Part shown: one piece after another, positions 1 through 64,000 of the stretch | Layout of the letters: each line of letters starts with the position of its first letter | How positions within the stretch are numbered: position 1 is the stretch's first letter | Assembly (NCBI RefSeq): GCF_005780165.1 | Contig: NZ_VAUV01000009.1 | Span: 124,001 to 188,000 of the forward strand | DNA length: 64,000 nt | Source: Phragmitibacter flavus | Lineage (GTDB): Bacteria; Verrucomicrobiota; Verrucomicrobiia; Verrucomicrobiales; Verrucomicrobiaceae | Reading direction: 5' to 3' | Notes under the pieces: generated by a model | What the model was told of the DNA's origin: nothing | The model's database searches: none | What the model saw: the letters and a program-made list of their open reading frames with translations, nothing else | Program-made: the position numbers and the translations under genes

Positions 1-749
1 CCCGAACCCTCCAATGAAAACGCCAGATGCCGGGTATCCTTCGCCGATACCTCACCATTCAACTTCACGTTCTTCACCAACGCCGCCGGAAACGGATTGC
101 CCTTGTGATACTTCTCCCCCGACTCAGACTCCGATTCAACCACCACCACTTCGTTGACCTGCTTGCCTTTCTCCGCCACTCCACTCAACGCCTTGAACAC
201 TCCCTCACTCCAACCCTTCGCCGCATCATCAAAATCCACATCACAATCCACCCGCGGATGCACCCTCGCCGCCCCAAGCACCTCCAATCGCTCATCCAAC
301 ATGCGCCCCGCAAGACAAAACGTCTCCCCATAATTCAGATCTCCCAACGCCAGCACCGAATACCTCACCCCATTCAACTTCGGTGACGAACCATTCAGAT
401 TCATGCCCTCCCAAAACGCCACCGCATTGTCCGGCATCTCTCCCTCACCCCAGGTGCTGCTGATCACCAAGACATTCTTCTCTTTCGACAAGTCCGCTGG
501 ACTCAGCGCCTCCATCCCACAAGCCCTTGCCTGAAATCCACGTCCATTCGCCTCCTTCGCCAGCTTCTTCGCCAAACTTTCCGCATTGCCACTCTGACTC
601 CCAAACAAAATCAACAAAGGTTCCTGAACTTCGGTAGCCACCTCGCCCGCCTGACCGCGACTTAGAACGCCCGCCAAAAATCCATTGAGCCAGGCTCGTT
701 GATCCGCCGTAAAAGGCGCACTTTCAGGAATGATGGGCACAGTGTTCAT
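1..749 (-). CDS. CysJ-like diflavin reductase (sulfite reductase flavoprotein family), partial at the left edge
   Basis: The gene is read leftward from the ATG at 749 and is cut by the window edge, so only about 249 N-terminal residues are visible. After a short leader there is a flavodoxin domain with the FMN phosphate loop LILFGSQSGNAES and the later segments SSTWGEGEMPDNA and LGDLNYGETFC. The start of the FAD/NAD-binding half follows (NGEVSAKDTRHLAFSLEGSG). This order is that of CysJ and cytochrome P450 reductases, which pass electrons from NADPH via FAD and FMN to a partner. Its place at the end of the nitrate transport cluster suggests that it donates electrons to an assimilatory nitrate, nitrite or sulfite reductase outside the window. 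The partner is inference. Confidence 0.8.
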   Translation of the reverse strand, partial: MNTVPIIPESAPFTADQRAWLNGFLAGVLSRGQAGEVATEVQEPLLILFGSQSGNAESLAKKLAKEANGRGFQARACGMEALSPADLSKEKNVLVISSTWGEGEMPDNAVAFWEGMNLNGSSPKLNGVRYSVLALGDLNYGETFCLAGRMLDERLEVLGAARVHPRVDCDVDFDDAAKGWSEGVFKALSGVAEKGKQVNEVVVVESESESGEKYHKGNPFPAALVKNVKLNGEVSAKDTRHLAFSLEGS

Positions 750-798
750 ACAATACAAATCGTGGTCAGGCGTTGGCAGCCAAGGAGGAAATCGACAA

Positions 799-2154
799 TC
801 AAAAATCAATCGTCATCTGCACATAAGCGAAGTCCGCATCATCGCTCGCGCCTGTCGCCTTCAAATAATCACCCGCAAAAAAGTGACTGTAACCCGCCAG
901 AAAGCTCAAATGCTTCGCCGCCTTCCAACTCACCGTAAAATCCAGCTCGGTTCCTGCAAAACTATCTGCGCCTGCCTTCACCGGACGAACCGCCGTCACT
1001 CCATTGGCGCGATACCATGAGTCCGCTGTATCCGCGATCCAAAAACCATGATAGTCCAGTTGCAACTTCACCGTCTTGCTCGGCATCATTGAAAAACTGA
1101 CCGCCGGGTTATGAATGTTCTGCCAGGAGAACACATCCATGTAACCATAGAACTTGTGATTGGTCGGAAACAAGTTCTGAAACGTCCCCACATCTCCATC
1201 ACTAGGATCACTGTCGCCCGTCGCATAATTGTATTCGACAAACAACCTCGGTTTCCAGGCACTTTTTAACCACACATAACCCGCCCCCCAATGACCCGCA
1301 AACGCGGTCAGATCCTTGCCCTTCACATCGCCAAACTGAAACGCCATCTCCGACTCGTAATCAAATCCACCCAGCTTGGCCGGGTCAGCCTTCACACGAA
1401 CTCCGAGCGTCGCAAAGTTGCTGTCCCCCACCGCATACGACTCATGCAAATGAAACACATACAAATCCGTCACCTGCACCGGCACCGCCTTGGTGCTGAA
1501 ATACAGACCACTGAAAATCTGATCCCTGCCCGTCTCATTGCCATCAAACGCATCACTGTCGTTAAACCCATCCTTGTCCGGCACCACCACACTCGATGCG
1601 AAAGCATCCAGACTCCACAACTCCGCTCCATAATGCAACTTCACCGCATCGAACGTGCGACCAATGTTGTTCCAGTCGAACCCACCCACAAGCCGTTCGT
1701 CACCAAAAGAAAGCAACTGCCGGCCAATCGTCACATTAAAATTCTTGTCCCCAATCTGCACATAAGCCTGACGCAAATCAATCGGATCATCCCCCTCCGC
1801 CCCCAAGGCACCAGGAACATTCGGCCGGTCCGAATCAATCTCAAACGAACTCTGCCCCTGCACATAAAACGTCAGAAAATCCGTTGGTTTGATCTTCACC
1901 CCTAGCCGCGCCCTTTGCAGCAACCACGAGTCATCGGTCAGACTGTTGACCGAATCATTAAAATCAAAGTTGTTCTCTCGATATTCAAACCGCAGACGTT
2001 CTTGAAAATCGAACACCACCCTGCCTTCAAGTAGTGACAGTGGATTATCATCCGGCGGCGGCAGCACCGGTTCTTTGGTTGACGCCTTTTCACCACCCAT
2101 AACAGGCAGGGATAAAGCAACGAAAAAAGCACATGTGGGGAGGCTAAGTTTCAT
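799..2154 (-). CDS. Outer-membrane beta-barrel porin, alginate-export-like
   Basis: A 451-residue protein with an N-terminal signal peptide (hydrophobic stretch at about 4-18) and a C-terminal phenylalanine typical of outer-membrane barrels. The body alternates aromatic and polar residues, and the pattern LRFEYRENNFDF followed by RARLGVKIKP and IGRQLLSFGDERLVG is like the alginate-export porin family (AlgE type). It lies 58 bases downstream of the second nitrate ABC ATPase on the same strand, so a role as outer-membrane entry for nitrate or nitrite is likely by context. Substrate cannot be read from the sequence. Confidence 0.75.
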   Translation of the reverse strand: MKLSLPTCAFFVALSLPVMGGEKASTKEPVLPPPDDNPLSLLEGRVVFDFQERLRFEYRENNFDFNDSVNSLTDDSWLLQRARLGVKIKPTDFLTFYVQGQSSFEIDSDRPNVPGALGAEGDDPIDLRQAYVQIGDKNFNVTIGRQLLSFGDERLVGGFDWNNIGRTFDAVKLHYGAELWSLDAFASSVVVPDKDGFNDSDAFDGNETGRDQIFSGLYFSTKAVPVQVTDLYVFHLHESYAVGDSNFATLGVRVKADPAKLGGFDYESEMAFQFGDVKGKDLTAFAGHWGAGYVWLKSAWKPRLFVEYNYATGDSDPSDGDVGTFQNLFPTNHKFYGYMDVFSWQNIHNPAVSFSMMPSKTVKLQLDYHGFWIADTADSWYRANGVTAVRPVKAGADSFAGTELDFTVSWKAAKHLSFLAGYSHFFAGDYLKATGASDDADFAYVQMTIDF

Positions 2155-2212
2155 AGATTTGGTTGATGCTTAAAAAATACTTATCACTAACAATGGGGGT
2201 AACTAACTTCAT

Positions 2213-3094
2213 TTACGCAACCTGCGTAGGCACCAGCCCCATCTGAGCTTCTGCAAGCTCAATCGAAGGCTGGAAATTCGGCTCAAGGCTCGGCCTGATG
2301 TGCGAGCGATCATTGAGAAAAGTAATCAGCCGCTCGCGCAGCTCGTAATAACGCGGATCTTCCATGATCGCCTTGCGATCCCTCGGACGCTCGAATGGCA
2401 CTTTCATGATGTCACCCAGCTCAGCCTCAGGACCATCGGTCATCATCAGCACCCGATCACTTAAGAAAATCGCTTCATCCACATCGTGTGTCACCATCAG
2501 CGTCGTGATGCGAAATTTTCGCCATAGATCCAACAACACCTGCTGCAACTCAAATCGAGTCAAAGCATCCAGCATCCCAAACGGCTCATCCAACAGCAAC
2601 ATCTTCGGCTGCAACGCAAACGCCCGCGCAATGCCCACCCGTTGACGCATCCCTTGCGAAAGCTCCGCCGGACGTTTGTGCATCGACTCACTCAGTCCCA
2701 CCACGCTCAAATAATACTCCGCCACCTGACGCCGCTCACTTTTGCTGGCCGTGAAATAAACCTGATTCACTCCCAGCATCACATTCTCAAATGCCGTCAT
2801 CCAAGGCAGCAAACAAGGCGACTGAAACACCACGCCGCGATCCGGCCCCGCCTCATCAGTTTCCCTGCCATCCAGAATGATGCCGCCCTTCGTCGCCTCA
2901 CTTAACCCTGCCACAATCGACAGCACCGTGCTCTTCCCGCATCCGGAATGGCCTATCAAAGTCGCAAACTCTCCCTCCGCCAGTTTCGCGGAAAAATCTT
3001 TTACGATCACCGACTCACCACCGTCAGTCTTCGGATACGCCTTCCACAAACGGCTGACTTCCAACATGGGTTTTGCAAACGCATTCATAGTCAT
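2213..3094 (-). CDS. nrtD: Nitrate/nitrite ABC transporter ATP-binding protein (NrtD-like)
   Basis: A 293-residue ABC ATPase. Walker A is GHSGCGKST at 48-56. The signature ([14 protein letters not shown]), Walker B (MLLLDEP) and a normal H-loop ([10 protein letters not shown]) are all present. The first codons overlap the end of the preceding ATPase by 4 bases (ATGA), so the two subunits are translationally coupled and probably made in equal amounts. It would power import through NrtB. The family also includes SsuB/TauB and CmpC/D ATPases; nitrate specificity is inferred from the adjacent NrtA and NrtB. Confidence 0.85.
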
Positions 3095-3993
3095 GGAACA
3101 AGCTCAATGGTTTCCTGTTTCTGTTCATTGCGCCGACGTGGCCCGCGATCACTAATCCACGGCCTGCTCCGCCTCATGCGCAGGTCTTCCGGTAAAATGT
3201 CTGGGAGCACCAGTTTCCTGCTGATGGACACCCGCTGCTTGGCTTTGGATTCCAAAAGCAAATTAATTAGTTCACTGCGCAAAGACTTAAACACCGGATC
3301 ATGATTGACCGCCTTGCGATCCCTCGGGCGTTCAATTGGCACCAACAAACTTTTTCCCAAGGTGGCGGGCGAAGTCGGCAACAGTGGAATCACCCGATCC
3401 GCCAACAGCAACGCCTCATCCGGATCATTCGTGATCCAAATCACCGTCTTGCGTTCCCGCTGCCAGATACTGCTGATGTCATCCTGCAACGTGGCACGAG
3501 TTAGCGCATCCAAAGCACTCAACGGTTCATCCAGCAGCAACACTTTTGAGTCCATCGACAACGCCCTCGCCACTGAAACCCGCTGCCGCATCCCACCCGA
3601 CAACTCACGCGGAAACTTGTCACCTGCATGACTCAGCTTCACCATCGCCACATGCTTGTCCACATGCGCCGCACGCTCTTCCTTCGACCACTGCGGATAC
3701 AATTGATTCACCGCGAGAGCGATGTTTTCCTTTACCGTGAGCCAAGGCAACAGCGAGTAATTCTGAAACACCAGCGCCCGATCCGGCCCGGGCCCTGTCA
3801 CCGGCTTGCCATCCAGCAGCACTTCACCTGTATCCGGCTTCGCCAGCCCAGAAATCAAATTCATCAAGGAAGTCTTGCCCGTCCCAGAGTATCCAATGAT
3901 ACAGACAAACTCACCCTCTTCGACCTCAATGTTGATGTCTTTCAACACCTCATGGTTAGCATACGATTTGGAAACATTTTTTAAAGAGATCAT
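3091..3993 (-). CDS. nrtC: Nitrate/nitrite ABC transporter ATP-binding protein with an altered H-loop (NrtC-like)
   Basis: A 300-residue ABC ATPase with Walker [10 protein letters not shown] (34-42), signature [14 protein letters not shown] (131-144) and Walker B VLLLDEP (151-157). The segment that normally reads THD in the H-loop is ITNDPDEA, so the switch histidine is asparagine (N189). The C-terminus is a short basic extension (about 230-300), without the NrtA-like solute-binding domain fused to cyanobacterial NrtC. It overlaps the next ATPase by 4 bases. Upstream it is separated from nrtB by a 463-base insertion carrying an opposite-strand gene, so its expression must read through that element or start anew. 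Confidence 0.82.
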
Positions 3994-4010
3994 TGGATTT
4001 ATGATTTAAA

Positions 4011-4029
4011 ATTTATGATTGATGATTTA
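4011..4029 (+). repeat. Left 19-bp inverted repeat of the four-helix-bundle insertion
   Basis: ATTTATGATTGATGATTTA lies 11 bases before the ATG of the gene at 4041. Its exact reverse complement is at 4434-4452. A partial direct copy (ATTTATGATTTA) lies just outside at 3998-4009. The pair frames one gene and looks like the boundary of an inserted unit. Confidence 0.9.
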
Positions 4030-4040
4030 GAGGTTCCTTC

Positions 4041-4436
4041 ATGACCTCCGAAGATTTAAAAAATAGAACAATGGACTTTGCTGTTAGGGTGTTAAAGCTG
4101 GTAGCTGCGCTGCCCAAAAACGTTGCTGGCAAGACGGTCGGCAATCAGCTCGCGAGAAGTGGAACGTCTGTGGCCGCGAACTACCGCGCGGCCTTGCGGG
4201 CAAAATCGACTCCTGACTTTATCAACAAAATCACAATCATTCTTGAAGAGGCTGATGAGAGCAGTTTCTGGATGGAGTTGACCGATCGCGCGGAATTGCT
4301 CCCGCCCGGAAAGATCACCGCCCTTCGCCAGGAAGCGGAAGAACTCGTCAAAATCTTTAACGCCACCCGCAGCACCTCGAAGAGAAAAGCAGCTTCCTCC
4401 ACCAACTCCCGCAAGCGCCCCAACCAACAATCGTAA
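4041..4436 (+). CDS. Four-helix-bundle protein (S23 / 23S rRNA intervening-sequence family)
   Basis: A 131-residue protein of the small four-helix-bundle family first known from proteins encoded in 23S rRNA intervening sequences and related to Avd of diversity-generating retroelements. Diagnostic features are the N-terminal MDFAVRVLKLVAALPK, the central GNQLARSGTSVAANYRAA, KSTPDFINKITIILEEADES and WMELTDRA. The last 25 residues are a basic, Ser-rich tail. It lies on the plus strand inside a minus-strand nitrate transport operon, between nrtB and nrtC, and is enclosed by perfect 19-bp inverted repeats; the stop TAA is the first three bases of the right repeat. Its function is unknown; the family is basic and probably binds RNA. 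Confidence 0.85.
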   Translation: MTSEDLKNRTMDFAVRVLKLVAALPKNVAGKTVGNQLARSGTSVAANYRAALRAKSTPDFINKITIILEEADESSFWMELTDRAELLPPGKITALRQEAEELVKIFNATRSTSKRKAASSTNSRKRPNQQS

Positions 4437-4452
4437 ATCATCAATCATAAAT
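4434..4452 (-). repeat. Right 19-bp inverted repeat of the four-helix-bundle insertion
   Basis: TAAATCATCAATCATAAAT is the exact reverse complement of 4011-4029. It begins at the stop codon of the S23-family gene and ends 4 bases before the stop codon of nrtB. Confidence 0.9.
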
Positions 4453-4456
4453 AACC

Positions 4457-5341
4457 TCAGGCGGTTTTGAAACGGGATTCCACCACACTCATCAGGCGGT
4501 CAAGAGCATATCCAATCACCCCAATGGTCAGGATGCAGAGAATGATGTGCGCAAAACTGTTGGCGTTGTATTGCTGCCAGAGAAAGCCACCAATTCCCGG
4601 CATGCCCGTCAACATCTCCACTGCCACAATGACCAGCCACGCTATGCCAAGGCTCAGTCGGAAGCCCGTAAACATGTAAGGCAGCGTCGCCGGCACCAAC
4701 ACCTTCCACAAAGTCTGGAACCTCGACAACTTCAAGACCTTTGCCACATTAAGATAGTCCTGCGGAACCGCCCTCACCCCCACCGCCGTGTTCATCACCG
4801 TTGGCCACATGGCACAGATCGCGATGGTAAACAACGAGGCCGCATCCGAGGCACCGAAAGTTGTCTGACCATTGGCATCCACCACACGCAGTCCACTGAA
4901 AATCACCATGCCCAGCGGCAGCCATGCCAGCGGCGAGACCGGACGCAACACTTGAATCAACGGATCAAAAGCGACGGTGAACTTTTTCGACAGTCCCAGA
5001 CAGAATCCCAGCGGAATTCCGACCAGTAACGCAAGACAATAACCCTGCGCCACCAACTTTAGAGACAACCAAGTAAATCGCAGAATGCCCTGATCGAGTT
5101 CACCGCGTTTGGCAAAAGGTTCTTTGATATACAACTCGCTCGCCTTCCAGGTTTCGCTTGGAGAAGGCAGGTCCGCCGACCAGCCTTCACGCGTGGTCAC
5201 CTTCACGGTATCCCCCCAGTCATCCACCTTGGTCGTGGTCACTGACTTTCCGGCGATCATTGACCACAACAACAGACACACCAGCAGGGCGACCGTCGAA
5301 AGAAGCACGGCTTCAACTTTGTTTCTTTTTATCCAGTTCAT
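4457..5341 (-). CDS. nrtB: Nitrate ABC transporter permease
   Basis: A 294-residue inner-membrane permease of the binding-protein-dependent family. It has an N-terminal membrane segment (about 11-30), a periplasmic stretch of about 65 residues, then five or so helices. The cytoplasmic EAA-like loop is near YLNVAKVLKLSRFQTLWKVL, followed by LPYMFTGFRLSLGIAW, which is typical of NrtB/SsuC/TauC. The gene starts 26 bases after nrtA. The periplasmic insert between the first two helices (about 35-85) is longer than usual for the family. Confidence 0.88.
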   Translation of the reverse strand: MNWIKRNKVEAVLLSTVALLVCLLLWSMIAGKSVTTTKVDDWGDTVKVTTREGWSADLPSPSETWKASELYIKEPFAKRGELDQGILRFTWLSLKLVAQGYCLALLVGIPLGFCLGLSKKFTVAFDPLIQVLRPVSPLAWLPLGMVIFSGLRVVDANGQTTFGASDAASLFTIAICAMWPTVMNTAVGVRAVPQDYLNVAKVLKLSRFQTLWKVLVPATLPYMFTGFRLSLGIAWLVIVAVEMLTGMPGIGGFLWQQYNANSFAHIILCILTIGVIGYALDRLMSVVESRFKTA

Positions 5342-5367
5342 ATCAAGGGCAGGTTGGGAATTAAACT

Positions 5368-6651
5368 TCAGCTTTTGAGACTCTTGACCGCAAAGCTGGC
5401 GGCATAGGCTTCGAGATCCCCTTTTGGATCAAAACTCACTCCATCAAACAGGGTCTCAGCGTCCTCGTTGGCCCCGCCATGGGTGTAACCGATCTCCTTC
5501 ATGGCCTCCTCATAAATGTCGCTGCGCATCACCTGCTTTGCGACCCCCGCATAGTCGGGTTCGCCCTCGACAAACCCCCAGCGACGCAGTTGCGTCAGCC
5601 ACCAAGTCGCATACTTGGCCTGTGGGTAGTTGCAGTTACGCTGACTGAAAATCATGTAATTAGGATCGCGGAAGCGACGCCCATCCCCCATGTCATACTT
5701 CCCAACCAGCCGATTCAAGATCACCTCCGGCGGACAGTTGATGTAAGTGGCCGCACTTACCAGGTTCGCCTGTTCTTCGCGATTGCCAAGATCATCAAGC
5801 CACACGCTTGCTTCGTGCAACGCCTTCAACACCGCCTTCACCGTTTTGGGATTCTTCGCTGCGAACTCCTCAGTAAACGCACATACCTTCTCCGGATGAT
5901 CTTTCCAAATCCCCTGGGTGTTGATCGAAGTAAACCCAATGTCATCCACAATCGCCCTCGCGTTCCAGGGTTCGCCCACACAGAATCCATCCATCTTGCC
6001 CACCTTCATGTTCGCCACCATTTGCGGCGGCGGCACCGTGATCAACGAAATGTCCGCACCACCGCCCATCGCATCCCCAGGATGAATGCCGCCCGCCGCC
6101 AGATAATATCGCATCCACATCGCATGCGTGCCCGGTGGGAAGGTCATGGCGAAAGTCATCGGCGTGCCCCGTGTTTTGGCTTCATCCACAAACGGCTTCA
6201 ACGCCTTGGGATCATCTGCCACCTTGCCCATCAGCTCCTTCTTCAGCGTGATGGACTGGCCATTGCGGTTCAACAACCAGGGAATGATCATTGGTTTTTT
6301 CGGAGCACCTCCCAATCCCATCGTCGACGCAATCGGCATGCCGATCAACATGTGGGTCGCCTGCAGGTCCCCATTGGAGAGCGAATCACGAATCGCCGCC
6401 CAACTTGCGCCCTTGCTCACAGTGGACTGAATGCCGTATTTTTTAAACAAACCCTTCTCATGGGCGATCACGATGCTTGAGCAATCCGTCAGCGCGATCA
6501 TGCCGAAATTCATGCTGGTGGTTTCCGGTGAGTCATCCGCATAAGCGCCTCCCACCCAGCCTTTCGGCAGCCCCGCCAGCAAAGTGCCGGCACCAATGGT
6601 CTTCGCCGTCTGGCGAATCATTTCACGTCGCGTAATGGATAACTTGTTCAT
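5368..6651 (-). CDS. nrtA: Nitrate-binding protein, Tat-exported
   Basis: A 427-residue solute-binding protein of the CmpA/NrtA family. The N-terminus carries a twin-arginine signal (ITRREMIRQTAKTIG, then a hydrophobic stretch ending near GGAYA). Family motifs include FGMIALTDCSSIVIAHEKGLF, MTFPPGTHAMWMRYYLAAGG and DGFCVGEPWNARA, the latter part of the anion-binding pocket in NrtA. It would capture nitrate in the periplasm and present it to NrtB. It starts 2 bases after the stop of the upstream NasS-like gene, so the two are co-translated. Confidence 0.9.
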   Translation of the reverse strand: MNKLSITRREMIRQTAKTIGAGTLLAGLPKGWVGGAYADDSPETTSMNFGMIALTDCSSIVIAHEKGLFKKYGIQSTVSKGASWAAIRDSLSNGDLQATHMLIGMPIASTMGLGGAPKKPMIIPWLLNRNGQSITLKKELMGKVADDPKALKPFVDEAKTRGTPMTFAMTFPPGTHAMWMRYYLAAGGIHPGDAMGGGADISLITVPPPQMVANMKVGKMDGFCVGEPWNARAIVDDIGFTSINTQGIWKDHPEKVCAFTEEFAAKNPKTVKAVLKALHEASVWLDDLGNREEQANLVSAATYINCPPEVILNRLVGKYDMGDGRRFRDPNYMIFSQRNCNYPQAKYATWWLTQLRRWGFVEGEPDYAGVAKQVMRSDIYEEAMKEIGYTHGGANEDAETLFDGVSFDPKGDLEAYAASFAVKSLKS

Positions 6652-6653
6652 GA

Positions 6654-7772
6654 TCAGGTGGTTTGTAGTTTGCGTTTTTTTACAACTGGTTTGGTGGTCG
6701 CAGCCATGTCATCAATGGCGGCGTGGTAAAGGTCAGGGCGGTAACATTTCTTAACTTCGATGGCAGCCAACTCGCGCATGCCCGGCGGAATCAGCCCATG
6801 GGCCAAAAATTCATTCAACAACCACGCGCCCTTGCTATGTGTCGGCTGGTTCGCGCCATCCCGATGGAAAATATAAAAGGACTCCACGTCTTCTCTGGGC
6901 TTCACACCGTTATCAAATGGCCCCACCAACGCGGCCCTCAATATCTCGCGGCTGGCGCGCAGATAACCACTGCTCAAAATGATCTCTACGACCTGTTCGC
7001 GATTGCTGATCTTGTCGCAGAACACGCAGGATTCATAAAGCGCACGCAGCACCCCATCATGCTCAACCTTTCGCTCATCGGCAAAAGTCTCCGTAGTAAC
7101 CAGCACCTTGTCGGGGTGACCAGGCATCAAGTCCTCACTAATGACCGGGCACCAACCCACACCCCGCGACACGGCGAGCGAATTCCACGGATCACTTACA
7201 CAGAATCCATCAATCAGTCCGGCACTCAACGCCCCCACCATCTGTGTCGGCGGCAATACCACCAGACGCACATCCTTGTTAGGATCAATGCCGCCACTCA
7301 TCAACCAGCGTCGCATCAGAAAGTTATGCGAAGACGTCTGCGCCACAATGCCAAGTGTGAACAAACGCTGCGGAGTGCTGCGGATCAACTTGGCAAACGA
7401 AGCCGCATCTCTGACGCCGCGACGCCACATGTCCATGCTCAGCGTGATGGCATTGCCATTCAAACTAAACACAAACGGGACGATCGCCGGACAACTGATC
7501 CCGTTTTGCTGCAACCGCAGCGGCAACCCCAGTCCTACGATCGAATGCGCCGCATCAAGCTGGCCATACAAGATCTTCTCACGCACCGTGGCCCAGCCTA
7601 TTTCCAGACTCAGCTCCACCTCCACCCCCTGCTTCACAAACAATCCCAATGCATCCGCCACCAACAACGGCGCACAGTCCGTCAGCGCAATAAACCCGAT
7701 GCGCACCGGCTTGTGCCGGCTGGCAGTCATTGGCTTGCGAAGCGTTGGTTTGCTCACTTTCATGCCCGCCAT
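6654..7772 (-). CDS. NrtA/NasS-like substrate-binding protein without signal peptide
   Basis: A 372-residue paralogue of the NrtA next to it: it shares IGFIALTDCAPLLVADALGLF, HNFLMRRWLMSGGIDP and DGFCVSDPWNSLA. It has no Tat or Sec signal; the N-terminus is basic (MAGMKVSKPTLRKPMTASRHK) and goes straight into the fold, so it should be cytoplasmic. In proteobacteria such proteins (NasS) sense nitrate and hold the antiterminator NasT. No NasT-like gene is in this window. It is the first gene of the operon and divergent from the LysR gene, which suits a sensing role. Start codon uncertain: ATGs at 7772, 7763 and 7724 are in frame and none has a clear ribosome site. Confidence 0.7.
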   Translation of the reverse strand: MAGMKVSKPTLRKPMTASRHKPVRIGFIALTDCAPLLVADALGLFVKQGVEVELSLEIGWATVREKILYGQLDAAHSIVGLGLPLRLQQNGISCPAIVPFVFSLNGNAITLSMDMWRRGVRDAASFAKLIRSTPQRLFTLGIVAQTSSHNFLMRRWLMSGGIDPNKDVRLVVLPPTQMVGALSAGLIDGFCVSDPWNSLAVSRGVGWCPVISEDLMPGHPDKVLVTTETFADERKVEHDGVLRALYESCVFCDKISNREQVVEIILSSGYLRASREILRAALVGPFDNGVKPREDVESFYIFHRDGANQPTHSKGAWLLNEFLAHGLIPPGMRELAAIEVKKCYRPDLYHAAIDDMAATTKPVVKKRKLQTT

Positions 7773-7824
7773 TCATCGCATTTACGTGACCATGCGCCTC
7801 CGCTGAATGATTAATAAAACCGCT

Positions 7825-7852
7825 TTGTTTTGCTGAATTCGATGAATATAAT
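7825..7852 (+). promoter_or_regulatory. Promoter of the LysR gene, probably giving a leaderless mRNA
   Basis: A perfect TATAAT lies at 7847-7852, with TTGTTT at 7825-7830 and a 16-base spacer as a weak -35. The ATG is at 7859, only 6 bases after the -10 box, so transcription should start at or next to the A of the start codon. There is no Shine-Dalgarno sequence. Confidence 0.55.
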
Positions 7853-7856
7853 TCAT
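7842..7856 (+). promoter_or_regulatory. T-N11-A dyad, probable LysR operator
   Basis: ATGAATATAATTCAT is a dyad (ATGAAT, 3-base centre, ATTCAT) of the T-N11-A form bound by LysR-type regulators: T at 7843 and A at 7855. It overlaps the -10 box of the lysR gene and lies in the 86-base gap shared with the divergent nitrate operon, fitting negative autoregulation plus control of the operon. Confidence 0.55.
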
Positions 7857-7858
7857 AC

Positions 7859-8767
7859 ATGGATCACCTCCTCGACTCTCGCCAGCTGCGCGCCTTCACC
7901 GTTTTGGCCCGCGAAGGCAGTTTCACCCAAGCCGGGCGAGTTCTGCATCTCACCCAGTCCGCCATCAGTCATGCCATCAAAAGCCTGGAAGCCGAACTCG
8001 GCTGCCAGCTCTTCCATCGTCTCGGTCGACGCGCCCTTCCCACCCCCCACGGACGCGAACTGCTGCGCCACGCCGAGATGATCCAAAAACAAATGGGGCA
8101 GGCACGCATCAGTCTTGGCGCGCTCGACAAAAATCCGCGCGGCCACCTGCGCATCGGCTGCACCCCTTCCGCCTCGCAGTTCATTCTGCCCACCGTGCTG
8201 CGCGAATTCAAAGACTCCTTCCCATTATATAGTATCACCGTGGTTCCTGGCGAAACCCCCGACATCCTCACGGCTCTCGAAGCCGGCGGAGTCGATGTCG
8301 CCATCACGCTGAAACCCGTCGACACCACCCGCCTTAATGTCCGCCCGCTCTTTCAAGACGAACTCATGTTCCTCGTCAGCCCGCTCCACCCATGGGCCAC
8401 GCAGCCTCCCAAGCAGGCCGACTTCGCCCAGCAAACCTTCATCCTTCTCAGCCGCAACAGCCTCACTTTTCAGTTGGTGAGCGACTACTTCATGAAGCTC
8501 AACATCAAACCCAAGTCGATCATCGAACTCGGCAATCCCGGCGGCATCACCGAGCTCGTCAAGGTCGGCGTCGGTGTCGCCATCGGTGCTCCATGGACCA
8601 ATCGCGCCGAACTCGCTTCCGGCGAACTGGTCGCTGTGCCGTTGCTTCGCAGCCGCATCAAACGTCAATGGATCGCCACCTGCCTCAAGGACAAACCCAT
8701 CACCCTCGTTGAACAGACCCTCATCGGCCTCTGCGAAGACGTCAGCATCAGTCTTGGGGCGGCGTGA
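7859..8767 (+). CDS. LysR-family transcriptional regulator of the nitrate locus
   Basis: A 302-residue regulator. Residues 1-60 are the winged helix-turn-helix (RQLRAFTVLAREGSFTQAGR, then LTQSAISHAIKSLE), followed by a linker helix and the two-part effector domain (RIGCTPSASQFILPTVLREF; VGVGVAIGAPW). It is divergent from the nitrate uptake operon with 86 bases between, the usual arrangement of a LysR regulator and its target (compare NtcB, CysB and Cbl for nitrogen and sulfur). The effector is unknown. Its 3' end overlaps the convergent lipoprotein gene by 20 bases. Confidence 0.88.
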   Translation: MDHLLDSRQLRAFTVLAREGSFTQAGRVLHLTQSAISHAIKSLEAELGCQLFHRLGRRALPTPHGRELLRHAEMIQKQMGQARISLGALDKNPRGHLRIGCTPSASQFILPTVLREFKDSFPLYSITVVPGETPDILTALEAGGVDVAITLKPVDTTRLNVRPLFQDELMFLVSPLHPWATQPPKQADFAQQTFILLSRNSLTFQLVSDYFMKLNIKPKSIIELGNPGGITELVKVGVGVAIGAPWTNRAELASGELVAVPLLRSRIKRQWIATCLKDKPITLVEQTLIGLCEDVSISLGAA

Positions 8768-9320
8768 CTTCGACTTCGACCCCGGTCCCAACCCCAACTC
8801 CGTCTCCGTCTCCAACCCCGGCAGCCTCGGGAAGATAATTTCCTTCCACGCGCTCATCCTTGGTCACCTCATAGCCCGTCTCCGTCTTCACCAGAATCAG
8901 CTTGCGCCGCTCATACACTTTTTTGTAGGCCCAACCCGCCTGAATCTCCCAACTGGCCGATCCATTGATGCGCATGTCCGCCAGTTGAATCGTCACCGGC
9001 GCAAGCCCGCTGCGTGGATCAACCGTGCTGCGATCTGGATCATTCATCATCGTCAGCACCTCGCCACTGACAAAATTCAATTTTAGATCCGCCATTCGCC
9101 CCACAAAATTCATCTTCGTGCTGCTCAGGTGCGGACCCTTCACCACCGTGTAAACCTTCGGCACCCCGGGTGCCACATCCGGCAATGTCTTCAACAAGTG
9201 CCGCACCACCGCCTCACCTTCAGGACCTTCATAATCCTTCAAGGATAACTGATTGAACTCACGAGATTCACAAGCCGCCAGAGAAACAGCGGCCAGCACG
9301 ATAAAATAACGGCGAAACAT
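8748..9320 (-). CDS. Putative lipoprotein, function unknown
   Basis: With the start at 9320 the protein is 190 residues and begins MFRRYFIVLAAVSLAAC, a lipoprotein signal with lipobox LAAC, so I prefer this start over the upstream ATG at 9392. The mature part has no family I recognise. It ends in a low-complexity Gly-Asp-Val run (VGDGDGVGVGTGVEVEV) followed by TPPQD. The stop lies inside the end of the convergent LysR gene. Confidence 0.6.
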   Translation of the reverse strand: MFRRYFIVLAAVSLAACESREFNQLSLKDYEGPEGEAVVRHLLKTLPDVAPGVPKVYTVVKGPHLSSTKMNFVGRMADLKLNFVSGEVLTMMNDPDRSTVDPRSGLAPVTIQLADMRINGSASWEIQAGWAYKKVYERRKLILVKTETGYEVTKDERVEGNYLPEAAGVGDGDGVGVGTGVEVEVTPPQD

Positions 9321-9481
9321 GCCAGCCATGTAGCACAGCCTCACCGTTTGCCAACGCGCCATCCCCACAGAACGCAAGAAAAGCATCGGCACACCCGGCT
9401 GCTTGCCAATCCGCCGGATTGTGCAAATATCCTTCGAAGTCCCGCAACTTTCCGCCCACCCGCGAGTTCATCACCATTGTC

Positions 9482-9937
9482 ATGGACCCTTTCCCCAAAG
9501 ACGATCCCCTCCACCAGCTCCTGGGCAAAACCCGGGCAGTGGAACCTCGCCCCAATTTTACCCAGAATGTAATGCGCACCGTGCGCAACACCCCCCAAGA
9601 TCGTGGCTGGCGGGTCTCTTTGATGGCTCGACTGGAAAATTTCCCACGTCTCAAACTGGCTGCCACCACCGGAGCCATGGCCATTGCAGCCGCCGTCGCC
9701 CTCGCGCTGCTGGTTACCAATAACAGCCAGGAATCATCCACCAGTTCCCCGGGCATCATCATCGCCTCTGCTTCCGCTGAATCGGCCACCCTTCCGGTCG
9801 ATTTGGTCGAAACAAGCACCCCGGACGAGTCCATCGTCGCCTCTGAACTTGACAGCATGGACCAACTCAGCGACCTGCTTGCCTCACAAGACACCACCAG
9901 CCTCACCGATGGCGAAATCGCCATGTTGCTTTATTAA
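9482..9937 (+). CDS. Small single-pass membrane protein, function unknown
   Basis: The likely product is 151 residues from ATG 9482 (MDPFPKDDPLHQLLGK). An in-frame ATG at 9419 would add 21 residues that look non-coding. The protein has a soluble N-terminus (1-55), one membrane helix (about 60-80, ATTGAMAIAAAVALALLV) and a Ser/Thr-rich outer part. The layout is like small anti-sigma-type proteins of this phylum, but no sigma factor gene is adjacent, so this stays a guess. Confidence 0.55.
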   Translation: MDPFPKDDPLHQLLGKTRAVEPRPNFTQNVMRTVRNTPQDRGWRVSLMARLENFPRLKLAATTGAMAIAAAVALALLVTNNSQESSTSSPGIIIASASAESATLPVDLVETSTPDESIVASELDSMDQLSDLLASQDTTSLTDGEIAMLLY

Positions 9938-9982
9938 ATGCAAAAAATGTCATAAGCCTCGGCAAAAACGAGGCGCAAAACC

Positions 9983-10010
9983 TTGACATTTTACCTTAAA
10001 ACCAGATAAA
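9983..10010 (+). promoter_or_regulatory. Promoter of the RRM gene
   Basis: A consensus TTGACA (9983-9988) is followed after 16 bases by GATAAA (10005-10010). A start near 10017 would give a 5' leader of about 110 bases before the RRM gene. Confidence 0.5.
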
Positions 10011-10023
10011 TACGCAGCTTCGT

Positions 10024-10094
10024 GCCGTTTTTTCTACGGCAACGTCGAGTGTTTCTGGTTTTCGTCATGGATCGATTCACTATTTTAGTCCATG
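10024..10094 (+). promoter_or_regulatory. Structured 5' leader of the RRM gene
   Basis: Two stem-loops can be drawn in the leader: GCCGT/ACGGC (10024-10028 with 10036-10040, loop TTTTTCT) and CATGGA/TCCATG (10066-10071 with 10089-10094). The second sequesters the start codon of the small leader ORF at 10067. A long structured leader is typical of cold-inducible RNA-binding protein mRNAs; regulation here is inference. Confidence 0.4.
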
Positions 10095-10129
10095 GCGTCC
10101 TTCCCTTGTTACCGTTAAAAATCAGATGA
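10067..10129 (+). CDS. 20-codon upstream ORF overlapping the RRM start
   Basis: ATG at 10067 opens a 20-codon frame (MDRFTILVHGVLPLLPLKIR) whose TGA stop (10127-10129) overlaps the ATG of the RRM gene (10126-10128) as ATGA. No Shine-Dalgarno precedes either start. If translated it would couple translation to the RRM gene. It could be chance. Confidence 0.35.
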   Translation: MDRFTILVHGVLPLLPLKIR

Positions 10130-10620
10130 ACCTCTACGTCAGTAATCTCTCTTACAACCTGACCGACACCGAATTGCGCGAAGCCTTCGAACGCTACGGT
10201 CTTGTGTCCCACGCCCGGATCATTCTTGATCGTGAAACCGGCCGCTCGCGTGGGTTTGCTTTTGTCGAAATGCCCAATGACGATGAAGCTCGTGCAGCCA
10301 TCAACGGCTTGAATAACATCGATCTTGGCGAACGCCCTCTTAAAGTGGTTGAAGCCCGTCCACGCGAAGAGCGTCCCTACACTCCACGCCCAGCAGGCGG
10401 TGGTGGTCCTGGCGGCGGCGGTGGTGGTGGTTATAAAAGTGGCGGCGGCGGTGGCGGTGGCGGCTACAAAGGCGGCGGCGGTGGCGGTGGCGGCGGCTAC
10501 AAAGGTGGTGGCGGCGGCGGTGGCTACAAAGGTGGCGGCGGCGGTGGTCGTGGCGACAAGCAGTCCTGGGATCGCGGCAAGCGCGACGGCGGCTTCGAAG
10601 GCGGCGGCGACTGGGATTGA
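10126..10620 (+). CDS. RNA-binding protein: RRM domain plus glycine-rich tail
   Basis: A 164-residue protein with one RRM at 1-80: RNP2 LYVSNL at 3-8 and RNP1 RGFAFVEM at 42-49. The second half is a low-complexity tail of Gly runs broken by YKG/YKS units, ending in a basic segment (RGDKQSWDRGKRDG). This is the layout of bacterial and plant cold-inducible glycine-rich RNA-binding proteins, which act as RNA chaperones. It is monocistronic: consensus promoter upstream, strong terminator downstream. The (GGC/GGT)n tail is prone to replication slippage, so its length may vary between strains. Confidence 0.9.
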   Translation: MNLYVSNLSYNLTDTELREAFERYGLVSHARIILDRETGRSRGFAFVEMPNDDEARAAINGLNNIDLGERPLKVVEARPREERPYTPRPAGGGGPGGGGGGGYKSGGGGGGGGYKGGGGGGGGGYKGGGGGGGYKGGGGGGRGDKQSWDRGKRDGGFEGGGDWD

Positions 10621-10670
10621 TTTCAATCTCGTCCGTTCCCCTAACGCGGCATCCAAATAATTTTTCAATC

Positions 10671-10703
10671 ATGCGCGGGCGGCAACGCTCGCGCATTTTT
10701 TTG
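10671..10703 (+). terminator. Rho-independent terminator of the RRM gene
   Basis: A 10-bp stem ATGCGCGGGC / GCTCGCGCAT (one G-T pair), loop GGCAAC, is followed by a run of seven T (10696-10702). Confidence 0.85.
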
Positions 10704-10755
10704 TTCGCTTCCGCTGCACTTCAATGGGAAGCGGACAAACAGCCTGCGGTTGCCG

Positions 10756-12150
10756 CTATTCACTCAAACAATAGAGATATTGATGCCCGCGGAGGAACAA
10801 TTGATTCCCCACTGCGGCTGGAGATGCATCAAACCGGTCATCCAGCTTGTTGCTCGCCAGAACTTCCAACGTATCGTCTGGTTTGATCACCACCACCTCT
10901 CCACCGCGCCCGGTCAGATAAAGCCGACCAGCGGCCGCCACCGGAGAAGCATACACCCCCGTCAGACCCGGAACCCGTTCTGCGTCAATCTTCACCGCCC
11001 CGGTCTTCACGTCCAGTGAGGACAACATCCCGGTGTTGCCAGAGAAGAAATACAGCCGGTCCTCATACAAAACTGGCGAAGGCACATACGGCGTCCGCGC
11101 ATCGTGCGACCACAAAACCGAATCCGTGCCGGTCAAATCTCCCTTGCCTCCGAGCTTGATCGCCAGCAGTGCATTTCCACGAAAACCACTCGCCGCATAC
11201 AACACTCCGTCCTTCACCACCGGCGTGGGAATCACATTCAATGTCATGCCACCACACTCCCAAATCACATCGCCCGTTTCTACATCATAACTGCGAATCT
11301 TGTTGGTCGCGCTCACCACCGCCTGCCATTTGCCCTCATGCTGCACCGCCAGCGGTGTCGACCAGCTGGTGGGTTCGTCACGCTCCTTTCTCCAACGTTC
11401 CTTGCCCGTCACCTTGTCCAGCGCCACCACAAAATCCGCTCCCTCATGATCCCAATTGATCACCAAAACCTTCCCCACCAACGCCGGTGAACTGCCTTCA
11501 CCAAAACTGTTCCGCGTCTGCATCTGCCCCAACTGCTTCGACCACAACAACGCCCCGTCCATGTCAAAACAATGCAGCCCGCGCGATCCAAAATACGCAT
11601 ACACCCGCTCACCATCCGTGATCGGCGAATGCGATGCAAATCCGTGATCATGATGATGCCCCTCATGCGGTTTTTCCTGCGTCACCACCTTCTGCCAGAT
11701 CACCCCACCGGTCTTCCGATCCAGACACATCAGCACAAATTCATAAGGATGATCCGGTGCCTCCCCACGCATCCCCCCTCCACCACCCGGCCGACGTCGG
11801 CGACGCTCCCCATCTACCGGCGTCGCTGGAGCCGGAGCCTCAATCTCCACCGCCTGCGGAGTCGATGCCTTGTCACCCGCCTTTGCCGTCGACACCGCCG
11901 TCGTGATAAACACCTGGTTCCCCCAAATGATGGGCGTCGAACTGCCGTTGCCGGGAATCTTCACCTTCCACTGCACATTGTTCGATTCGCTCCACTCCAG
12001 CGGCGGACGACCATCGGCCGACACCCCATCCGCGGAAGGACCACGCCACTGCGGCCATGTCTCCGTTTCATCCGCCATGCTTATGCCTGAATTTGCCAAC
12101 ACCACGCAGGTCGAGACCATCAGCATCAAAAAGGGAAATCGCTTCATCAT
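10756..12150 (-). CDS. Secreted PQQ-like beta-propeller protein
   Basis: The protein is 464 residues from ATG 12150 (MMKRFPFLMLMVSTCVVLANS), which gives a Sec signal; an in-frame ATG at 12201 would bury it. The mature part begins with WPQWRGPSADGVS, a motif common at the start of planctomycete/verrucomicrobial BamB-like propellers. Several repeats of the AxDxxTGxxxW type follow (ALDKVTGKERW, YDVETGDVIW, SLDVKTGAVK). A Pro/Arg/Gly-rich insert (about 130-150) sits between the first blades. These proteins are periplasmic or surface-bound; no catalytic function is evident. Confidence 0.8.
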   Translation of the reverse strand: MMKRFPFLMLMVSTCVVLANSGISMADETETWPQWRGPSADGVSADGRPPLEWSESNNVQWKVKIPGNGSSTPIIWGNQVFITTAVSTAKAGDKASTPQAVEIEAPAPATPVDGERRRRRPGGGGGMRGEAPDHPYEFVLMCLDRKTGGVIWQKVVTQEKPHEGHHHDHGFASHSPITDGERVYAYFGSRGLHCFDMDGALLWSKQLGQMQTRNSFGEGSSPALVGKVLVINWDHEGADFVVALDKVTGKERWRKERDEPTSWSTPLAVQHEGKWQAVVSATNKIRSYDVETGDVIWECGGMTLNVIPTPVVKDGVLYAASGFRGNALLAIKLGGKGDLTGTDSVLWSHDARTPYVPSPVLYEDRLYFFSGNTGMLSSLDVKTGAVKIDAERVPGLTGVYASPVAAAGRLYLTGRGGEVVVIKPDDTLEVLASNKLDDRFDASPAAVGNQLFLRGHQYLYCLSE

Positions 12151-12300
12151 CGTGTCAAAGCCTAACATAGCCCCCTCCAACTTGACGACCCCCAATTTCA
12201 ATCATTGTCACGTCGGCATCCTCACCCCCCTGCAAGCAGCATCGGCAATAGCCATTGCCTCCACCGACATCTCTGCCTACACTCATTCAACCTGCCCCGT

Positions 12301-12942
12301 ATGAGAGCGATCTTGCTGCTATTCGCCATCGCTGCCCTTGGATTTGTCCTGTTCGAGGATCCGCCACTGGTTGCTCAAGTGAAAATTCACATCGAAGCCA
12401 TCCGAAGACACGCTGTCGAAGTCGCCGCCGAACAAGCCGCAGAGATTTCCAAGAGAAACAATTCCAGCCAGGTCTATGCCGCGGTCGACATTATCGATTC
12501 CACCGGTGATGGCATCACATCCATCCCCAAAGGATCCCCCGTTCACATCATTTCCATGTCTGGCGATCAACTCACCATCACCAACGGTCGCAACATCATC
12601 ACCACAACGCCCGACGCCATCACAAATATCGAACCTGCGATGGATCCAGCGCCACCCAATACCACCCCCTTGCCCAACCCCCAGTCGTCGCCACCTCCCC
12701 TTGTCGAACCCCCACCACCTCCGCCGCTCACCCCGGAGCAAGTTCAAATTCAGGCACGTGTCACCGCCATCGAACAGCAGATCAACGAACTCCAGCAAAA
12801 GATCGACGAATCACAAATGCGCGATCAGCTGGCACGTCAACGCGGCAGCAGTTCCGCTCACACCGCCCGAACCAGACGCTATGTCATCGAACTGGACCGG
12901 TTGATTGCCCAACGAACCAACCTGTTGCGCCAGTTACGCTAA
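12301..12942 (+). CDS. Anchored Pro-rich coiled-coil protein, function unknown
   Basis: From ATG 12301 the product is 213 residues. An N-terminal hydrophobic segment (MRAILLLFAIAALGFVLF) acts as signal or anchor. A small middle domain (about 60-110, with KGSPVHIISMSGDQLTITNG, SH3-like in pattern) follows, then a Pro-rich linker and a C-terminal coiled coil (about 150-213, IEQQINELQQKIDES; IELDRLIAQRTNLLRQL). No known family. The ORF can be extended to 12205, but the extra residues look non-coding. Confidence 0.6.
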   Translation: MRAILLLFAIAALGFVLFEDPPLVAQVKIHIEAIRRHAVEVAAEQAAEISKRNNSSQVYAAVDIIDSTGDGITSIPKGSPVHIISMSGDQLTITNGRNIITTTPDAITNIEPAMDPAPPNTTPLPNPQSSPPPLVEPPPPPPLTPEQVQIQARVTAIEQQINELQQKIDESQMRDQLARQRGSSSAHTARTRRYVIELDRLIAQRTNLLRQLR

Positions 12943-12969
12943 ATCCCACATCCGTTCCCTAACCTTTCA

Positions 12970-13434
12970 TCACTTTCTCCATTCCCACGGCGGAATGGCT
13001 CCCCGCTGACTCCATAATCCAAGTCGCGCCAACCGCGCCTCGCGCTCCGCTGCCGCCAGCTTCGCGTCTTTGCTATATCGCACATAATGCCAGGCCATGC
13101 CGGTCGCCACCATTTCAAGATTCACATCCCGTCCGCGATAAACCACCCTCGCGAGCAAACGCCGGTATCGATCCCGTCCAGAGGGAACCAACGTCACGGT
13201 CTTCCCAAACACCGCTTCACTCAGCGCCTGTTTCGCCACCCGGCCAAAGTCCTGCCTCAACTCCGGCGCATCCACCCCTTCAAGCCTGACTTTGATCTCA
13301 ACCTTCTCCGCAGCAAGAACCGTGATGCTGTCCCCATCATGAACCCCAACCACCCGTGCACGAATCGTCCCCTCCTCCGCAAAAAGGCATGGAACACAAA
13401 AAAGGAAGAGGGCCAGCCGGAGCAACACCTCCAA
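12970..13434 (-). CDS. Secreted thermonuclease-family (SNase) protein
   Basis: A 154-residue protein with a Sec signal peptide (1-19) and an SNase fold. The first catalytic region is VHDGDSITV, then VRLEGVDAPE (Arg and Glu) and DRYRRLLARV (second Arg), followed by NLEMVATGMAWHYVRY and a C-terminal ARLARLGLW segment. It probably degrades nucleic acid in the periplasm or outside the cell. All three catalytic positions are present. Confidence 0.85.
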   Translation of the reverse strand: MEVLLRLALFLFCVPCLFAEEGTIRARVVGVHDGDSITVLAAEKVEIKVRLEGVDAPELRQDFGRVAKQALSEAVFGKTVTLVPSGRDRYRRLLARVVYRGRDVNLEMVATGMAWHYVRYSKDAKLAAAEREARLARLGLWSQRGAIPPWEWRK

Positions 13435-13622
13435 CCGTCATACTTTAGCTCATCTTATCAATGTCAGTTTATTGTTTATTTCCACTTATCTACAAAGCCA
13501 TGGGTTCAGCGCTTCATGCGACTCACTCCCTGAGACATAGCCCTGCCCCAGCGAGACAGTGACAGACCTCGCACAGAAACTTCAATGCCGTCTGCCATCT
13601 GGTGCTAAATTTTACCATTGCC

Positions 13623-16373
13623 CTAGCCCGTCGTCCGCAGACCGCTCGCGATCGCATTGATGCTCAGCAGCACCTCCGGCAACAACGCCGTCGCCCCCGC
13701 CTCATCTTCCGCCTTGTGCAAGGCCCTCCAGCGGCGCAGCAATCCAATCTGTTGATGATGCAACACCTTGAGTGCTTCCGCTCGCAACTCCAACGTCTTC
13801 CACATCCTCGGCCGTTTCGCCTCCAGCTCCCCGCCACGCAACTTCTCCAGCATCTTGCGCGTCAAATCATACTCCGCCAATACCATTCCAAACAACCGCT
13901 CACGCAATCCATCATCCTCCACCAAGTCAGCATAAGCCGTCATCAAATCACGATCCGTGCTCGCCAATGACGATTCCACGTTGGTGATCACATAATGCAG
14001 AAACGGCCATGACCTCAGCTCGTCCGAAAGCTGTGCAAACTCTTCCTCACTCAACGCCGCCAGCCCGCTCCCCGCGCCATACCATCCTGGCACATAAAAC
14101 CGGCACTGGTTCCACGCAAACACCCACGGGATCGCCCGCAAATCCGCCAGACTCGCCTGGCCAGTCCGCCTCGAAGGACGCGACCCAATCCGGCTGTGCT
14201 CGAGCGCATCAATCGGCGTCGCCTGACGATAAAACGCCATAAAACCCTCCGCCTCCAACAGCTTCCGATAAGCCACGCGACTCGAATTCGCCAGCTTCTC
14301 CGCCAATGGCTCCAGCACATGCGGCGGCCTCTCGCCCCTCGCATGCAAACACGCCGTGCCTGTCACGCCAGCCAGCAACAACTCCAGGTTATACGCTGCC
14401 GTGGAACGATTCCCATACTTCTGCGCAATCGTCTCGCCCTGCTCCGTCACACGCGTGTCACCACACAATGAACCATGCGGCAACGCATCCAAAAAGCGGT
14501 GAGTCGGACCCGCGCCGCGGCTCACCGTGCCACCCCGACCATGGAAAAACTGCACCTCCACTCCGGCATCCTTGCCCGTCTTCGCCAGGGCCCGCTGCGC
14601 CTGATGCAACGCCCACTGACTCGCCAGAATCCCCGCATCCTTGTTGCTGTCGCTATAGCCCACCATCACCTGCTGGATCAAACGTCCCGGCTGACCCCGC
14701 TCCTCCGCATGAAACTCCAGACTCCGCCGCGTCAACGGTTGCTCCACAAACATCCTCAACATTTCCGGCCCGCCCGCCAAATCATCCGCCGTCTCAAACA
14801 ACGGCACCACCGGCAGCAAACACAACATCCCCTCCGGCGTCCGGCGCATCAACCCCGCCTCACGCGCCAGCACATGCACCATCAACAAATCCGAAAGCCG
14901 ACGCGTCATGCTCACGATCAACGCCCCCACTCCTTCCGAACCGAACTTCGCCATGTGTGCCGCCACCCCGCGATGACACGCCAGCACCGCATCCGCCTCG
15001 TTCCCCGCCGACGAACCCGGCGGCAAGAACGGCCGTGGTGACTTCAATTCTTTCTCCAAAAACCGCAACCGATCCTCCTCTTTCCACTCATCCCAGTCAC
15101 TCCCATCCAATCCAGCCGCCGCCATCAACTGCACCAGCGCCTTGGTGTGAAACTCCGAATTCTGCCGCACATCCAGCGTCGCCATGTGGAAGCCAAACAC
15201 TTCCAAAGCCCGCAACAGCGGATCCACATCCGCCTCCGCCAATCGCAACGCCCCCGTCTCACACAACGCCGAGCGCAACGCCTCAAGGTCCGCCTTCAAC
15301 TCCGCCGCAAACACATAAACGCCCGTCCCCTCCCGCAACTCCGATAAATGCCCCGGCGCCACCTTCACCGGCAGCCTCGCCATCATGTATTCGACCACCT
15401 GCCGCCACGGCTCCTCCGCCTGCGTCACCGCTTCCGATCCCAACGCCGCCTCCAAACGATCCCGCAACTCCAACAATCCTACCGGCGGATTCTGCATCCA
15501 CGTCGTCAACGTCAGCTTCTCCGCCAACGCACTCAATCCGCGATAATGCACCACCAGCGCATTCACCCGCAAACGCTCCAGCGACTCCAGCGTCACCTCC
15601 GCCGTCACGCCAGGATGTCCATCGCGATCCCCACCCACCCAGGTCCCAAAGCGCACCTTCGGCAAAACGCCCGACACCTTCAGCTTCTCCACGTCAAAAC
15701 CCGATTCCTTCCAGGCCAGCATCAAACGCTCATCCAACTCCGGCAACACCGCCGGAAAAATCTCGCGGAAATAATGCAGCACATTGCGCCGCTCATCCCT
15801 CAAGGTCGGCTTCTCCAACAAAATCTCCCCCGTCCTCCACAACCTCTCCAGCGCCGCCTTCACTTCTTTACGAGTCCGCTGCGGCGACCTCGCATGATCC
15901 GACCGATTCTGCAACAACCTGAACAAAGTCCGGTGATGCTCCAGCACCGCCAGCCGCTTTGCTTCCGTCGGATGCGCCGTCAACACCGGCTCAATCCGCA
16001 CCTTGGGCAGCATCGCGATCAACTGCTCCTCGGTCACCCCCTTCGTCTTCAATCGCTCCAGCTGATTCCCCCACAACCCGCGTTCCGCCGCCCCGCCCTC
16101 ATGCTCCTCGCGTTGCTCCCGCACCCAAGCCGCCACATTCTCCTCCACCAAATTCAACAGCTGAAACGCCACCGCATAAGCCAGGTTCAGCTTGTCCGGC
16201 ACCCCGTCTTCATCCAGGTCCTTCATCTTGCCCACCCAGGGAAGATGCTCGGCCAGTTCCCCCAGCCCCAATTCCCCCAGCACCTCCGCAAAGGACTCCA
16301 TCAAAAACATCAAATCGTGATCGATACGGGCAAAACCAATCTCCAGATAATCAGGCGTCGGGGTAGCGGACAT
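13623..16373 (-). CDS. ppc: Phosphoenolpyruvate carboxylase
   Basis: A 916-residue enzyme converting PEP and bicarbonate to oxaloacetate, replenishing the TCA cycle. The catalytic His is in VLTAHPTEAKR (H134). The other signatures are GTWVGGDRDGHPG, MVGYSDSNKDAGILAS, FFHGRGGTVSRGAGP and ATLDVRQNSEFH. Length is in the usual range. The allosteric C-terminus is GLRTTG, close to the conserved xxNTG end. It is monocistronic, with a 157-base gap to the divergent RNase HI gene. Confidence 0.95.
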   Translation of the reverse strand: MSATPTPDYLEIGFARIDHDLMFLMESFAEVLGELGLGELAEHLPWVGKMKDLDEDGVPDKLNLAYAVAFQLLNLVEENVAAWVREQREEHEGGAAERGLWGNQLERLKTKGVTEEQLIAMLPKVRIEPVLTAHPTEAKRLAVLEHHRTLFRLLQNRSDHARSPQRTRKEVKAALERLWRTGEILLEKPTLRDERRNVLHYFREIFPAVLPELDERLMLAWKESGFDVEKLKVSGVLPKVRFGTWVGGDRDGHPGVTAEVTLESLERLRVNALVVHYRGLSALAEKLTLTTWMQNPPVGLLELRDRLEAALGSEAVTQAEEPWRQVVEYMMARLPVKVAPGHLSELREGTGVYVFAAELKADLEALRSALCETGALRLAEADVDPLLRALEVFGFHMATLDVRQNSEFHTKALVQLMAAAGLDGSDWDEWKEEDRLRFLEKELKSPRPFLPPGSSAGNEADAVLACHRGVAAHMAKFGSEGVGALIVSMTRRLSDLLMVHVLAREAGLMRRTPEGMLCLLPVVPLFETADDLAGGPEMLRMFVEQPLTRRSLEFHAEERGQPGRLIQQVMVGYSDSNKDAGILASQWALHQAQRALAKTGKDAGVEVQFFHGRGGTVSRGAGPTHRFLDALPHGSLCGDTRVTEQGETIAQKYGNRSTAAYNLELLLAGVTGTACLHARGERPPHVLEPLAEKLANSSRVAYRKLLEAEGFMAFYRQATPIDALEHSRIGSRPSRRTGQASLADLRAIPWVFAWNQCRFYVPGWYGAGSGLAALSEEEFAQLSDELRSWPFLHYVITNVESSLASTDRDLMTAYADLVEDDGLRERLFGMVLAEYDLTRKMLEKLRGGELEAKRPRMWKTLELRAEALKVLHHQQIGLLRRWRALHKAEDEAGATALLPEVLLSINAIASGLRTTG

Positions 16374-16530
16374 GAGAAAAAATCAAAGCAGAATCAAAAA
16401 ATGAAAACACAAGTGGACCAACTTGTTCAGCAATCCCCGTGCCGACCCATCCATGCAAGCAAAAAGACAGCTGTCAAAAAACCATCTTCCACTTGCCACC
16501 CCAATCCCCTTCGACCATGAACCCCCCATC

Positions 16531-17055
16531 ATGGCCGAAGCCACCCCACAAGTCATCATCTACACCGACGGCGGCTGCCACGGCAATCCCGGCGTCGGCG
16601 GATGGGCCGCAGTCCTCCTCAACGGCAAACACCGCAAGGAAATCCACGGGGGCGAACCCGCCACCACCAACAACCGCATGGAACTGCGCGCCGCCATCGA
16701 GTCCCTCAAGCTCCTCACCAAACCCTGCGCCGTCACCCTGCACACCGACTCCCAATACGTCCGCAACGGCATCACCAAGTGGCTCTTCGGCTGGAAACGC
16801 AACCAGTGGAAAACCGCCGCCAAACAACCCGTGAAAAATTCCGACCTCTGGCGCGCCCTCGACGACGCCGTCAGCCGTCACCAGGTCATCTGGCAATGGG
16901 TCAAAGGCCACGCCGGCAACCCCGAAAACGAGCGCTGCGACGAACTCGCCCAACTCGCCATGCAGACCATCAAGAGCCGCCACACCCGACAGGAACTCGC
17001 CTCTGCCCTCACCGCCTTCAAAGCCGCCAACGACACCTCCCCCTCCCTGCTCTAG
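16531..17055 (+). CDS. rnhA: Ribonuclease HI
   Basis: The product is 174 residues from ATG 16531 ([21 protein letters not shown]); an in-frame ATG at 16423 adds 36 residues that do not fit the family. All four acidic catalytic residues are visible: Asp in [11 protein letters not shown], Glu in NNRMELRA, Asp in LHTDSQYV and Asp in NERCDELA. It also has the basic handle ([20 protein letters not shown]) and [11 protein letters not shown]. It removes RNA from RNA-DNA hybrids. The C-terminal 25 residues are a short extension. Confidence 0.93.
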
Positions 17056-17081
17056 CCATCACCTTCCCCCGGCATTGCATG

Positions 17082-17169
17082 ATGGAGTGATGGAGTGATG
17101 GAGTGATGGAGTGATGGAGTGATGGAGTGATGGAGTGATGGAGTGATGGAGTGATGGAGTGATGGAGTG
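17082..17169 (+). repeat. Octamer tandem array, 11 perfect copies of ATGGAGTG
   Basis: Eleven uninterrupted identical copies of ATGGAGTG (88 bases), about 26 bases after the rnhA stop and just before the REP-like element. The perfect identity indicates recent expansion or strong slippage. Confidence 0.95.
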
Positions 17170-17183
17170 ACGCAAGGAGCCCC

Positions 17184-17386
17184 CGTCCCAACGGGACGAC
17201 TCATAGCAGCCCGGCACAGGGTGCCGGGTTTGGTTCCAGATGGATCACGCGTCCTGAAGGGACGCTTCATGCGGGTCGACGTGCCGCCCTATTCCCAGCG
17301 CATGACGCGTCCCCTCAGGACGCCCTTCAAACCTTCACGGACCCGGCACATCGTGCCGGGCTATGATGAATCGTCCCTCTGGGACG
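17184..17386. repeat. REP-like element of six hairpins in mirror order A-B-C-C'-B'-A'
   Basis: Six short perfect palindromes: A CGTCCC/GGGACG (17184-17198), B CCCGGCAC/GTGCCGGG (17210-17228), C GCGTCC/GGACGC (17249-17265), then C' (17307-17323), B' (17342-17360) and A' (17372-17386). A-B and B'-A' gaps are both 11 bases, and B-C and C'-B' gaps are 20 and 18. The 203-base element is therefore a nested inverted repeat, as in BIME/REP clusters mobilised by RAYT transposases. It fills the gap between rnhA and the DUF1501 gene and also has terminator potential. Confidence 0.85.
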
Positions 17387-17433
17387 GCACATTGAACCCC
17401 TTTTTCCCTCATCCTTTCGCCTTTATCCTTTCC

Positions 17434-18894
17434 TTATCCCCCTATTACCTGCCCGATCACATGCCCATGCACATCCGTCAACCGTCTCTCCGCCCCGTTA
17501 TTGTAAAACGTCACCTTCTCGTGATCCAACCCCAACAAATGCATCACCGTCGCGTAAAAATCATACGGCGTCGCCACGTCCACCACTGACTTCCGCCCAA
17601 ACTCATCCGTGCTCCCATAACTCACCCCGCCCTTCACTCCGGCCCCCATCATCCATGCGGTAAACGCATCCGGATTGTGATCCCGCCCATCCGTGTTCGC
17701 CTGTTTCGTCGGCATCCGACCAAACTCCGTATTCCAGATCACCAGCACATCCTCCAGCATCCCCCGCTGCTTCAAATCCGTCAACAACGCCGCCGTCGGC
17801 TCATCAAAAATCGGACAATGCCTCTCATAATCCGCCTTCAAGGTCCGGTGCGCATCCCAATTCAACAACCCATCCACCCCCGACGCCCGCGAAGAACAAT
17901 ACAAACTCACATACCGAACGCCCTTCTCCAGCAATCGCCGCGACAACAAACAGTTCTTCGCATACGCCGCCTTCAGCGCATTGCCATCATCCACCCCATA
18001 CAACTTGCGCACATGCGCCGGCTCGCGTGAAAGATCCGAAACCTCCGGCGCCGCCATCTGCATCCTTGCCGCCAGCTCATACGTGCTCATCCGCGCCCGC
18101 AATTCGCTCTCTCCCGGATGCATCTCCGCATGCCGCTCATTCATCCTCCCCAGAAATCCCCGCGTCGCCCGCTCCTCTGCCTCACTCACCGATCCCGGCC
18201 TCGCCAAATTCCTCAACGGCTGCTGCGCCGCCATCGCCACCGCCTGATGCTGCGCTGGCAAAAACCCATTCGACCAGTTCGCCTTACCGTTCGGCGGCTC
18301 CCCGCGCACATCCTGCACCGACACAAACGTCGGCAAATTGTCATTCAAACTCCCCAACGCATAACTCATCCACGACCCCGCACTCGGAAATCCCTCCCGT
18401 GTAAAACACGAGTTCATGAATACACACCCAGGCCCATGCGTGTTGGTCCGTGACGTCATCGAATGCACAAACGCCATGTCATCCACATGCCTCGCCATGT
18501 GCGGCAACAACGATGAAATCATCTTCCCGCTTTTGCCCGATGCCACAAAGTCCCAAGGCGGCCTCATCAACGGTCCGTTCTTCCCCTGAAAACTCACCTC
18601 CGCCGGACCCGGCATCGCCTCGCCACTCCGCTTAAAAAGCTCCGGTTTGTAATCCCACAAATCCACATGCGAAGCCGCCCCCGGACAGAAAATCTGCAAC
18701 ACCTGCTTCGCCTTCGGCCTGAACTGCGGCGCGCCCGGCACCCATCCCGACGAAGCCGAAGCCGCCGCCTGCAACTCCCGCCCCAGCAACTGCGCCAGCG
18801 CCACGCCGGTAAACCCCGTCGTCATCCGACCCATAAAATGGCGCCGACTAAAACTCAAAACGTCTTCATTCATCTTCTTCGTCATCGCGCTCAT
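17434..18894 (-). CDS. DUF1501 (sulfatase-like) exported protein
   Basis: A 486-residue protein of the DUF1501 family, abundant in Planctomycetes and Verrucomicrobia. A twin-arginine signal is present (SRRHFMGRMTTGFTG, then ALAQLLG). Family features: QVLQIFCPGAASHVDLWDYKPEL, FVHSMTSRTNTHGPGCVFMN, NWDAHRTLKADYERHCPIFD, VIWNTEFGRMP and GRDHNPDAFTAW near the C-terminus, with a His/Asp set like alkaline phosphatase-superfamily metal sites. It directly abuts the DUF1553 gene upstream (0 bases). Such pairs are thought to act in periplasmic degradation of complex polymers; function unproven. Confidence 0.9.
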   Translation of the reverse strand: MSAMTKKMNEDVLSFSRRHFMGRMTTGFTGVALAQLLGRELQAAASASSGWVPGAPQFRPKAKQVLQIFCPGAASHVDLWDYKPELFKRSGEAMPGPAEVSFQGKNGPLMRPPWDFVASGKSGKMISSLLPHMARHVDDMAFVHSMTSRTNTHGPGCVFMNSCFTREGFPSAGSWMSYALGSLNDNLPTFVSVQDVRGEPPNGKANWSNGFLPAQHQAVAMAAQQPLRNLARPGSVSEAEERATRGFLGRMNERHAEMHPGESELRARMSTYELAARMQMAAPEVSDLSREPAHVRKLYGVDDGNALKAAYAKNCLLSRRLLEKGVRYVSLYCSSRASGVDGLLNWDAHRTLKADYERHCPIFDEPTAALLTDLKQRGMLEDVLVIWNTEFGRMPTKQANTDGRDHNPDAFTAWMMGAGVKGGVSYGSTDEFGRKSVVDVATPYDFYATVMHLLGLDHEKVTFYNNGAERRLTDVHGHVIGQVIGG

Positions 18895-21834
18895 TCATTC
18901 CAGGTAAATCAGTTCGTTGGTGTTCAACAACGCCCGGCACAACGCCACCGCCCCGTGCTCCTGCCACAACTCCCGCGCCGCCGATATCTCATCATCGCGC
19001 GGCTCCCTCTGAAAACACACCGCAAACGCCCCGCGAATCTGACCCTCCACATCACCTCCATCATCACCCCCAAACTCCGCCTTCACCCGCTCCGCAAACG
19101 CCTTCGCCATGTCCATCGCAAACGAATGATTCATCATCACCAGCGCCTGCATCGGCGTCGTGGTGTTCGCCCGCTTAGGAGCCGCAAACGCCGTGTCGGG
19201 AAAATCAAACTCGCTCAACACATCCACCACCGACGCCCGCGCATTCTGATGATACACCGCCCGCCGATAAGTCTCCGGCCCCACCACCTCACGCGGCACA
19301 TAAGTCGACACATTGTCATTCTTGTAATCATACAATCGAAACCCCGGTCCCCCCATTTTCACGTCCAGCCTCCCCGCCACCAGCAGCACCGTGTCCCGCA
19401 CCTCTTCCGCCCCCAAACGACGCGGCGGAAACCGCCACAACAAACGCGACGCACTGTCCACCTTCGACGCCTTCTCGTCCCACTTCGCCGACTGCCGGTA
19501 AGTCCGCGACAACAGAATATCCCGATGCAGCCCCTTCAACTTCCACCCGTGATGCTGCAACCTCAGCGCCAGCCAGTCCAACAACTCCGGATGCGTCGGC
19601 AAGCTGCCAAGAAACCCAAAATCCCCCGGCGTGTCCACCAGCCCAATCCCAAAATGGTAATGCCAAACCCGATTCGCCAGCACCCTCGCCGTTAACGGAT
19701 TCCCATCATCCACCATCCACTTCGCCAACGCCAGCCGACGCTCTCCCTCCTTTGCCTCCACCGGCAGCTCATATCCCTTCGTCACCGCATCCAGCACCGC
19801 CAGACTCGAAGGTTTCACCACCTCCCCCGGCTTGCTCACATCCCCACCCCGAAACACCACCGTTGGCTTGTCCGGTTGTGAAAACTTCCCTGCCCAGGCC
19901 ACTGGCAATGGCGCCACCGCACTCAATTTCGACTGCACCTCCGCCAATTCCCCATCCAACTCACGCAACCTCTCCAACTCCTCCTTCGTCGACCCCAAAC
20001 GCAAGGTCCGCGCCCGCGCCATCTCCTCATTCAACGCCTTCCGGTCCAACGAATCCGCCACCCGCTTCCACGTCTTCCCTTCATCCTCACTCACCTCCAA
20101 TTCATACTCCACCACACTCGGACCCAACCCCGGCACCGGCTCATCCTTCCCCGCCAGCCGGTCATGCGAAAACGTCACCCGCTCAATCAATTCCGGCTTC
20201 GCAAACTTCACCACCAACACCGCTGGCGACCCAATGATCCACCGCACCCCATACTTCCCGTCGTTCACCCGCTGCACCCCATAAGCCCCATCAAAATCCT
20301 CCGCCACCCGACCCGCCGCGCCCTCCACCTTCCCGCCATTCGCCGCCAGCGCCACATTCCTCGAATCCTTGCCACTCGACCACACCTCAAACTCATCCAC
20401 CCGACCATTCACTCCCGACGTCACCGTCGCCGAAGTCCCCAAAACCGTGAACCGCAACATCCCCGCCCGCACCGGCTCAAACTTCTCCTCCGTCAACTGC
20501 GCACTCGCCACCGGCCTCGTCGCCTCCACCTTCGGCAAAAGTTTCGCCCGCTCCACAATCGCCGTCTGCAACGCCAACTTCTCCTTGCCCAGCTCCCCCT
20601 TCCTGCCCTCCAGCGGCTTCGTCACCGCCTCAAATCGCCGCTTCTCCTCCGCCGTCGCCAAGGTCCGCGTCCCATGCTGCACCCCTTCAAACGCCGACTT
20701 GATCCGGTAATAATCCTCCGTCGGAATCGGATCAAACTTGTGGTGATGACACCGCGCACAATTCACCGTCAGCCCCAGAAAAGCCGACCCCGTCGCCGTC
20801 ACCATGTCATCCAGCGTATCCGAGCGGATCACCGCCTGCGCCAGCGCATCCTGATTCCCCACATCATCATAAGGCCCGCTCGTCAAAAACGCCGTGCCGA
20901 TCTCCACCTTCGGATCATCCTTCCCCACCACATCCCCTGCCAGATGCTCCACCATGAACTGGTTGAACGGCTTGTCCTCATTGATCGAACCAATCACATA
21001 ATCACGAAACAACCACAGCTGATCATGGATCAAATTGCGCTCAAACCCCCGGCTCTCCCCAAAGCGCACCACATCCAGCCAATGCCGCCCCCAGCGCTCC
21101 CCATAATGCGGACTCGCCAGCAACCGATCCACCAACCGCACCACACTCCTCTCCTCATCCTTTGCAAACGCCGACTCAAACTCCCGCACCTCCTCCATCG
21201 TCGGCGGCAACCCCGTCACATCATAACTCATCCTGCGGATCAACTCCCTCGCCCCCGCCGCCCCGTTCATCGCCAATCCCTTCTCCCTCAGCCCCTTCTC
21301 AACCAACCCATCAATCACCCCGCTCCCCTCGACCACATTCCCCGCAACCTCCGTCACCGCCTTCAACGGCTGCAACGACCACCACGACTTGTCCGCCCTT
21401 TTCACCTCCCCCGCCACCCCCGTCCTCGGATCAGGCGCCCCCATCTCCACCCACGTCACAAAATCCGCAATCACCCGCTCCGGCAGTTTTTTCTTCGGCG
21501 GCATCTGCAAATCCGCCCCCTCCGCATGCGCCAGTGATCGAATCAACAAACTCGCCCCCGCATCCCCCGGCACCAGCGAAGCCTCCCCCGAATCCCCCCC
21601 ACGTTCCCACCCTGCCTTCGTGTCCAAAAGCAAATTCCCCTTCACCTTCTTCGCCCCCGCACTGTGGCAGTCATAACAATACTCCACCAACACCGGCCGG
21701 ATCTTCTCCTCAAAAAACACCACCCCCTCCGCATCAACACTCGCCTCCGCCGCCATGCCCATCCCCATCCCTCCCACAAGCAAGATCACCCCACACCCCA
21801 CACCCCGAATCAAATCTGGAAAATATCCCTTCAC
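18895..21834 (-). CDS. PSD1 / DUF1549-DUF1553 planctomycete-type cytochrome
   Basis: A 979-residue secreted protein. After the signal (about 10-30) there is a PSCyt1 haem domain with CYDCHSAGAKKVKGNLLLD. DUF1549 (about 145-360) follows, with MSYDVTGLPPTMEEV, HYGERWGRHWLDVVRFGES and NCARCHHHKFDPIPTEDY (second CxxCH). The middle (about 440-600) is a carbohydrate-binding-like beta domain. DUF1553 (about 690-970) shows LAKWMVDDGNPLTARVLANR and FPPRRLGAEEVRD. The partner DUF1501 gene follows without a gap. It probably handles periplasmic electrons; substrate unknown. Confidence 0.9.
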   Translation of the reverse strand: MKGYFPDLIRGVGCGVILLVGGMGMGMAAEASVDAEGVVFFEEKIRPVLVEYCYDCHSAGAKKVKGNLLLDTKAGWERGGDSGEASLVPGDAGASLLIRSLAHAEGADLQMPPKKKLPERVIADFVTWVEMGAPDPRTGVAGEVKRADKSWWSLQPLKAVTEVAGNVVEGSGVIDGLVEKGLREKGLAMNGAAGARELIRRMSYDVTGLPPTMEEVREFESAFAKDEERSVVRLVDRLLASPHYGERWGRHWLDVVRFGESRGFERNLIHDQLWLFRDYVIGSINEDKPFNQFMVEHLAGDVVGKDDPKVEIGTAFLTSGPYDDVGNQDALAQAVIRSDTLDDMVTATGSAFLGLTVNCARCHHHKFDPIPTEDYYRIKSAFEGVQHGTRTLATAEEKRRFEAVTKPLEGRKGELGKEKLALQTAIVERAKLLPKVEATRPVASAQLTEEKFEPVRAGMLRFTVLGTSATVTSGVNGRVDEFEVWSSGKDSRNVALAANGGKVEGAAGRVAEDFDGAYGVQRVNDGKYGVRWIIGSPAVLVVKFAKPELIERVTFSHDRLAGKDEPVPGLGPSVVEYELEVSEDEGKTWKRVADSLDRKALNEEMARARTLRLGSTKEELERLRELDGELAEVQSKLSAVAPLPVAWAGKFSQPDKPTVVFRGGDVSKPGEVVKPSSLAVLDAVTKGYELPVEAKEGERRLALAKWMVDDGNPLTARVLANRVWHYHFGIGLVDTPGDFGFLGSLPTHPELLDWLALRLQHHGWKLKGLHRDILLSRTYRQSAKWDEKASKVDSASRLLWRFPPRRLGAEEVRDTVLLVAGRLDVKMGGPGFRLYDYKNDNVSTYVPREVVGPETYRRAVYHQNARASVVDVLSEFDFPDTAFAAPKRANTTTPMQALVMMNHSFAMDMAKAFAERVKAEFGGDDGGDVEGQIRGAFAVCFQREPRDDEISAARELWQEHGAVALCRALLNTNELIYLE

Positions 21835-22002
21835 AAAAGACAGAACGTCCCGCCACCCACCAATTTTACATTTAACGCCCCCACGCCTTTGCCAAAGGGA
21901 CCGCGAAGTTTTACTTCGCCCACATCAGGAAAGGCCCTTATAGCGCGACCACTCATGCTAGCCCCAAACCCAGGATGCGGAGCTATTTAACAATTCCAGG
22001 CT

Positions 22003-22095
22003 CTAACGATCTTCAAGCTTATGGCGAACGCTTCGGATCAGGCGACGGCGAGGAGGTCGCGCCGATGAAACGGCAGATGCCATGCAATCCGTTAC
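22003..22095. repeat. attC-like imperfect palindrome (weak)
   Basis: CTAACG (22003-22008) pairs with CGTTAC (22090-22095), ATGGC (22021-22025) with GCCAT (22079-22083), and GGCGAC with GTCGC near the centre (22041-22060). The outer sequence TCTAACGATCTTCAAGC resembles the left half of integron attC sites, but the right side departs from GTTRRRY. It lies just past the end of the first island gene. Confidence 0.3.
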
Positions 22096-22121
22096 CTGTA
22101 TCCGTATTGTTCGAGCATGAT

Positions 22122-22760
22122 TCACCCGCGGTATCCTCTTCCAAGTGGGCGTGGCTCATAGTGCTGGCAATAGTGTGTCTCTTGAACGTATTCGGTCAAA
22201 CGATCCCAGATGGCGAATATGCCAGCCTTCGTTTGAACTCGTCGATACTCATCAGCAACACCACGAAAGCAGGCCATGCAGCCAAAGCATCCGTGGCCGT
22301 AGGGACTGTAGTCGCTAAGGCCACATGTAATGCAGGCCTCTAGCATGAAACCATCGGGCAATTGAGTTGCGAGTGACAATAGCTCGTCCTCGAACCAGCC
22401 AGAATCGCCACGGGACATTATGGCGAATTCAGGCAGAGCGAGTCTGTTTCTGACAATCGCCGCATAAAGACCGCCGCGTGGCTCCCGATATCCGAGATTG
22501 ATCTCGGCATGGATCTCAACCAGTCGAAATCCGTCTGCAGAAACCACGCGTGCCGGAATGGTGATGCTCAGTTCACAGCCGCACAGATAACCATGGCACA
22601 GTTCAAACAGGTCCGATGCCGTCGCAGGAGTCAAGCTTTCAAAATCTGTCCCCGAAAAATCAATGCCGCGAATCGTTGTCGAAAGTGCAGAGCCAGTGGT
22701 CTGAATTGCGATGCGCTCCTTCCCAAATTTATCCCTAAAAATAGCAGACATTAAGGCCAT
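22122..22760 (-). CDS. Uncharacterised protein with Cys-rich C-terminus
   Basis: A 212-residue protein (or 209 from the ATG at 22751). It has no signal peptide or membrane segment. The C-terminal third has four cysteines in CITCGLSDYSPYGHGCFGC, then MACFR, which looks like a metal-binding knuckle; an earlier CHGYLCGC adds three more. It sits in the accessory island with lower GC and mixed codon use unlike the C-ending bias of flanking genes. I do not recognise the family with confidence. Confidence 0.6.
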   Translation of the reverse strand: MALMSAIFRDKFGKERIAIQTTGSALSTTIRGIDFSGTDFESLTPATASDLFELCHGYLCGCELSITIPARVVSADGFRLVEIHAEINLGYREPRGGLYAAIVRNRLALPEFAIMSRGDSGWFEDELLSLATQLPDGFMLEACITCGLSDYSPYGHGCFGCMACFRGVADEYRRVQTKAGIFAIWDRLTEYVQETHYCQHYEPRPLGRGYRG

Positions 22761-22836
22761 GGCGCTAGGTGCTTACTCGAACGTGTTTCGTGAGCGAAAA
22801 AGTTACTCTGCGCAGTATTTGACAAGCGAGTGAATC

Positions 22837-22861
22837 TTTATTTGTCCGCCCCTCGAAATTC
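22837..22861 (-). repeat. Dispersed GGGACGGAC-type repeat, copy 1
   Basis: On the minus strand it reads GAATTTCGAGGGGCGGACAA followed by ATAAA. It shares the core GGG(A/G)CGGACAAAT with the copies near 24262, 26500 and 45630. It lies between two island genes, about 75 bases upstream of the gene ending at 22122. Confidence 0.5.
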
Positions 22862-22916
22862 ACAAAGTTGCGATCAAAGCCTAATTAAAAAGCTCGGCTC
22901 AGCTGCTTTCGTCGCT

Positions 22917-23756
22917 TTATTCTGAATGTCTTGAAAGCGCTTCTGCTTTCATATACCCATAAATACGCAAATTGAAATTAAGGCGTTCGTCGACGTATGA
23001 TGAACGTCCAAATACTGCTAAAAGGATACAAATAGCCACACTAAAGACCGACAGTCTAAACGCTGGGCGGTTACGATACCATGAGAAAGCCAGAACGACA
23101 AGCCCAATAGGAAAACCGACAAGCCCTATAAAAGCTACAGCACCGGAAAAATTGAATCTAGCCTCAATTTCTCTAAGTTCGAGAAAATGGTTCTCATGCC
23201 GGAATGCAGCGTTTTTTCCAAGGTAATACATCGCATTTATAGATTCTACAAATATGCTGCATTCGTCAATTCCTTTGATTCTGAATCTGTGGTCTCTATT
23301 TTTCGGATACAGCCTTGATGCATCCACAATGTGCTGAATGGATTCCCGCTGATATGGCAATAGAGAACCAATCTGCGGAAGTTGCAAAGTCTCTACGGCT
23401 ATTGGAGATAGAGCCACCTCAATGAAATCGTCTTTAAACTTATGAACGGTTAATAAGCTTCGCAATCTGATTTGTTTGTCACTCTCGATGAAGAATGAAA
23501 AGATCCCCTTGAATGGTAGGTGACCGCGTCCCGATGCTACACGACGAGAGTAGTTTTCACACAAAATTCCTGTTACTAATACTATAGATAAAAATAGCGA
23601 TCCTCGAATAAGTGGAAACCCCTCATCCATCCTAGCTAATTTTTGTATTGGCCATTCAGGATCGCGGAGTAATGCTGCAACCCATACGATAACAAGGAAT
23701 ATTGCCAAGCCGCCAACAGCTAGTGTTTGCCCTAAAGTTTTCAGTTCAAGGTCCAT
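22917..23756 (-). CDS. Multi-pass membrane protein of the accessory island
   Basis: A 279-residue protein with about four membrane segments (near 12-30, 50-67, 203-226 and 233-250) and a soluble central domain of about 130 residues (75-200) rich in charged residues. No family recognised. Codon use is AT-richer than in housekeeping genes of the window, suggesting acquisition. The next gene upstream ends 43 bases away on the same strand. Confidence 0.6.
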   Translation of the reverse strand: MDLELKTLGQTLAVGGLAIFLVIVWVAALLRDPEWPIQKLARMDEGFPLIRGSLFLSIVLVTGILCENYSRRVASGRGHLPFKGIFSFFIESDKQIRLRSLLTVHKFKDDFIEVALSPIAVETLQLPQIGSLLPYQRESIQHIVDASRLYPKNRDHRFRIKGIDECSIFVESINAMYYLGKNAAFRHENHFLELREIEARFNFSGAVAFIGLVGFPIGLVVLAFSWYRNRPAFRLSVFSVAICILLAVFGRSSYVDERLNFNLRIYGYMKAEALSRHSE

Positions 23757-23799
23757 TCTTTACTCAATTTGATTGTCTGTCACTAGTAATTCAGGCCGC

Positions 23800-24255
23800 T
23801 CATTGGGCTTTGTGTCTTTCATCACGACAAGGAAATATTTCCGAGTCCGAGCGGAATGACTCTCCAAGAGTGAAACCGTCGATTCTTTCGAGAGGCCCTC
23901 GCCAGAACTCTACAGAATCCTCGGGCGGCGGATCCCAATCTCCAGAGGGGCCAGAGAACGAGGCGTTGGCAAGATGTAGGAACTGCGGATGAATGCGCTC
24001 AAGGCTGCTTGGACTAACGTCCAATGCAATTGCCATCTCTAGCGTTGCCCCCTCGTGAGCTTCATGAATAATGTTTAGAAGCGGGCGCTCCTGTGAAAGA
24101 AATATCCCACGCGAAACAACTACACCGCTAATGAACATGCCGCCCACGGTAATCATCAGTCGGAGCCCCAAAGGCGGCCTGCCGTCAGCGTGCCTGGCTT
24201 CAACAATATTGATGAGTGTCTCAAGGATCGGATCCGTAGGCATAAATTTATGCAA
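23800..24255 (-). CDS. Uncharacterised soluble island protein
   Basis: A 151-residue protein (or 147 from the second ATG at 24243). The middle has a hydrophobic beta-like stretch (LGLRLMITVGGMFISGVVVS) that reads more like a buried sheet than a membrane helix. The C-terminus is acidic and Pro-rich (GDWDPPPEDSVEFW). No known domain recognised. The putative start lies 6 bases from the dispersed repeat copy 2, which may therefore act on its expression. Confidence 0.5.
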   Translation of the reverse strand: MHKFMPTDPILETLINIVEARHADGRPPLGLRLMITVGGMFISGVVVSRGIFLSQERPLLNIIHEAHEGATLEMAIALDVSPSSLERIHPQFLHLANASFSGPSGDWDPPPEDSVEFWRGPLERIDGFTLGESFRSDSEIFPCRDERHKAQ

Positions 24256-24260
24256 TTGAT

Positions 24261-24289
24261 TTATATTTGTCCGTCCCTAGATTTTCGAG
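24261..24289 (-). repeat. Dispersed GGGACGGAC-type repeat, copy 2
   Basis: On the minus strand the core reads AATCTAGGGACGGACAAATA. It lies directly upstream of the gene starting at 24255. Confidence 0.55.
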
Positions 24290-24308
24290 TCCAGCATTCA
24301 ACTGTGTT

Positions 24309-24375
24309 GTCCAACGTCGAAGGACACGGCACTCCAGACGGTAGGCGAGGCTTCGACTTCGGGTTGATGTTGGAG
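24309..24375. repeat. attC-like imperfect palindrome
   Basis: GTCCAAC (24309-24315) fits the attC outer box RYYYAAC and GTTGGAG (24369-24375) fits GTTRRRY at 6 of 7 positions; TCCAAC/GTTGGA pair fully. Inside, GTCGAAG (24316-24322) pairs with CTTCGAC (24351-24357). The left boxes touch while the right ones are 11 bases apart, unlike a classic attC. No integrase gene is in the window. Confidence 0.35.
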
Positions 24376-24404
24376 CGATCATGAAGGCTCGCACTGGGGA
24401 TGGG

Positions 24405-24938
24405 TCATGCGCTCGGGGCGAAATCGCTTCCGGTTGATTGGTTGCGAGCGAGCTTCATGACTACAAACCACATAAATGAAGCAACCAAGGAAGCAATCAC
24501 TCCAAGTCCAAATCCAATCCAGCGCTCACGCCAGATGCTAGCGCTAGCACGATCCTCTTGAATCTGAAATACGGCTTCAACTACCCTCTTGTCGCTCTCC
24601 ACAAGTGGCTTCAGCCTATCCCGTTCAGTTTCAAGCTTTGAAATGGTGTCTTGAGTCGCATTCAGGGTTCTTTTCTGGCCGTCGATAAACGAAAGCAGTT
24701 GGGTCACATTAGTCTCCATCTCATTCAGACGGTCAACCTGATCCTTATAGCTTGCATTCTCCAATCGGGCAGTTTGTCTCACTTCCTTTTGATGTGCGTC
24801 AACCTTAATACCTACGACCACCAAAATCGCAATTGCGGTTAGTGTAGCCGCAGAGGTAACCAAAGGGGTTTTCCTGAAATGCCTTACCCATTCCGTTGCT
24901 AGAGCCTCGGTGATAATCTGTGTGCTTCTGCCGATCAT
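24405..24938 (-). CDS. Two-helix membrane protein with periplasmic coiled coil
   Basis: A 177-residue protein: membrane helix at about 27-45 (LVTSAATLTAIAILVVVGI), a coiled-coil segment of about 90 residues (50-135, with heptads such as LNEMETNVTQLLSFID and ISKLETERDRLKPLV), and a second helix at about 142-163. Both ends should be cytoplasmic. The layout is like spacer or effector membrane proteins of defence loci, but no recognised domain supports that. Confidence 0.55.
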   Translation of the reverse strand: MIGRSTQIITEALATEWVRHFRKTPLVTSAATLTAIAILVVVGIKVDAHQKEVRQTARLENASYKDQVDRLNEMETNVTQLLSFIDGQKRTLNATQDTISKLETERDRLKPLVESDKRVVEAVFQIQEDRASASIWRERWIGFGLGVIASLVASFMWFVVMKLARNQSTGSDFAPSA

Positions 24939-25201
24939 ATGGGTGAATTTTTCAGGCGAACTCGCTATTCGTAATACATCCGGTTCTTGCCACTATCGTT
25001 ATCCAGCGATTTCGTCGCCAATCAACGAGTTTTTCAATCTAGCCATGTTCGCTTGCATGTCTATGCGCATCTTCGCTACCCATTCTCTCGGTCTACTCGC
25101 CAATGGCGGCATCTCCAACCGCAGAATATGACACCTCATAATTGCAGTCATCTGTCTGCGTGCGACTCTTTAATCGTGCCACCCCCCTTTTTACGCACCC
25201 T
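24939..25201. other. Intergenic stretch without recognised content
   Basis: I see no credible gene, terminator or repeat here. It is the upstream region of the minus-strand gene at 24938 and leads into the 21-bp array. Confidence 0.5.
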
Positions 25202-25516
25202 CCGCAAGGGCTTGCGGACCCATCGCAAGCCCTTGCGGCCCCATCAACTCCTTCGCGACCCCGGCGAGACCGCTCTCGCCGCCACCGCAAGCGCTCTCAG
25301 TGCCACCGAGAGTCCTTGCGCTCCCACCGCGAGGAATCGCGGTCCCACCGACCCCTTCTCGACGGCAGCGCCGCTCCTCTCGACGCCATCGCAAGGCCTC
25401 TCGCTGGCGCCGCAAACCCTCTGCCACCCTCCACAATCTCTTTCCCGCACCCCATAAACCCTCTCGCCAGCTCCACCGCCTCTCTCCATGCCAGCCCCAA
25501 TCCTCTCACCCCGAAA
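25202..25516. repeat. Degenerate 21-bp tandem array, about 15 units
   Basis: About fifteen 21-base units without indels, of the type CCGCAAGGGCTTGCGGACCCA. The first units are themselves small palindromes (CCGCAAG/CTTGCGG); later ones keep CCTCTCnC in a fixed position. All three minus-strand frames stay open for long parts and read as heptapeptide repeats (for example GLAMGPQ, EAVELAR, GFAAPAR). It may be a decayed heptad-repeat coding region or a DNA-level array of two helical turns per unit. Confidence 0.8.
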
Positions 25517-25679
25517 CTCGCATATCCCAGCGGTATTAGTTGCACTAATTTATGCATGCAAAAAAATTCACCTCGAAGGTTGACGCGCTATTCAACTAGT
25601 GGTCAAAATCCCCTCCATTGATCGAGCAAACACGCTCTTCAACATCCAACGTCCAAATCCCTAACTAACTAAAAAAATT

Positions 25680-26378
25680 ATGGCCTCCAGCCCCGTCCCC
25701 CAAGCCGATACCCAGCTTCTCCCCTGGCTGCAAAACTTCACCCTCAAACTGACCACCCACGCCGGCGTTCTTGGCTTCGACACCGGCGCGGTCACCAAGG
25801 CACAGGAAGATTGTCAGGCGCTCATCTACCTCATCAACACCTACATCCCGCTCCTCAAAAACGGCCTTGAAGAAGCCTATGGCTACAAAGACATGATCAA
25901 AAATGGCAGCGGCAGCACCCTCAGCGCTCTTCCCAGCGCCACCGCCATCCCCGCCGCCCCGACGATGCCCTTGCCAGGAGCCCTGCCCCGCTTGCGCAAA
26001 CTCGTCCAGACCATCAAAAACCATCCTTCCTACACCACCGCCATTGGTCAGGATCTCAACATCATCGTCACCGGCGACAGCGCCGTCTCCATCGCCTCCA
26101 TTGAGGCCCCCACCCTCGTCCTGCAAAAATCCACGGTCGGCTCCGTCACCTGGCGTTGGAACAAAGACGGCTGGACCGGCATCCTCGTGCAATCCCGCAA
26201 ACCCGGCGAAGTCGCCTGGACCCAGCTCGGCCAGGACTTGTTTAGCCCCTACGTCGACACCCGCCCCCTCACCACCCCTGACATCCCCGAAGTTCGCGAA
26301 TACCGCGCCTGCTACCTCGACAAAGAACAACCCACCCAGCAATGGAGCGACGTGCTCATCATCACCGTCCAACCCTGA
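25680..26378 (+). CDS. Uncharacterised protein with C-terminal fibronectin-like region
   Basis: A 232-residue soluble protein, the only plus-strand gene of the island. Residues 1-75 are helical (LLPWLQNFTLKLTTHAGVLG), an Ala/Pro linker follows (about 85-105), and the C-terminal half looks like a beta-sandwich (VTWRWNKDGWTGILVQSRKP; EYRACYLDKEQPTQQWSDV), as in fibronectin type III modules. Its base composition is that of the chromosome rather than of the AT-richer island. It has its own terminator at 26403. No Shine-Dalgarno precedes the ATG (upstream is CTAACTAAAAAAATT). Confidence 0.65.
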   Translation: MASSPVPQADTQLLPWLQNFTLKLTTHAGVLGFDTGAVTKAQEDCQALIYLINTYIPLLKNGLEEAYGYKDMIKNGSGSTLSALPSATAIPAAPTMPLPGALPRLRKLVQTIKNHPSYTTAIGQDLNIIVTGDSAVSIASIEAPTLVLQKSTVGSVTWRWNKDGWTGILVQSRKPGEVAWTQLGQDLFSPYVDTRPLTTPDIPEVREYRACYLDKEQPTQQWSDVLIITVQP

Positions 26379-26402
26379 CCACCGACCTTTTCAAACCCTG
26401 AG

Positions 26403-26438
26403 ATCGGCATGGAGTTCACCACCCCATGCCGATTTTTC
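26403..26438 (+). terminator. Rho-independent terminator
   Basis: A perfect 10-bp stem ATCGGCATGG / CCATGCCGAT with an 11-base loop, followed by five T. It closes the gene ending at 26378. Confidence 0.9.
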
Positions 26439-26499
26439 TATTTAACGCCCCGCGCTCTTTATCGCACTTTCACCCGCCAACTCTGCCCCTCCCCGAATT

Positions 26500-26526
26500 C
26501 TATTTATTCGTCCCTTAATGTCTGGT
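26500..26526 (-). repeat. Dispersed GGGACGGAC-type repeat, divergent copy 3
   Basis: On the minus strand the core reads AGACATTAAGGGACGAATAA, lacking three bases of the core seen in copies 2 and 4 but keeping their flanks (GACATnA before it). Confidence 0.45.
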
Positions 26527-26559
26527 AAGAGACGTCCACAACGAGCGAACTAAAGCGGC

Positions 26560-27033
26560 TCACCGACCGCTGCCACCACTGCCTGGCTCGCTGTCAATTT
26601 CTCGCGTGACATCTGAATGTGATTTCTCAACCCCATTCTCGAATTTTGTATATGCCGACTGCGGGTCGCTTGGATTGACGGGCACGAAGAGCATGCGATT
26701 CCAGCTATTGAGTTTCTGCGGATTGAAGTAGATCGTTTCGGTTTTCCCATCCACTTCAGTCCGGATCGAGATTGTGCTCCATGAGTATCCAATTTTGGTT
26801 ATCACCTTCGTCCCATCAATCCTAATATCATCACTGTCATCGCATCTGGCTGAAAGCACTTTCTGACCATCCGGTAGGCGAGTCACGATCTCCCCATCCC
26901 TCACCAGATAGTTCCGCGCCGCTTCCCACGTCGGGTATCCCTCGCTTACCATAAAGCTATATCGCACAAAGACGAGGAAGGCGGCAGGAACGAGAAGCGC
27001 CAATCCCAACAGGATGTAGATTACACGTCTCAT
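26560..27033 (-). CDS. Membrane-anchored protein of unknown function
   Basis: A 157-residue protein with one N-terminal membrane helix (about 4-26, VIYILLGLALLVPAAFLVFV) and a periplasmic domain of about 130 residues rich in beta-type segments. The C-terminus is Ser/Gly-rich (SEPGSGGSGR). No family recognised. It has the same orientation as most island genes. Confidence 0.55.
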   Translation of the reverse strand: MRRVIYILLGLALLVPAAFLVFVRYSFMVSEGYPTWEAARNYLVRDGEIVTRLPDGQKVLSARCDDSDDIRIDGTKVITKIGYSWSTISIRTEVDGKTETIYFNPQKLNSWNRMLFVPVNPSDPQSAYTKFENGVEKSHSDVTREIDSEPGSGGSGR

Positions 27034-27197
27034 TTTTTCAACGTTTGAGCGCTAGTGGCTCGGAATGGTTGTCTCAATGTAAACGCTCTGCACGCTGCAA
27101 TGGTAATACATCAGCGAGAATCGGTAAAGCGCGCTTCGTGGGCGGAATTGTGTCTTGCCGCCGGGGGGGGTGAGCGCGGCACGAGTGACGCCCCCCA

Positions 27198-27764
27198 TCA
27201 GCTGCTCATGAAGCCCCAGCCGTCCGGGATGCCTCCAAGTTTGGATGCAACGTCCGCAAGCTGAGCCTCCGTCGTGGTGATGTTGTTGTGCGAGGGGATC
27301 ATTTCTCGGGTGACTACGACCTGCCAGGGCAATCCCTTTCGACCTCGGTAACGTTCAGGCTCAGAACACTCGCCCTTGGGAAGAAGAGCGGTAAATTGAG
27401 CAGCAGAATCACTCGAAGGAAAGATATGACAATAATCCACCGGACGACTCGTGATCAGGTCGCCTGCTCCTTCAGCGATGCCGAACAACACGTCACCATT
27501 CTCGTCAGATGGAAACAGTGTCTCACTCCGCCGTCCGTCCAACGAATCAGAGTCCAGTATCGCTCGCACCCGCCAGCCGGGTAGCGGTGGAGCCGCAGCG
27601 AGAATCTGAGTGATCACTGTGGAAAGGTCGTAAACTCCCTCTGCGGAAATCGGCAGGTCCTTTTTAATCTTTCTATCCTTTAATCTTACGAGGCCCGAAA
27701 TTGTTCGGTCCTTCAAATTAGACGCTACTCCATGGACACGTTGAGGTCGACATAGGTTTTGCAT
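27198..27764 (-). CDS. Uncharacterised protein ending in GGIPDGWG
   Basis: A 188-residue soluble protein if started at ATG 27764, which overlaps the upstream gene by 40 bases. A TTG at 27716, 8 bases after that gene's stop and behind a GGAG, is a plausible true start (172 residues). The last residues (ADVASKLGGIPDGWGFM) resemble the C-terminal end of RraB/DUF695-like folds, but the similarity is short and I do not assign it. Confidence 0.5.
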   Translation of the reverse strand: MQNLCRPQRVHGVASNLKDRTISGLVRLKDRKIKKDLPISAEGVYDLSTVITQILAAAPPLPGWRVRAILDSDSLDGRRSETLFPSDENGDVLFGIAEGAGDLITSRPVDYCHIFPSSDSAAQFTALLPKGECSEPERYRGRKGLPWQVVVTREMIPSHNNITTTEAQLADVASKLGGIPDGWGFMSS

Positions 27765-28093
27765 CGGTCACAGCTGAGCACCATCGCCTCCTCAGACGCT
27801 GGAGAGGGGTTCTCGGGCCGGATCCGACATCGCTTCATTTTATCATGGCATTCAGGGCAGCGCCTTGAGGGCCAAAAATCCCAAACGAACAATGCAATGA
27901 ACCCTGCGACAGCAAACGCTAGAATCACCAACACCCCCACCGCTCCAATCCGATCACTCTTTTGAAGATCTGCTCCGCAAATGAAAAGTGCGACACTACT
28001 TGAAACCAACAAAATCTTACCAACTAGCAATTTGACCCAGAAGTGCTCAAGCTCGCCAACCTTTCGATACTGTGGATCAGGATGCTTCATCAT
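27725..28093 (-). CDS. Two-helix membrane protein with zinc-ribbon-like tail
   Basis: A 122-residue protein with two membrane segments (about 23-41 and 50-72) and a C-terminal pair of CxxC motifs (RRCPECHDKMKRC and SCDRCKTYVD) that form a probable zinc ribbon in the cytoplasm. The stop overlaps the putative start of the next gene, so the two are likely co-transcribed. Family not recognised. Confidence 0.55.
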   Translation of the reverse strand: MMKHPDPQYRKVGELEHFWVKLLVGKILLVSSSVALFICGADLQKSDRIGAVGVLVILAFAVAGFIALFVWDFWPSRRCPECHDKMKRCRIRPENPSPASEEAMVLSCDRCKTYVDLNVSME

Positions 28094-28163
28094 TTTTACC
28101 GAATCGCCGCTGCTCCGGCACGAACCACTCGTTGACTATTCCATAACGATTTCCCGCACCATT

Positions 28164-28565
28164 CTATACACCTTTCCTATTTTGAGCCAAGAGTTTCTCG
28201 TAATCTTCGATCTCAAAATCAGTCCCTTGCTCAATCCCCCATGCGCTGGAGAATCGAGAATCATCCCCCGTATCAAGTGTCCAATCGACTAGATTTCCGT
28301 GTGCGTCGAAAACATAAGCCGGAGGTCCTGATCGCAAAATAAGCGGCATCCTTACAGGCCCAAAACAAACGTAGAAATCCTCGCCGTTTTTGGTTATCTT
28401 CTGCATCGCCTGTGGCTCTGGCATCGACGCACGGTATTGACCGTAAAATGCTATTCCATCCGCGCTGCTTGATCGTGCATGAGGCACCTCACATCCGATC
28501 CATGCGCAGAGCCCCAGCAGGAACAAGGTGCTGGGGGCAGCGAGGACTCGCCAGATTTGCTTCAT
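28164..28565 (-). CDS. Putative lipoprotein of unknown function
   Basis: From ATG 28565 the product is 133 residues with a signal-like N-terminus (KQIWRVLAAPSTLFLLGLCAWIGCE), possibly a lipoprotein with Cys in AWIGC. An upstream in-frame ATG at 28604 would place 13 charged residues before the signal. The mature part is short, with no family recognised (ITKNGEDFYVCFGPVRMPL; PPAYVFDAHGNLVDWTLD). Confidence 0.5.
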   Translation of the reverse strand: MKQIWRVLAAPSTLFLLGLCAWIGCEVPHARSSSADGIAFYGQYRASMPEPQAMQKITKNGEDFYVCFGPVRMPLILRSGPPAYVFDAHGNLVDWTLDTGDDSRFSSAWGIEQGTDFEIEDYEKLLAQNRKGV

Positions 28566-29085
28566 GGTTTCACAAAATGTTTCAATTGCATATTCCCGTT
28601 TCAACTTGTCTGCCCATCAATATTACCGTGATCAGTGCAGTTGCTCCATCAGCTGACTCGCCCAAACGCAGGTGAGGGGTGCCGAAAAAATGGTTATAGG
28701 TCCAGCCGTCCGTTTCATCCCAACTGGGAAGCAACGTGCTGAGAATCGCCTTCATCATCTTTCTTTGGATCGTTTTCATGGAATTGCACACTGACAGTCT
28801 GACCTTTGCAGGCCAATTGGGGTTCTCAATGAAGAGCGTGCAGGATCCCCCTCAAAATTCATTCCCAACAGTTTTAAAGGCAACCGCATTGTTCCGATTT
28901 TTCTCTTTCGCCTCTTTCCAGCCCCCTCTGGATTTCTTATCACAAAATTTCCGCCACTCCCAGGGGATCGATACCGGGCAGGATTCTAACAGGTTCCCAT
29001 CGCTCGGAAAACCTTGAAGAATGAGCCATCCAAGGTGTATCCAATGTCGAATTCCCTATTTGGTGCGCTTTCAGGATGAATAATC
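28566..29085. other. 520-base stretch without a supported gene
   Basis: This AT-richer stretch separates the accessory island from the glycosyltransferase gene. Short frames exist on both strands (28582-28791 minus, 28736-29017 plus), but neither has a start region or family that I can support. The promoter of the gene at 29086 must lie here; I see no clear -35/-10 pair. Confidence 0.5.
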
Positions 29086-32000
29086 ATGATTATCCCGTCT
29101 TATTCTTTTTTCCCTCTTCGAATTTCAGCAGAATCGGCATGGACCCCGCATCTTCCTTTTGCCTATGACTTGGTGCGCATTCAAAATCCACGGCAGATTG
29201 TCGAACTCAGGTCGTGGAGTGGGGATGCTTTCTTTACCTTTTGTCAGTCCGTTGCAGATCATCAACTCGGCACGCGCTGTTCCGCCATTGGCCACAAGAT
29301 GGATGATCCACTCCAAATCGATCAGCCAGAGCACCAACAAAATTACGCCGCGTTCGCGCGTATGCTGAAAACCGAGCCATCGAAGGCAGTTGCGGAGTTC
29401 GATGACCACACGATCGACCTGCTGCATCTCGATGGCTTTCATGCAGGTGCCACAGTAGCTGAAGACTTCGCCACGTGGTTTCCCAAAGTCCGGGAGGGCG
29501 GGGTCGTGCTTTTTCACGACATCCATGGGCAACCAGGTGAGGCCTGCCGTGATCGGGGGGCCGGACGCTTATGGAATGAAATAAAAAAATCTCATCAGAC
29601 CTATTCCTTCAGCCATGGCCGTGGACTCGGCATCCTGGTAAAGGGTCACAACGATGTCATGGACTCCTGGTTGCAGGAGGTGACCCTGGGCCCGCTTGGT
29701 CACTATTATGCCAATCGCGGACTGGCCCTCAGCATGGAGGCGGAACGAAAAATGCTGGAGGCTGAAATCGAAAAGCTGCGGCAATCGCATCATCGGATGC
29801 TCAACACCATGGCCGGTGAAAACAGCCCTGGACCGCTCAAGCCCGATGACGCACGGCGGGCAATAGAGGTCGGCAGAATTTCTTCGAATCCTCAAGAGAC
29901 TAAGGGAAACGCCGATGCCAGTTCGAACCACCACCGCCGCTATCTGGAAAAGGCTTTGGAGGCCACCCGGAGTGGTCGCAATCTGCTCACCGTCGTGCGC
30001 AAAAAATGGATGGGCCGGAGACTGATCTCAGACCAGGCGCTGCGCAAGATCGACCAGATGATCGAACAGGAAGAGAAAGCACTCATCCGCAAACGTCCCC
30101 TTGCGGTTTTTGAAGGTCGCAAACTCGCCATCGACCGTTGTTCGGAGGTGCTCAAGCAGGCACGAACCAAAAGATGGACCCGATGGCTGGTGCGTTCGGA
30201 TGAGATGCGCAAGCTCAAACAGGCGAAACAGACGGTGGAGCGAAATCTAAAAGCATGGCAAAGCGCGGAGCGAAAGCTCCAGGCAAAGAAAGTCCCTCTG
30301 TTATTTGACGCGCGTCATTACCTTTCTCAATGGGAGGCCAAGGTTGGTCAGCAGGATCATCAAGTGACGTTGGACAATGCGCTCGAACATTACCAATCCA
30401 CAGGCTGGAAAATTCAGCTCGATCCCCATCCATTGTTTCACGTGGGATGGTATCTGGGCCGGAATGCTGATGTCGCAGCCACTGGCATGGAGCCGATGCG
30501 ACATTATCTCACCCAAGGCGCGAGGGAGGGCCGCTGGCCAAACCCTTTGTTTGATCCCGTTTGGTATCTGGCCAATTACCCTGAGGTCGCCAGAATGCCG
30601 ATGGAACCCCTCACTCATTTCATCCAAACCGGCGCGAAGGAAGGGAGGTCGCCACACCGCAAGTTTTGTCCAGTCTGGTATTCAAAAATGTATGGATCGC
30701 AAATGGGCGACGCCGATGCCCTGACGCATTTCATCACCACCGGTTGCCAGACCGGATGCCTGCCGCTTCCTGAGTTTGAAACGCATTCCGATCGCAAGAT
30801 ATTCGACCGCGTCGGATTGGATGCCAAATCCATCATTCAAGCCTATGGCCATGGCGAAATCATTGATGATGTGAAGGATCAGAACTGGTGGGCTGAGTCC
30901 CACGCGGTGTTTCCACCGCCATTGGTCAAAGAACAATGCCTTGCCGATGCCGAGCAACGCTATCAATCGCTTCTATCAGGACATGAGACCATTGTGTTGC
31001 CAACTTCAGACCACCCTGAGGTCAGCATTGTCATCACCGCATTCAACAAGCCGGCGCTTCTGCTTCGATGCCTCGAATCGTTGAGCAAGCACCTTGATGG
31101 ACCGAGTGAGGTGATCATCTGGGATGACGCAAGCACGGAGAACATGGATGCGCTCTACGACAAACTGTTCGGGGCCAGGGTGTTGAAGTCGAGCATCAAT
31201 TTGAATTTCGTCCTCGCCAACAATGAAGCGGCAAAGCATGCCAGATCAGAGTTCCTGCTGCTGTTGAATACCGATGCCTTCGTCCGTGAAAACGCCTTGT
31301 CCAGTTCTTTGGCCTTGATCAAGAGCAACCCAAAAATCGGCATTGTTGGCGGCTGCCTCATTCTGCCTGACGGTCGCGTGCAGGAGGCGGGAAACGCGAT
31401 TTGGAGCGATGCCTCCTGTGCAGGGATAGGACGCGGAATGATTCCAGATCACCCGTTCTTTGAGCAAGCCAGGGCCGTCGACTATTGTTCGGGCGCCTAC
31501 TTTCTGGTGCGTCGAGAACTATGGGATGAACTGGGGGGATTCGACGTTGACCTGGCTCCAGCCTATTACGAAGAGACCGATTTTTGCCTGCGAGCTCTAG
31601 GCAAAGGTTATCTGACCGTTTACAATCCGATGGCAAAAATTGACCATTTTGAGTTTGGCACCAACGGGCAGTTAGCGGCGGTCGGGAGAATGCAACAAAA
31701 CCAGCGAAGGATCTGTGACAAGCACCGTGAACTGTTGTTGGCCTGTCCAATGCCCAATGACTGGAGATCTTTTTACACCAAGCGTCGTCCAGGACAATTG
31801 CGGGTCATTTTCCTGGACGATCTGGTTCCGAGCGAATCACTGGGATCGGGCTTCCCGAGGGCACTTGCCATTCTGTCCGAGCTGGCATCTGCAGAGATGG
31901 AAGTGATCCTCTGCACTCTGGCTCAATCGTCATCGTCGGTTGAATCCCAACCGAGGCATCAGGCGCTGCGCTGGGTCACCCTCGCGACCTGCTCCAACCG

Positions 32001-32952
32001 GGAACAACAACGGGATCTGCTGTTGAATCTATTGCCGGATTGTGACGCGGTGCTGGTCAGCCGACCTCACAACAAACCTTTTTTGAGTTCGATCCTGGAA
32101 ACGATGGCCAACGATGAGAAGTCAAAAAAGCCCATGATCATCTATGACGCGGAGGCCATCTTTGCCGAGCGTGAAGTGCTCCGGCACCGCGTCGTCTATG
32201 GCAGGGAGATGCCGCAGGATCGCGCGCGGAAGCTGGTTGAAAACGAGCTCGCCCTTGCCGAGACCTCGGACGCATTGATCGCGGTTACTCCCGCGGATCT
32301 GAAAAAATTTCAAGCCGTTGCGCCCGGCAAAAAGATGATGGTCTTGGGTCACGCAGTGTCGGCGCAGGAAGAATCCCCTCGATTCGAGGAACGCAGGGGA
32401 ATGTTTTTTGTAGGTCCGATTTTGTCAGACGACACTCCCAATGCCGACGCGATCTACTGGTTTCTGGACAACGTCATCCCCTTGATTTGGAAGACCCAGT
32501 TAATTCCACTTCGCATGGCTGGTCGGGCCGTCACCCGAAGACTGTATGAATACCTTGGCGAGAACATTGTCCACCTTGGAATTGTCGACGATATTGAGCC
32601 GGAGTTTGCCAGGGCGAGAGTCTTTGTGTGCCCGACGAGGTTCGCCGCCGGAATGCCTCTTAAAATGGTGCAGGCCATGGCCAACGGTGTTCCGATTGTC
32701 TGCACAACCCTGGTCGCCACCCAGCTTACCCTGACCCATGAAGTGCATGTGTTGGTGGCGGATTCGCCAAAAGATTTTGCCCGTGCGATCTTGCGACTTC
32801 ACGAAGATGAAGAGCTTTGGCGGCGGCTGCGGGATGCCTGTTTGTCGGAAGTGAAACAGAACTACAGTCCGGAGCTGCTGGCGAAAAACGTGGCGCAAAT
32901 CCGCAATTGGATAAGCTCCGCAAGCATCGCTGACTCACATTCAAATCCATAG
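29086..32952 (+). CDS. Large multidomain glycosyltransferase: methyltransferase-like domain, repeats, GT2, GT4
   Basis: A 1288-residue cytoplasmic protein of at least four parts. Residues 25-200 resemble a class I methyltransferase (Methyltransf_24 type; LLHLDGFHAGATVAEDF, GGVVLFHDIHG), but the SAM loop reads VELRSWSGD in place of the usual ELG. Residues 220-400 are basic helices. Residues 405-565 hold four repeats of about 50 residues of the FDPVWYLANYPEV...PLTHFIQTGAKEGR kind. A GT2 domain follows (645-860: VSIVITAFNKPALLLRCLES, NTDAFVRENAL, YYEETDFCLRALGKG), then a GT4-like domain (about 920-1275: FARARVFVCPTRFAAGMPLK). It probably builds a surface glycan. Confidence 0.85.
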   Translation: MIIPSYSFFPLRISAESAWTPHLPFAYDLVRIQNPRQIVELRSWSGDAFFTFCQSVADHQLGTRCSAIGHKMDDPLQIDQPEHQQNYAAFARMLKTEPSKAVAEFDDHTIDLLHLDGFHAGATVAEDFATWFPKVREGGVVLFHDIHGQPGEACRDRGAGRLWNEIKKSHQTYSFSHGRGLGILVKGHNDVMDSWLQEVTLGPLGHYYANRGLALSMEAERKMLEAEIEKLRQSHHRMLNTMAGENSPGPLKPDDARRAIEVGRISSNPQETKGNADASSNHHRRYLEKALEATRSGRNLLTVVRKKWMGRRLISDQALRKIDQMIEQEEKALIRKRPLAVFEGRKLAIDRCSEVLKQARTKRWTRWLVRSDEMRKLKQAKQTVERNLKAWQSAERKLQAKKVPLLFDARHYLSQWEAKVGQQDHQVTLDNALEHYQSTGWKIQLDPHPLFHVGWYLGRNADVAATGMEPMRHYLTQGAREGRWPNPLFDPVWYLANYPEVARMPMEPLTHFIQTGAKEGRSPHRKFCPVWYSKMYGSQMGDADALTHFITTGCQTGCLPLPEFETHSDRKIFDRVGLDAKSIIQAYGHGEIIDDVKDQNWWAESHAVFPPPLVKEQCLADAEQRYQSLLSGHETIVLPTSDHPEVSIVITAFNKPALLLRCLESLSKHLDGPSEVIIWDDASTENMDALYDKLFGARVLKSSINLNFVLANNEAAKHARSEFLLLLNTDAFVRENALSSSLALIKSNPKIGIVGGCLILPDGRVQEAGNAIWSDASCAGIGRGMIPDHPFFEQARAVDYCSGAYFLVRRELWDELGGFDVDLAPAYYEETDFCLRALGKGYLTVYNPMAKIDHFEFGTNGQLAAVGRMQQNQRRICDKHRELLLACPMPNDWRSFYTKRRPGQLRVIFLDDLVPSESLGSGFPRALAILSELASAEMEVILCTLAQSSSSVESQPRHQALRWVTLATCSNREQQRDLLLNLLPDCDAVLVSRPHNKPFLSSILETMANDEKSKKPMIIYDAEAIFAEREVLRHRVVYGREMPQDRARKLVENELALAETSDALIAVTPADLKKFQAVAPGKKMMVLGHAVSAQEESPRFEERRGMFFVGPILSDDTPNADAIYWFLDNVIPLIWKTQLIPLRMAGRAVTRRLYEYLGENIVHLGIVDDIEPEFARARVFVCPTRFAAGMPLKMVQAMANGVPIVCTTLVATQLTLTHEVHVLVADSPKDFARAILRLHEDEELWRRLRDACLSEVKQNYSPELLAKNVAQIRNWISSASIADSHSNP

Positions 32953-32965
32953 GCTCACTGACTCC

Positions 32966-33919
32966 ATGATGATCAACAACACAGACGGCCAGGTGGATGT
33001 ATGGGATGCCAAGGGATCACCAGATGCACAGGTTTTCAGCAAGGACAGTTACTGGCTTTCCAACCCGGCGGTGGAAGCCAATCATAACTTCAGGTTGACC
33101 GGGGATGAACAGGTTGATTGGATTACTTATGCGATAAAAAAATACTGCAATTCTTCCGAGACATCCAACCGCCGTGTTTTGTCGATTGGCTGTGGAAATG
33201 GCTACCTGGAGCGAAAGCTCTGGGAAATGGGAGTCTTCTCAACCTGTGACGCGTTTGATTATTCTCCGGCAAGCATCGCGCGCGCGAGGAAAGAAGCCGA
33301 AAAAGCAGCCATCCCCGCCATCAACTATTATGTGGATGACGGAAACACGGCCATGCTTCACCAGCAAAGCTATGATCTTGTGATCTTCAGCATGTCACTC
33401 CATCACATCAATGATATGGAGCATTTGCTGGGTCAGGTGGCGAACAGTTTGAAACCGGGTGGATTGATCATCGCCAATGAATATGTCGGCCCGAATCGAT
33501 TCGAGTTCACCAAACGTCAGAAAGAGGTGATGGACGCCATGATCAGCTTGATCCCTCGGGAGTATCGCCTTTCGGTGAACGATCACTTCAAGGGCACTGG
33601 CGAATACCCCACCCCCTTGGAAGTAATCAAGGACGACCCGAGTGAGTCCATCCGCTCCGAAGAAATCCCAAGACTGCTCAATGAGGTGTTTGAGGTGGTG
33701 GAGACCCGGCGTGGCTCCGGAACTACACTGCAGTTTCTTCTGAATGGAATCGCCGGAAATTTTCGACCGGACAACCCGAGATCCATGCAAGTATTGAACA
33801 TGCTTTTGATGATTGAAAACACCCTGCTCGACATTCATGATTTGAACGCCGATTTCATGTTGATCATCGGGAGAAATCGAGCCCCAAAGGTGGAACTCAA
33901 TACCCATTCAAAAACGTGA
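32966..33919 (+). CDS. Class I SAM-dependent methyltransferase
   Basis: A 317-residue methyltransferase. SAM motif I is VLSIGCGNGYLERKL (about 71-85), then CDAFDYSPASIARARKEAE and YDLVIFSMSLHHINDMEHLL with LKPGGLIIANEYVG. It starts 13 bases after the large glycosyltransferase and is likely co-transcribed. It may methylate the glycan or a sugar nucleotide made by that system; the acceptor is unknown. Confidence 0.82.
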   Translation: MMINNTDGQVDVWDAKGSPDAQVFSKDSYWLSNPAVEANHNFRLTGDEQVDWITYAIKKYCNSSETSNRRVLSIGCGNGYLERKLWEMGVFSTCDAFDYSPASIARARKEAEKAAIPAINYYVDDGNTAMLHQQSYDLVIFSMSLHHINDMEHLLGQVANSLKPGGLIIANEYVGPNRFEFTKRQKEVMDAMISLIPREYRLSVNDHFKGTGEYPTPLEVIKDDPSESIRSEEIPRLLNEVFEVVETRRGSGTTLQFLLNGIAGNFRPDNPRSMQVLNMLLMIENTLLDIHDLNADFMLIIGRNRAPKVELNTHSKT

Positions 33920-33928
33920 TATCCGGTG

Positions 33929-35020
33929 TCAGTCAATCTTCCTGCCGGAGGACTTCCATTCCCCGAGCACCTTTGGCAACAATCCATGCTCCGCTTCATG
34001 AATCCTTGCGAGCAAGGTTTCCGAAGTATCTCTTGGTAAAATAGGCACCGCTTGCTGGGCAAGTATCTCCCCGCCATCCAGGTCTTCATTGACCAGATGC
34101 ACGGTGCAACCGGCCTCCGTCTCGCCCGCCTCCAATGCCTGAACCCAGGCATCGCGACCTTTGTATTTCGGCAACAACGATGGGTGGATGTTCACAATCC
34201 GATCCCGGTAAGCACTCAACACCGGCTCCTTCAACAACCGCATGAATCCCGCCAGCACCACCACCTGCACTCCATGGCGTTCCAGATGATCAAGAATCTC
34301 TTTTTGTGGTCCGGACGGTAGCCTCAGTGGATGAGTTCCCGGATCGACAAAGATCGCCGGCAACCCGGCCTCGCGAGCTTTTTCCAGAATCCGTGAATCC
34401 TCCACATCCGACATCACCACCGCGATCTCCGCATCCAGCGACCTACTTTTGATCGCCTTCAGGATCGCCTCAAAATTGCTTCCATAACCGGAGCCAAGAA
34501 TCCCCAGTCTTAGCTTGTTGCTCACCGGCACATTCATGCGTTTGATCGTCGCCGTCGTCGACCTTCCCGGCACCAAGGGAAGAATGCAAATCTCCGCCCC
34601 CACCTTATCCAGCGCCGACCGTTCTTCGGCATTGAGACTCTCCACTGTGTAGTCCCCGCCTTTGCTGTAGATATGCGGTTTGATCGCTTCAATCAAGCCT
34701 GTAGCCCGCGGATCCTCAAACAACACCACCTTGTCCACACAGCCCAACGCCGCCAGCACCTCTGCCCGATCTTCTTCATGATTGATCGGACGTGTCGGCC
34801 CCTTCAAGGCCCGCGTCGACGCATCCGAGTTCATCGCAATCACCATCCCGTCCCCCAGTTCCCGCGCCTCGCGCAAATACCTTACGTGGCCGGCGTGCAG
34901 AATATCGAAACAGCCATTGGTGAACACCAGCTTTTTGCCCGCCGCATCAAGTTCGTCGCGCCAGGCGCGGACATCTTCAACAGAGGACAACCAGGAGGAA
35001 GTGGATTCGGAGTCAGGCAT
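33929..35020 (-). CDS. Fusion of RfaE2/HldE adenylyltransferase and PurN formyltransferase
   Basis: A 363-residue two-domain protein. Residues 1-160 match the nucleotidyltransferase half of HldE (RfaE2): FTNGCFDILHAGHVRYL with the HxGH-type motif (33-49), then IAMNSDASTRALKGP and LVPGRSTTATIKRM. It would adenylylate heptose 1-phosphate for LPS core. Residues 167-355 match phosphoribosylglycinamide formyltransferase: GSGYGSNFEAIL, NIHPSLLPKYKG (N277, H279) and LVNEDLDGGEIL (D315), with the same spacing as the catalytic N106/H108/D144 of E. coli PurN. Both active sites look intact. No obvious link between the two reactions. Confidence 0.88.
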   Translation of the reverse strand: MPDSESTSSWLSSVEDVRAWRDELDAAGKKLVFTNGCFDILHAGHVRYLREARELGDGMVIAMNSDASTRALKGPTRPINHEEDRAEVLAALGCVDKVVLFEDPRATGLIEAIKPHIYSKGGDYTVESLNAEERSALDKVGAEICILPLVPGRSTTATIKRMNVPVSNKLRLGILGSGYGSNFEAILKAIKSRSLDAEIAVVMSDVEDSRILEKAREAGLPAIFVDPGTHPLRLPSGPQKEILDHLERHGVQVVVLAGFMRLLKEPVLSAYRDRIVNIHPSLLPKYKGRDAWVQALEAGETEAGCTVHLVNEDLDGGEILAQQAVPILPRDTSETLLARIHEAEHGLLPKVLGEWKSSGRKID

Positions 35021-35070
35021 GTTAGTCCAGGCATCTTAGCCTGCCTTTCCCATCATACAACTTCGCGACG

Positions 35071-36786
35071 CTACGCCATCAAACTCGTCCGACACAGCGT
35101 TGCATACGCCCCGTCGTGGCCAAGCAATTCCTCATGCGTCCCCTGCTCAATGATCCTGCCTTTCTCAAGCACATAAATCCGGTCGGCATGCCTCACCGTG
35201 CTCAACCGATGCGCAATCACAAAACTGGTCCTGCGTTTCATCAACACATCCAACGCTGCCTGGATCTGCCGCTCCGTCTCCGTGTCGACGCTCGCCGTCG
35301 CCTCATCCAAAAGCAAAATTGGTGGGTTCCTCAACAACGCCCGAGCAATTGAAATGCGCTGCTTCTCGCCCACACTCAATTTGATGCCACGCTCGCCGAC
35401 CTTGGTGTCCAGCTTGTCCGGCAAAGCCTCTACAAAATGCCGCGCATGCGCACTTTCCAAGGCGCCCCACAACTCCTCATCCGTCGCATCCCGTTTTCCG
35501 ATCCGCAGATTCTCGCGCACCGTGCCGTTGAACATAAAATTCTCCTGCGTCACATAACCGATGTTCTTGCGCAACGAACTCTTGTTGATCTCATGCACCG
35601 GCACCCCGTCCAGCGTAATGACCCCCGTGTCATACTCGTAAAAGCGCGTCAGCAAATTGATCAAGGTGCTCTTGCCCGCTCCGGTTGATCCCACCAAAGC
35701 AATCGTCTGACCCGCCTTCGCCTCCAGCGTGATGTCTTTCACCGTTGGCACCTTGCCATACGAAAAATTCACTTTGTCATACACAATGTGCCCGGACACC
35801 TTGCCGATTTCGCGGCCTCCATCCACATCCTTTTCTTCTTCAGAATCCAGAATCGCAAACACCCGTTCCCCCGCACTCCGACCCGCCTGAAACAGCTGGT
35901 TCAACTGATGCAACTGCCCCGCCGGTTCATAAAAGAATCGCAACAGCAAAATCAACATCGCCAGCTCCCCCGCCTGGATCTCCTGACGATACAACGCATT
36001 GCCCCCAAACCACAGCACCAGGATAAACCCGCAGTTCCCAAGGAAATTCATTCCCGGACGATAAATCGACCACACCCGCATCACGTGCAGCGTCGCCTTG
36101 CGCAACGCCGCACTGAACTCATTGAACCGCCCCAGCTCCTCCTTCTCCATCGCATACGCCTTGATCTGACGCATCCCCGCGATGTTGTCATGAAGCAGCG
36201 AATTCATCGCCCCGCTCGCCTTGCGAACCTGCCGATGACGGTTCGCCGCCGTGAACGTATAAGCCGCCGCCCCCATCATCAAAAACGGCACCGGCACCAT
36301 CGCAATCAACGCCAGCGTCGCATGCGTTTGAAACATGAACACCCCGACCACGATCAACTGCAACGTCGCGATCACCCCCTGTTCCAGCCCATCAATCAAC
36401 ACCCGCTCCACCGCCGGGATGTCCTCCGACACCGTCGTCATGATGTCGCCAGTTGGTTTATTGTCGAACCACCTTAGCGGCAACCTCTGCAGCCGCTCAT
36501 AAAGATCGCTGCGCAGATCATAAATCACTTTCTGCTCAAAGGTGTTGTTGAGCTGGATCCGTAGCGAGTTCAAAAAATCCTGCAAAAAATACACGCCCAA
36601 GCCCAGCAAAATCAGCCCCGGCAAACGGTCCATCTGCCCCTGCGGAATCACCACGTCCAACACCTCCTGCGTGATGCGAGGAAACACTAAAATCATCAGC
36701 GTCCCCAACACCGCACAAGCCAGCTGTGCCGAAGCCATCCCAGGATACCGACGGACATAACCAAAAACTCGTAAAATCGTGCGCAT
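35071..36786 (-). CDS. ABC exporter, MsbA-like (fused membrane and ATPase domains)
   Basis: A 571-residue half-transporter: six membrane helices in about 1-310, then an ATPase domain with Walker A GSTGAGKST (about 368-376), signature LSVGEKQRISIARALL (one change from LSGGQ) and Walker B ILLLDEATA, followed by the H-loop VIAHRLSTV. It works as a dimer. MsbA-like proteins flip lipid A or lipids; the heptose gene next to it fits an envelope role. A drug exporter is the alternative. Confidence 0.87.
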   Translation of the reverse strand: MRTILRVFGYVRRYPGMASAQLACAVLGTLMILVFPRITQEVLDVVIPQGQMDRLPGLILLGLGVYFLQDFLNSLRIQLNNTFEQKVIYDLRSDLYERLQRLPLRWFDNKPTGDIMTTVSEDIPAVERVLIDGLEQGVIATLQLIVVGVFMFQTHATLALIAMVPVPFLMMGAAAYTFTAANRHRQVRKASGAMNSLLHDNIAGMRQIKAYAMEKEELGRFNEFSAALRKATLHVMRVWSIYRPGMNFLGNCGFILVLWFGGNALYRQEIQAGELAMLILLLRFFYEPAGQLHQLNQLFQAGRSAGERVFAILDSEEEKDVDGGREIGKVSGHIVYDKVNFSYGKVPTVKDITLEAKAGQTIALVGSTGAGKSTLINLLTRFYEYDTGVITLDGVPVHEINKSSLRKNIGYVTQENFMFNGTVRENLRIGKRDATDEELWGALESAHARHFVEALPDKLDTKVGERGIKLSVGEKQRISIARALLRNPPILLLDEATASVDTETERQIQAALDVLMKRRTSFVIAHRLSTVRHADRIYVLEKGRIIEQGTHEELLGHDGAYATLCRTSLMA

Positions 36787-36964
36787 AAAAAATCAGCCGC
36801 CACACCGGTCTCAATCCAATCCAGAATCAGCGGAACCATTCATTACGCACGCCAAACCCTTCCCATCGAATCATTTCCGAAACAATCACCGTCCCGAAAC
36901 CCTCCCGGCAAAAATCGCCCATCCGTCCCTTGACCCACCCCGACAGCCCGTGTCTTTTCACTTT

Positions 36965-38428
36965 ATGGAGCCCCTTTCCAGCAGCCTTTTCCGCGAGGTT
37001 CGCACCCCGGCGTTTTTCCGCGTGCTTGCCGGAAACAACGCCCGCATCTACGTGGACGTGCTGGACGCCCTCGACCAAGAATGCACCGACCGCCCCGACG
37101 GCCTGTCCCGCGAAGAAGCCGTCGCCCTCACCGAAGAAGTCCTCGCCCATCATCCCGATTTCAGCCCCGACGAAGACCTCGCCTCCCACACCCTCACCGA
37201 CTTCCAAAACCTCTCCAGTCGCGAAAAATCACGCGAGATCATCGAGCACCTCACCCAATGTCGCTGGCTCGAAGAACCACCCCGTCGCGACTGGCGCCGC
37301 CGCCTCTATTTCGACCCCCACGGTGCCACCCTCATCGCTGCGCTGCGCAAGATCGCCCACCCCGACGCCGCCGTCTTCACCGACAAACTGCTCGCCGTGT
37401 GCACCGCCCTTCATCACGAAACCCAACTCATCGACACCCCCTGGCAAACCGTCGAAAACTGCCTCGACGGCACCCGTCAGGGCCTCAACGAACTGCGTGC
37501 CATGCAGAAATCCGTTCAACGGCTCACCCAACGCCAGCTCGAAGAAACCACCCTCAAAGGCAACCTCAGCGTCGTCTTCGACAACTACACCGAACAGATC
37601 GCCCACTCCTGCTACGCCGAACTCGTCCAGGCACGCCTCTCCACCCGCCTGCCCGATGCCGTGCGCCGCATCCACGACCGCCTCCTCGACGATCCCGGCA
37701 CCCTTGCCGCGATGGAAAAAGAAGTTCTCCGCCGCCACGAGACCATCACCGCCGACCTCGCCCGCGCCAAAGTCCACAACGCCCTCAACGAGCTCGCCCA
37801 CCTCCTTGAAATGGTCATGCCCATGGCCGATGAAATCGACCGACGCACCGCCGACTTCACCCGCCGCTCCCTCGCCCGCTTCCGCTACCTCCAGGAAATC
37901 AGCAGCGAACGTCGCGGCGAAGTCCGCGCCCTCTTCCAGCAAATCAACCGCCTCATCAACGGCAAACGTTTCTCCCAACTCTCCTCCCTGCCCGACATCC
38001 CCCCCTTTCGCCTCCCCGAAACCCGCATCCCCAACCAACGCGACTCCCTCCAACTCCCCCACCAGCGCCGCGCCCCCGCCGAACACGAAGCCCTCGACGA
38101 TGAACCCACCGAAAACGAACGCCGGGCCGGCCTCGCCGACATGGAACGTTCCCTCCGCGACTCCCTCTCCGTGCGCCGCGCCAACGAATTCATCCAAAAC
38201 CTCCCCGGCGGCAAAGGCAGCACCCACTCCAGCGCCGACCTCTCCTTCCCCACCCGCGACAGCGCCGCCACCGACCTCCTCGCCATCCTCCTCCACGCCG
38301 AATCCCCCGAAGCCCGCTACCGCCTCGAAGCCTCCCGTCTCGACGAATCCCACGCCGAAACCGAATTCGAATACGACCCCTTTCCCGGCGGCAAAGTCGA
38401 GCGCTTCACTCTCATCAAAAAATCATGA
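36965..38428 (+). CDS. jetA: Wadjet system protein JetA (kleisin-like)
   Basis: 487 residues from ATG 36965; upstream in-frame codons up to 36779 read like non-coding sequence. The start (SSSLFREVRTPAFFRVLAGNNARIYVDVLD) and layout match the DUF5716/JetA family, which I associate with the type III-like branch of Wadjet. JetA is the kleisin-type (MukF-like) subunit that bridges JetC heads and JetB. Helical segments, a charged linker at about 340-410 and a C-terminal head-binding part are visible. The stop overlaps the jetB start by 4 bases (ATGA). Type assignment is by eye. Confidence 0.82.
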   Translation: MEPLSSSLFREVRTPAFFRVLAGNNARIYVDVLDALDQECTDRPDGLSREEAVALTEEVLAHHPDFSPDEDLASHTLTDFQNLSSREKSREIIEHLTQCRWLEEPPRRDWRRRLYFDPHGATLIAALRKIAHPDAAVFTDKLLAVCTALHHETQLIDTPWQTVENCLDGTRQGLNELRAMQKSVQRLTQRQLEETTLKGNLSVVFDNYTEQIAHSCYAELVQARLSTRLPDAVRRIHDRLLDDPGTLAAMEKEVLRRHETITADLARAKVHNALNELAHLLEMVMPMADEIDRRTADFTRRSLARFRYLQEISSERRGEVRALFQQINRLINGKRFSQLSSLPDIPPFRLPETRIPNQRDSLQLPHQRRAPAEHEALDDEPTENERRAGLADMERSLRDSLSVRRANEFIQNLPGGKGSTHSSADLSFPTRDSAATDLLAILLHAESPEARYRLEASRLDESHAETEFEYDPFPGGKVERFTLIKKS

Positions 38429-39138
38429 TCGATCCCGCCCCTTTCCCAGCGCCCTCGCCCGCCCCGGCAGCGCCCGGTCCCACCCTCTTTCCTCACCTCA
38501 CTGAGGCCGATCAAACCCAGCTCAGCGAAGCCCTCCAGGAACTCCTCGCCCACGGCTCCATCCTCGGCTCCGAAAAAAGCCAGTCCGCCCTCTATCACTG
38601 GAGCCGCCAAAACTTCGACCTCCTCCGCCAAACCGCCGCGCTCATCGGACTCGAAACCGCCATCCTTCACGAAGACCGCCTCGTCCAGGCCCTCCCACGC
38701 GTCCCCAGTCTCCAGCTCAACCTCACCAAAGACGCCACCATCATCTGGCTCGCCCTCTGGTATGTCGCCGACCAATGCTGGCGCGACGAAGGCCAGCCCA
38801 GCGCCCGACTCACCGTCGGCGAACTCAACGGCGTTCTCAAAGACACCCTCCTCCCCGACCTCAACGGCCTCCCCCCGCAAGGTCGCCTCCGCGAAATCCT
38901 CCGCCAGGCCGCCCGCTATCACCTCATCCACTTCCATCCCACCGAACCTTTCGAAGAATCCGGCATCGAAGTCCTTCAAACCATCCGCCGCGTCATCCCC
39001 TTCCAGGACCTCGCCGACTGGACCGAAACCGCCGCCCGCTTCCACCGCGACCCCGACTCCGCGCTCGAAACCGAAAACGAAAACGAAACTGACTCCGACT
39101 CCGACTCCGACAACTCCTCCGAAGACACCCAATCATGA
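38425..39138 (+). CDS. jetB: Wadjet system protein JetB (DUF4194, MukE-like)
   Basis: A 237-residue protein of DUF4194, the KITE/MukE-like winged-helix subunit of the JetABC SMC complex. Family-like segments include YHWSRQNFDLLRQTAALIGL, IWLALWYVADQCWRDEG and LREILRQAARYHLI. An unusual C-terminal acidic tail of about 25 residues (Glu/Asp/Ser repeats) follows. It overlaps jetA and jetC by 4 bases on each side, so all three are translationally coupled. Confidence 0.85.
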   Translation: MIDPAPFPAPSPAPAAPGPTLFPHLTEADQTQLSEALQELLAHGSILGSEKSQSALYHWSRQNFDLLRQTAALIGLETAILHEDRLVQALPRVPSLQLNLTKDATIIWLALWYVADQCWRDEGQPSARLTVGELNGVLKDTLLPDLNGLPPQGRLREILRQAARYHLIHFHPTEPFEESGIEVLQTIRRVIPFQDLADWTETAARFHRDPDSALETENENETDSDSDSDNSSEDTQS

Positions 39139-42100
39139 CCAGCAGCCGCGCCATCCGCCTCTCCAAAATCCACGCGCTCAACTGGTATGGCTATCAGGAC
39201 AGCCTCCCCGTCGAAGGCAACCTCGTCCTCGCCGGCGTCACCGGTTCCGGCAAATCCATTCTCATGGACCTCGTCATGCTCGTCCTCGTCGGCCCCGAAC
39301 GCGCCCGCCACCACTTCAACCGCAGCGCCACCGGCTCCCAAAGCGACCGCACCCTCAAAAGCTACTGCCTCCTCGACACCAAACGCGAAGAAAACGGCCA
39401 GCCCCAATATTATCGCGACAAAGGCGGCATTACCTACATCGCCCTCGAATTCACCTGGCCCGACAGCGACCGCATCGAAACCTGGGGCCTTCGACTCGAA
39501 TTCCGCAGCACCGCCGAAAACGACGGCTCCATCAAACCCTTCTTCTGCAACGGCTCCCTCGACCGCGACGACTTCCTCGAACCTTTTCTCGGCGAAACCA
39601 AAAAACGCCCCCTCGACCTCCCCACCTTCACCGCCCTCATCGAATCCCGCAGCGGCCGCACCTTCGCCTCCACCCGCGAATACACCCGCGACATGGCCAA
39701 CGCCGCCCACCTTAACTTCAATCGTGACGTGCTCGACCGGCTGCTCCCCAGCGCCATGTCCTTCACCAACCTCAAAAGCTTCGACGACTTCTGCCGCCGC
39801 TTCGTCCTCCCCGGCGAAGCCGTCCCCGTCGACGACGTCACCTCCAGCTACCGCGACTTCCTCTCCTACAACCGCGAACTCGCCGACCTCCGCCGCCAGC
39901 TCGAACACCTCCACCACATCCACTCCCTCTCCACCCAGCTTCAGCAAGCCGAGCGCGACCGCGACGTCGCCCGCTACCTCCACGCCGAAGTCACCCTCGA
40001 ACACGCCCGCAATCTCACCGCCACCACCCAAAAACGCATCACCCAGCTCCAGGCCGAAGACGCCGAGACCAGCACCCGCATGGCCGAGCTCGTCGCCAAA
40101 ATCGAACACGGCAAATCCGAACGCGAACGCCTCCTCAGCCTCCTCAACGAATCCGAAGACGGTCGCACCTACCTCTACATCAAAGGCGAAGTCCAAAACC
40201 TCGAAAGCAAAGTCACCACCCTGCGCAGCCTTGCCCAACGCGTCGAGGATCGCCTCGCCCAGCGCATCGACATGGCCAACAGCTGGCTCCAACAAGTCCG
40301 CAACGCCAGCAACCGCACCCCCCTCAACACCCACGACCTCGAAAACGCCATCAAGCGCCTCGAAAGCTGCGAAACCAACGCCACCTACACCGCCCTCGCC
40401 CACCTCCGCGACATCGCCACCCAGCTCAACGCCTCCCTCCGCCAATCCTTCAACGCCGAAGCCACCGAACTCGCCAACCACCGCAAAAAAGCCGACACCC
40501 TCGACGAACAAATCAAATCCCTCAAACACGGCCTCCCGCCCATCCGCCAACCCCTCTTCAATACCCTCAACGATTCCCTCCCCCGCCTCCCCGGTCGCAA
40601 CCCCGCCCACACCCTCCGCGAACTCTGTGAAGTCACCGATGAAACCTGGCGCGAAGCCCTCGAAGTCGTCTTCACCGAAAAATTCGCCATCATCGTCGAT
40701 GCCGAACATCACCCCGAAGCCCTGCGCCTCTATCACCAGCTCAAACCCTCCGTCCAAACCAAAGATGCCGCCCTCGAATCCCTCATCCACCCCACCCACC
40801 TCCTCACCCTCCCCAAAGAAACCCTTCCCGGCTCGCTCGCCGAAAAAATCGAAACCACCAACCCCATCGCCCGCGCCCTCATCGACCACCTCTTCGGTCG
40901 CATGATCTGCTGCACCGACCTCGCCGACTTCCTCCAACAACCCGGCGACGCCATCCTCCCCAACGGCCTCGCCACCCGCGCCGCCCTCACCCAACGCGCC
41001 AGCCACTACGACGGCACCCCCTTCATCGGCAAACGCGGCCTCCAGCGCCAGCTCGAAATCAAAACCGTCCAGCGCCGCGAAGTCGAAGCCGGCATCCGCC
41101 GACTCGAACCCATCGAAGACGCCATCAACAAAATTGCCAGCAGCCTCAACCAGCAAATCCCCGACCCCGCCAGCATGGCCCAGGATCTCACCCGCCTCGA
41201 AGAACTCCCCGAACTCGAACAACAACTCACCGCCAAACAACGCGACCTTAGCGACATCAACACCGCCGAATTCGACTCCTTCGCCCAACAAGCCGAAGAA
41301 TGGCGCACCCAGCTCAATACCCTCGACAGCCAACGCCTCGACCTCGCCACCCAAAGCAAAAGCCGCGAAATCCGCGCCCAGCAGGAAATCCTCACCACCC
41401 GCCAAAAAGACGTCGACGACGCCGAAGAAACCTTCACCCACATCAAAATCCAGCTCGACATCTCCCTCCACCTCGAGCGCCTCCGCGAATGGCGCGACAC
41501 CATGCGCCAGCAGTTTCCCGCCCTCGAAATCCAGGCCCGCGATTTCGAAAAAGCCCGCCAGCAAAACGCCGAAAACGCCATTCGTTTTGAAGGCGACCTC
41601 AAACAAGGCATGACCGCCTTCAAAGCCGAGTTCAGCCCTCGCTTCGACGACTTCCCCGACGACGGCCGCCACACCGCCCCCTACACCAACCTCCTCGACC
41701 GCATCGGCGACGCCGACATCCCCTCCTACGAACAAAAAGCTCAGGCTGAACGCAAAAACTGGGAGCACCTCTTCCGCACGCAGGTCCTCAGCCGCATGCA
41801 CGCCGCCCTCAAAAACGTCGAAAACATCATCGCCCTCCTCAACCAGCAACTCAAACGCCCCATCGGCCGCGACCGCTACAAAATCGAGCGCCACCCCAAC
41901 CCTGAATACAAATTCTATCGCGACCTCATCGACCTCAACTCCCTCCGCGACCAAGACGACCTCTTCTTCGCCAGCGTCACCGGCGAACTGCGCGACGCCC
42001 TCGACCTCTTCCTCGACACCCTCGTCAACAAAGCCAACACCCCCGAAGCCTCCCGCCTCCTCGACTACCGCCAATACTACGACTACAAACTCCTCTCCTC

Positions 42101-42527
42101 CGACATCAACAACCCCGAAGCCAAGCCCATCGACGTCGACAAACAAAGCGGCAAAATGAGCGGTGGCGAAAACCAAAGCCCCTACTTCGTCGCCATCCTC
42201 GCCAGCTACCTTCACGCCTACAACCGCCACGAAAAACGCTGGAAAGAACCGTCCCTCGCTCTCGTCCCCATCGACGAAGCCTTCTCCAAACTCAGCGGCG
42301 AACGCATCCAGGACTGCATCACCGCCGTCGGCGAACTCGACCTCCAGGGTCTCTTCTCCATGTCCAGCGGCAACATCCCTTACGCCTTCCAGCTCTGCGA
42401 CGAATTGATCGTCATCACCAAACGCGAAGACCGGCTCGCTGGCAAAACCCGCATCCGCAACGTCCCCAGCATCCTTCTTCGCGACACCCCGGAAGGCCAG
42501 CAATGGATGCAAAAACATGGCGCTTAA
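39135..42527 (+). CDS. jetC: Wadjet system ATPase JetC (SMC/MukB-like)
   Basis: An 1130-residue SMC-like ATPase. Walker A is GVTGSGKS at 34-41. Long coiled-coil arms (about 240-430 and 660-830) flank a central hinge (about 440-650). The C-terminal head has signature KMSGGENQSPYF (about 1008) and Walker B LALVPIDEAFSKLSGERI (about 1041). It binds and extrudes plasmid DNA so that JetD can cut it. Third positions are strongly C, as in ppc and other local genes, so it is not a recent arrival by composition. jetD starts 11 bases before its stop. Confidence 0.88.
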   Translation: MTSSRAIRLSKIHALNWYGYQDSLPVEGNLVLAGVTGSGKSILMDLVMLVLVGPERARHHFNRSATGSQSDRTLKSYCLLDTKREENGQPQYYRDKGGITYIALEFTWPDSDRIETWGLRLEFRSTAENDGSIKPFFCNGSLDRDDFLEPFLGETKKRPLDLPTFTALIESRSGRTFASTREYTRDMANAAHLNFNRDVLDRLLPSAMSFTNLKSFDDFCRRFVLPGEAVPVDDVTSSYRDFLSYNRELADLRRQLEHLHHIHSLSTQLQQAERDRDVARYLHAEVTLEHARNLTATTQKRITQLQAEDAETSTRMAELVAKIEHGKSERERLLSLLNESEDGRTYLYIKGEVQNLESKVTTLRSLAQRVEDRLAQRIDMANSWLQQVRNASNRTPLNTHDLENAIKRLESCETNATYTALAHLRDIATQLNASLRQSFNAEATELANHRKKADTLDEQIKSLKHGLPPIRQPLFNTLNDSLPRLPGRNPAHTLRELCEVTDETWREALEVVFTEKFAIIVDAEHHPEALRLYHQLKPSVQTKDAALESLIHPTHLLTLPKETLPGSLAEKIETTNPIARALIDHLFGRMICCTDLADFLQQPGDAILPNGLATRAALTQRASHYDGTPFIGKRGLQRQLEIKTVQRREVEAGIRRLEPIEDAINKIASSLNQQIPDPASMAQDLTRLEELPELEQQLTAKQRDLSDINTAEFDSFAQQAEEWRTQLNTLDSQRLDLATQSKSREIRAQQEILTTRQKDVDDAEETFTHIKIQLDISLHLERLREWRDTMRQQFPALEIQARDFEKARQQNAENAIRFEGDLKQGMTAFKAEFSPRFDDFPDDGRHTAPYTNLLDRIGDADIPSYEQKAQAERKNWEHLFRTQVLSRMHAALKNVENIIALLNQQLKRPIGRDRYKIERHPNPEYKFYRDLIDLNSLRDQDDLFFASVTGELRDALDLFLDTLVNKANTPEASRLLDYRQYYDYKLLSSDINNPEAKPIDVDKQSGKMSGGENQSPYFVAILASYLHAYNRHEKRWKEPSLALVPIDEAFSKLSGERIQDCITAVGELDLQGLFSMSSGNIPYAFQLCDELIVITKREDRLAGKTRIRNVPSILLRDTPEGQQWMQKHGA

Positions 42528-43734
42528 CACCTCCATCCTTCAAACCCTCGCCCGCCTCTACGCCGCCTCCCAGGCCGGACGCACGGGCCAGTCAACCACC
42601 GACTATCTCTGCGACTATCTCGCCCTCCTCAAAGCCGCCCAAGCCACCGATGGCGACGCACTTGTCCAAGCCAAAACCGACCTCCTCGACGCCGAACAAA
42701 TTTCCCAAGGCGCCCTCAAGCTCGACCGCCATCCTCGTGACGCCCAACTCATCCACCGTGTCCGACTCCACGCCCAACTCGGCGAACCCTGGCTCTTCAA
42801 CCGCCTCCAACAAACCAGCCCCACCACCCACCGGCAAAACCTCGCCAGCCAGTTCCTCACCGCTGCTCAAAACGCCGTTCCAACCCATTGGCAAACCCGC
42901 TGGATCAACTGGTGTCAGCAACTCGCCAACGCCGCCCTCACCGGCCAGTCCATCGCCCCCCTCTCCAAAAACAAAGATGACCTCCCCCTCAACCAGGAAA
43001 TTCTGCTTACCCTTCAAGCCCTCCTCGCCTGGCCCGGCGAATCCCTCCGCCGCTTCGCCAGTTGTGTCATCTGCGGCAACTCCAAACGCCTCGAAGAACT
43101 TTCCTCCAAACTCAACACCGCCCTCACCCAACTCCACGGCGCTCCCTTCACTCTCGAACAACTCGGCATCCGCGAAAATCCCCGCAGCGTGTTGATCCAC
43201 GGCCCCCTGCAACTCCACCTGCCCAACGGCATTCTCGATGCCACCCTGCTGCAAGGCCCCATCCGACTCTCCGCCACCGACCTGCAAAACGCCACCACCC
43301 TACAAACCCCCGCCCTTCGTTGCCTCACCGTCGAAAACGAAACCACCTTTCACGAACTCGCCAAACTCCAAAGCAACACCCTCCTCATCCAAACCAGCTA
43401 CCCAGGCAGCGCCGTCATCACCCTTTTCAAACTCCTGCCCCCCAACCTCCCCTGCTGGCACTTCGGTGACACCGATCCCTCCGGCTTCGACATCCTGCGC
43501 GATCTCCGCCAGCGCACCCAGCGCGAAATCCAACCCCTTCACATGCAGTTTCGCGACCACCCCGCGTCAAACCCACTCACCCCAGACGAGTGCAGTCAGC
43601 TCACCCGCCTCGCTGCCGACCCGCTGATGGCCGACCTCCACCACGAAATCCAAGCCCAGTTGCAAGCCAACCGCAAAGGCTCCTTTGAACAAGAAAGCCT
43701 CGGCTGGCCTCAACCTCAGTGGCCGTTCTATTAA
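42517..43734 (+). CDS. jetD: Wadjet system nuclease JetD (TOPRIM, DUF2220-like)
   Basis: A 405-residue protein. The N-terminal half is a helical/winged-helix arm; the C-terminal half is a TOPRIM domain with the conserved Glu in LTVENETTFHEL (about 273) and the DxD-type motif in CWHFGDTDPSGFDILRDL (about 320), then KGSFEQE. In known Wadjet systems this subunit cleaves plasmid DNA captured by JetABC. The reading frame starts inside jetC. Family assignment is strong by gene order and the TOPRIM motifs. Confidence 0.85.
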   Translation: MALNTSILQTLARLYAASQAGRTGQSTTDYLCDYLALLKAAQATDGDALVQAKTDLLDAEQISQGALKLDRHPRDAQLIHRVRLHAQLGEPWLFNRLQQTSPTTHRQNLASQFLTAAQNAVPTHWQTRWINWCQQLANAALTGQSIAPLSKNKDDLPLNQEILLTLQALLAWPGESLRRFASCVICGNSKRLEELSSKLNTALTQLHGAPFTLEQLGIRENPRSVLIHGPLQLHLPNGILDATLLQGPIRLSATDLQNATTLQTPALRCLTVENETTFHELAKLQSNTLLIQTSYPGSAVITLFKLLPPNLPCWHFGDTDPSGFDILRDLRQRTQREIQPLHMQFRDHPASNPLTPDECSQLTRLAADPLMADLHHEIQAQLQANRKGSFEQESLGWPQPQWPFY

Positions 43735-43745
43735 ATTAAAGCCGA

Positions 43746-44666
43746 TCAACCCGCATAAGAAGTATACTTGCGCAGCTCGCTCATGCGAGTCTCCACATCC
43801 ACCAGCGATACCGTTTCAATCTTCCGGGTGCTGAATGCCTCGCAGGTGAAACTTGCCGTCACACTCCCATAAGCCACCGCCGTTTTCAGATCTTCAAACG
43901 TCGGATCAAACTTGCCCTGAGAAGCAAGCCAGCCCGCCATGCCGCCCAGGAAACTGTCGCCAGCCCCCGTCGGATCGAACACACTCTTCAACGGATAGGC
44001 CGAGCACGAGAAGAACTCATCTTCGCCAGGACCAAACAAGAAGCTGCCATGCTCGCCACGCTTCACCACCACAAAACGCGGACCTTTTTCACGCAAAAGA
44101 CGACCCGCCTCCACCAAATTCGAAGTCCCGGCAAACTCGCGCGCCTCGCCGTCATTGATCACCAAAAGATCCACGCGCTTCAACACCTCATGCAAACGGT
44201 CGTTCGCAATACTGATCCACAAATCCATCGTGTCCATTGCCACAAACTTCGCGCCTTTCGCCTCATCCAGCGTTTGCCCCTGATTGTCCGGACTCGCATT
44301 CGCCAGCACCACGATCGGAGCCTCTGCAGCAGCACCCGGCAGACTTGGCTTCCAATGCTCCAGCACGTTGATGCCCACTTTCAGAGTGTCCCGCGTGTTC
44401 ATGTCCGCATGATATTCACCCGTCCACGTAAACGACTCGCCACTATGGCGCTCCAACGCATCCAGCGTGATCCCCTTGCTCTCCAACAGATCCAGATGGG
44501 CTTTCGGAAAATCATGTCCGATGATCCCGCAAAGATGCACCGGATTGGCAAACACACTGGCCGCTAGCGATGCGTAAGCCACTGAGCCACCCAGCAGCCC
44601 TTCCTGGAAATCCGAAGGCGTTTTGATATTGTCGATACCGATGGAACCTGAGATGAGAATAGACAT
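43746..44666 (-). CDS. PfkB-family sugar or nucleoside kinase
   Basis: 306 residues from ATG 44666 (MSILISGSIGIDNIKTPSD); the ATG at 44720 would add 18 basic residues. The PfkB signatures are LLGGSVAYASLAAS near the start and FDPTGAGDSFLGGMAG near 240, the latter with the catalytic Asp and anion hole. Substrate (ribose, adenosine, fructose or other) is not evident. The gene is convergent with jetD, 11 bases apart, and is probably not part of Wadjet. Confidence 0.85.
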   Translation of the reverse strand: MSILISGSIGIDNIKTPSDFQEGLLGGSVAYASLAASVFANPVHLCGIIGHDFPKAHLDLLESKGITLDALERHSGESFTWTGEYHADMNTRDTLKVGINVLEHWKPSLPGAAAEAPIVVLANASPDNQGQTLDEAKGAKFVAMDTMDLWISIANDRLHEVLKRVDLLVINDGEAREFAGTSNLVEAGRLLREKGPRFVVVKRGEHGSFLFGPGEDEFFSCSAYPLKSVFDPTGAGDSFLGGMAGWLASQGKFDPTFEDLKTAVAYGSVTASFTCEAFSTRKIETVSLVDVETRMSELRKYTSYAG

Positions 44667-44832
44667 AGATCTAAATATAGAGATGGGTTGATGGGTGAAT
44701 CTCCCCTTCTTTCGACTCACCCGGCAAACCTTGCAACGGCAAAATGCTCTCTCATAATTTTGGTCTTAAATTAATGTTCAATCTGACAGCCACTGCCCTT
44801 GCAAAAAGGCTCATTTCGTTTTATGGTTGGGT

Positions 44833-45000
44833 GTGAGCGTTAACACTAAAACCCTCGAAAAATCCAAGGGCACCAAAGCTCTCGATACCCAACGAGTTAA
44901 AATTGACGGAATAGAAGTCAGTCTTCATCGCCATCCAGGTAAAGGAAAACTGACCACCTATCAGATCAAAAAAGCGGTAAAGGCTGCTGCTTCCAAATAG
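44833..45000 (+). CDS. Small basic protein (55 aa, GTG start) upstream of the TIR-like gene
   Basis: This frame has no ATG. From GTG 44833 (or TTG 44827) it gives 55 residues: a Lys/Thr-rich start (SVNTKTLEKSKGTKALDTQ), a beta-like core (VKIDGIEVSLHRHPGKGKL) and a helical Lys-rich end (TTYQIKKAVKAAASK). It ends 21 bases before the ATG of the TIR-like gene. Whether it is translated is inferred from its codon-like structure, lack of stops and position. It could be an antitoxin- or sensor-like partner. Confidence 0.55.
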   Translation: MSVNTKTLEKSKGTKALDTQRVKIDGIEVSLHRHPGKGKLTTYQIKKAVKAAASK

Positions 45001-45021
45001 TCTCGCGCTGGCCTTTGTTCT

Positions 45022-45630
45022 ATGAGCACGGTCGAAACGCAGGTTTTTATCAACTGCCCTTTCGACGATGAATACCGTCCGCTTTTTCATGCCACAGTGT
45101 TCTCAGTTGTCTTGTGTGGCTATACCCCAAGATGCGCACTTGAAGCGCAGGACTCAGGCGAAGTGCGTCTAAACAAAATCATAAGGCTTATTCGCACCTG
45201 CCGATATGGCATACACGACATCTCTCGCACTGAGCTTGATCAGGTCAACAGTCTTCCCCGATTCAATATGCCTTTCGAATTGGGTTTATTTCTCGGTGCT
45301 GCGGGCTTCGGTGATGCCAAGCAAAAACGAAAGGTCACTTTGATATTTGATTCCAAACGTTACCGCTATCAAAAATTCATCTCTGATATTGCCGGCCAAG
45401 ATATCAAAGATCACGACTGCAATCCACACCACGTGATCAAGAAAATTCGCGACTGGTTGTCTTCATCACAACCCAACATTGCGCTTCCAGGAGGTCGGAA
45501 GCTCATCGAACGGTATGAAAATTTTCACTCAACCCTGCCAGCCATGCTCTCCTCACTAGAACTGGACGAGGGTGAAATATCCTTCGTCGACTTTTGCCGC
45601 TTGATTCAAGCTTGGCTCGTAGCCGAATAA
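45022..45630 (+). CDS. TIR-like / nucleotide-hydrolase-type candidate effector
   Basis: A 202-residue soluble protein of a family I know only as hypothetical. It starts with a beta strand and FINCPFDDEYRPLF (9-22), has the invariant-looking SGEVRLNKIIRLIRTCRYGIHDISR (45-69) and RFNMPFELGLFLG (80-92), then LIFDSKRYRYQKFISDIAGQDI. The arrangement strand-D-S ... N-x-x-FELG (Glu86) is like the CAP12-type TIR domains of CBASS/Pycsar effectors, where that Glu cleaves NAD. This is motif-level resemblance, not proof. No Shine-Dalgarno precedes the ATG. The stop lies inside dispersed repeat copy 4. Confidence 0.6.
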   Translation: MSTVETQVFINCPFDDEYRPLFHATVFSVVLCGYTPRCALEAQDSGEVRLNKIIRLIRTCRYGIHDISRTELDQVNSLPRFNMPFELGLFLGAAGFGDAKQKRKVTLIFDSKRYRYQKFISDIAGQDIKDHDCNPHHVIKKIRDWLSSSQPNIALPGGRKLIERYENFHSTLPAMLSSLELDEGEISFVDFCRLIQAWLVAE

Positions 45631-45660
45631 TTCGGTCCGTCCCTGATGTCTTAAAAGAGA
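45626..45660 (-). repeat. Dispersed GGGACGGAC-type repeat, copy 4
   Basis: On the minus strand the core reads GACATCAGGGACGGACCGAA, then TTATTCGG. It spans the stop codon of the TIR-like gene (TAA 45628-45630). The small palindrome CGAATAATTCG forms its end. Confidence 0.55.
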
Positions 45661-46047
45661 TCACTGAGGCCCGATCAACGTGTAATGGCTGATGATGCGA
45701 TACACCTCGTCGACATGTCCATTTTTGCGAAACTCAAACTTCATCGGCGCACTCTGACCCGCCAGCCAGATCTCAATTTCTGAATCAAAATCAAAATGCC
45801 CCGCACTCTCTTTCGAGTAATGCGAGATGCGTTGATACGGGACACTCAAAATCGTCCGCTTCTTCCCTGTCAGTCCCTGTTTGTCGACGGTGATCAGCCG
45901 CAGATTGGTGAAAATGATCAAGTCACGCACCAGCTTGTAGGCATAATGCACCTCCTCGCCCTCGATCAGAGAATCCTGAACATCAGGCAATACAGAGGTC
46001 ACATCGACCCCATTGGCATGCCCAAGCAATCCGCGAATAAATCCCAT
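45661..46047 (-). CDS. PH-domain-like protein
   Basis: A 128-residue protein of the bacterial PH-domain type (bPH/DUF1696-like): the beta-strand pattern EEVHYAYKLVRDLIIFTNLRLITVDKQGLTGKKRTILSVPYQRISHYSKES is diagnostic. Bacterial members form oligomeric rings of unknown function. It is separate from the respiratory genes that follow. Confidence 0.75.
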   Translation of the reverse strand: MGFIRGLLGHANGVDVTSVLPDVQDSLIEGEEVHYAYKLVRDLIIFTNLRLITVDKQGLTGKKRTILSVPYQRISHYSKESAGHFDFDSEIEIWLAGQSAPMKFEFRKNGHVDEVYRIISHYTLIGPQ

Positions 46048-46101
46048 TGGTTTGGTTTAGCGGGTTCGCCATCATTTGTCATCTGCCACCAATAAAAAAC
46101 A

Positions 46102-47241
46102 TCAGCGCTTGCGCTTGGGGACCACGGAGGTGTCCAACACGTTCCCTTCAAGATTTTTGAACAGCACTTCGATATCACCAGCCGCTCGATCCACCTTCAG
46201 CAACAGATAATGATGCTCCTGAGCGAAAAACTTCGAATTGGCATCCTTGTAGGGGTTTCCGTCGCCCTTCAGACAGGTGTTAAAATACGGCAGTCCACCC
46301 CTCAATTCCGCCCGCTCAGCAAAATAGCCAAACCCGCTGATCAACGCCGTGCCTCGATTGAACTGTTCGTGCCAAATCCCCTTTGTCTGGCCCGCAACGG
46401 TGCTCTGCCGTTCATTCATCAATGTCACCACCTGGCCAAATTTGCCCGAGGCGCGCATGACATTTTTATACCACTCAAACTGTTCCGACTTCTCATCAAA
46501 TGCCTGCCACGTCGTTCCTACATCCGTGATGTGATTCAGATCCAGCGCAACGAATCGCACGCCAAAATCGGGAATGTCAAAGTGCCAAACCCATTCATGG
46601 ACCGGCAGCGCAAAGAAATCCCGATAAGCAGTGGCTCTCACATCATACACCGAATGATCCGGCGGTTTCGGACCGCGTGGGGTAATCTCGCGATCGTGAT
46701 TCCCCAAGATCGGCATCAGCGGCGTAGAACGAAAGATCTCCGGATAGCGATCAATGAATGCACTGAACGCTTTTGTCCCCTCCCTGCCCTTCTCGTGAAG
46801 GCTCGCCACATTGTCCCCCGCAGTGATGATCAAATGCACGTCATCCTTCACCAAAGCCGACAAATCATGCTGCGGCGCATACCCCCAGTCCCCCACCACG
46901 GCCACCCGCAATTGCTCACTGGGATAGCTCTTGAACGAATGCACCTCACTGCTCGCGGCACCATCGCCCACCTGATAAAACCAGACCAAATCCCTGCCTG
47001 GAATCGACACATCCACATGGTGACGCGACCGCTCCCCTTCCAATGCCACACGATATTCCATTTCCTCCGTCGTGCCATAACGCACCACGGATGCCGTCGG
47101 CTTCGTCGTCTCCCAATTGATCACGATCCGCGAGGGGTCATGATACTGATGCGTGAGCCAGATTCGTTCCACCTGTGCCTCCGCCGGTGGAAGCGCGGTC
47201 CCTAACACCAGCACTGAACAAACCAAAAAATAGCGGATCAT
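46102..47241 (-). CDS. Secreted metallophosphoesterase with PAP-like N-terminal domain
   Basis: A 379-residue protein with a Sec signal (1-22). An N-terminal fibronectin-like domain of purple acid phosphatases (SRIVINWETTKPTASVVRYGTTEEMEY) precedes a calcineurin-like phosphoesterase: VVGDWG, ITAGDNV and ILGNHDRE are the metal-binding motifs. A further His-rich motif should follow at FNRGTALISGFGYF, where the usual GHxH is not obvious. It may hydrolyse phosphate esters in the periplasm. It is the last gene in the long leftward run and may be unrelated to respiration. Confidence 0.8.
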   Translation of the reverse strand: MIRYFLVCSVLVLGTALPPAEAQVERIWLTHQYHDPSRIVINWETTKPTASVVRYGTTEEMEYRVALEGERSRHHVDVSIPGRDLVWFYQVGDGAASSEVHSFKSYPSEQLRVAVVGDWGYAPQHDLSALVKDDVHLIITAGDNVASLHEKGREGTKAFSAFIDRYPEIFRSTPLMPILGNHDREITPRGPKPPDHSVYDVRATAYRDFFALPVHEWVWHFDIPDFGVRFVALDLNHITDVGTTWQAFDEKSEQFEWYKNVMRASGKFGQVVTLMNERQSTVAGQTKGIWHEQFNRGTALISGFGYFAERAELRGGLPYFNTCLKGDGNPYKDANSKFFAQEHHYLLLKVDRAAGDIEVLFKNLEGNVLDTSVVPKRKR

Positions 47242-47270
47242 TCAAACACTACGCCGTGTGGCGCGCCATT

Positions 47271-47690
47271 CTACACAAACCAGATGTAGCACATGAAGTA
47301 AATAATCACTCCCGTCACCGAAACATAAAGCCAGACCGGCAGCGTCCAGCGCGCGATGCGTTTATGTTTGTCAAACTTCCGACCAATCGCCGGCACCACG
47401 GCCATGATGATCATCGGCAGATTTACGATCGCCAAAATGATATGCGAGATAAGAATGGTGAAATAGACATACCGAATCTCTCCCTTGCCACGAAACGGAA
47501 AACTGCCCACGTGGTAATGATAGATCAGATAACTCGTCAGAAAGGCGGCTGACACCAGCAATGCCGACACCATGAATCCAATATGAGCCCCTTTTTTTCC
47601 AGCCTTGATGGAGAGCCATCCGGCCACCAGCAGGATGGTAGAAACACCGTTCAATGTTGCGTTTAATGAGGGCAGGTCAGTAACTTCCAT
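47271..47690 (-). CDS. DUF420 family membrane protein (CtaM-like)
   Basis: A 139-residue protein with four membrane helices and the family pattern LPSLNATLNGVSTILLVAG, SAAFLTSYLIYHYHVGS, FTILISHIILAIVNLPMI and RHKRIARWTLPVWLYVSVTGVIIY. The conserved His residues (HYH, SH) are typical. CtaM in Bacillus is needed for haem-copper oxidase maturation. It follows sco, ctaB and ctaA, which supports that role. Confidence 0.85.
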   Translation of the reverse strand: MEVTDLPSLNATLNGVSTILLVAGWLSIKAGKKGAHIGFMVSALLVSAAFLTSYLIYHYHVGSFPFRGKGEIRYVYFTILISHIILAIVNLPMIIMAVVPAIGRKFDKHKRIARWTLPVWLYVSVTGVIIYFMCYIWFV

Positions 47691-47729
47691 GAGTTCAATG
47701 AAGGAGAATTGAGGGGTAAATCGGGGCTG

Positions 47730-48419
47730 CTACTTCGCGCTTTTTTGATCCTCGAGCAGCGTCTTGATATCGATGCGGATTTTTTCCCTGAAAAATCCCG
47801 CGAACTCCGGGTCAGGGCTGGAGATGTCATACAATCCCCGCACGTGCCCGTTGTGATCAACCAGCGCCACTTTCATGTCATGGAGAAACTTGTCGTCTGG
47901 CGTCAATCGATCCGCTTCCGGCACATCCTGCACGTCCTGAAATCCGAAATACTTGGTCATGTAGACGCGAAGATCATCCTTGGGCCCGGTAACAAACCAC
48001 CAGTTCTTCGTGCTAAGCTTGAAGTTCTCGGTGAACTTGCGCAGGTCCTCCGGCTTGTCGTCAGGATCGACACTGGCAGTGAGAAAATGAATGTCTGCAC
48101 TGTCTCCAAATTCATCCTGCAGCTTCTTCATCTCGGCAACCACGCCAGGACAACCACGCGGGCAGCGCGTAAACACCCAGCACGCAAGAATGACCTTCCC
48201 CTGCAACTCTTTCAGTTCCACCTGTTGACCATTACTCTCAGTAAAGGTGAAGTTCTTCTCCAGACGCGAAAGCATGGGTAAACGCGGCGTCAACTTGTCG
48301 GCCTGCAATTTCATCATGTAGTTCCAAAACACCACCAATCCCAACATGATCAAAATGATCGGAATCCAAATGCTTAAAGGGTGAAGCGGCTGTTTCTGAG
48401 GTTTTTCAGGATCGGACAT
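47730..48419 (-). CDS. SCO1/SenC copper chaperone
   Basis: A 229-residue protein with one N-terminal membrane helix (about 15-35) and a thioredoxin-like domain. The copper motif is FTRCPRGCPGV (C86, C90; CxxxC) and the conserved His is in LVDHNGHVRGLYD. The usual motif is CPDVCP, here CPRGCP. It inserts copper into CuA of CtaC. It lies between ctaB and the DUF420 gene. Confidence 0.88.
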   Translation of the reverse strand: MSDPEKPQKQPLHPLSIWIPIILIMLGLVVFWNYMMKLQADKLTPRLPMLSRLEKNFTFTESNGQQVELKELQGKVILACWVFTRCPRGCPGVVAEMKKLQDEFGDSADIHFLTASVDPDDKPEDLRKFTENFKLSTKNWWFVTGPKDDLRVYMTKYFGFQDVQDVPEADRLTPDDKFLHDMKVALVDHNGHVRGLYDISSPDPEFAGFFREKIRIDIKTLLEDQKSAK

Positions 48420-48453
48420 GGTTTTGTATAGAGAAGCGTTGGAACACTGAAGT

Positions 48454-49392
48454 TTATTGCCAAAACACCATGCTGATGACCAGCATGAGCGGCAGATAAA
48501 TCAGGGTGTAGAAGAAGAGCTTGCGTGCGACCGGACGCTCACGCTCACTGCAAAACTTCCACGCCAGCAGAATTAATACGAAATTCACGGTCAGTGCGGG
48601 CAGAAGAAACCAGTAATTTGTCAGTCCCGTCAATGGCGGCAGCAACATCAACGCAGCTGCCAAAATGGAAAAGATCAACGCCAGCCGCGACGTCTTGCCA
48701 CCACTGTCATCGTCATTGGCCCACATGACAAATCCTCCCTTGCGATACTCCTCCCGATACATCCAGTTGATCGCCAGAAAATGCGGCAACTGCCAAAGGA
48801 ACAACAGCAGAAACAGATAGATCGCCCCGGGCTCAATCAGCAATCCCCAGCGGATGGATTCAGCCTCGGAAGTCGGCGGCCCCATCGCCCCCGCCCAGCC
48901 AATCAACGGCGGGAGTGCGCCTGAAACCGCGCCCACAATCGTGTTCCACGCCGAACCCTGCTTCATCGGCGTGTAGATGAACAAATACACCCCCAAGGTC
49001 ATCGCGGTGAGAATGGACGCCTCAATGTTGACCATGTTGGCCAGATGGATCAGCGCGAAAGCACTCAGCAACCAACCGATCCCGAAAGCAAAACTCGGCT
49101 CCATGCGCCGCGCAGGAAGCGGGCGGTCAGCCGTGCGTTGCATGCGGCTGTCCGGCTCAATTTCCATCAATTGATTAAACACCGCAGCACCAAACGCGGC
49201 GAGAATGCTGCCGATCAAGGTATGCGCCAGCAGCCAACCATTGAACGGCTCGCCACGGTTCAGCCAGAATCCAAAAAAGGTCGTCACGATCACCAACGCA
49301 CTGAGGCGAAATTTCGTCAGCGTCAGCAAGTCCGCGCGGGTCAACCTGGACGGTGGACTGGAGGTGGTGGCGGAACTGACCGAATCGGACAT
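48454..49392 (-). CDS. ctaB: Protohaem IX farnesyltransferase
   Basis: A 312-residue multi-helix membrane prenyltransferase. Signatures: NQLMEIEPDSRMQRTADRPLP (DxxxxR-type site, about 88-108), YTPMKQGSAWNTIVGAVSGALPPLIGWA and FLWQLPHFLAINWMYREEYRKGG. It converts haem B to haem O, which CtaA oxidises to haem A for the aa3 oxidase. The usual name is also CyoE/Cox10. Confidence 0.93.
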   Translation of the reverse strand: MSDSVSSATTSSPPSRLTRADLLTLTKFRLSALVIVTTFFGFWLNRGEPFNGWLLAHTLIGSILAAFGAAVFNQLMEIEPDSRMQRTADRPLPARRMEPSFAFGIGWLLSAFALIHLANMVNIEASILTAMTLGVYLFIYTPMKQGSAWNTIVGAVSGALPPLIGWAGAMGPPTSEAESIRWGLLIEPGAIYLFLLLFLWQLPHFLAINWMYREEYRKGGFVMWANDDDSGGKTSRLALIFSILAAALMLLPPLTGLTNYWFLLPALTVNFVLILLAWKFCSERERPVARKLFFYTLIYLPLMLVISMVFWQ

Positions 49393-49410
49393 GACTTAAA
49401 TTGGTGCGTT

Positions 49411-50424
49411 TTAACCCCTGGCACTCGCAGAACGCGCCCGCCAAACGCCCAATATCCACAGAAACAGGCCGCTGACCAGCAGCGATGACAATCCAATGTG
49501 CAAAACTTGCGCCGTCCGCACGATACCTACATGTGCCAGCACGATGCCAAGGACCATCTGCGCAAACACCAGTCCCACGATGGACAATTCCAGCCAGCCG
49601 AAGCCCCCCATGCTGCGCCGCACCCGCCAGGCAAAATACAACGTCCAACCCACAATCACCCACGAAAAACTGCGGTGATAAATATAGGACATGCTTTGCT
49701 CCAGCTCACCCACCCAGTCACTGCGGGATTCTCCCTGATGAATCCGTGACAACTCATCGGTCATTTCCCTCACCTGCGAACCCAGTATCCCCTCAAGCAC
49801 CACCAGTCCCAGCAACGTCGATGCCACCCAAAAAAGTCCGGGGGCGGCACTGGCCTCCACCTTCAAGCGCCAAGGCGCAGAGGTTCCGCCCCAAGCCGTG
49901 TAAACCAGCATGCATTGCAGCAAAATGGCCAACGCCATGTGCAGCGTGATAATTCCCGGTTTGAGTCCGCTCAACACCACTTGAGCGCCCAGCCAGGCAT
50001 TGAGCAGCACTAAAAACAATGAAGCCACCGCCGCGGCAAATACTCCGGGACGCCTCAGTTTGAATTGACCAAACGACGCAACGAAAAGCACCAGCACCGA
50101 CAAGCCCACCGGCATGCTTGTCAGACGATTAAAATATTCGATCCAGGTGGAAACCGCATCAAACTCCGCCCGCAAACTCTCCTCAGTGATGCTTGCCGGA
50201 TCACGACCATGCCGCGCGGCTTTCTCACGGAATTTTTCCAGATCCAGATGGTCGAAATCGATGTCCTCCACCTTGGTCGGTGGAATCAACCGCCCGTAAC
50301 AAAGCGGCCAGTCAGGACAGCCTAATCCAGATCCGGATGCCCTCACACTGGCCCCCACAAAAATCAGCAACTCCACCGTGATGAAAGTCACCAGGGCAAT
50401 CTTCTGAAATAAAGTCCACTTCAT
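49411..50424 (-). CDS. ctaA: Haem A synthase (CtaA/COX15)
   Basis: 337 residues from ATG 50424, which has a good AAGAGG ribosome site 3 bases upstream; the ATG at 50508 is weaker. Eight-helix CtaA/COX15 pattern: GASVRASGSGLGCPDWPLCYG, EYFNRLTSMPVG, TLHMALAILLQCMLVYT, YIYHRSFSWVIVGW, IVLAHVGIVRTAQVLHIGLSSLL. The His residues in the paired helices bind the haem cofactors. It oxidises haem O to haem A. It ends 18 bases before ctaB. Confidence 0.92.
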   Translation of the reverse strand: MKWTLFQKIALVTFITVELLIFVGASVRASGSGLGCPDWPLCYGRLIPPTKVEDIDFDHLDLEKFREKAARHGRDPASITEESLRAEFDAVSTWIEYFNRLTSMPVGLSVLVLFVASFGQFKLRRPGVFAAAVASLFLVLLNAWLGAQVVLSGLKPGIITLHMALAILLQCMLVYTAWGGTSAPWRLKVEASAAPGLFWVASTLLGLVVLEGILGSQVREMTDELSRIHQGESRSDWVGELEQSMSYIYHRSFSWVIVGWTLYFAWRVRRSMGGFGWLELSIVGLVFAQMVLGIVLAHVGIVRTAQVLHIGLSSLLVSGLFLWILGVWRARSASARG

Positions 50425-50535
50425 GCCTCTTGAATCGTTAGTGTCCGCCCTCCACCCAACATCCAGCAACCGCTGACGAAGCGTCATCCACTTCGTCTCA
50501 CTGACCAAAACCTGTTAGACAGCGTTGATGATCGC

Positions 50536-51420
50536 TCAAGGAACAGCCGCAGCAGGTGCTGGTGCCGGAGCTTCCGCAGCAGGTGAAGCTGTAGGAGCAG
50601 GAGCAGGCATACCGCTGGCCTTCGCTTGAGCTTCCGCAAACTGCTTGGCCGCTGCCGCGCTGTTTTCGGCGATAAATTCATCGAACTCCGCCTGATCGAT
50701 CACCTCCAAGGTCGCCCGCATGCCGCTGTGACCTGGTCCGCAGAGCTGGCCGCAAATGATGTCCCAAGAACCCTTTTTTGTAGGCTTGAACCACATGTGG
50801 GCATGCACCCCAGGAGTCGCATCCTGCGCCACCCGCATGGTCACCAGAGCGAGGTTATGAATCACGTCCTTGCTGTTGACGTCAATGATCACCGGACGAT
50901 CCACCGGAATGGTCATCGTGCCACCTTTGATGAAATCGTCATTGCCGTTCGGATCTTTATAGTCGCGACCAATAATGTTCCCGGCGGCGACATCGATATG
51001 TTTCAAATGCACCTTGCCCAGCGACTTGTCCGAACCTGCATACTGGAAATTCCAGAGGAACTTTTCACCCATCGCACGCATCTTGACCACATCGCCACCG
51101 CTTGGATAGTTCACAGACTGCTGGGACCAGAGAGGAAATGCAAAACCAAGAAGCAGAATCGCCTCGACAATCACCACCCCAATTTCGATGTGGGTGGAGG
51201 CATGCCCGCGGACCCCGTGATAATCCGCTTTCGGATGACGCCCCTTACGGAACTTGGTGAACACAATCACCAGGAAGATGGACCAGCCAAGGAACAGGAT
51301 GAACATGAACCAGTTCACCACTTCCATCATGTGGTCCACCATGCCGCCGTGCTCAGAGGCAAGCGGAGGCAGGCCTAGCAATTGGTTGATGGAGAAAAAG
51401 GCGAGTTCGGGTGCGTTCAT
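50536..51420 (-). CDS. ctaC: Cytochrome c oxidase subunit II
   Basis: A 294-residue subunit with two N-terminal helices (about 37-56 and 77-98) and a periplasmic cupredoxin domain. The CuA site is complete: H188, C223, C227, H231 and M234 in WDIICGQLCGPGHSGM, with the aromatic stretch FLWNFQY. There is no fused cytochrome c domain. A C-terminal Ala/Pro tail of about 30 residues (PAPAPTASPAAEAPAPAPAA) is unusual and has analogues in two other proteins of the operon. Confidence 0.93.
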   Translation of the reverse strand: MNAPELAFFSINQLLGLPPLASEHGGMVDHMMEVVNWFMFILFLGWSIFLVIVFTKFRKGRHPKADYHGVRGHASTHIEIGVVIVEAILLLGFAFPLWSQQSVNYPSGGDVVKMRAMGEKFLWNFQYAGSDKSLGKVHLKHIDVAAGNIIGRDYKDPNGNDDFIKGGTMTIPVDRPVIIDVNSKDVIHNLALVTMRVAQDATPGVHAHMWFKPTKKGSWDIICGQLCGPGHSGMRATLEVIDQAEFDEFIAENSAAAAKQFAEAQAKASGMPAPAPTASPAAEAPAPAPAAAVP

Positions 51421-51611
51421 TGGTTGTTAAGTGACTCTAGGTGCTCGCGCTCACGGCGGGCAAAGTTAAACATGATTTTGATGAGCAGGCCCAGCACGAA
51501 GAAAACTACCACCACCATGAACATGAGCATCATGTTGGCGGCGCGGGCAATTTCCGTGGTCTGATCAGGCAGACACACCGCGCAGGAAAGCAGATTGGGC
51601 AAAAAATTCAT
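51417..51611 (-). CDS. Small membrane protein, cytochrome oxidase cluster
   Basis: A 64-residue protein with one membrane helix (about 26-46, NMMLMFMVVVVFFVLGLLIK) and a short basic tail. The end overlaps the ctaC start by 4 bases, a sign of a real, coupled gene. Family not recognised; probably an accessory subunit or assembly factor. Confidence 0.65.
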   Translation of the reverse strand: MNFLPNLLSCAVCLPDQTTEIARAANMMLMFMVVVVFFVLGLLIKIMFNFARREREHLESLNNQ

Positions 51612-51627
51612 GACGTGATCGTTGAGA

Positions 51628-51834
51628 TTAGACTCGAATGGTTTTGCTTTTCACTAGGACGAACCACAGCGTGTAAACGAGAAGCCCAAGGGCCAGCGAT
51701 CCACTGAGGTTGCCAATAACGACAGCGTTGTTTTCTAAAGCCAACTCGGGCTCCATGATTGTCCACACCGAAAATCCACCCAAGCACGCTAACGCTAAGA
51801 AAAGGAACAGAATGTGAAAACCGCGAAGCGACAT
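51628..51834 (-). CDS. Small two-helix membrane protein, cytochrome oxidase cluster
   Basis: A 68-residue protein with two membrane helices (about 6-25 and 41-60). It lies 16 bases upstream of the 64-aa gene and 12 bases after the subunit IV gene. No family recognised; likely an extra oxidase subunit. Confidence 0.6.
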   Translation of the reverse strand: MSLRGFHILFLFLALACLGGFSVWTIMEPELALENNAVVIGNLSGSLALGLLVYTLWFVLVKSKTIRV

Positions 51835-51846
51835 GGAAATGATTAT

Positions 51847-52191
51847 TTAGAAATTAACGATTTCCTTCGATACCAACGGATAGGCGAAACCCATCCAGGT
51901 CAGGAAGAATAATCCGAGCACAAACACGAAGGTGAACAGTAACACCTTGTATACGAGTCCACGCTCGCTCTTAAGGTGCATGAAAATCAATGCCACAAGG
52001 CTCGCCTTGAGAACGGCCACCAAAATACCCACGGTGATGTTCAATTCGTGACTGCCGAGATCCACCCTCGAAATCACCACAGTGAATCCGGTGGCAAGGA
52101 AGAGGATGGCTCCGACGATCCAAATGAGCTTGGATTGCTTGGCGAAGTATTCGGGACTGTTGTGGTCGTCGTGATCGTGATCGTGTGCCAT
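51847..52191 (-). CDS. ctaF: Cytochrome c oxidase subunit IV (caa3/aa3 type)
   Basis: A 114-residue protein with three membrane helices and the prokaryotic COX4 pattern (FMHLKSERGLVYKVLLFTFVFVLGLFFLTW). The N-terminus is His/Asp-rich (MAHDHDHDDHN), possibly a metal-binding tag. Together with the neighbours it makes a full set of oxidase subunits I-IV. Confidence 0.82.
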   Translation of the reverse strand: MAHDHDHDDHNSPEYFAKQSKLIWIVGAILFLATGFTVVISRVDLGSHELNITVGILVAVLKASLVALIFMHLKSERGLVYKVLLFTFVFVLGLFFLTWMGFAYPLVSKEIVNF

Positions 52192-52241
52192 GAATTGAAA
52201 AATACGATGAAATTACAGGGTCAAAGAAAGGTCTCAGCCTC

Positions 52242-53690
52242 TTACATGAGGTAAAGCAAAGGGAAAAGGAAGATCCAAACTAGGTCGACGAAGTGCCAGA
52301 ACAAACCACCCACTTCAACGCGGTTGGCAAGGTGCTCGGGATCTTTGTCATAGATTCTTTTGCCGAAGAGAAGGAAGTGCGTCATCACCACCATGCCAGC
52401 CAACACGTGCAGACCATGCAGACCGGTCAGCGTGAAATAGATGGCGAAGTAATTGCCGTATTTTGGGGTGAAGTTGGAGTAGAACTTGATGTCCTCCTTC
52501 TTGATCGCCACCTGTGGGTAGTCGTGATGACCACCATCATGGCTTTCAGCATTGCCCGCCGGGACAGCGGCCTCTGCCTTCATTGCCTCGGATGAATTCG
52601 GCATGACCAGGGCATGTTGTTCGCCACCGGCAAGTTTGAGTTTCATGGTGAACGCATGACGGACGAAGTCGCCGTTGGACATGGGCTTCTGATCCGCGTG
52701 TTCCTCATGAAACTTGGCCAGTTCAGCCTTGGCGTGATCGGTAAATTTCTTTTTCCACTCCTCGCCAAGCACCTTCCAGATGTCCGCCTTTTGAAGCAGT
52801 TCGATGGCATTCTCCGGATCGACCTCTTCAGCAGGAATCAAGCGGCGCAGATCCAGCTTGTCAGCATAGAGATGCATGGTGTCGTCCGCCATCTTGCCAT
52901 CAATCACCGTGCCGTCTCGGAAGGTCCCCTTGGTCCCGTCGTAATCAAACAGCTTGGATTCGGGAATGGCAAAAGTCAACGGAGCCACAGCCTGAAGGGT
53001 CACGCCCGACAGCGGGTCCTCCTTACCGGTGGTTGGATTGATGTTCTCGCGGGCTTCCTTGATCAGGCGTTTCACCTGGGCACCATCGAGAATGATCTCC
53101 TCACCACTCTCCGTCTTGAATTTCGGTTCACCAGCGGTGAGGTATTTGAGGAACTTGGCATCCGAGGCCGTCGTGCCGACGGTGATGCCGAAGAGACCGC
53201 TTTCCTTGGGTTTGGTGGAAAGGGTGACGGTTTTGACGTCGTCGAATTTTACGAAATATCCGGCTTTGTTGTCCACCGCCTTGTCCTCAACAAAGTGGCC
53301 TTCGATGTTCGAGCCATCCTGCATCAGAACACCGTAGTGGTGAAACTTGTCATTGTATTCAAAGCTTTTGATCACCATAAACCCGGCAGCGCAAGCCAAG
53401 GTAAGCACCATCCAAATACGATACTGATTAAACTTGCGACGTTTCACCGCCAGCCATGCTTGAAGCACGGTGATCGATGAGAAAATCAGCACGAGGGTGT
53501 TAAGGAAACCCAATTCCCATGTCAATACATGAACCGGCCAGGGACCTTCCGGCGCCAGACGCAGGAAGATGTAGGCGGAGAACAAACCGCCGAAGAGCAT
53601 GACCTCAGAGGCTAGGAACAGCCAGATGCCAATCTTGGCATTGTAGAGGCCGGTATCCGGCCGGGGTTTCACGGTATAAGGAATTTCCAT
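52242..53690 (-). CDS. ctaE: Cytochrome c oxidase subunit III with a large hydrophilic insertion
   Basis: 482 residues, far above the usual 190-290. The N-terminal part holds three helices (about 18-117, [24 protein letters not shown]) and the C-terminal part the remaining two (about 412-482, [36 protein letters not shown]), both typical of CtaE. Between them is about 290 residues of soluble sequence (118-405) rich in Lys/Glu/Asp, facing one side of the membrane, with an Ala/His-rich end ([18 protein letters not shown]). There is no frameshift. The insert is not a domain I recognise. Confidence 0.88.
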
Positions 53691-53793
53691 CTGGTTGGCT
53701 TAAAGAATTTTGAGTGGTGAAGGATGAATTGAACGGGGAATCTCGGTGTCACAGACGCGGGCTGAAACTCTTCATTCAATTCATGGACTGTGG

Positions 53794-55629
53794 TTAGTGA
53801 TCTGCGTGGGTTAACTTTTCCTCCACCTTGACGCCGTCGGCCACCCATTGAGGTGAGTAATCCGTTTCAGCACCAGGAACGCTGTATTCATAAGGTCCGC
53901 GGACCACGACAGGCTCGGTGAGGAAGTTGCCATGCCCTGGGGGTGTCGGGGTTGCCCACTCCAACGTCGTGGCGTGCCATGGGTTGTCGCTAACCGCTTT
54001 TTTACCGCCCTTGATGCTCAGGAACAAGTTCAAGATGAAGGGAATTTGAGCGATGGCGAGTGCCCATGCTGCAAAGGAGGTGACCTCGTTCAGCCAAAGC
54101 AAACCTCTGGTCGTTTCTTCAAAGGCTGCACCGCCATCATGCCAGCGACGATGGAAGCCGGCAATGCCTTGATATAGCATCGGGGCGAACAGCAGGTTCA
54201 TCAACACGAGGGATGGCCAGAAGTGCAGACGCCCCAGAAACTCGCTCATGTGTCGACCCGTTATTTTCGGATACCAGTGATAGATGCCGGCAAATAATCC
54301 GAAGATACTGCCAGGAGCCACCACGTAGTGGAAGTGACCGATCACGTAATACGTATCATGCAGGAAAAGATCGATCATGCTGAACGCAAGCGGCAGGCCG
54401 GTCAGACCGCCAATACCGAACATCGGCAGGAAGGCGGCGGCGAACAACATCGCCGTGTTGAAACGGATGGAACCGCCCCAAAGGGTGATCATCAAACAGG
54501 TGAGCAGAATCACTGAAGGAACCGAAATCAACACCGTGGTGATCTGGAAGAAGGTGCTGACCACCGAACCCATGCCGGTCAGATACATGTGGTGAGCCCA
54601 GACAATGAAGCTGAGGAAACCGAGGACCAACACGCCGTAAACCATCGACTTGTAACCCCACAATGGACGGCGGATGTTGCAAGGAATGACGTCCGAAACG
54701 ATCGCGATCGAAGGAAGCAGAAGCACATACACTTCCGGGTGACCAAGGAACCAGAACAAGTGTTGGTAGAGCAACGGGCTGCCACCACCGGCGATGTCGA
54801 GGTGTTTGCCACCTTCAACCAGACCAGTAGGAAGGAAAAAGCTGGAACCCAAGACGCGGTCGCTAAGCTGCATCAAGGCGGCCACTTCAAGAGGAGGGAA
54901 TGCAAGAAGAAGCAGGAATGCCGTGACCAGCATCGCCCAGCAGAAGAAGGGCATCCGCATCCAGGTCATCCCCTTGCAACGCAGGTTGAGAATGGTGGTG
55001 ATGAAATTGACCGACCCAAGCAGCGACGACGATATGAGGAATACCATGGCCATCAGCCACATCGAACCCCCGGTCATGAAGATGTTTTTCACATCCATCT
55101 GCGCCGTGGTGGCCAGCGGTGAATAGTTGGTCCATCCGACCTGGGCAGCACCCGTGGGCAGGAAAAAGCTGAACATCATCAACATGCCGCCGATGAAATA
55201 AAGCCAGTAGCTCCAGGCGTTCAGTTTTGGGAACGCCATGTCCACCGCACCAATCTGCAATGGCATGATGTAATTGCCGAAAGCGGCGAAACCGAGGGGC
55301 ACCACGCCGAGGAACACCATGATGGTGCCGTGCATGGCACCGAACATGTTGTAAAGCTCGGGGCTGACGATGCCGCCAGGAGCCCATCGATCACCAAGAA
55401 GGGCACCAAAGATCGGCATCACCTTGCCTGGGTAGGCGATGCTCCAACGCATCACCATCATCAGGAAGAATCCGAACAACAAAAAGCACATGGAAGTCAG
55501 ACCGTATTGAACCCCGATGACCTTGTGGTCAGTGGAGAAGACATAACGGTAGATCCAGCTCGGCTTGTGATGGTCCTCGTGCGCGTGATCCGCGTGAGGG
55601 ACATCGTGACTGGCTGTGGTGGCGCTCAT
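53794..55629 (-). CDS. ctaD: Cytochrome c oxidase subunit I (aa3 type)
   Basis: A 611-residue catalytic subunit with all metal ligands: MHGTIMVFLG (low-spin haem), FWFLGHPEVYVL (CuB His and cross-linked Tyr), VWAHHMYLTG (CuB His pair) and YVIGHFHYVVAPG (haem a3/a His pair). It reduces oxygen to water and pumps protons. The N-terminus carries a His/Asp-rich stretch (HDVPHADHAHEDHHK). Cofactor synthesis genes ctaA/ctaB are in the same run. Confidence 0.96.
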   Translation of the reverse strand: MSATTASHDVPHADHAHEDHHKPSWIYRYVFSTDHKVIGVQYGLTSMCFLLFGFFLMMVMRWSIAYPGKVMPIFGALLGDRWAPGGIVSPELYNMFGAMHGTIMVFLGVVPLGFAAFGNYIMPLQIGAVDMAFPKLNAWSYWLYFIGGMLMMFSFFLPTGAAQVGWTNYSPLATTAQMDVKNIFMTGGSMWLMAMVFLISSSLLGSVNFITTILNLRCKGMTWMRMPFFCWAMLVTAFLLLLAFPPLEVAALMQLSDRVLGSSFFLPTGLVEGGKHLDIAGGGSPLLYQHLFWFLGHPEVYVLLLPSIAIVSDVIPCNIRRPLWGYKSMVYGVLVLGFLSFIVWAHHMYLTGMGSVVSTFFQITTVLISVPSVILLTCLMITLWGGSIRFNTAMLFAAAFLPMFGIGGLTGLPLAFSMIDLFLHDTYYVIGHFHYVVAPGSIFGLFAGIYHWYPKITGRHMSEFLGRLHFWPSLVLMNLLFAPMLYQGIAGFHRRWHDGGAAFEETTRGLLWLNEVTSFAAWALAIAQIPFILNLFLSIKGGKKAVSDNPWHATTLEWATPTPPGHGNFLTEPVVVRGPYEYSVPGAETDYSPQWVADGVKVEEKLTHADH

Positions 55630-55653
55630 GAGTGTTTAGTAAAGATAAGGGAA

Positions 55654-56382
55654 TCAGGGTTGGGCTGGAGCTGGGGCCGCAGCGGGTGCAGCGGTGGCTC
55701 CTGGTCCGGCAGGAATCTCGCCGGGAATGTCTTTGTCTGCAAATTCTGCCAATGTCGCCTCTGTCCAGGCACCCGTGTGCCCGGCGGTGGTCTCGCGCAC
55801 CTGCTTGACCATCTCAGGAGTCACCATGTGAGCTTCGTTGCCCCAACTATTACGAATGTAGGTCAACACATAGGAAATTTCTTTGTCGGAAAGCTGCCCA
55901 AATGGGGTCATCACGCTGTTGTAGGTATTTCCCTTCACGGTCACTGGACCTGCCAAACCATGCAGAACAACGCGCGCAACACGCTCGGTTCCGCCGGTTA
56001 CCCAATCCGATCCGGCCAGTGGAGGAATGGCACCCGGTTGTCCCATGCCAGTTCCCTGGTGACAGCCGGTGCAGTTGTTGTAAACCGAAGCCCCCTTTTT
56101 CATCGCGAACTGGAACGGGTCCAAATCGCCTTCTGGATTAATCTCAATCGGGCGAACGTCTTCCGGCTCACCAACGAAGGGTGAACTGCGGTTGAAGTCG
56201 AATCCACCCACAAACGCTCCTGCATAACCACCGCCGATCAACATGGCGGCCATGCTGGCCACAAAAACCCACATGGGTGCGGGTTCGCGCCCCGGCTGCA
56301 CCGTGGGCTTCTCACGCCGGGCAGCGGCATGGAGACGGTCCAGGTCGGTCGCGTCGTAGTTCGTCGGCTCGTCTTGTTTCAT
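55654..56382 (-). CDS. Membrane-anchored monohaem cytochrome c (CcoP-like position)
   Basis: A 242-residue cytochrome with one helix (37-60) and one c-type haem site, CTGCH at 104-108, preceded by GASVYNN. The Met ligand is probably in the KGNTYNSVMTPFGQLSD region. The C-terminal 25 residues are Ala/Pro-rich (GPGATAAPAAAPAPAQP). It ends 24 bases before ctaD, so it probably feeds electrons to CuA. It fills the place of CcoP after ccoN/ccoO but has only one haem. Confidence 0.85.
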   Translation of the reverse strand: MKQDEPTNYDATDLDRLHAAARREKPTVQPGREPAPMWVFVASMAAMLIGGGYAGAFVGGFDFNRSSPFVGEPEDVRPIEINPEGDLDPFQFAMKKGASVYNNCTGCHQGTGMGQPGAIPPLAGSDWVTGGTERVARVVLHGLAGPVTVKGNTYNSVMTPFGQLSDKEISYVLTYIRNSWGNEAHMVTPEMVKQVRETTAGHTGAWTEATLAEFADKDIPGEIPAGPGATAAPAAAPAPAQP

Positions 56383-56410
56383 GTCAGATCAGATCGTTGC
56401 TAAAAAATTC

Positions 56411-57073
56411 CTACTCTTGCGGCACCTGACCGGGAATGGGTTCGTCTTTCTTGAGAGATTTGATGTATTTCACCAGTTCCAAAGTCTCCGGCTTGGGCAC
56501 CACTTCATAACCTTTTTCAGGAGCAAACTCCTTTGGCAGATCCAGCGCATGGGCCGCGCCAGAACCTTGAATTTTCTGCACCTTGAAGAGATGGCGGTGG
56601 GCCGGCATCACACTCCAGGGAAACAAAGACTGCGGCGCGTAAAGCTTTTGTAGCAGTTTCTTGTCGTCCTTGATGCGATAACCCACGTTCGCGAGATCGG
56701 GGCCATTACGGGCGATGCCCAATGGAGCGACGGGCTCATGCATGTAGTCACGCGCTGTGCTCGGACGCACCACCAGCTTCGGCTGTGGAGTCTGATCGGA
56801 TCCCCAGCCCATTTTCCAGCCGTCGGTCAATCCTTCGAAGGAGGGACGGATCACCTGGGTGTGGCACTGATTGCAACCCTCGCGGAGATAAACCAGCTGT
56901 CCTTGACGGTAGATGCCGCCGCCAGGATAGGCACCGGTCATTCCATCACGATCCTGATCGTAAGGCAGAGGCGCAAGCTTCTGACCCCACAGCGCGGGTA
57001 TGATCACAAGAAGTAACCAGGGAAGGCCAAAGGCAAAAGCCAGACCGTAGATGAATTTCGGGAAATTCGTCAT
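56411..57073 (-). CDS. ccoO: cbb3-type oxidase subunit II-like cytochrome c (CcoO)
   Basis: A 220-residue membrane-anchored monohaem cytochrome. Helix at about 8-28; haem site CNQCH at 67-71 in LVYLREGCNQCHTQVIRP, which is the CcoO signature; Met ligand in PWSVMPAHRHLF. VRPSTARDYMHEP and RNGPDLANVG are also family-like. It overlaps the CcoN-like gene by 4 bases. Its CcoN partner lacks catalytic histidines, so it may pass electrons on. Confidence 0.87.
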   Translation of the reverse strand: MTNFPKFIYGLAFAFGLPWLLLVIIPALWGQKLAPLPYDQDRDGMTGAYPGGGIYRQGQLVYLREGCNQCHTQVIRPSFEGLTDGWKMGWGSDQTPQPKLVVRPSTARDYMHEPVAPLGIARNGPDLANVGYRIKDDKKLLQKLYAPQSLFPWSVMPAHRHLFKVQKIQGSGAAHALDLPKEFAPEKGYEVVPKPETLELVKYIKSLKKDEPIPGQVPQE

Positions 57074-58587
57074 GCTTCGATTTCAGTAGTGGTAGCGGAC
57101 ATGATGGTGCCTGGCACGTAGTCGTGATGACTGTCGTGCACGAGCAGGGTGGGAGTGGAGGTGCGGCGACCAAGTCCCATCACCATCAGCACCAGATGGA
57201 TGAAGAACCAGGTGTTCGACCAAAGGATGAAGGCCCACGCTAGGGCGCGACCAATCAGATAACCGCGGGCATTGGTGATGCTGCCGATGAAAGGCTGGTT
57301 CCAGTTGTCAGGACTGTTGGTGGACGCACCTTGGGCGAGACCGCCGACGATCATACAAACCACAAGTGCGGTGATGCCGTAAACCGAGAACCAGAAGTGA
57401 TTGCGGATGAGGCGGACGCTGAGCCATTCACAACCCGTCAGGCGGGGAACAATGTAATAGATGGCGCCAAACATCGTCATGCTGAAGAAACCGTAGATGG
57501 CGAGCAAATGGAATCCATATTCGGCATGGGTGAACTGCATCGTGCTTCCACCCCAGAAGGTGCCGAGCAATGCACCAATGGCGGCCATGATCAGGTAAGA
57601 AAACGATCCCACGAAAACAAAGCGAAGGGTCGGGCTCGACTCAATCAAACCGTGTTTGCCGAGGGTGGTCATGTGGTTGTTGAGGGCGAGAACGCCCGCA
57701 GGCACCAGGAGCAACACCCAGGCCATGCCACTGACGCCTGGCATCCATGCTGGCAATGGTCCGGCCATGTATTTGTTGAATCCGGTCCACCCACCGAGGA
57801 CGATCAATCCCCAGAATCCGAACTGCGCAAGCTGGAAGCTGTAAACGGGTTTGCCGGTGATCTTGGGGATAAAGTAGTAACTGGCGGCAACCCCGATCGG
57901 CGTGAAGAACAGAAGGATCAGCGAACTGACATACCAGGCATTGATGCCAGCTCCGAAAGCTCCGAGCGGAGTGGAATTGGCATAATGATTCAAGAAGAGG
58001 TTGGCGGTAAGGAACAGCCAGGGAAAAGCAAACAATCCCACCATCACGTAACGCGACACGAGTTGGTAGCCGTCCTTCTTCTGAGCAAGAATGTAGTGGG
58101 CGACCATTTTCCAGGCGATGATCAGATACGAAACCAGCAACAGCGGCCAGACAAACACGGGGAATTCAAGCCATTGGAGTGAAGTGCTGCCACCGAGAAT
58201 CACGCCAAACACGCCGATGGTCACGCCGATGTTCCAGAAGATGCCGGCCACGATCATCGAACCCTGACCACCTGCGAGAGGAACCAGTGATCGGCGGGCA
58301 ATCAGCCATAACGCGGTGCCGAGCCCCGCTTGCATGGCCCAGCCATAAACGAGGGTCGCCATGTGAACCGGCTGCAACCGACCGTAGTTGAGGAACCACA
58401 ACCAGTCATAGTCGAGGAACTGCGGATAGAAAATCTTCACGGAAGCAATCAAGCCGAGCACGGTTGAAGCCAGCAGCCACATGGCCGCATTGGTGAAGAA
58501 AAACAGCACCGGCGCTTTCACCGAGCGGTCAATCTCCGCGCGGCGCAGGCTGTCACTGTTTGAAACTGGTGTTTCTGATGTCTCCAT
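57070..58587 (-). CDS. CcoN-like haem-copper oxidase subunit I without Cu(B) ligands
   Basis: A 505-residue protein with about 12 helices that aligns with CcoN: RLQPVHMATLVYGW (H75, low-spin haem ligand), WYVSSLILLFF, WTGFNKYMAGPLPAW and FGAIYYIVPRLTG. At the CuB His of CcoN (WWYGHN) it has S221; at the His pair (WTGPHHLHYTALPDW) it has N271-K272; the helix-X H-x-H is F359-H360-L361. All CuB ligands and the canonical haem b3/b positions are therefore changed. It cannot reduce oxygen as other HCOs do. It may carry electrons or be structural. No frameshifts, so it is maintained. Confidence 0.85.
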   Translation of the reverse strand: METSETPVSNSDSLRRAEIDRSVKAPVLFFFTNAAMWLLASTVLGLIASVKIFYPQFLDYDWLWFLNYGRLQPVHMATLVYGWAMQAGLGTALWLIARRSLVPLAGGQGSMIVAGIFWNIGVTIGVFGVILGGSTSLQWLEFPVFVWPLLLVSYLIIAWKMVAHYILAQKKDGYQLVSRYVMVGLFAFPWLFLTANLFLNHYANSTPLGAFGAGINAWYVSSLILLFFTPIGVAASYYFIPKITGKPVYSFQLAQFGFWGLIVLGGWTGFNKYMAGPLPAWMPGVSGMAWVLLLVPAGVLALNNHMTTLGKHGLIESSPTLRFVFVGSFSYLIMAAIGALLGTFWGGSTMQFTHAEYGFHLLAIYGFFSMTMFGAIYYIVPRLTGCEWLSVRLIRNHFWFSVYGITALVVCMIVGGLAQGASTNSPDNWNQPFIGSITNARGYLIGRALAWAFILWSNTWFFIHLVLMVMGLGRRTSTPTLLVHDSHHDYVPGTIMSATTTEIEA

Positions 58588-58622
58588 GAGATGTTGGGAT
58601 GAAGGCGTAGCTGAGAGGCGGA

Positions 58623-59360
58623 TTAAGCTTCGGGTTGAGGAGGTGCTGCCGGAGCAGGCGCTGGCTCAGGCGCGGTTTCGGGAGTTGCAGGAGGAATGGG
58701 AGCGGAATCAGGCGCTGGACTTGGAGCCGGTGGAGGGGTGGGTGCTGCAGGGGCCGGGGCGGGAGTCGGAGCCGGTGCAGAGGGGGCCGGGGTTGGCGCT
58801 GCAGGCTCAGGAGTAGTGGCGGGTGCAGGCATCGGTGCCGCAGGAGCGGGTGAGGGAGAAGGACTTGCCGGGGCAGGAACGGGAGCGGGTGCGGGCGCAG
58901 GAGTCGATGCTGGAGCAGGTGTTGGCTCTGGAGCAGCAGGGGCAGGAGCTGGAGTTGGAGCAGCGGCTGGATCGGATTTTTTCGCTTTTTCTGGTGGCGC
59001 ATCGGCGGCTTCCTTGGCCTCGGCAGCGGCGGATGCTTCTGCGGCAGCCTTCTGAGCGGTGGGAGATTTGGGATCAAGCACGGTGGTCGCTTTTACCGGC
59101 CGACCTTTCAGCACGCCAACGACCTTCTCATAAACCGGCATCGGATCACCCGCCAGACCATACTGGGCCATGATGTCATGTTGGGCCTTGGTCAACTCTT
59201 CCTTCATGGCGACGCGCTCTTCATGAAGAGGCGAAGCCGCAGGTCCGCCAAACATCCATTGGAACAGGGCAGCTGCCACGGCAAAGCTCGCGAACGCAGC
59301 CAGAACGCCGAGAAATACGGAAAGCGCTTTTGAGGGTGTTGGAGGAGTTGGAGTCGACAT
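58623..59360 (-). CDS. Membrane-anchored protein with long Ala/Pro tail
   Basis: A 245-residue protein: one N-terminal helix (about 14-37), a short soluble part (38-100, HEERVAMKEELTKAQHDIMAQYG) and about 110 residues of Ala/Pro/Thr/Ser repeats (APAPAAPEPTPAPA...), a flexible extended periplasmic arm like that of TonB. It lies between actF and the CcoN-like gene and should be co-expressed. It might link the Act complex and the oxidase. That is inference; the family is not recognised. Confidence 0.7.
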   Translation of the reverse strand: MSTPTPPTPSKALSVFLGVLAAFASFAVAAALFQWMFGGPAASPLHEERVAMKEELTKAQHDIMAQYGLAGDPMPVYEKVVGVLKGRPVKATTVLDPKSPTAQKAAAEASAAAEAKEAADAPPEKAKKSDPAAAPTPAPAPAAPEPTPAPASTPAPAPAPVPAPASPSPSPAPAAPMPAPATTPEPAAPTPAPSAPAPTPAPAPAAPTPPPAPSPAPDSAPIPPATPETAPEPAPAPAAPPQPEA

Positions 59361-59376
59361 GTAGGTTGGCAGAAAA

Positions 59377-60702
59377 TTAGGACTTCACGGTGACCGACTC
59401 AAGAAGACGAGGGTCGCGGCAGGGGTAGAGGCTGGCTTTTGCAAGACGACGGAGGGTTGCCCAGCCCAACAGACCACCGATCCCGATGAAGGCAAACAGG
59501 TCTCCCCATACGGCACCGTCGATCCAGATCGACTCCCCGTGGGTCAAAGACGGAGCACGCTCTGGCATGATCAACCAGTAAATGTCGACCACATGCATGA
59601 ACAGAATCCACACGCAGATCCAGCTCATCAGCACCGGCTTTTTCTTGCGGCCAGCGGAGAGAAGAACCACGAAGGTGGCGGCGAAATGTCCCCACACCAG
59701 AAGATTGCTGACAAACCACCATCCGCCCGTGTTGCGAGTCAGGTAGAAGCGGGTCTCCTCGGTGATGTTGGCATACCAGATCAGGAAAAACTGGCTGAAG
59801 GCGATGTAGGCCCAGAACACCGTGAAGGCGAACAGCAACTTGCCCATCAAGTGGTAATGCTCTTCGGTCACCACTTTACCCAGGTAACCATTGGAACGAA
59901 GATAGGTGAGGGTGATGATCGTCACCGCCATGGAACTCCAGGCACATCCGGCGAAGATGTAGACGCCCCACATGGTGGAAAACCACGAGTAATCCATCGC
60001 CATGATCCAGTCCACCGCTGCGAAAGTTACGGTCAGCGCGTAGGGCAGAAGCAGAAGGCAGCAGAACGAACGGGAACGGAAGGTGTGGCTGAACTTGCCG
60101 TCCGTGTCTTGTTGAATGCTCCAGCGGCGCAGGAAGACGGCGAGGGCACCCAGCACCACGAAGTAGAAAATGGCACGCGCCGTCCAGAAGGGCATGTTCA
60201 GATAACCGAATTTGGCGACCAGCAAATGCAGATGCGGATCAGCATAAGCCATGTGGTGAAGGCTGTCGTAGAGGCTTTCCCCGGCACCAGCATGCGCGGC
60301 AGCTTCGCGATGGGCGGCAATCCATTCCCAAAGGGCCTCACGAATCGGCGGGGAGAACACCAATGGAATGGCGAAAAAGGCGAGCCACTTGATGTTTGCC
60401 CCCAGGTTCTCAAACAGACGGCGAATGGCGACACTCCAACCGGCATTGATGGCATGTTGCAACATCACCCAGAAGATGCCGCCGCAGGTGATGGTGAAGT
60501 AGAAGAAGAACGCGAACAACCATGAATAGGCGAACTGCGCCTGGCGGTCCGGTCCAAAAACCCCAAACAGATAAAGAGCAGAGATCACCGTGCCGAGGGC
60601 ACCGAGAATGAACATCAGGCCGTTGAGCTTGCTGAATTTGGCCAGATCGAGACGTTCACCGTCGCGGGGCAGGTCATCGAGAGTGATGGAGTGGGCGCTC
60701 AT
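59377..60702 (-). CDS. actF: Alternative complex III quinol-binding subunit ActF
   Basis: A 441-residue polytopic protein, homologous to ActF (NrfD-like quinol:cytochrome c oxidoreductase subunit): about ten helices, with YSWLFAFFFYFTITCGGIFWVMLQHAINAGWSV at the start and SNLLVWGHFAATFVVLLSAGRKKKP later. It contributes a quinone site in the Act complex. Its N-terminus is soluble (SITLDDLPRDGERLD). Confidence 0.9.
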   Translation of the reverse strand: MSAHSITLDDLPRDGERLDLAKFSKLNGLMFILGALGTVISALYLFGVFGPDRQAQFAYSWLFAFFFYFTITCGGIFWVMLQHAINAGWSVAIRRLFENLGANIKWLAFFAIPLVFSPPIREALWEWIAAHREAAAHAGAGESLYDSLHHMAYADPHLHLLVAKFGYLNMPFWTARAIFYFVVLGALAVFLRRWSIQQDTDGKFSHTFRSRSFCCLLLLPYALTVTFAAVDWIMAMDYSWFSTMWGVYIFAGCAWSSMAVTIITLTYLRSNGYLGKVVTEEHYHLMGKLLFAFTVFWAYIAFSQFFLIWYANITEETRFYLTRNTGGWWFVSNLLVWGHFAATFVVLLSAGRKKKPVLMSWICVWILFMHVVDIYWLIMPERAPSLTHGESIWIDGAVWGDLFAFIGIGGLLGWATLRRLAKASLYPCRDPRLLESVTVKS

Positions 60703-60759
60703 GCAGGAGATTCAAATCAAAGACAAAGACAGAGGCAAAAGAGGTCTGGCTACTACTAC

Positions 60760-61410
60760 TTATTTGGCGGGGTTCTTGGCGGCGTATTCCAAGGTGCGAA
60801 GGTAGGCCACGATGGCCCAGCGATCCCGCACCGTGATGTTTGCTCCATAAGCACCCATCTGGTTCCAACCATGGGTGATCACGTCATAAAGTTTGCCGTC
60901 CGGCCGGAAGGTGGGAGCTGCTGGATCGGCCAGCCCCATGTCGGTAAGATTGGCGGGCACCACGGTGGAATATTTGACAAAAATCCCCTGGCCGTTGCCG
61001 GATTCACCGTGGCAGATCGCGCAGTTAATGTTGTAACGCTCACGACCGCGCTCTAGCAAAGCAGGCGTCAATTCGACTTCAGGTGGCAATCCGTCCCCAT
61101 AAAAGTCGCCCATTTTCCCGGTGTAATAATAACCAGTGCCGTGGGTGAACTCGATGTCCTGCGGCGTATAACCCTCGCTGGCTGGTTGGGAAGGAACATT
61201 AAATCCCATCGGCATGGTGCCGGCAACCGGCTTGCGCATGGCATGGCCATCGGCGAACAGGTTGCTCGAAACCTGATACTTCACCTTGGCCTGATCATCC
61301 ATGTCAGGCAGGAGCTCAAAAGGGGTGTTTTCGAACTTGTGTCCACGGAAACCGGCGAAAGCAACGACGGTGATGGCAACAAGCAGATAACTAAGAAAGA
61401 AATACTTCAT
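60760..61410 (-). CDS. actE: Alternative complex III monohaem cytochrome c ActE
   Basis: A 216-residue membrane-anchored cytochrome c with haem site CAICH (130-134) in RYNINCAICHGESGNGQG. The C-terminal part (LYDVITHGWNQMGAYGANIT, DRWAIVAYLRTLE) contains the Met ligand and typical ActE sequence. It accepts electrons within the Act complex and passes them to the oxidase or a soluble carrier. An N-terminal helix (1-20) anchors it. Confidence 0.9.
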   Translation of the reverse strand: MKYFFLSYLLVAITVVAFAGFRGHKFENTPFELLPDMDDQAKVKYQVSSNLFADGHAMRKPVAGTMPMGFNVPSQPASEGYTPQDIEFTHGTGYYYTGKMGDFYGDGLPPEVELTPALLERGRERYNINCAICHGESGNGQGIFVKYSTVVPANLTDMGLADPAAPTFRPDGKLYDVITHGWNQMGAYGANITVRDRWAIVAYLRTLEYAAKNPAK

Positions 61411-61422
61411 GGGTCGTCGCGC

Positions 61423-61980
61423 TTACAGTTCGTCCTCAACCAGTTCAATGTTTTTACCGCCAATCTTCTCCAACATGGCCTTGGTTTCGACCTGGTGAAA
61501 TTTTGGATCGCGGGCTTCAATACAGATGTAAAATCCGTCGTCTGAAAACTTCTTGAATTGCTTGGAAGTAAAAAGTGGATGGTTCCAACGGGGCAATCCC
61601 ATCATCGCAAAACAACCAAAGACGGTGGTGAAGGCGGAGAAAAGAATGGTCAATTCGAACATCACCGGAAAGAACGCCGGGGTGGTGAAGATGTTGGTCG
61701 GCTTGGCCTGAACCACCGTCGGGTAGATCATTACCTGGGTGATGTATTGCAGAAGAAAAGCGATCGTGATCCCCGTCAAACCTCCGAAAAACACAAAGAA
61801 CGGCAGCTTGGAACGCTCCACGCCCATCGCATCGTTGAGACCGTGGATCGGGAACGGCGAATGCACGTCCCAACGACGGTATTTGGCGTCACGGATGTGC
61901 TCCGAGGCGTGATAGACGTCTTGAACGCTATCAAACTCGGCCAGATAACCGTGAACTCGTTTGAGGGTGGTGCGTGCCAT
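61423..61980 (-). CDS. actD: Alternative complex III subunit ActD (DUF3341)
   Basis: A 185-residue protein with a soluble N-terminal half (GYLAEFDSVQDVYHASEHIRDAKYRRWDVHSPFPIHGLNDAM) and two helices (about 65-85 and 105-125). This is the DUF3341 pattern of ActD, a cofactor-free structural subunit. It is 12 bases from actE and 41 bases from actC. Confidence 0.92.
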   Translation of the reverse strand: MARTTLKRVHGYLAEFDSVQDVYHASEHIRDAKYRRWDVHSPFPIHGLNDAMGVERSKLPFFVFFGGLTGITIAFLLQYITQVMIYPTVVQAKPTNIFTTPAFFPVMFELTILFSAFTTVFGCFAMMGLPRWNHPLFTSKQFKKFSDDGFYICIEARDPKFHQVETKAMLEKIGGKNIELVEDEL

Positions 61981-62021
61981 AGGTGGGTGAAATGCGTCAG
62001 TCAGTAAGATGTCAGATTGGG

Positions 62022-63482
62022 CTAGGCCACTTTAACTTTTCCAGCTTCAATCTCCAGCTCATGCACCCCTTTTTCGTGGTGATCATTCGCATGGGGATCG
62101 GCTTGTGGGAGGATCGCCTTCACTTCGCCAATCGCAATGACCGGCAGGAAGCGGAGGAACAACAAAAACAGCGTCATAAACAATCCAAAGGTGCCGATGA
62201 AGGTCCAGTTATCCACCCAGGTCGCATCATAAGTTCTCCACGATCCAGGCATAAAGTGACGCTCAAGGGTAGTCACAATGATGACATAACGTTCATACCA
62301 CATCCCGGCATTGACGAACATGCAGACCACCATCACCACGATCAGGTTTTTGCGGCACCACTTGAACCAGAACAGCTGCGGGAAAATCACGTTGAAGATG
62401 AACATGCAGTAGAAATACCAGACCGAAGGACCATGCATGGTGCGCATCAGGAAAACCTGCCCTTCATAAGCATTGCCGCTGTAGAAGGCCATGAAGAACT
62501 CCATGCAATACCCATAGCCAACAATGGTGCCGGTCAGCAGGATGATTTTCGCCATGTTGTCAATGTGCTTGGCGGTGATCAGATCATGCAAGCCATAGAT
62601 GGCGCGAACCGGAATCATCAACGTCAACACCATCGCAAATCCGCCGAAAATGGCTCCCGCCACAAAGTAAGGCGGAAAGATCGTGGTATGCCATCCGGGA
62701 ACCACCGACGTCGCAAAGTCAAAGGACACTACCGAGTGAACCGAGAGCACCAGCGGAGTGGAAAGAGCCGCCAACAAAAGGTAGGCCATCTCGTAATGGT
62801 TCCATTGACGGTTGCCACCGCGCCAGCCGAGGGAGAACAGACCGTAAAGGGTTTTGCGCAGACCGTTTTTGCAGCGGTCACGAAGGGTGGCCAAGTCAGG
62901 AATCAGACCGATATACCAGAACATCAACGACACGGTGAAGTAAGTCGACACCGCGAAAACGTCCCAGAGCAGCGGCGACTTGAAGTTCTGCCAGATGGCG
63001 TTGGCATTCGGCACCGGAGCGAGGAACCACACCATCCAAACCCGGCCCACGTGAAACGCCGGGAACAAACCGGCGCAAACCACCGCGAAGATGGTCATCG
63101 CCTCAGCCGCGCGGTTGACCGCCGTGCGCCATTTCTGACGCGTGAGGAAAAGAATCGCGGAAATCAAGGTTCCCGCGTGACCGATACCGATCCAGAAAAC
63201 GAAGTTGGTGATGTCCCAAGCCCATGCCACCGGCTGTTTCTGGCCCCAAACTCCGACACCGGTCGAGATGAGATAGACGAAACAAAACACCGTCACACCG
63301 GCGAGCAACACCGACGGGACAAACAGCCACCACCAAAGGGCGGGCTGACGGTTCTCCACAATCCCGCACACCCGTTCGGTGATCCAGTTGTAGCTGCGAT
63401 TGTTCGAAACCAACGGCTCGCGATCAAGAATGCGCGGCTGATCTGGTGGAGAAGTGGCGGTCGCGGTATCGGACATGGTCAA
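62022..63482 (-). CDS. actC: Alternative complex III NrfD-family subunit ActC
   Basis: A 486-residue NrfD/PsrC-type membrane subunit with about ten helices. Diagnostic segments: [40 protein letters not shown] and [15 protein letters not shown], typical of ActC in place of the quinone-oxidising subunit. It starts 4 bases after actB and works with ActB's Fe-S clusters to take electrons from quinol. Confidence 0.93.
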
Positions 63483-63486
63483 TCAA

Positions 63487-64000
63487 TCAAAAGGAGTTCT
63501 TCATGCTGGTTGAACCACCAGTGGGAACGATGCGATCTTTCTCAAAAGGCAACATTTCCTGGTTCACGTTGCGGATGCGGGCAAGATAACTGGTGCGCGG
63601 CCTGGTGCCGATGTATTTAAGCAGGTCGTAATTGCGCGGGCTGTTTTTGGCTTCGACGATCTTGGCGTCTGGATTGGCCAAGTCACCAAAAATCACGGCG
63701 TCAGCAGAGCAGGAAGCCTGACAGGCCACCTTGATCATTCCGTCCTTCACACGAAGTTCATCAGGATTATCGCGGGCTTTGGCACGCTGACGGATTTTTG
63801 CTTCTTCAAGCCGCTGCACACAATACGTGCACTTCTCGATCACTCCGCGCATGCGCACCGTGACGTTTGGGTTTTTCTGGAGCTGGATGACTTCTTGGGG
63901 CTTTTTCTCGCCCAGAGGACCGGCATAGAGGTTGCCCGTCGTGATGCCCACCACCTTGGTTTCGGTGAAAGGATTGCGCTTGTTCCAATCGAAGAAGTTA
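63487..64000 (-). CDS. actB: Alternative complex III Fe-S subunit ActB, C-terminal part
   Basis: Partial: the gene continues beyond the right edge. The visible 170 residues end the Fe-S protein: FDWNKRNPFTETKVVGITTGN, VTVRMRGVIEKCTYCVQRLEEAKIRQ with Cys cluster ligands, and KVACQASCSADAVIFGDLA with further Cys. This is the C-terminal ferredoxin-like region of ActB (molybdopterin-type Fe-S subunit). The N-terminal enzyme-like domain and actA lie outside the window. Confidence 0.93.
   Translation of the reverse strand, partial: NFFDWNKRNPFTETKVVGITTGNLYAGPLGEKKPQEVIQLQKNPNVTVRMRGVIEKCTYCVQRLEEAKIRQRAKARDNPDELRVKDGMIKVACQASCSADAVIFGDLANPDAKIVEAKNSPRNYDLLKYIGTRPRTSYLARIRNVNQEMLPFEKDRIVPTGGSTSMKNSF

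Follow-up and report, generated by a model that had tools for sequence, protein, structure and literature searches.

The S23 cassette in the nitrate transport operon

The window, the whole stretch of 64,000 nucleotides of the Phragmitibacter flavus genome that was analysed, carries an nrt operon on the minus strand in which ntrB and ntrC are separated by an S23 gene set between inverted repeats. The genes and features of this locus are:

2213..3094, minus strand: second ntrCD-type ATPase, overlapping ntrC by 4 bp; TIGR01184 above cut-off
3091..3993, minus strand: ntrC-type ATPase, downstream neighbour; TIGR01184 above cut-off
3996..4030, plus strand: left heptamer array of five units (GATTTAT, GATTTAA, AATTTAT, GATTGAT, GATTTAG), containing the left 19-bp arm (4011-4029)
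4041..4436, plus strand: S23 (four-helix-bundle) gene, 131 aa; TIGR02436, PF05635
4426..4453, minus strand: right heptamer array, inverted, of four units (TATTTAT, GATTGAT, GATTTAC, GATTGTT), containing the right 19-bp arm (4434-4452)
4457..5341, minus strand: ntrB, nitrate ABC permease, upstream operon neighbour; TIGR01183 213.6 bits, cut-off 209.05
5368..6651, minus strand: NMT1-like substrate-binding protein of the same operon

A sequence-only reading of this locus had described an S23-type gene within an exact 19-bp inverted repeat, with the right copy beginning at the stop codon and the whole unit splitting nrtB from nrtC/nrtD on the opposite strand, and all of these points hold. Profile searches place the ORF above the cut-offs of both TIGR02436 (77.6 bits) and PF05635 (55 bits), the arms are complementary at 19 of 19 positions with a spacing of 404 nt, the right copy starts at the TAA of the S23 gene, and the neighbours score as ntrB and two ntrCD ATPases on the minus strand, to which the S23 gene is antisense. 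The arm score was never reached when the flanks were resampled (0/2000 and 0/5000), and a search of the window with the 19-mer, allowing up to three mismatches, returned only the two arms and one neighbour with three mismatches at 3997-4015 (0.02 expected). The S23 gene is the only ORF with a family match between the arms, and no transposase belonging to the unit was found there.

Two features of the locus were absent from the earlier reading. Each 19-bp arm is the core of a longer array of degenerate heptamers (GATTTAT); the two arrays face inward and reach almost to the neighbouring genes, the left edge lying 2 bp from the ntrC start codon and the right edge 3 bp from the ntrB stop codon, with the right array overlapping the S23 stop codon. 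The proposal that the unit is the same kind of element as the intervening sequences (IVSs) of 23S rRNA stands in part: an S23 gene, complementary ends and an IVS-like build are all present in an insert within a protein operon, but the site, between ntrB and ntrC, is not inside an rRNA gene.

Heptamer arms across the S23 family

Among the 38 genomes searched (designated by G-numbers, with the window genome as G000; loci are given L-numbers), at least one S23 match was present in 34, and the window genome has five. The flanks were surveyed at 99 S23 loci drawn from 17 of the 38 genomes, with the halves of one split gene counted once; the set comprises the matches listed for these genomes, which for G003, G010 and G023 are only part of all matches. 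Arms were scored without gaps (+1 for a match, -2 for a mismatch), with a threshold of at least 13, in a zone covering the 200 bp before the match and the stretch from 60 bp before (80 bp in one survey) to 200 bp after the stop codon. Inverted arms reached the threshold at 78 of the 99 S23 loci, compared to 9 of 994 other ORFs from the same stretches and 6 of 286 ORFs of 90-200 aa; the remaining 21 S23 loci fell below it. The sequence-only reading had proposed looking for repeat pairs around other S23 genes and had named relatives with the same S23 gene but without inverted repeats as a contrary outcome; relatives with the same S23 gene have inverted repeats too.

A periodicity of seven is strongly in excess in the S23 flanks (28% of left and 25% of right flanks pass, compared to 1.1% and 1.4% of controls), as is its multiple, period 14, while a small excess at period 8 (5% and 4%, compared to 0.6% and 0.2%) fits a few loci with octamer arms. 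The same periods were in excess in a wider set of 84 S23 loci (80 named loci, the best 80 of 574 confirmed candidates, and four plasmids), where 53 loci had arms compared to 5 of 137 control ORFs, and the armed loci include Bacteroidota, Acidobacteria, Chloroflexi, Planctomycetes, Cyanobacteria, Clostridia, Nomurabacteria and one archaeon. Strict heptamer arrays occurred 17 times within 330 bp of an S23 gene and nine times elsewhere in 1.73 Mb. Counts based on arms are limited to the loci scoring at least 13 (78 and 53); the arrays have a median length of 4.6-4.7 units, and the left arms are C-poor, with G exceeding C in 115 of 131 loci. No rRNA was found near the named S23 loci at the 20 of 84 that were examined. 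The heptamer-armed architecture is general for S23 genes.

Frames longer than 200 aa occur at 11 S23 loci, eight of which have no arms. Seven loci (L046, L053, L080, L098, L099, L105 and L113) have frames of 204-286 aa with a partial TIGR02436 match and no arms, and such frames probably represent a different family with the S23 fold. Two cyanobacterial plasmids (L264 and L265) carry heptamer-armed S23 cassettes, one between DUF1156 and Swt1-HEPN genes and the other between the DISARM gene drmD and an MmeI-type enzyme. Inverted arms are also found around GxxExxY genes (TIGR04256; L154-L183), scoring at least 13 at 24 of 30 loci, with units of 8-10 letters by eye.

Occupied and empty insertion sites

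Cassettes take up the space between the genes on either side, and a site that is occupied in one genome can be empty at the orthologous position in another. Of the 78 armed loci, 76 have both neighbours, and by strand these comprise 54 with both neighbours in the S23 direction (+S+), seven with both opposed (-S-) and 15 others, against 499, 260 and 637 background ORF triplets, respectively; the median gaps between arm and ORF are 5.5 and 6 bp.

At the ntrB-ntrC junction (n = 17 loci) an S23 gene is present in G000, G002 and G012, and the sequence-only reading had suggested comparing nrt operons that lack the insert to define its ends and duplications. Empty junctions were recovered at 12 of the 17 loci, with ntrC starting 12-54 bp past the last ntrB residue (stop codon counted), but the comparison yielded no target-site duplication evident by eye, here or at livG-livF, and the empty gaps vary in length. 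At the livG-livF junction (n = 16 loci), S23 is present in four, the gap is 0 in eight and it is 5-50 bp in four. A third site (n = 12 loci) holds two unrelated S23 types (at most 25% identity) in four loci and short gaps in five, the rest being a GxxExxY gene in G015 (L285), an array remnant in G001, and G008, where the upstream gene was not recognised. The window S23 type also occurs in G020 (75% identity), there between the substrate-binding gene and ntrB. GxxExxY genes fill operon junctions that S23 cassettes occupy in other species, both in G015 and in G004, where one with inverted arms stands between ntrB and ntrC (L150, L180) instead of S23. The evidence for mobility is this presence and absence at orthologous sites; movement itself was not seen.

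Three further observations concern individual junctions. In G008 (L147), 250 bp are inserted at the ntrB-ntrC junction, with CAGCCTGCTGCCGC-like stretches in inverted orientation. Where G011 (L288) has an octamer-armed S23 cassette, its congener G001 carries a 61-bp array (L287) that looks like the remnant of a right arm after loss of the gene and the left arm. In the window genome, ntrB is closer to that of G020 (82%) than to that of G002 (72%), and ntrC is closer to those of G002 and G012 (75%) than to that of G020 (67%); from these opposite affinities, a recombination joint at the cassette is possible.

Heptamer identity follows the S23 lineage

The heptamers are specific to the locus and track the lineage of the protein. 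At 64 of the 78 loci, the left arm pairs best with the right arm of the same locus, and the likeness of arms tracks protein identity (rho 0.195, compared to 0.063 for the largest of 300 permutations), with descent at fixed sites accounting for much of this correlation. Among pairs with no flank homology, arms are shared by 9 of 97 S23 pairs with at least 50% identity and by 6 of 2636 pairs below 50%.

The two arms of one locus also remain matched as orthologues diverge. For 44 pairs of orthologues at the same site, the own-arm score was 22.5 and the cross score 12.0, with clean separation in 30 of the 44, in a comparison where the arms were picked by their own score, which biases the result toward 'own'. 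Arms are nearly constant in two pairs, with 2 differences in 68 positions at a dS of 1.14 (L050/L119) and 1 in 68 with dS saturated (L047/L116); in other close pairs they change more (10/94 in L121/L125; 6/55 aligned positions in L035/L093).

Dispersed arrays away from S23 genes

Gene-free arrays of the S23 heptamer are scattered in the genome, and those of one type occur as inverted pairs. The window 19-mer has 35 matches with up to three mismatches in its own genome, compared to none for the reversed pattern, so the repeats are not found only at this locus, the other outcome that the sequence-only reading had named as contrary. Fourteen other GATTTAT stretches fetched from the window genome are single arrays, mostly in or beside intergenic gaps, and no inverted pair was seen among them.

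The co-occurrence of arrays with a matching S23 gene fits for GTTGATG, mostly for GATTTAT and poorly for AATGACG, where 'matching' refers to arms examined at the fetched loci, a non-exhaustive set, and the copy thresholds of 10, 15 and 20 were chosen after the counts were known. GTTGATG arrays number 10-45 in the five genomes with a matching S23 among the fetched loci and do not exceed 7 in any of the other 33, so that counts of at least 10 are confined to the genomes in which the matching S23 was observed; the reversed control reaches 11 in G011, and the five genomes are not all independent as G002 and G012 belong to one genus. GATTTAT arrays number 29, 30, 15 and 25 in the four genomes where the matching S23 was seen, and among the 34 others at least 15 were found in two, G024 (51) and G025 (165), with 0-8 in the rest; none of the six S23 loci of G024 carries the GATTTAT heptamer. 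The 2.4-Mb genome G025 (L329-L341), with its 165 matches of GATTTAT/GATTTAC type, has no S23 or GxxExxY match, and GATGGAC-type arrays lie near its GATTTAT-type arrays. AATGACG was rejected as a third matching case: at least 20 arrays occur in the three predicted genomes and in seven others, including G013, which has no S23, and G006, where one S23 locus bears the unit in reverse complement; the reversed control also gives high counts (38 in G002, 47 in G012 and 72 in G019).

Dispersed inverted pairs of the GTTGATG type are present in G002, G012 and G006. Among the 30 array sites in G002 and G012, with partners allowed up to 11 mismatches in 34, 24 are inward pairs of the S23 arm with loops of 40-361 nt and none is outward; excluding the 10 sites picked for their inverted pairs, 14 of 20 are inward pairs without an S23 gene. 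A further series of 20 array stretches consisted entirely of preselected inverted pairs. Of the 59 arm hits in these two genomes, in which overlapping hits were left in, 16 match the S23 arm at every one of 34 nt. The possibility that the gene-free pairs are copies of one mini-element was rejected, with only 5 of 276 loop pairs alike, and because the loops are mostly unrelated, copying or homogenisation seems to act on the arms and not on what they enclose. A weak remnant of S23 (best E 1e-5) lies in one loop of 361 nt (L356).

Fold and selection of the S23 protein

Proteins of the S23/IVP family occur in many bacterial phyla and, to our knowledge, have no known function. An AlphaFold2 model of the window S23 (107 residues, pLDDT 96.4) matches the solved S23 entries 2rld and 2gsc, both of which have five chains, and more weakly Avd (4dwl and 8ub7, the latter a ribonucleoprotein of a diversity-generating retroelement; TM-score 0.78-0.80, Foldseek E 0.08-0.1). 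In the available passages of PMC10053308, a homology of PF05635 to Avd is noted and a cited title mentions five four-helix bundles. The model thus resembles Avd of diversity-generating retroelements, but unlike in those elements, PF00078 (reverse transcriptase) had no match in 7 of the 17 genomes with at least four S23 genes. A reverse transcriptase acting in trans was considered and rejected, as it showed no correlation with S23 (rho 0.10).

Values of dN/dS were 0.02-0.11 in 9 of 13 S23 pairs and saturated in four, with some dS values above 1.5 and therefore rough. The genes are under purifying selection in the nine measurable pairs; the window gene could be set only against its partner in G020, a saturated comparison (pN 0.17, pS 0.75).

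Competing explanations

One alternative, which takes up the suggestion of the sequence-only reading that the repeats pair in the nrt mRNA and are processed out, is that the cassette acts as an IVS-type RNA element, the arms pairing in the host mRNA, RNase III cutting the stem and the S23 segment being removed or looped out, so that insertion would be neutral. The build is indeed like that of the Coxiella IVS, which is excised by RNase III and has heptamers ahead of its ORF (PMC4990558, available passages), 61 of the 76 cassettes are flanked by ORFs that share one direction, some 5 bp away on either side, and predicted minimum-energy folds, computed for the first 40 loci that could be used, contain half or more of the arm pairs at 31 loci in the sense and 27 in the antisense direction. 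Arm mismatches, however, show no bias toward preserving G-U pairs in S23-sense RNA (69 in the S23-sense class compared to 100 in the opposite one), and the fold predicted for the nrt transcript of the window does not stand out in stability (z -1.45, with 12 of 100 shuffled sequences doing as well). In part of the cassettes at livG-livF and ntrB-ntrC, a Shine-Dalgarno-like stretch precedes the left arm and the start codon follows the right arm. Across 69 loci the joined leader (-2.51 kcal/mol) surpasses the linear one (-0.76) but not leaders in which the left part was permuted (-2.35, sd 0.19), and a split ribosome-binding site was rejected as being without specific support. Processing of the segment out of the mRNA thus gained no support from these three tests. 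An RNA element alone also leaves the heptamer periodicity and the dispersed gene-free pairs unexplained, and we consider this alternative unlikely.

A second alternative makes S23 a regulator of the host, a pentamer that controls messages by binding heptamers in the RNA of its own leader and in dispersed arrays that are themselves under selection, for which TRAP provides the comparison. Purifying selection, measured for the protein in 9 of 13 pairs, the near constancy of arms in the two pairs at dS 1.1 or saturation, the excess of G over C in left arms, the predicted Avd-like fold and the position of single arrays in or beside intergenic gaps would all suit such a role. Arguing against it, the patchy presence at orthologous sites and the occurrence of unrelated S23 types at one site resemble mobile DNA, 22 of the 76 cassettes are not +S+, and the arms of other close pairs differ more (e.g., L121/L125), leaving this explanation similarly improbable.

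It is more doubtful still that S23 is a passenger, carried at times by heptamer hairpins that Y1 transposases (IS200/RAYT-type) would mobilise in trans. Y1_Tnp is present in 36 of the 38 genomes and its count tracks the S23 count (rho 0.60; partial 0.45 given genome size, which the S23 count also tracks, rho 0.49), and the gene-free hairpins are REPIN-like. Nevertheless, G027 has two S23 genes and no Y1, none of 15 listed Y1 genes (15 of 36 matches, in G002, G012 and G006) lies within 10 kb of a listed GTTGATG array by eye, and the type of heptamer tracks S23 identity. Chance or low-complexity flanks, to which the AT-rich window arms might be ascribed, can be set aside in view of 0/7000 resamplings and the prevalence of arms at S23 loci (78/99) over other ORFs (9/994).

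Proposed recognition of the heptamers by their S23 protein

With moderate confidence, we favour the reading that the S23 cassette is an IVS-like and REPIN-like system of gene and repeat in which the protein recognises its own heptamers. The cassette has one gene for a four-helix bundle between a pair of arrays that face inward, each of about five degenerate heptamers, which would serve as its ends, and it would be the free-standing counterpart of the S23 IVSs of 23S rRNA and a RAYT/REPIN-like pair without a transposase. An S23 pentamer with the Avd fold may recognise its heptamer array at roughly one unit per subunit, and the match between about five units and five subunits is a suggestive fit. 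Such putative recognition could allow the arms to be copied or kept uniform across sites. In the nrt operon, paired arms would extrude the insert as a loop and place the ntrB stop beside the ntrC start, which may explain the tolerance of the operon for the cassette.

A broader version is put forward more tentatively, at somewhat short of an even chance. S23 proteins might be the dedicated partners of dispersed families of heptamer hairpins in bacteria, a transposase-free arrangement in which a pentamer with the Avd fold reads a seven-letter code of its own and arms are copied or overwritten independently of what they enclose, and IVSs, operon cassettes and at least some of the unexplained heptamer arrays of cyanobacteria and others might then be one system, with GxxExxY genes and their arms of 8-10 letters as a parallel.

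Relation to known systems

Intervening sequences in rRNA and intergenic heptamer repeats are old puzzles. In RAYT/REPIN systems, a gene flanked by its own inverted repeats is accompanied by dispersed inverted pairs in the same genome, and the GTTGATG-type S23 arm similarly recurs as dispersed inverted pairs, which was not seen for the GATTTAT type of the window. The S23 systems differ in having a four-helix bundle in place of a Y1 transposase, arms that are heptamer arrays and loops that are mostly unrelated. Cyanobacterial STRR sequences are likewise intergenic heptamer arrays present in many copies per genome.

The closest precedent is the Coxiella 23S rRNA IVS, with a 28-bp terminal stem and tandem GACAGAT heptamers before the S23 ORF (PMC4990558, available passages). 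The elements share an S23 ORF, the 428-444 nt size, complementary ends that form a stem and tandem heptamers before the ORF, but here the cassettes lie in protein operons, several types occur per genome, the arms are cognate to the S23 lineage and gene-free copies are found in the genome. S23 genes are under purifying selection in the pairs measured here, in contrast to the reductive evolution described for Coxiella (PMC4990558, same passages). Insertions in the rRNA genes of CPR bacteria contain the same protein family, 23S_rRNA_IVP, but are restricted to rRNA genes, and the words 'heptamer', 'inverted repeat' and 'tandem' do not occur in the available text (PMC11270868).

The TAACTGA heptamers of Beggiatoaceae, cyanobacteria and Bacteroidetes also form many intergenic arrays per genome, and the explanations considered for them, in the available portion of the source, are translational regulation, an alternate RNA polymerase subunit and cold-shock proteins (PMC4679880). 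In that portion neither S23 nor a helix bundle is mentioned; unlike those explanations, S23 is proposed here as the cognate gene of heptamer arrays. G-rich heptamers in Xanthomonas and Nostoc are the subject of PMC4692102. Among the entries listed by searches of the open-licence PMC literature, none but the Coxiella paper (PMC4990558) links S23 genes with flanking heptamer arrays at the level of the listing.

A lineage-specific heptamer code that is matched within each locus makes the function of S23 and the puzzle of heptamer repeats jointly testable. Such a code predicts what each S23 protein binds and which genomic arrays belong to it, and it would also show how inserts persist between closely coupled genes.
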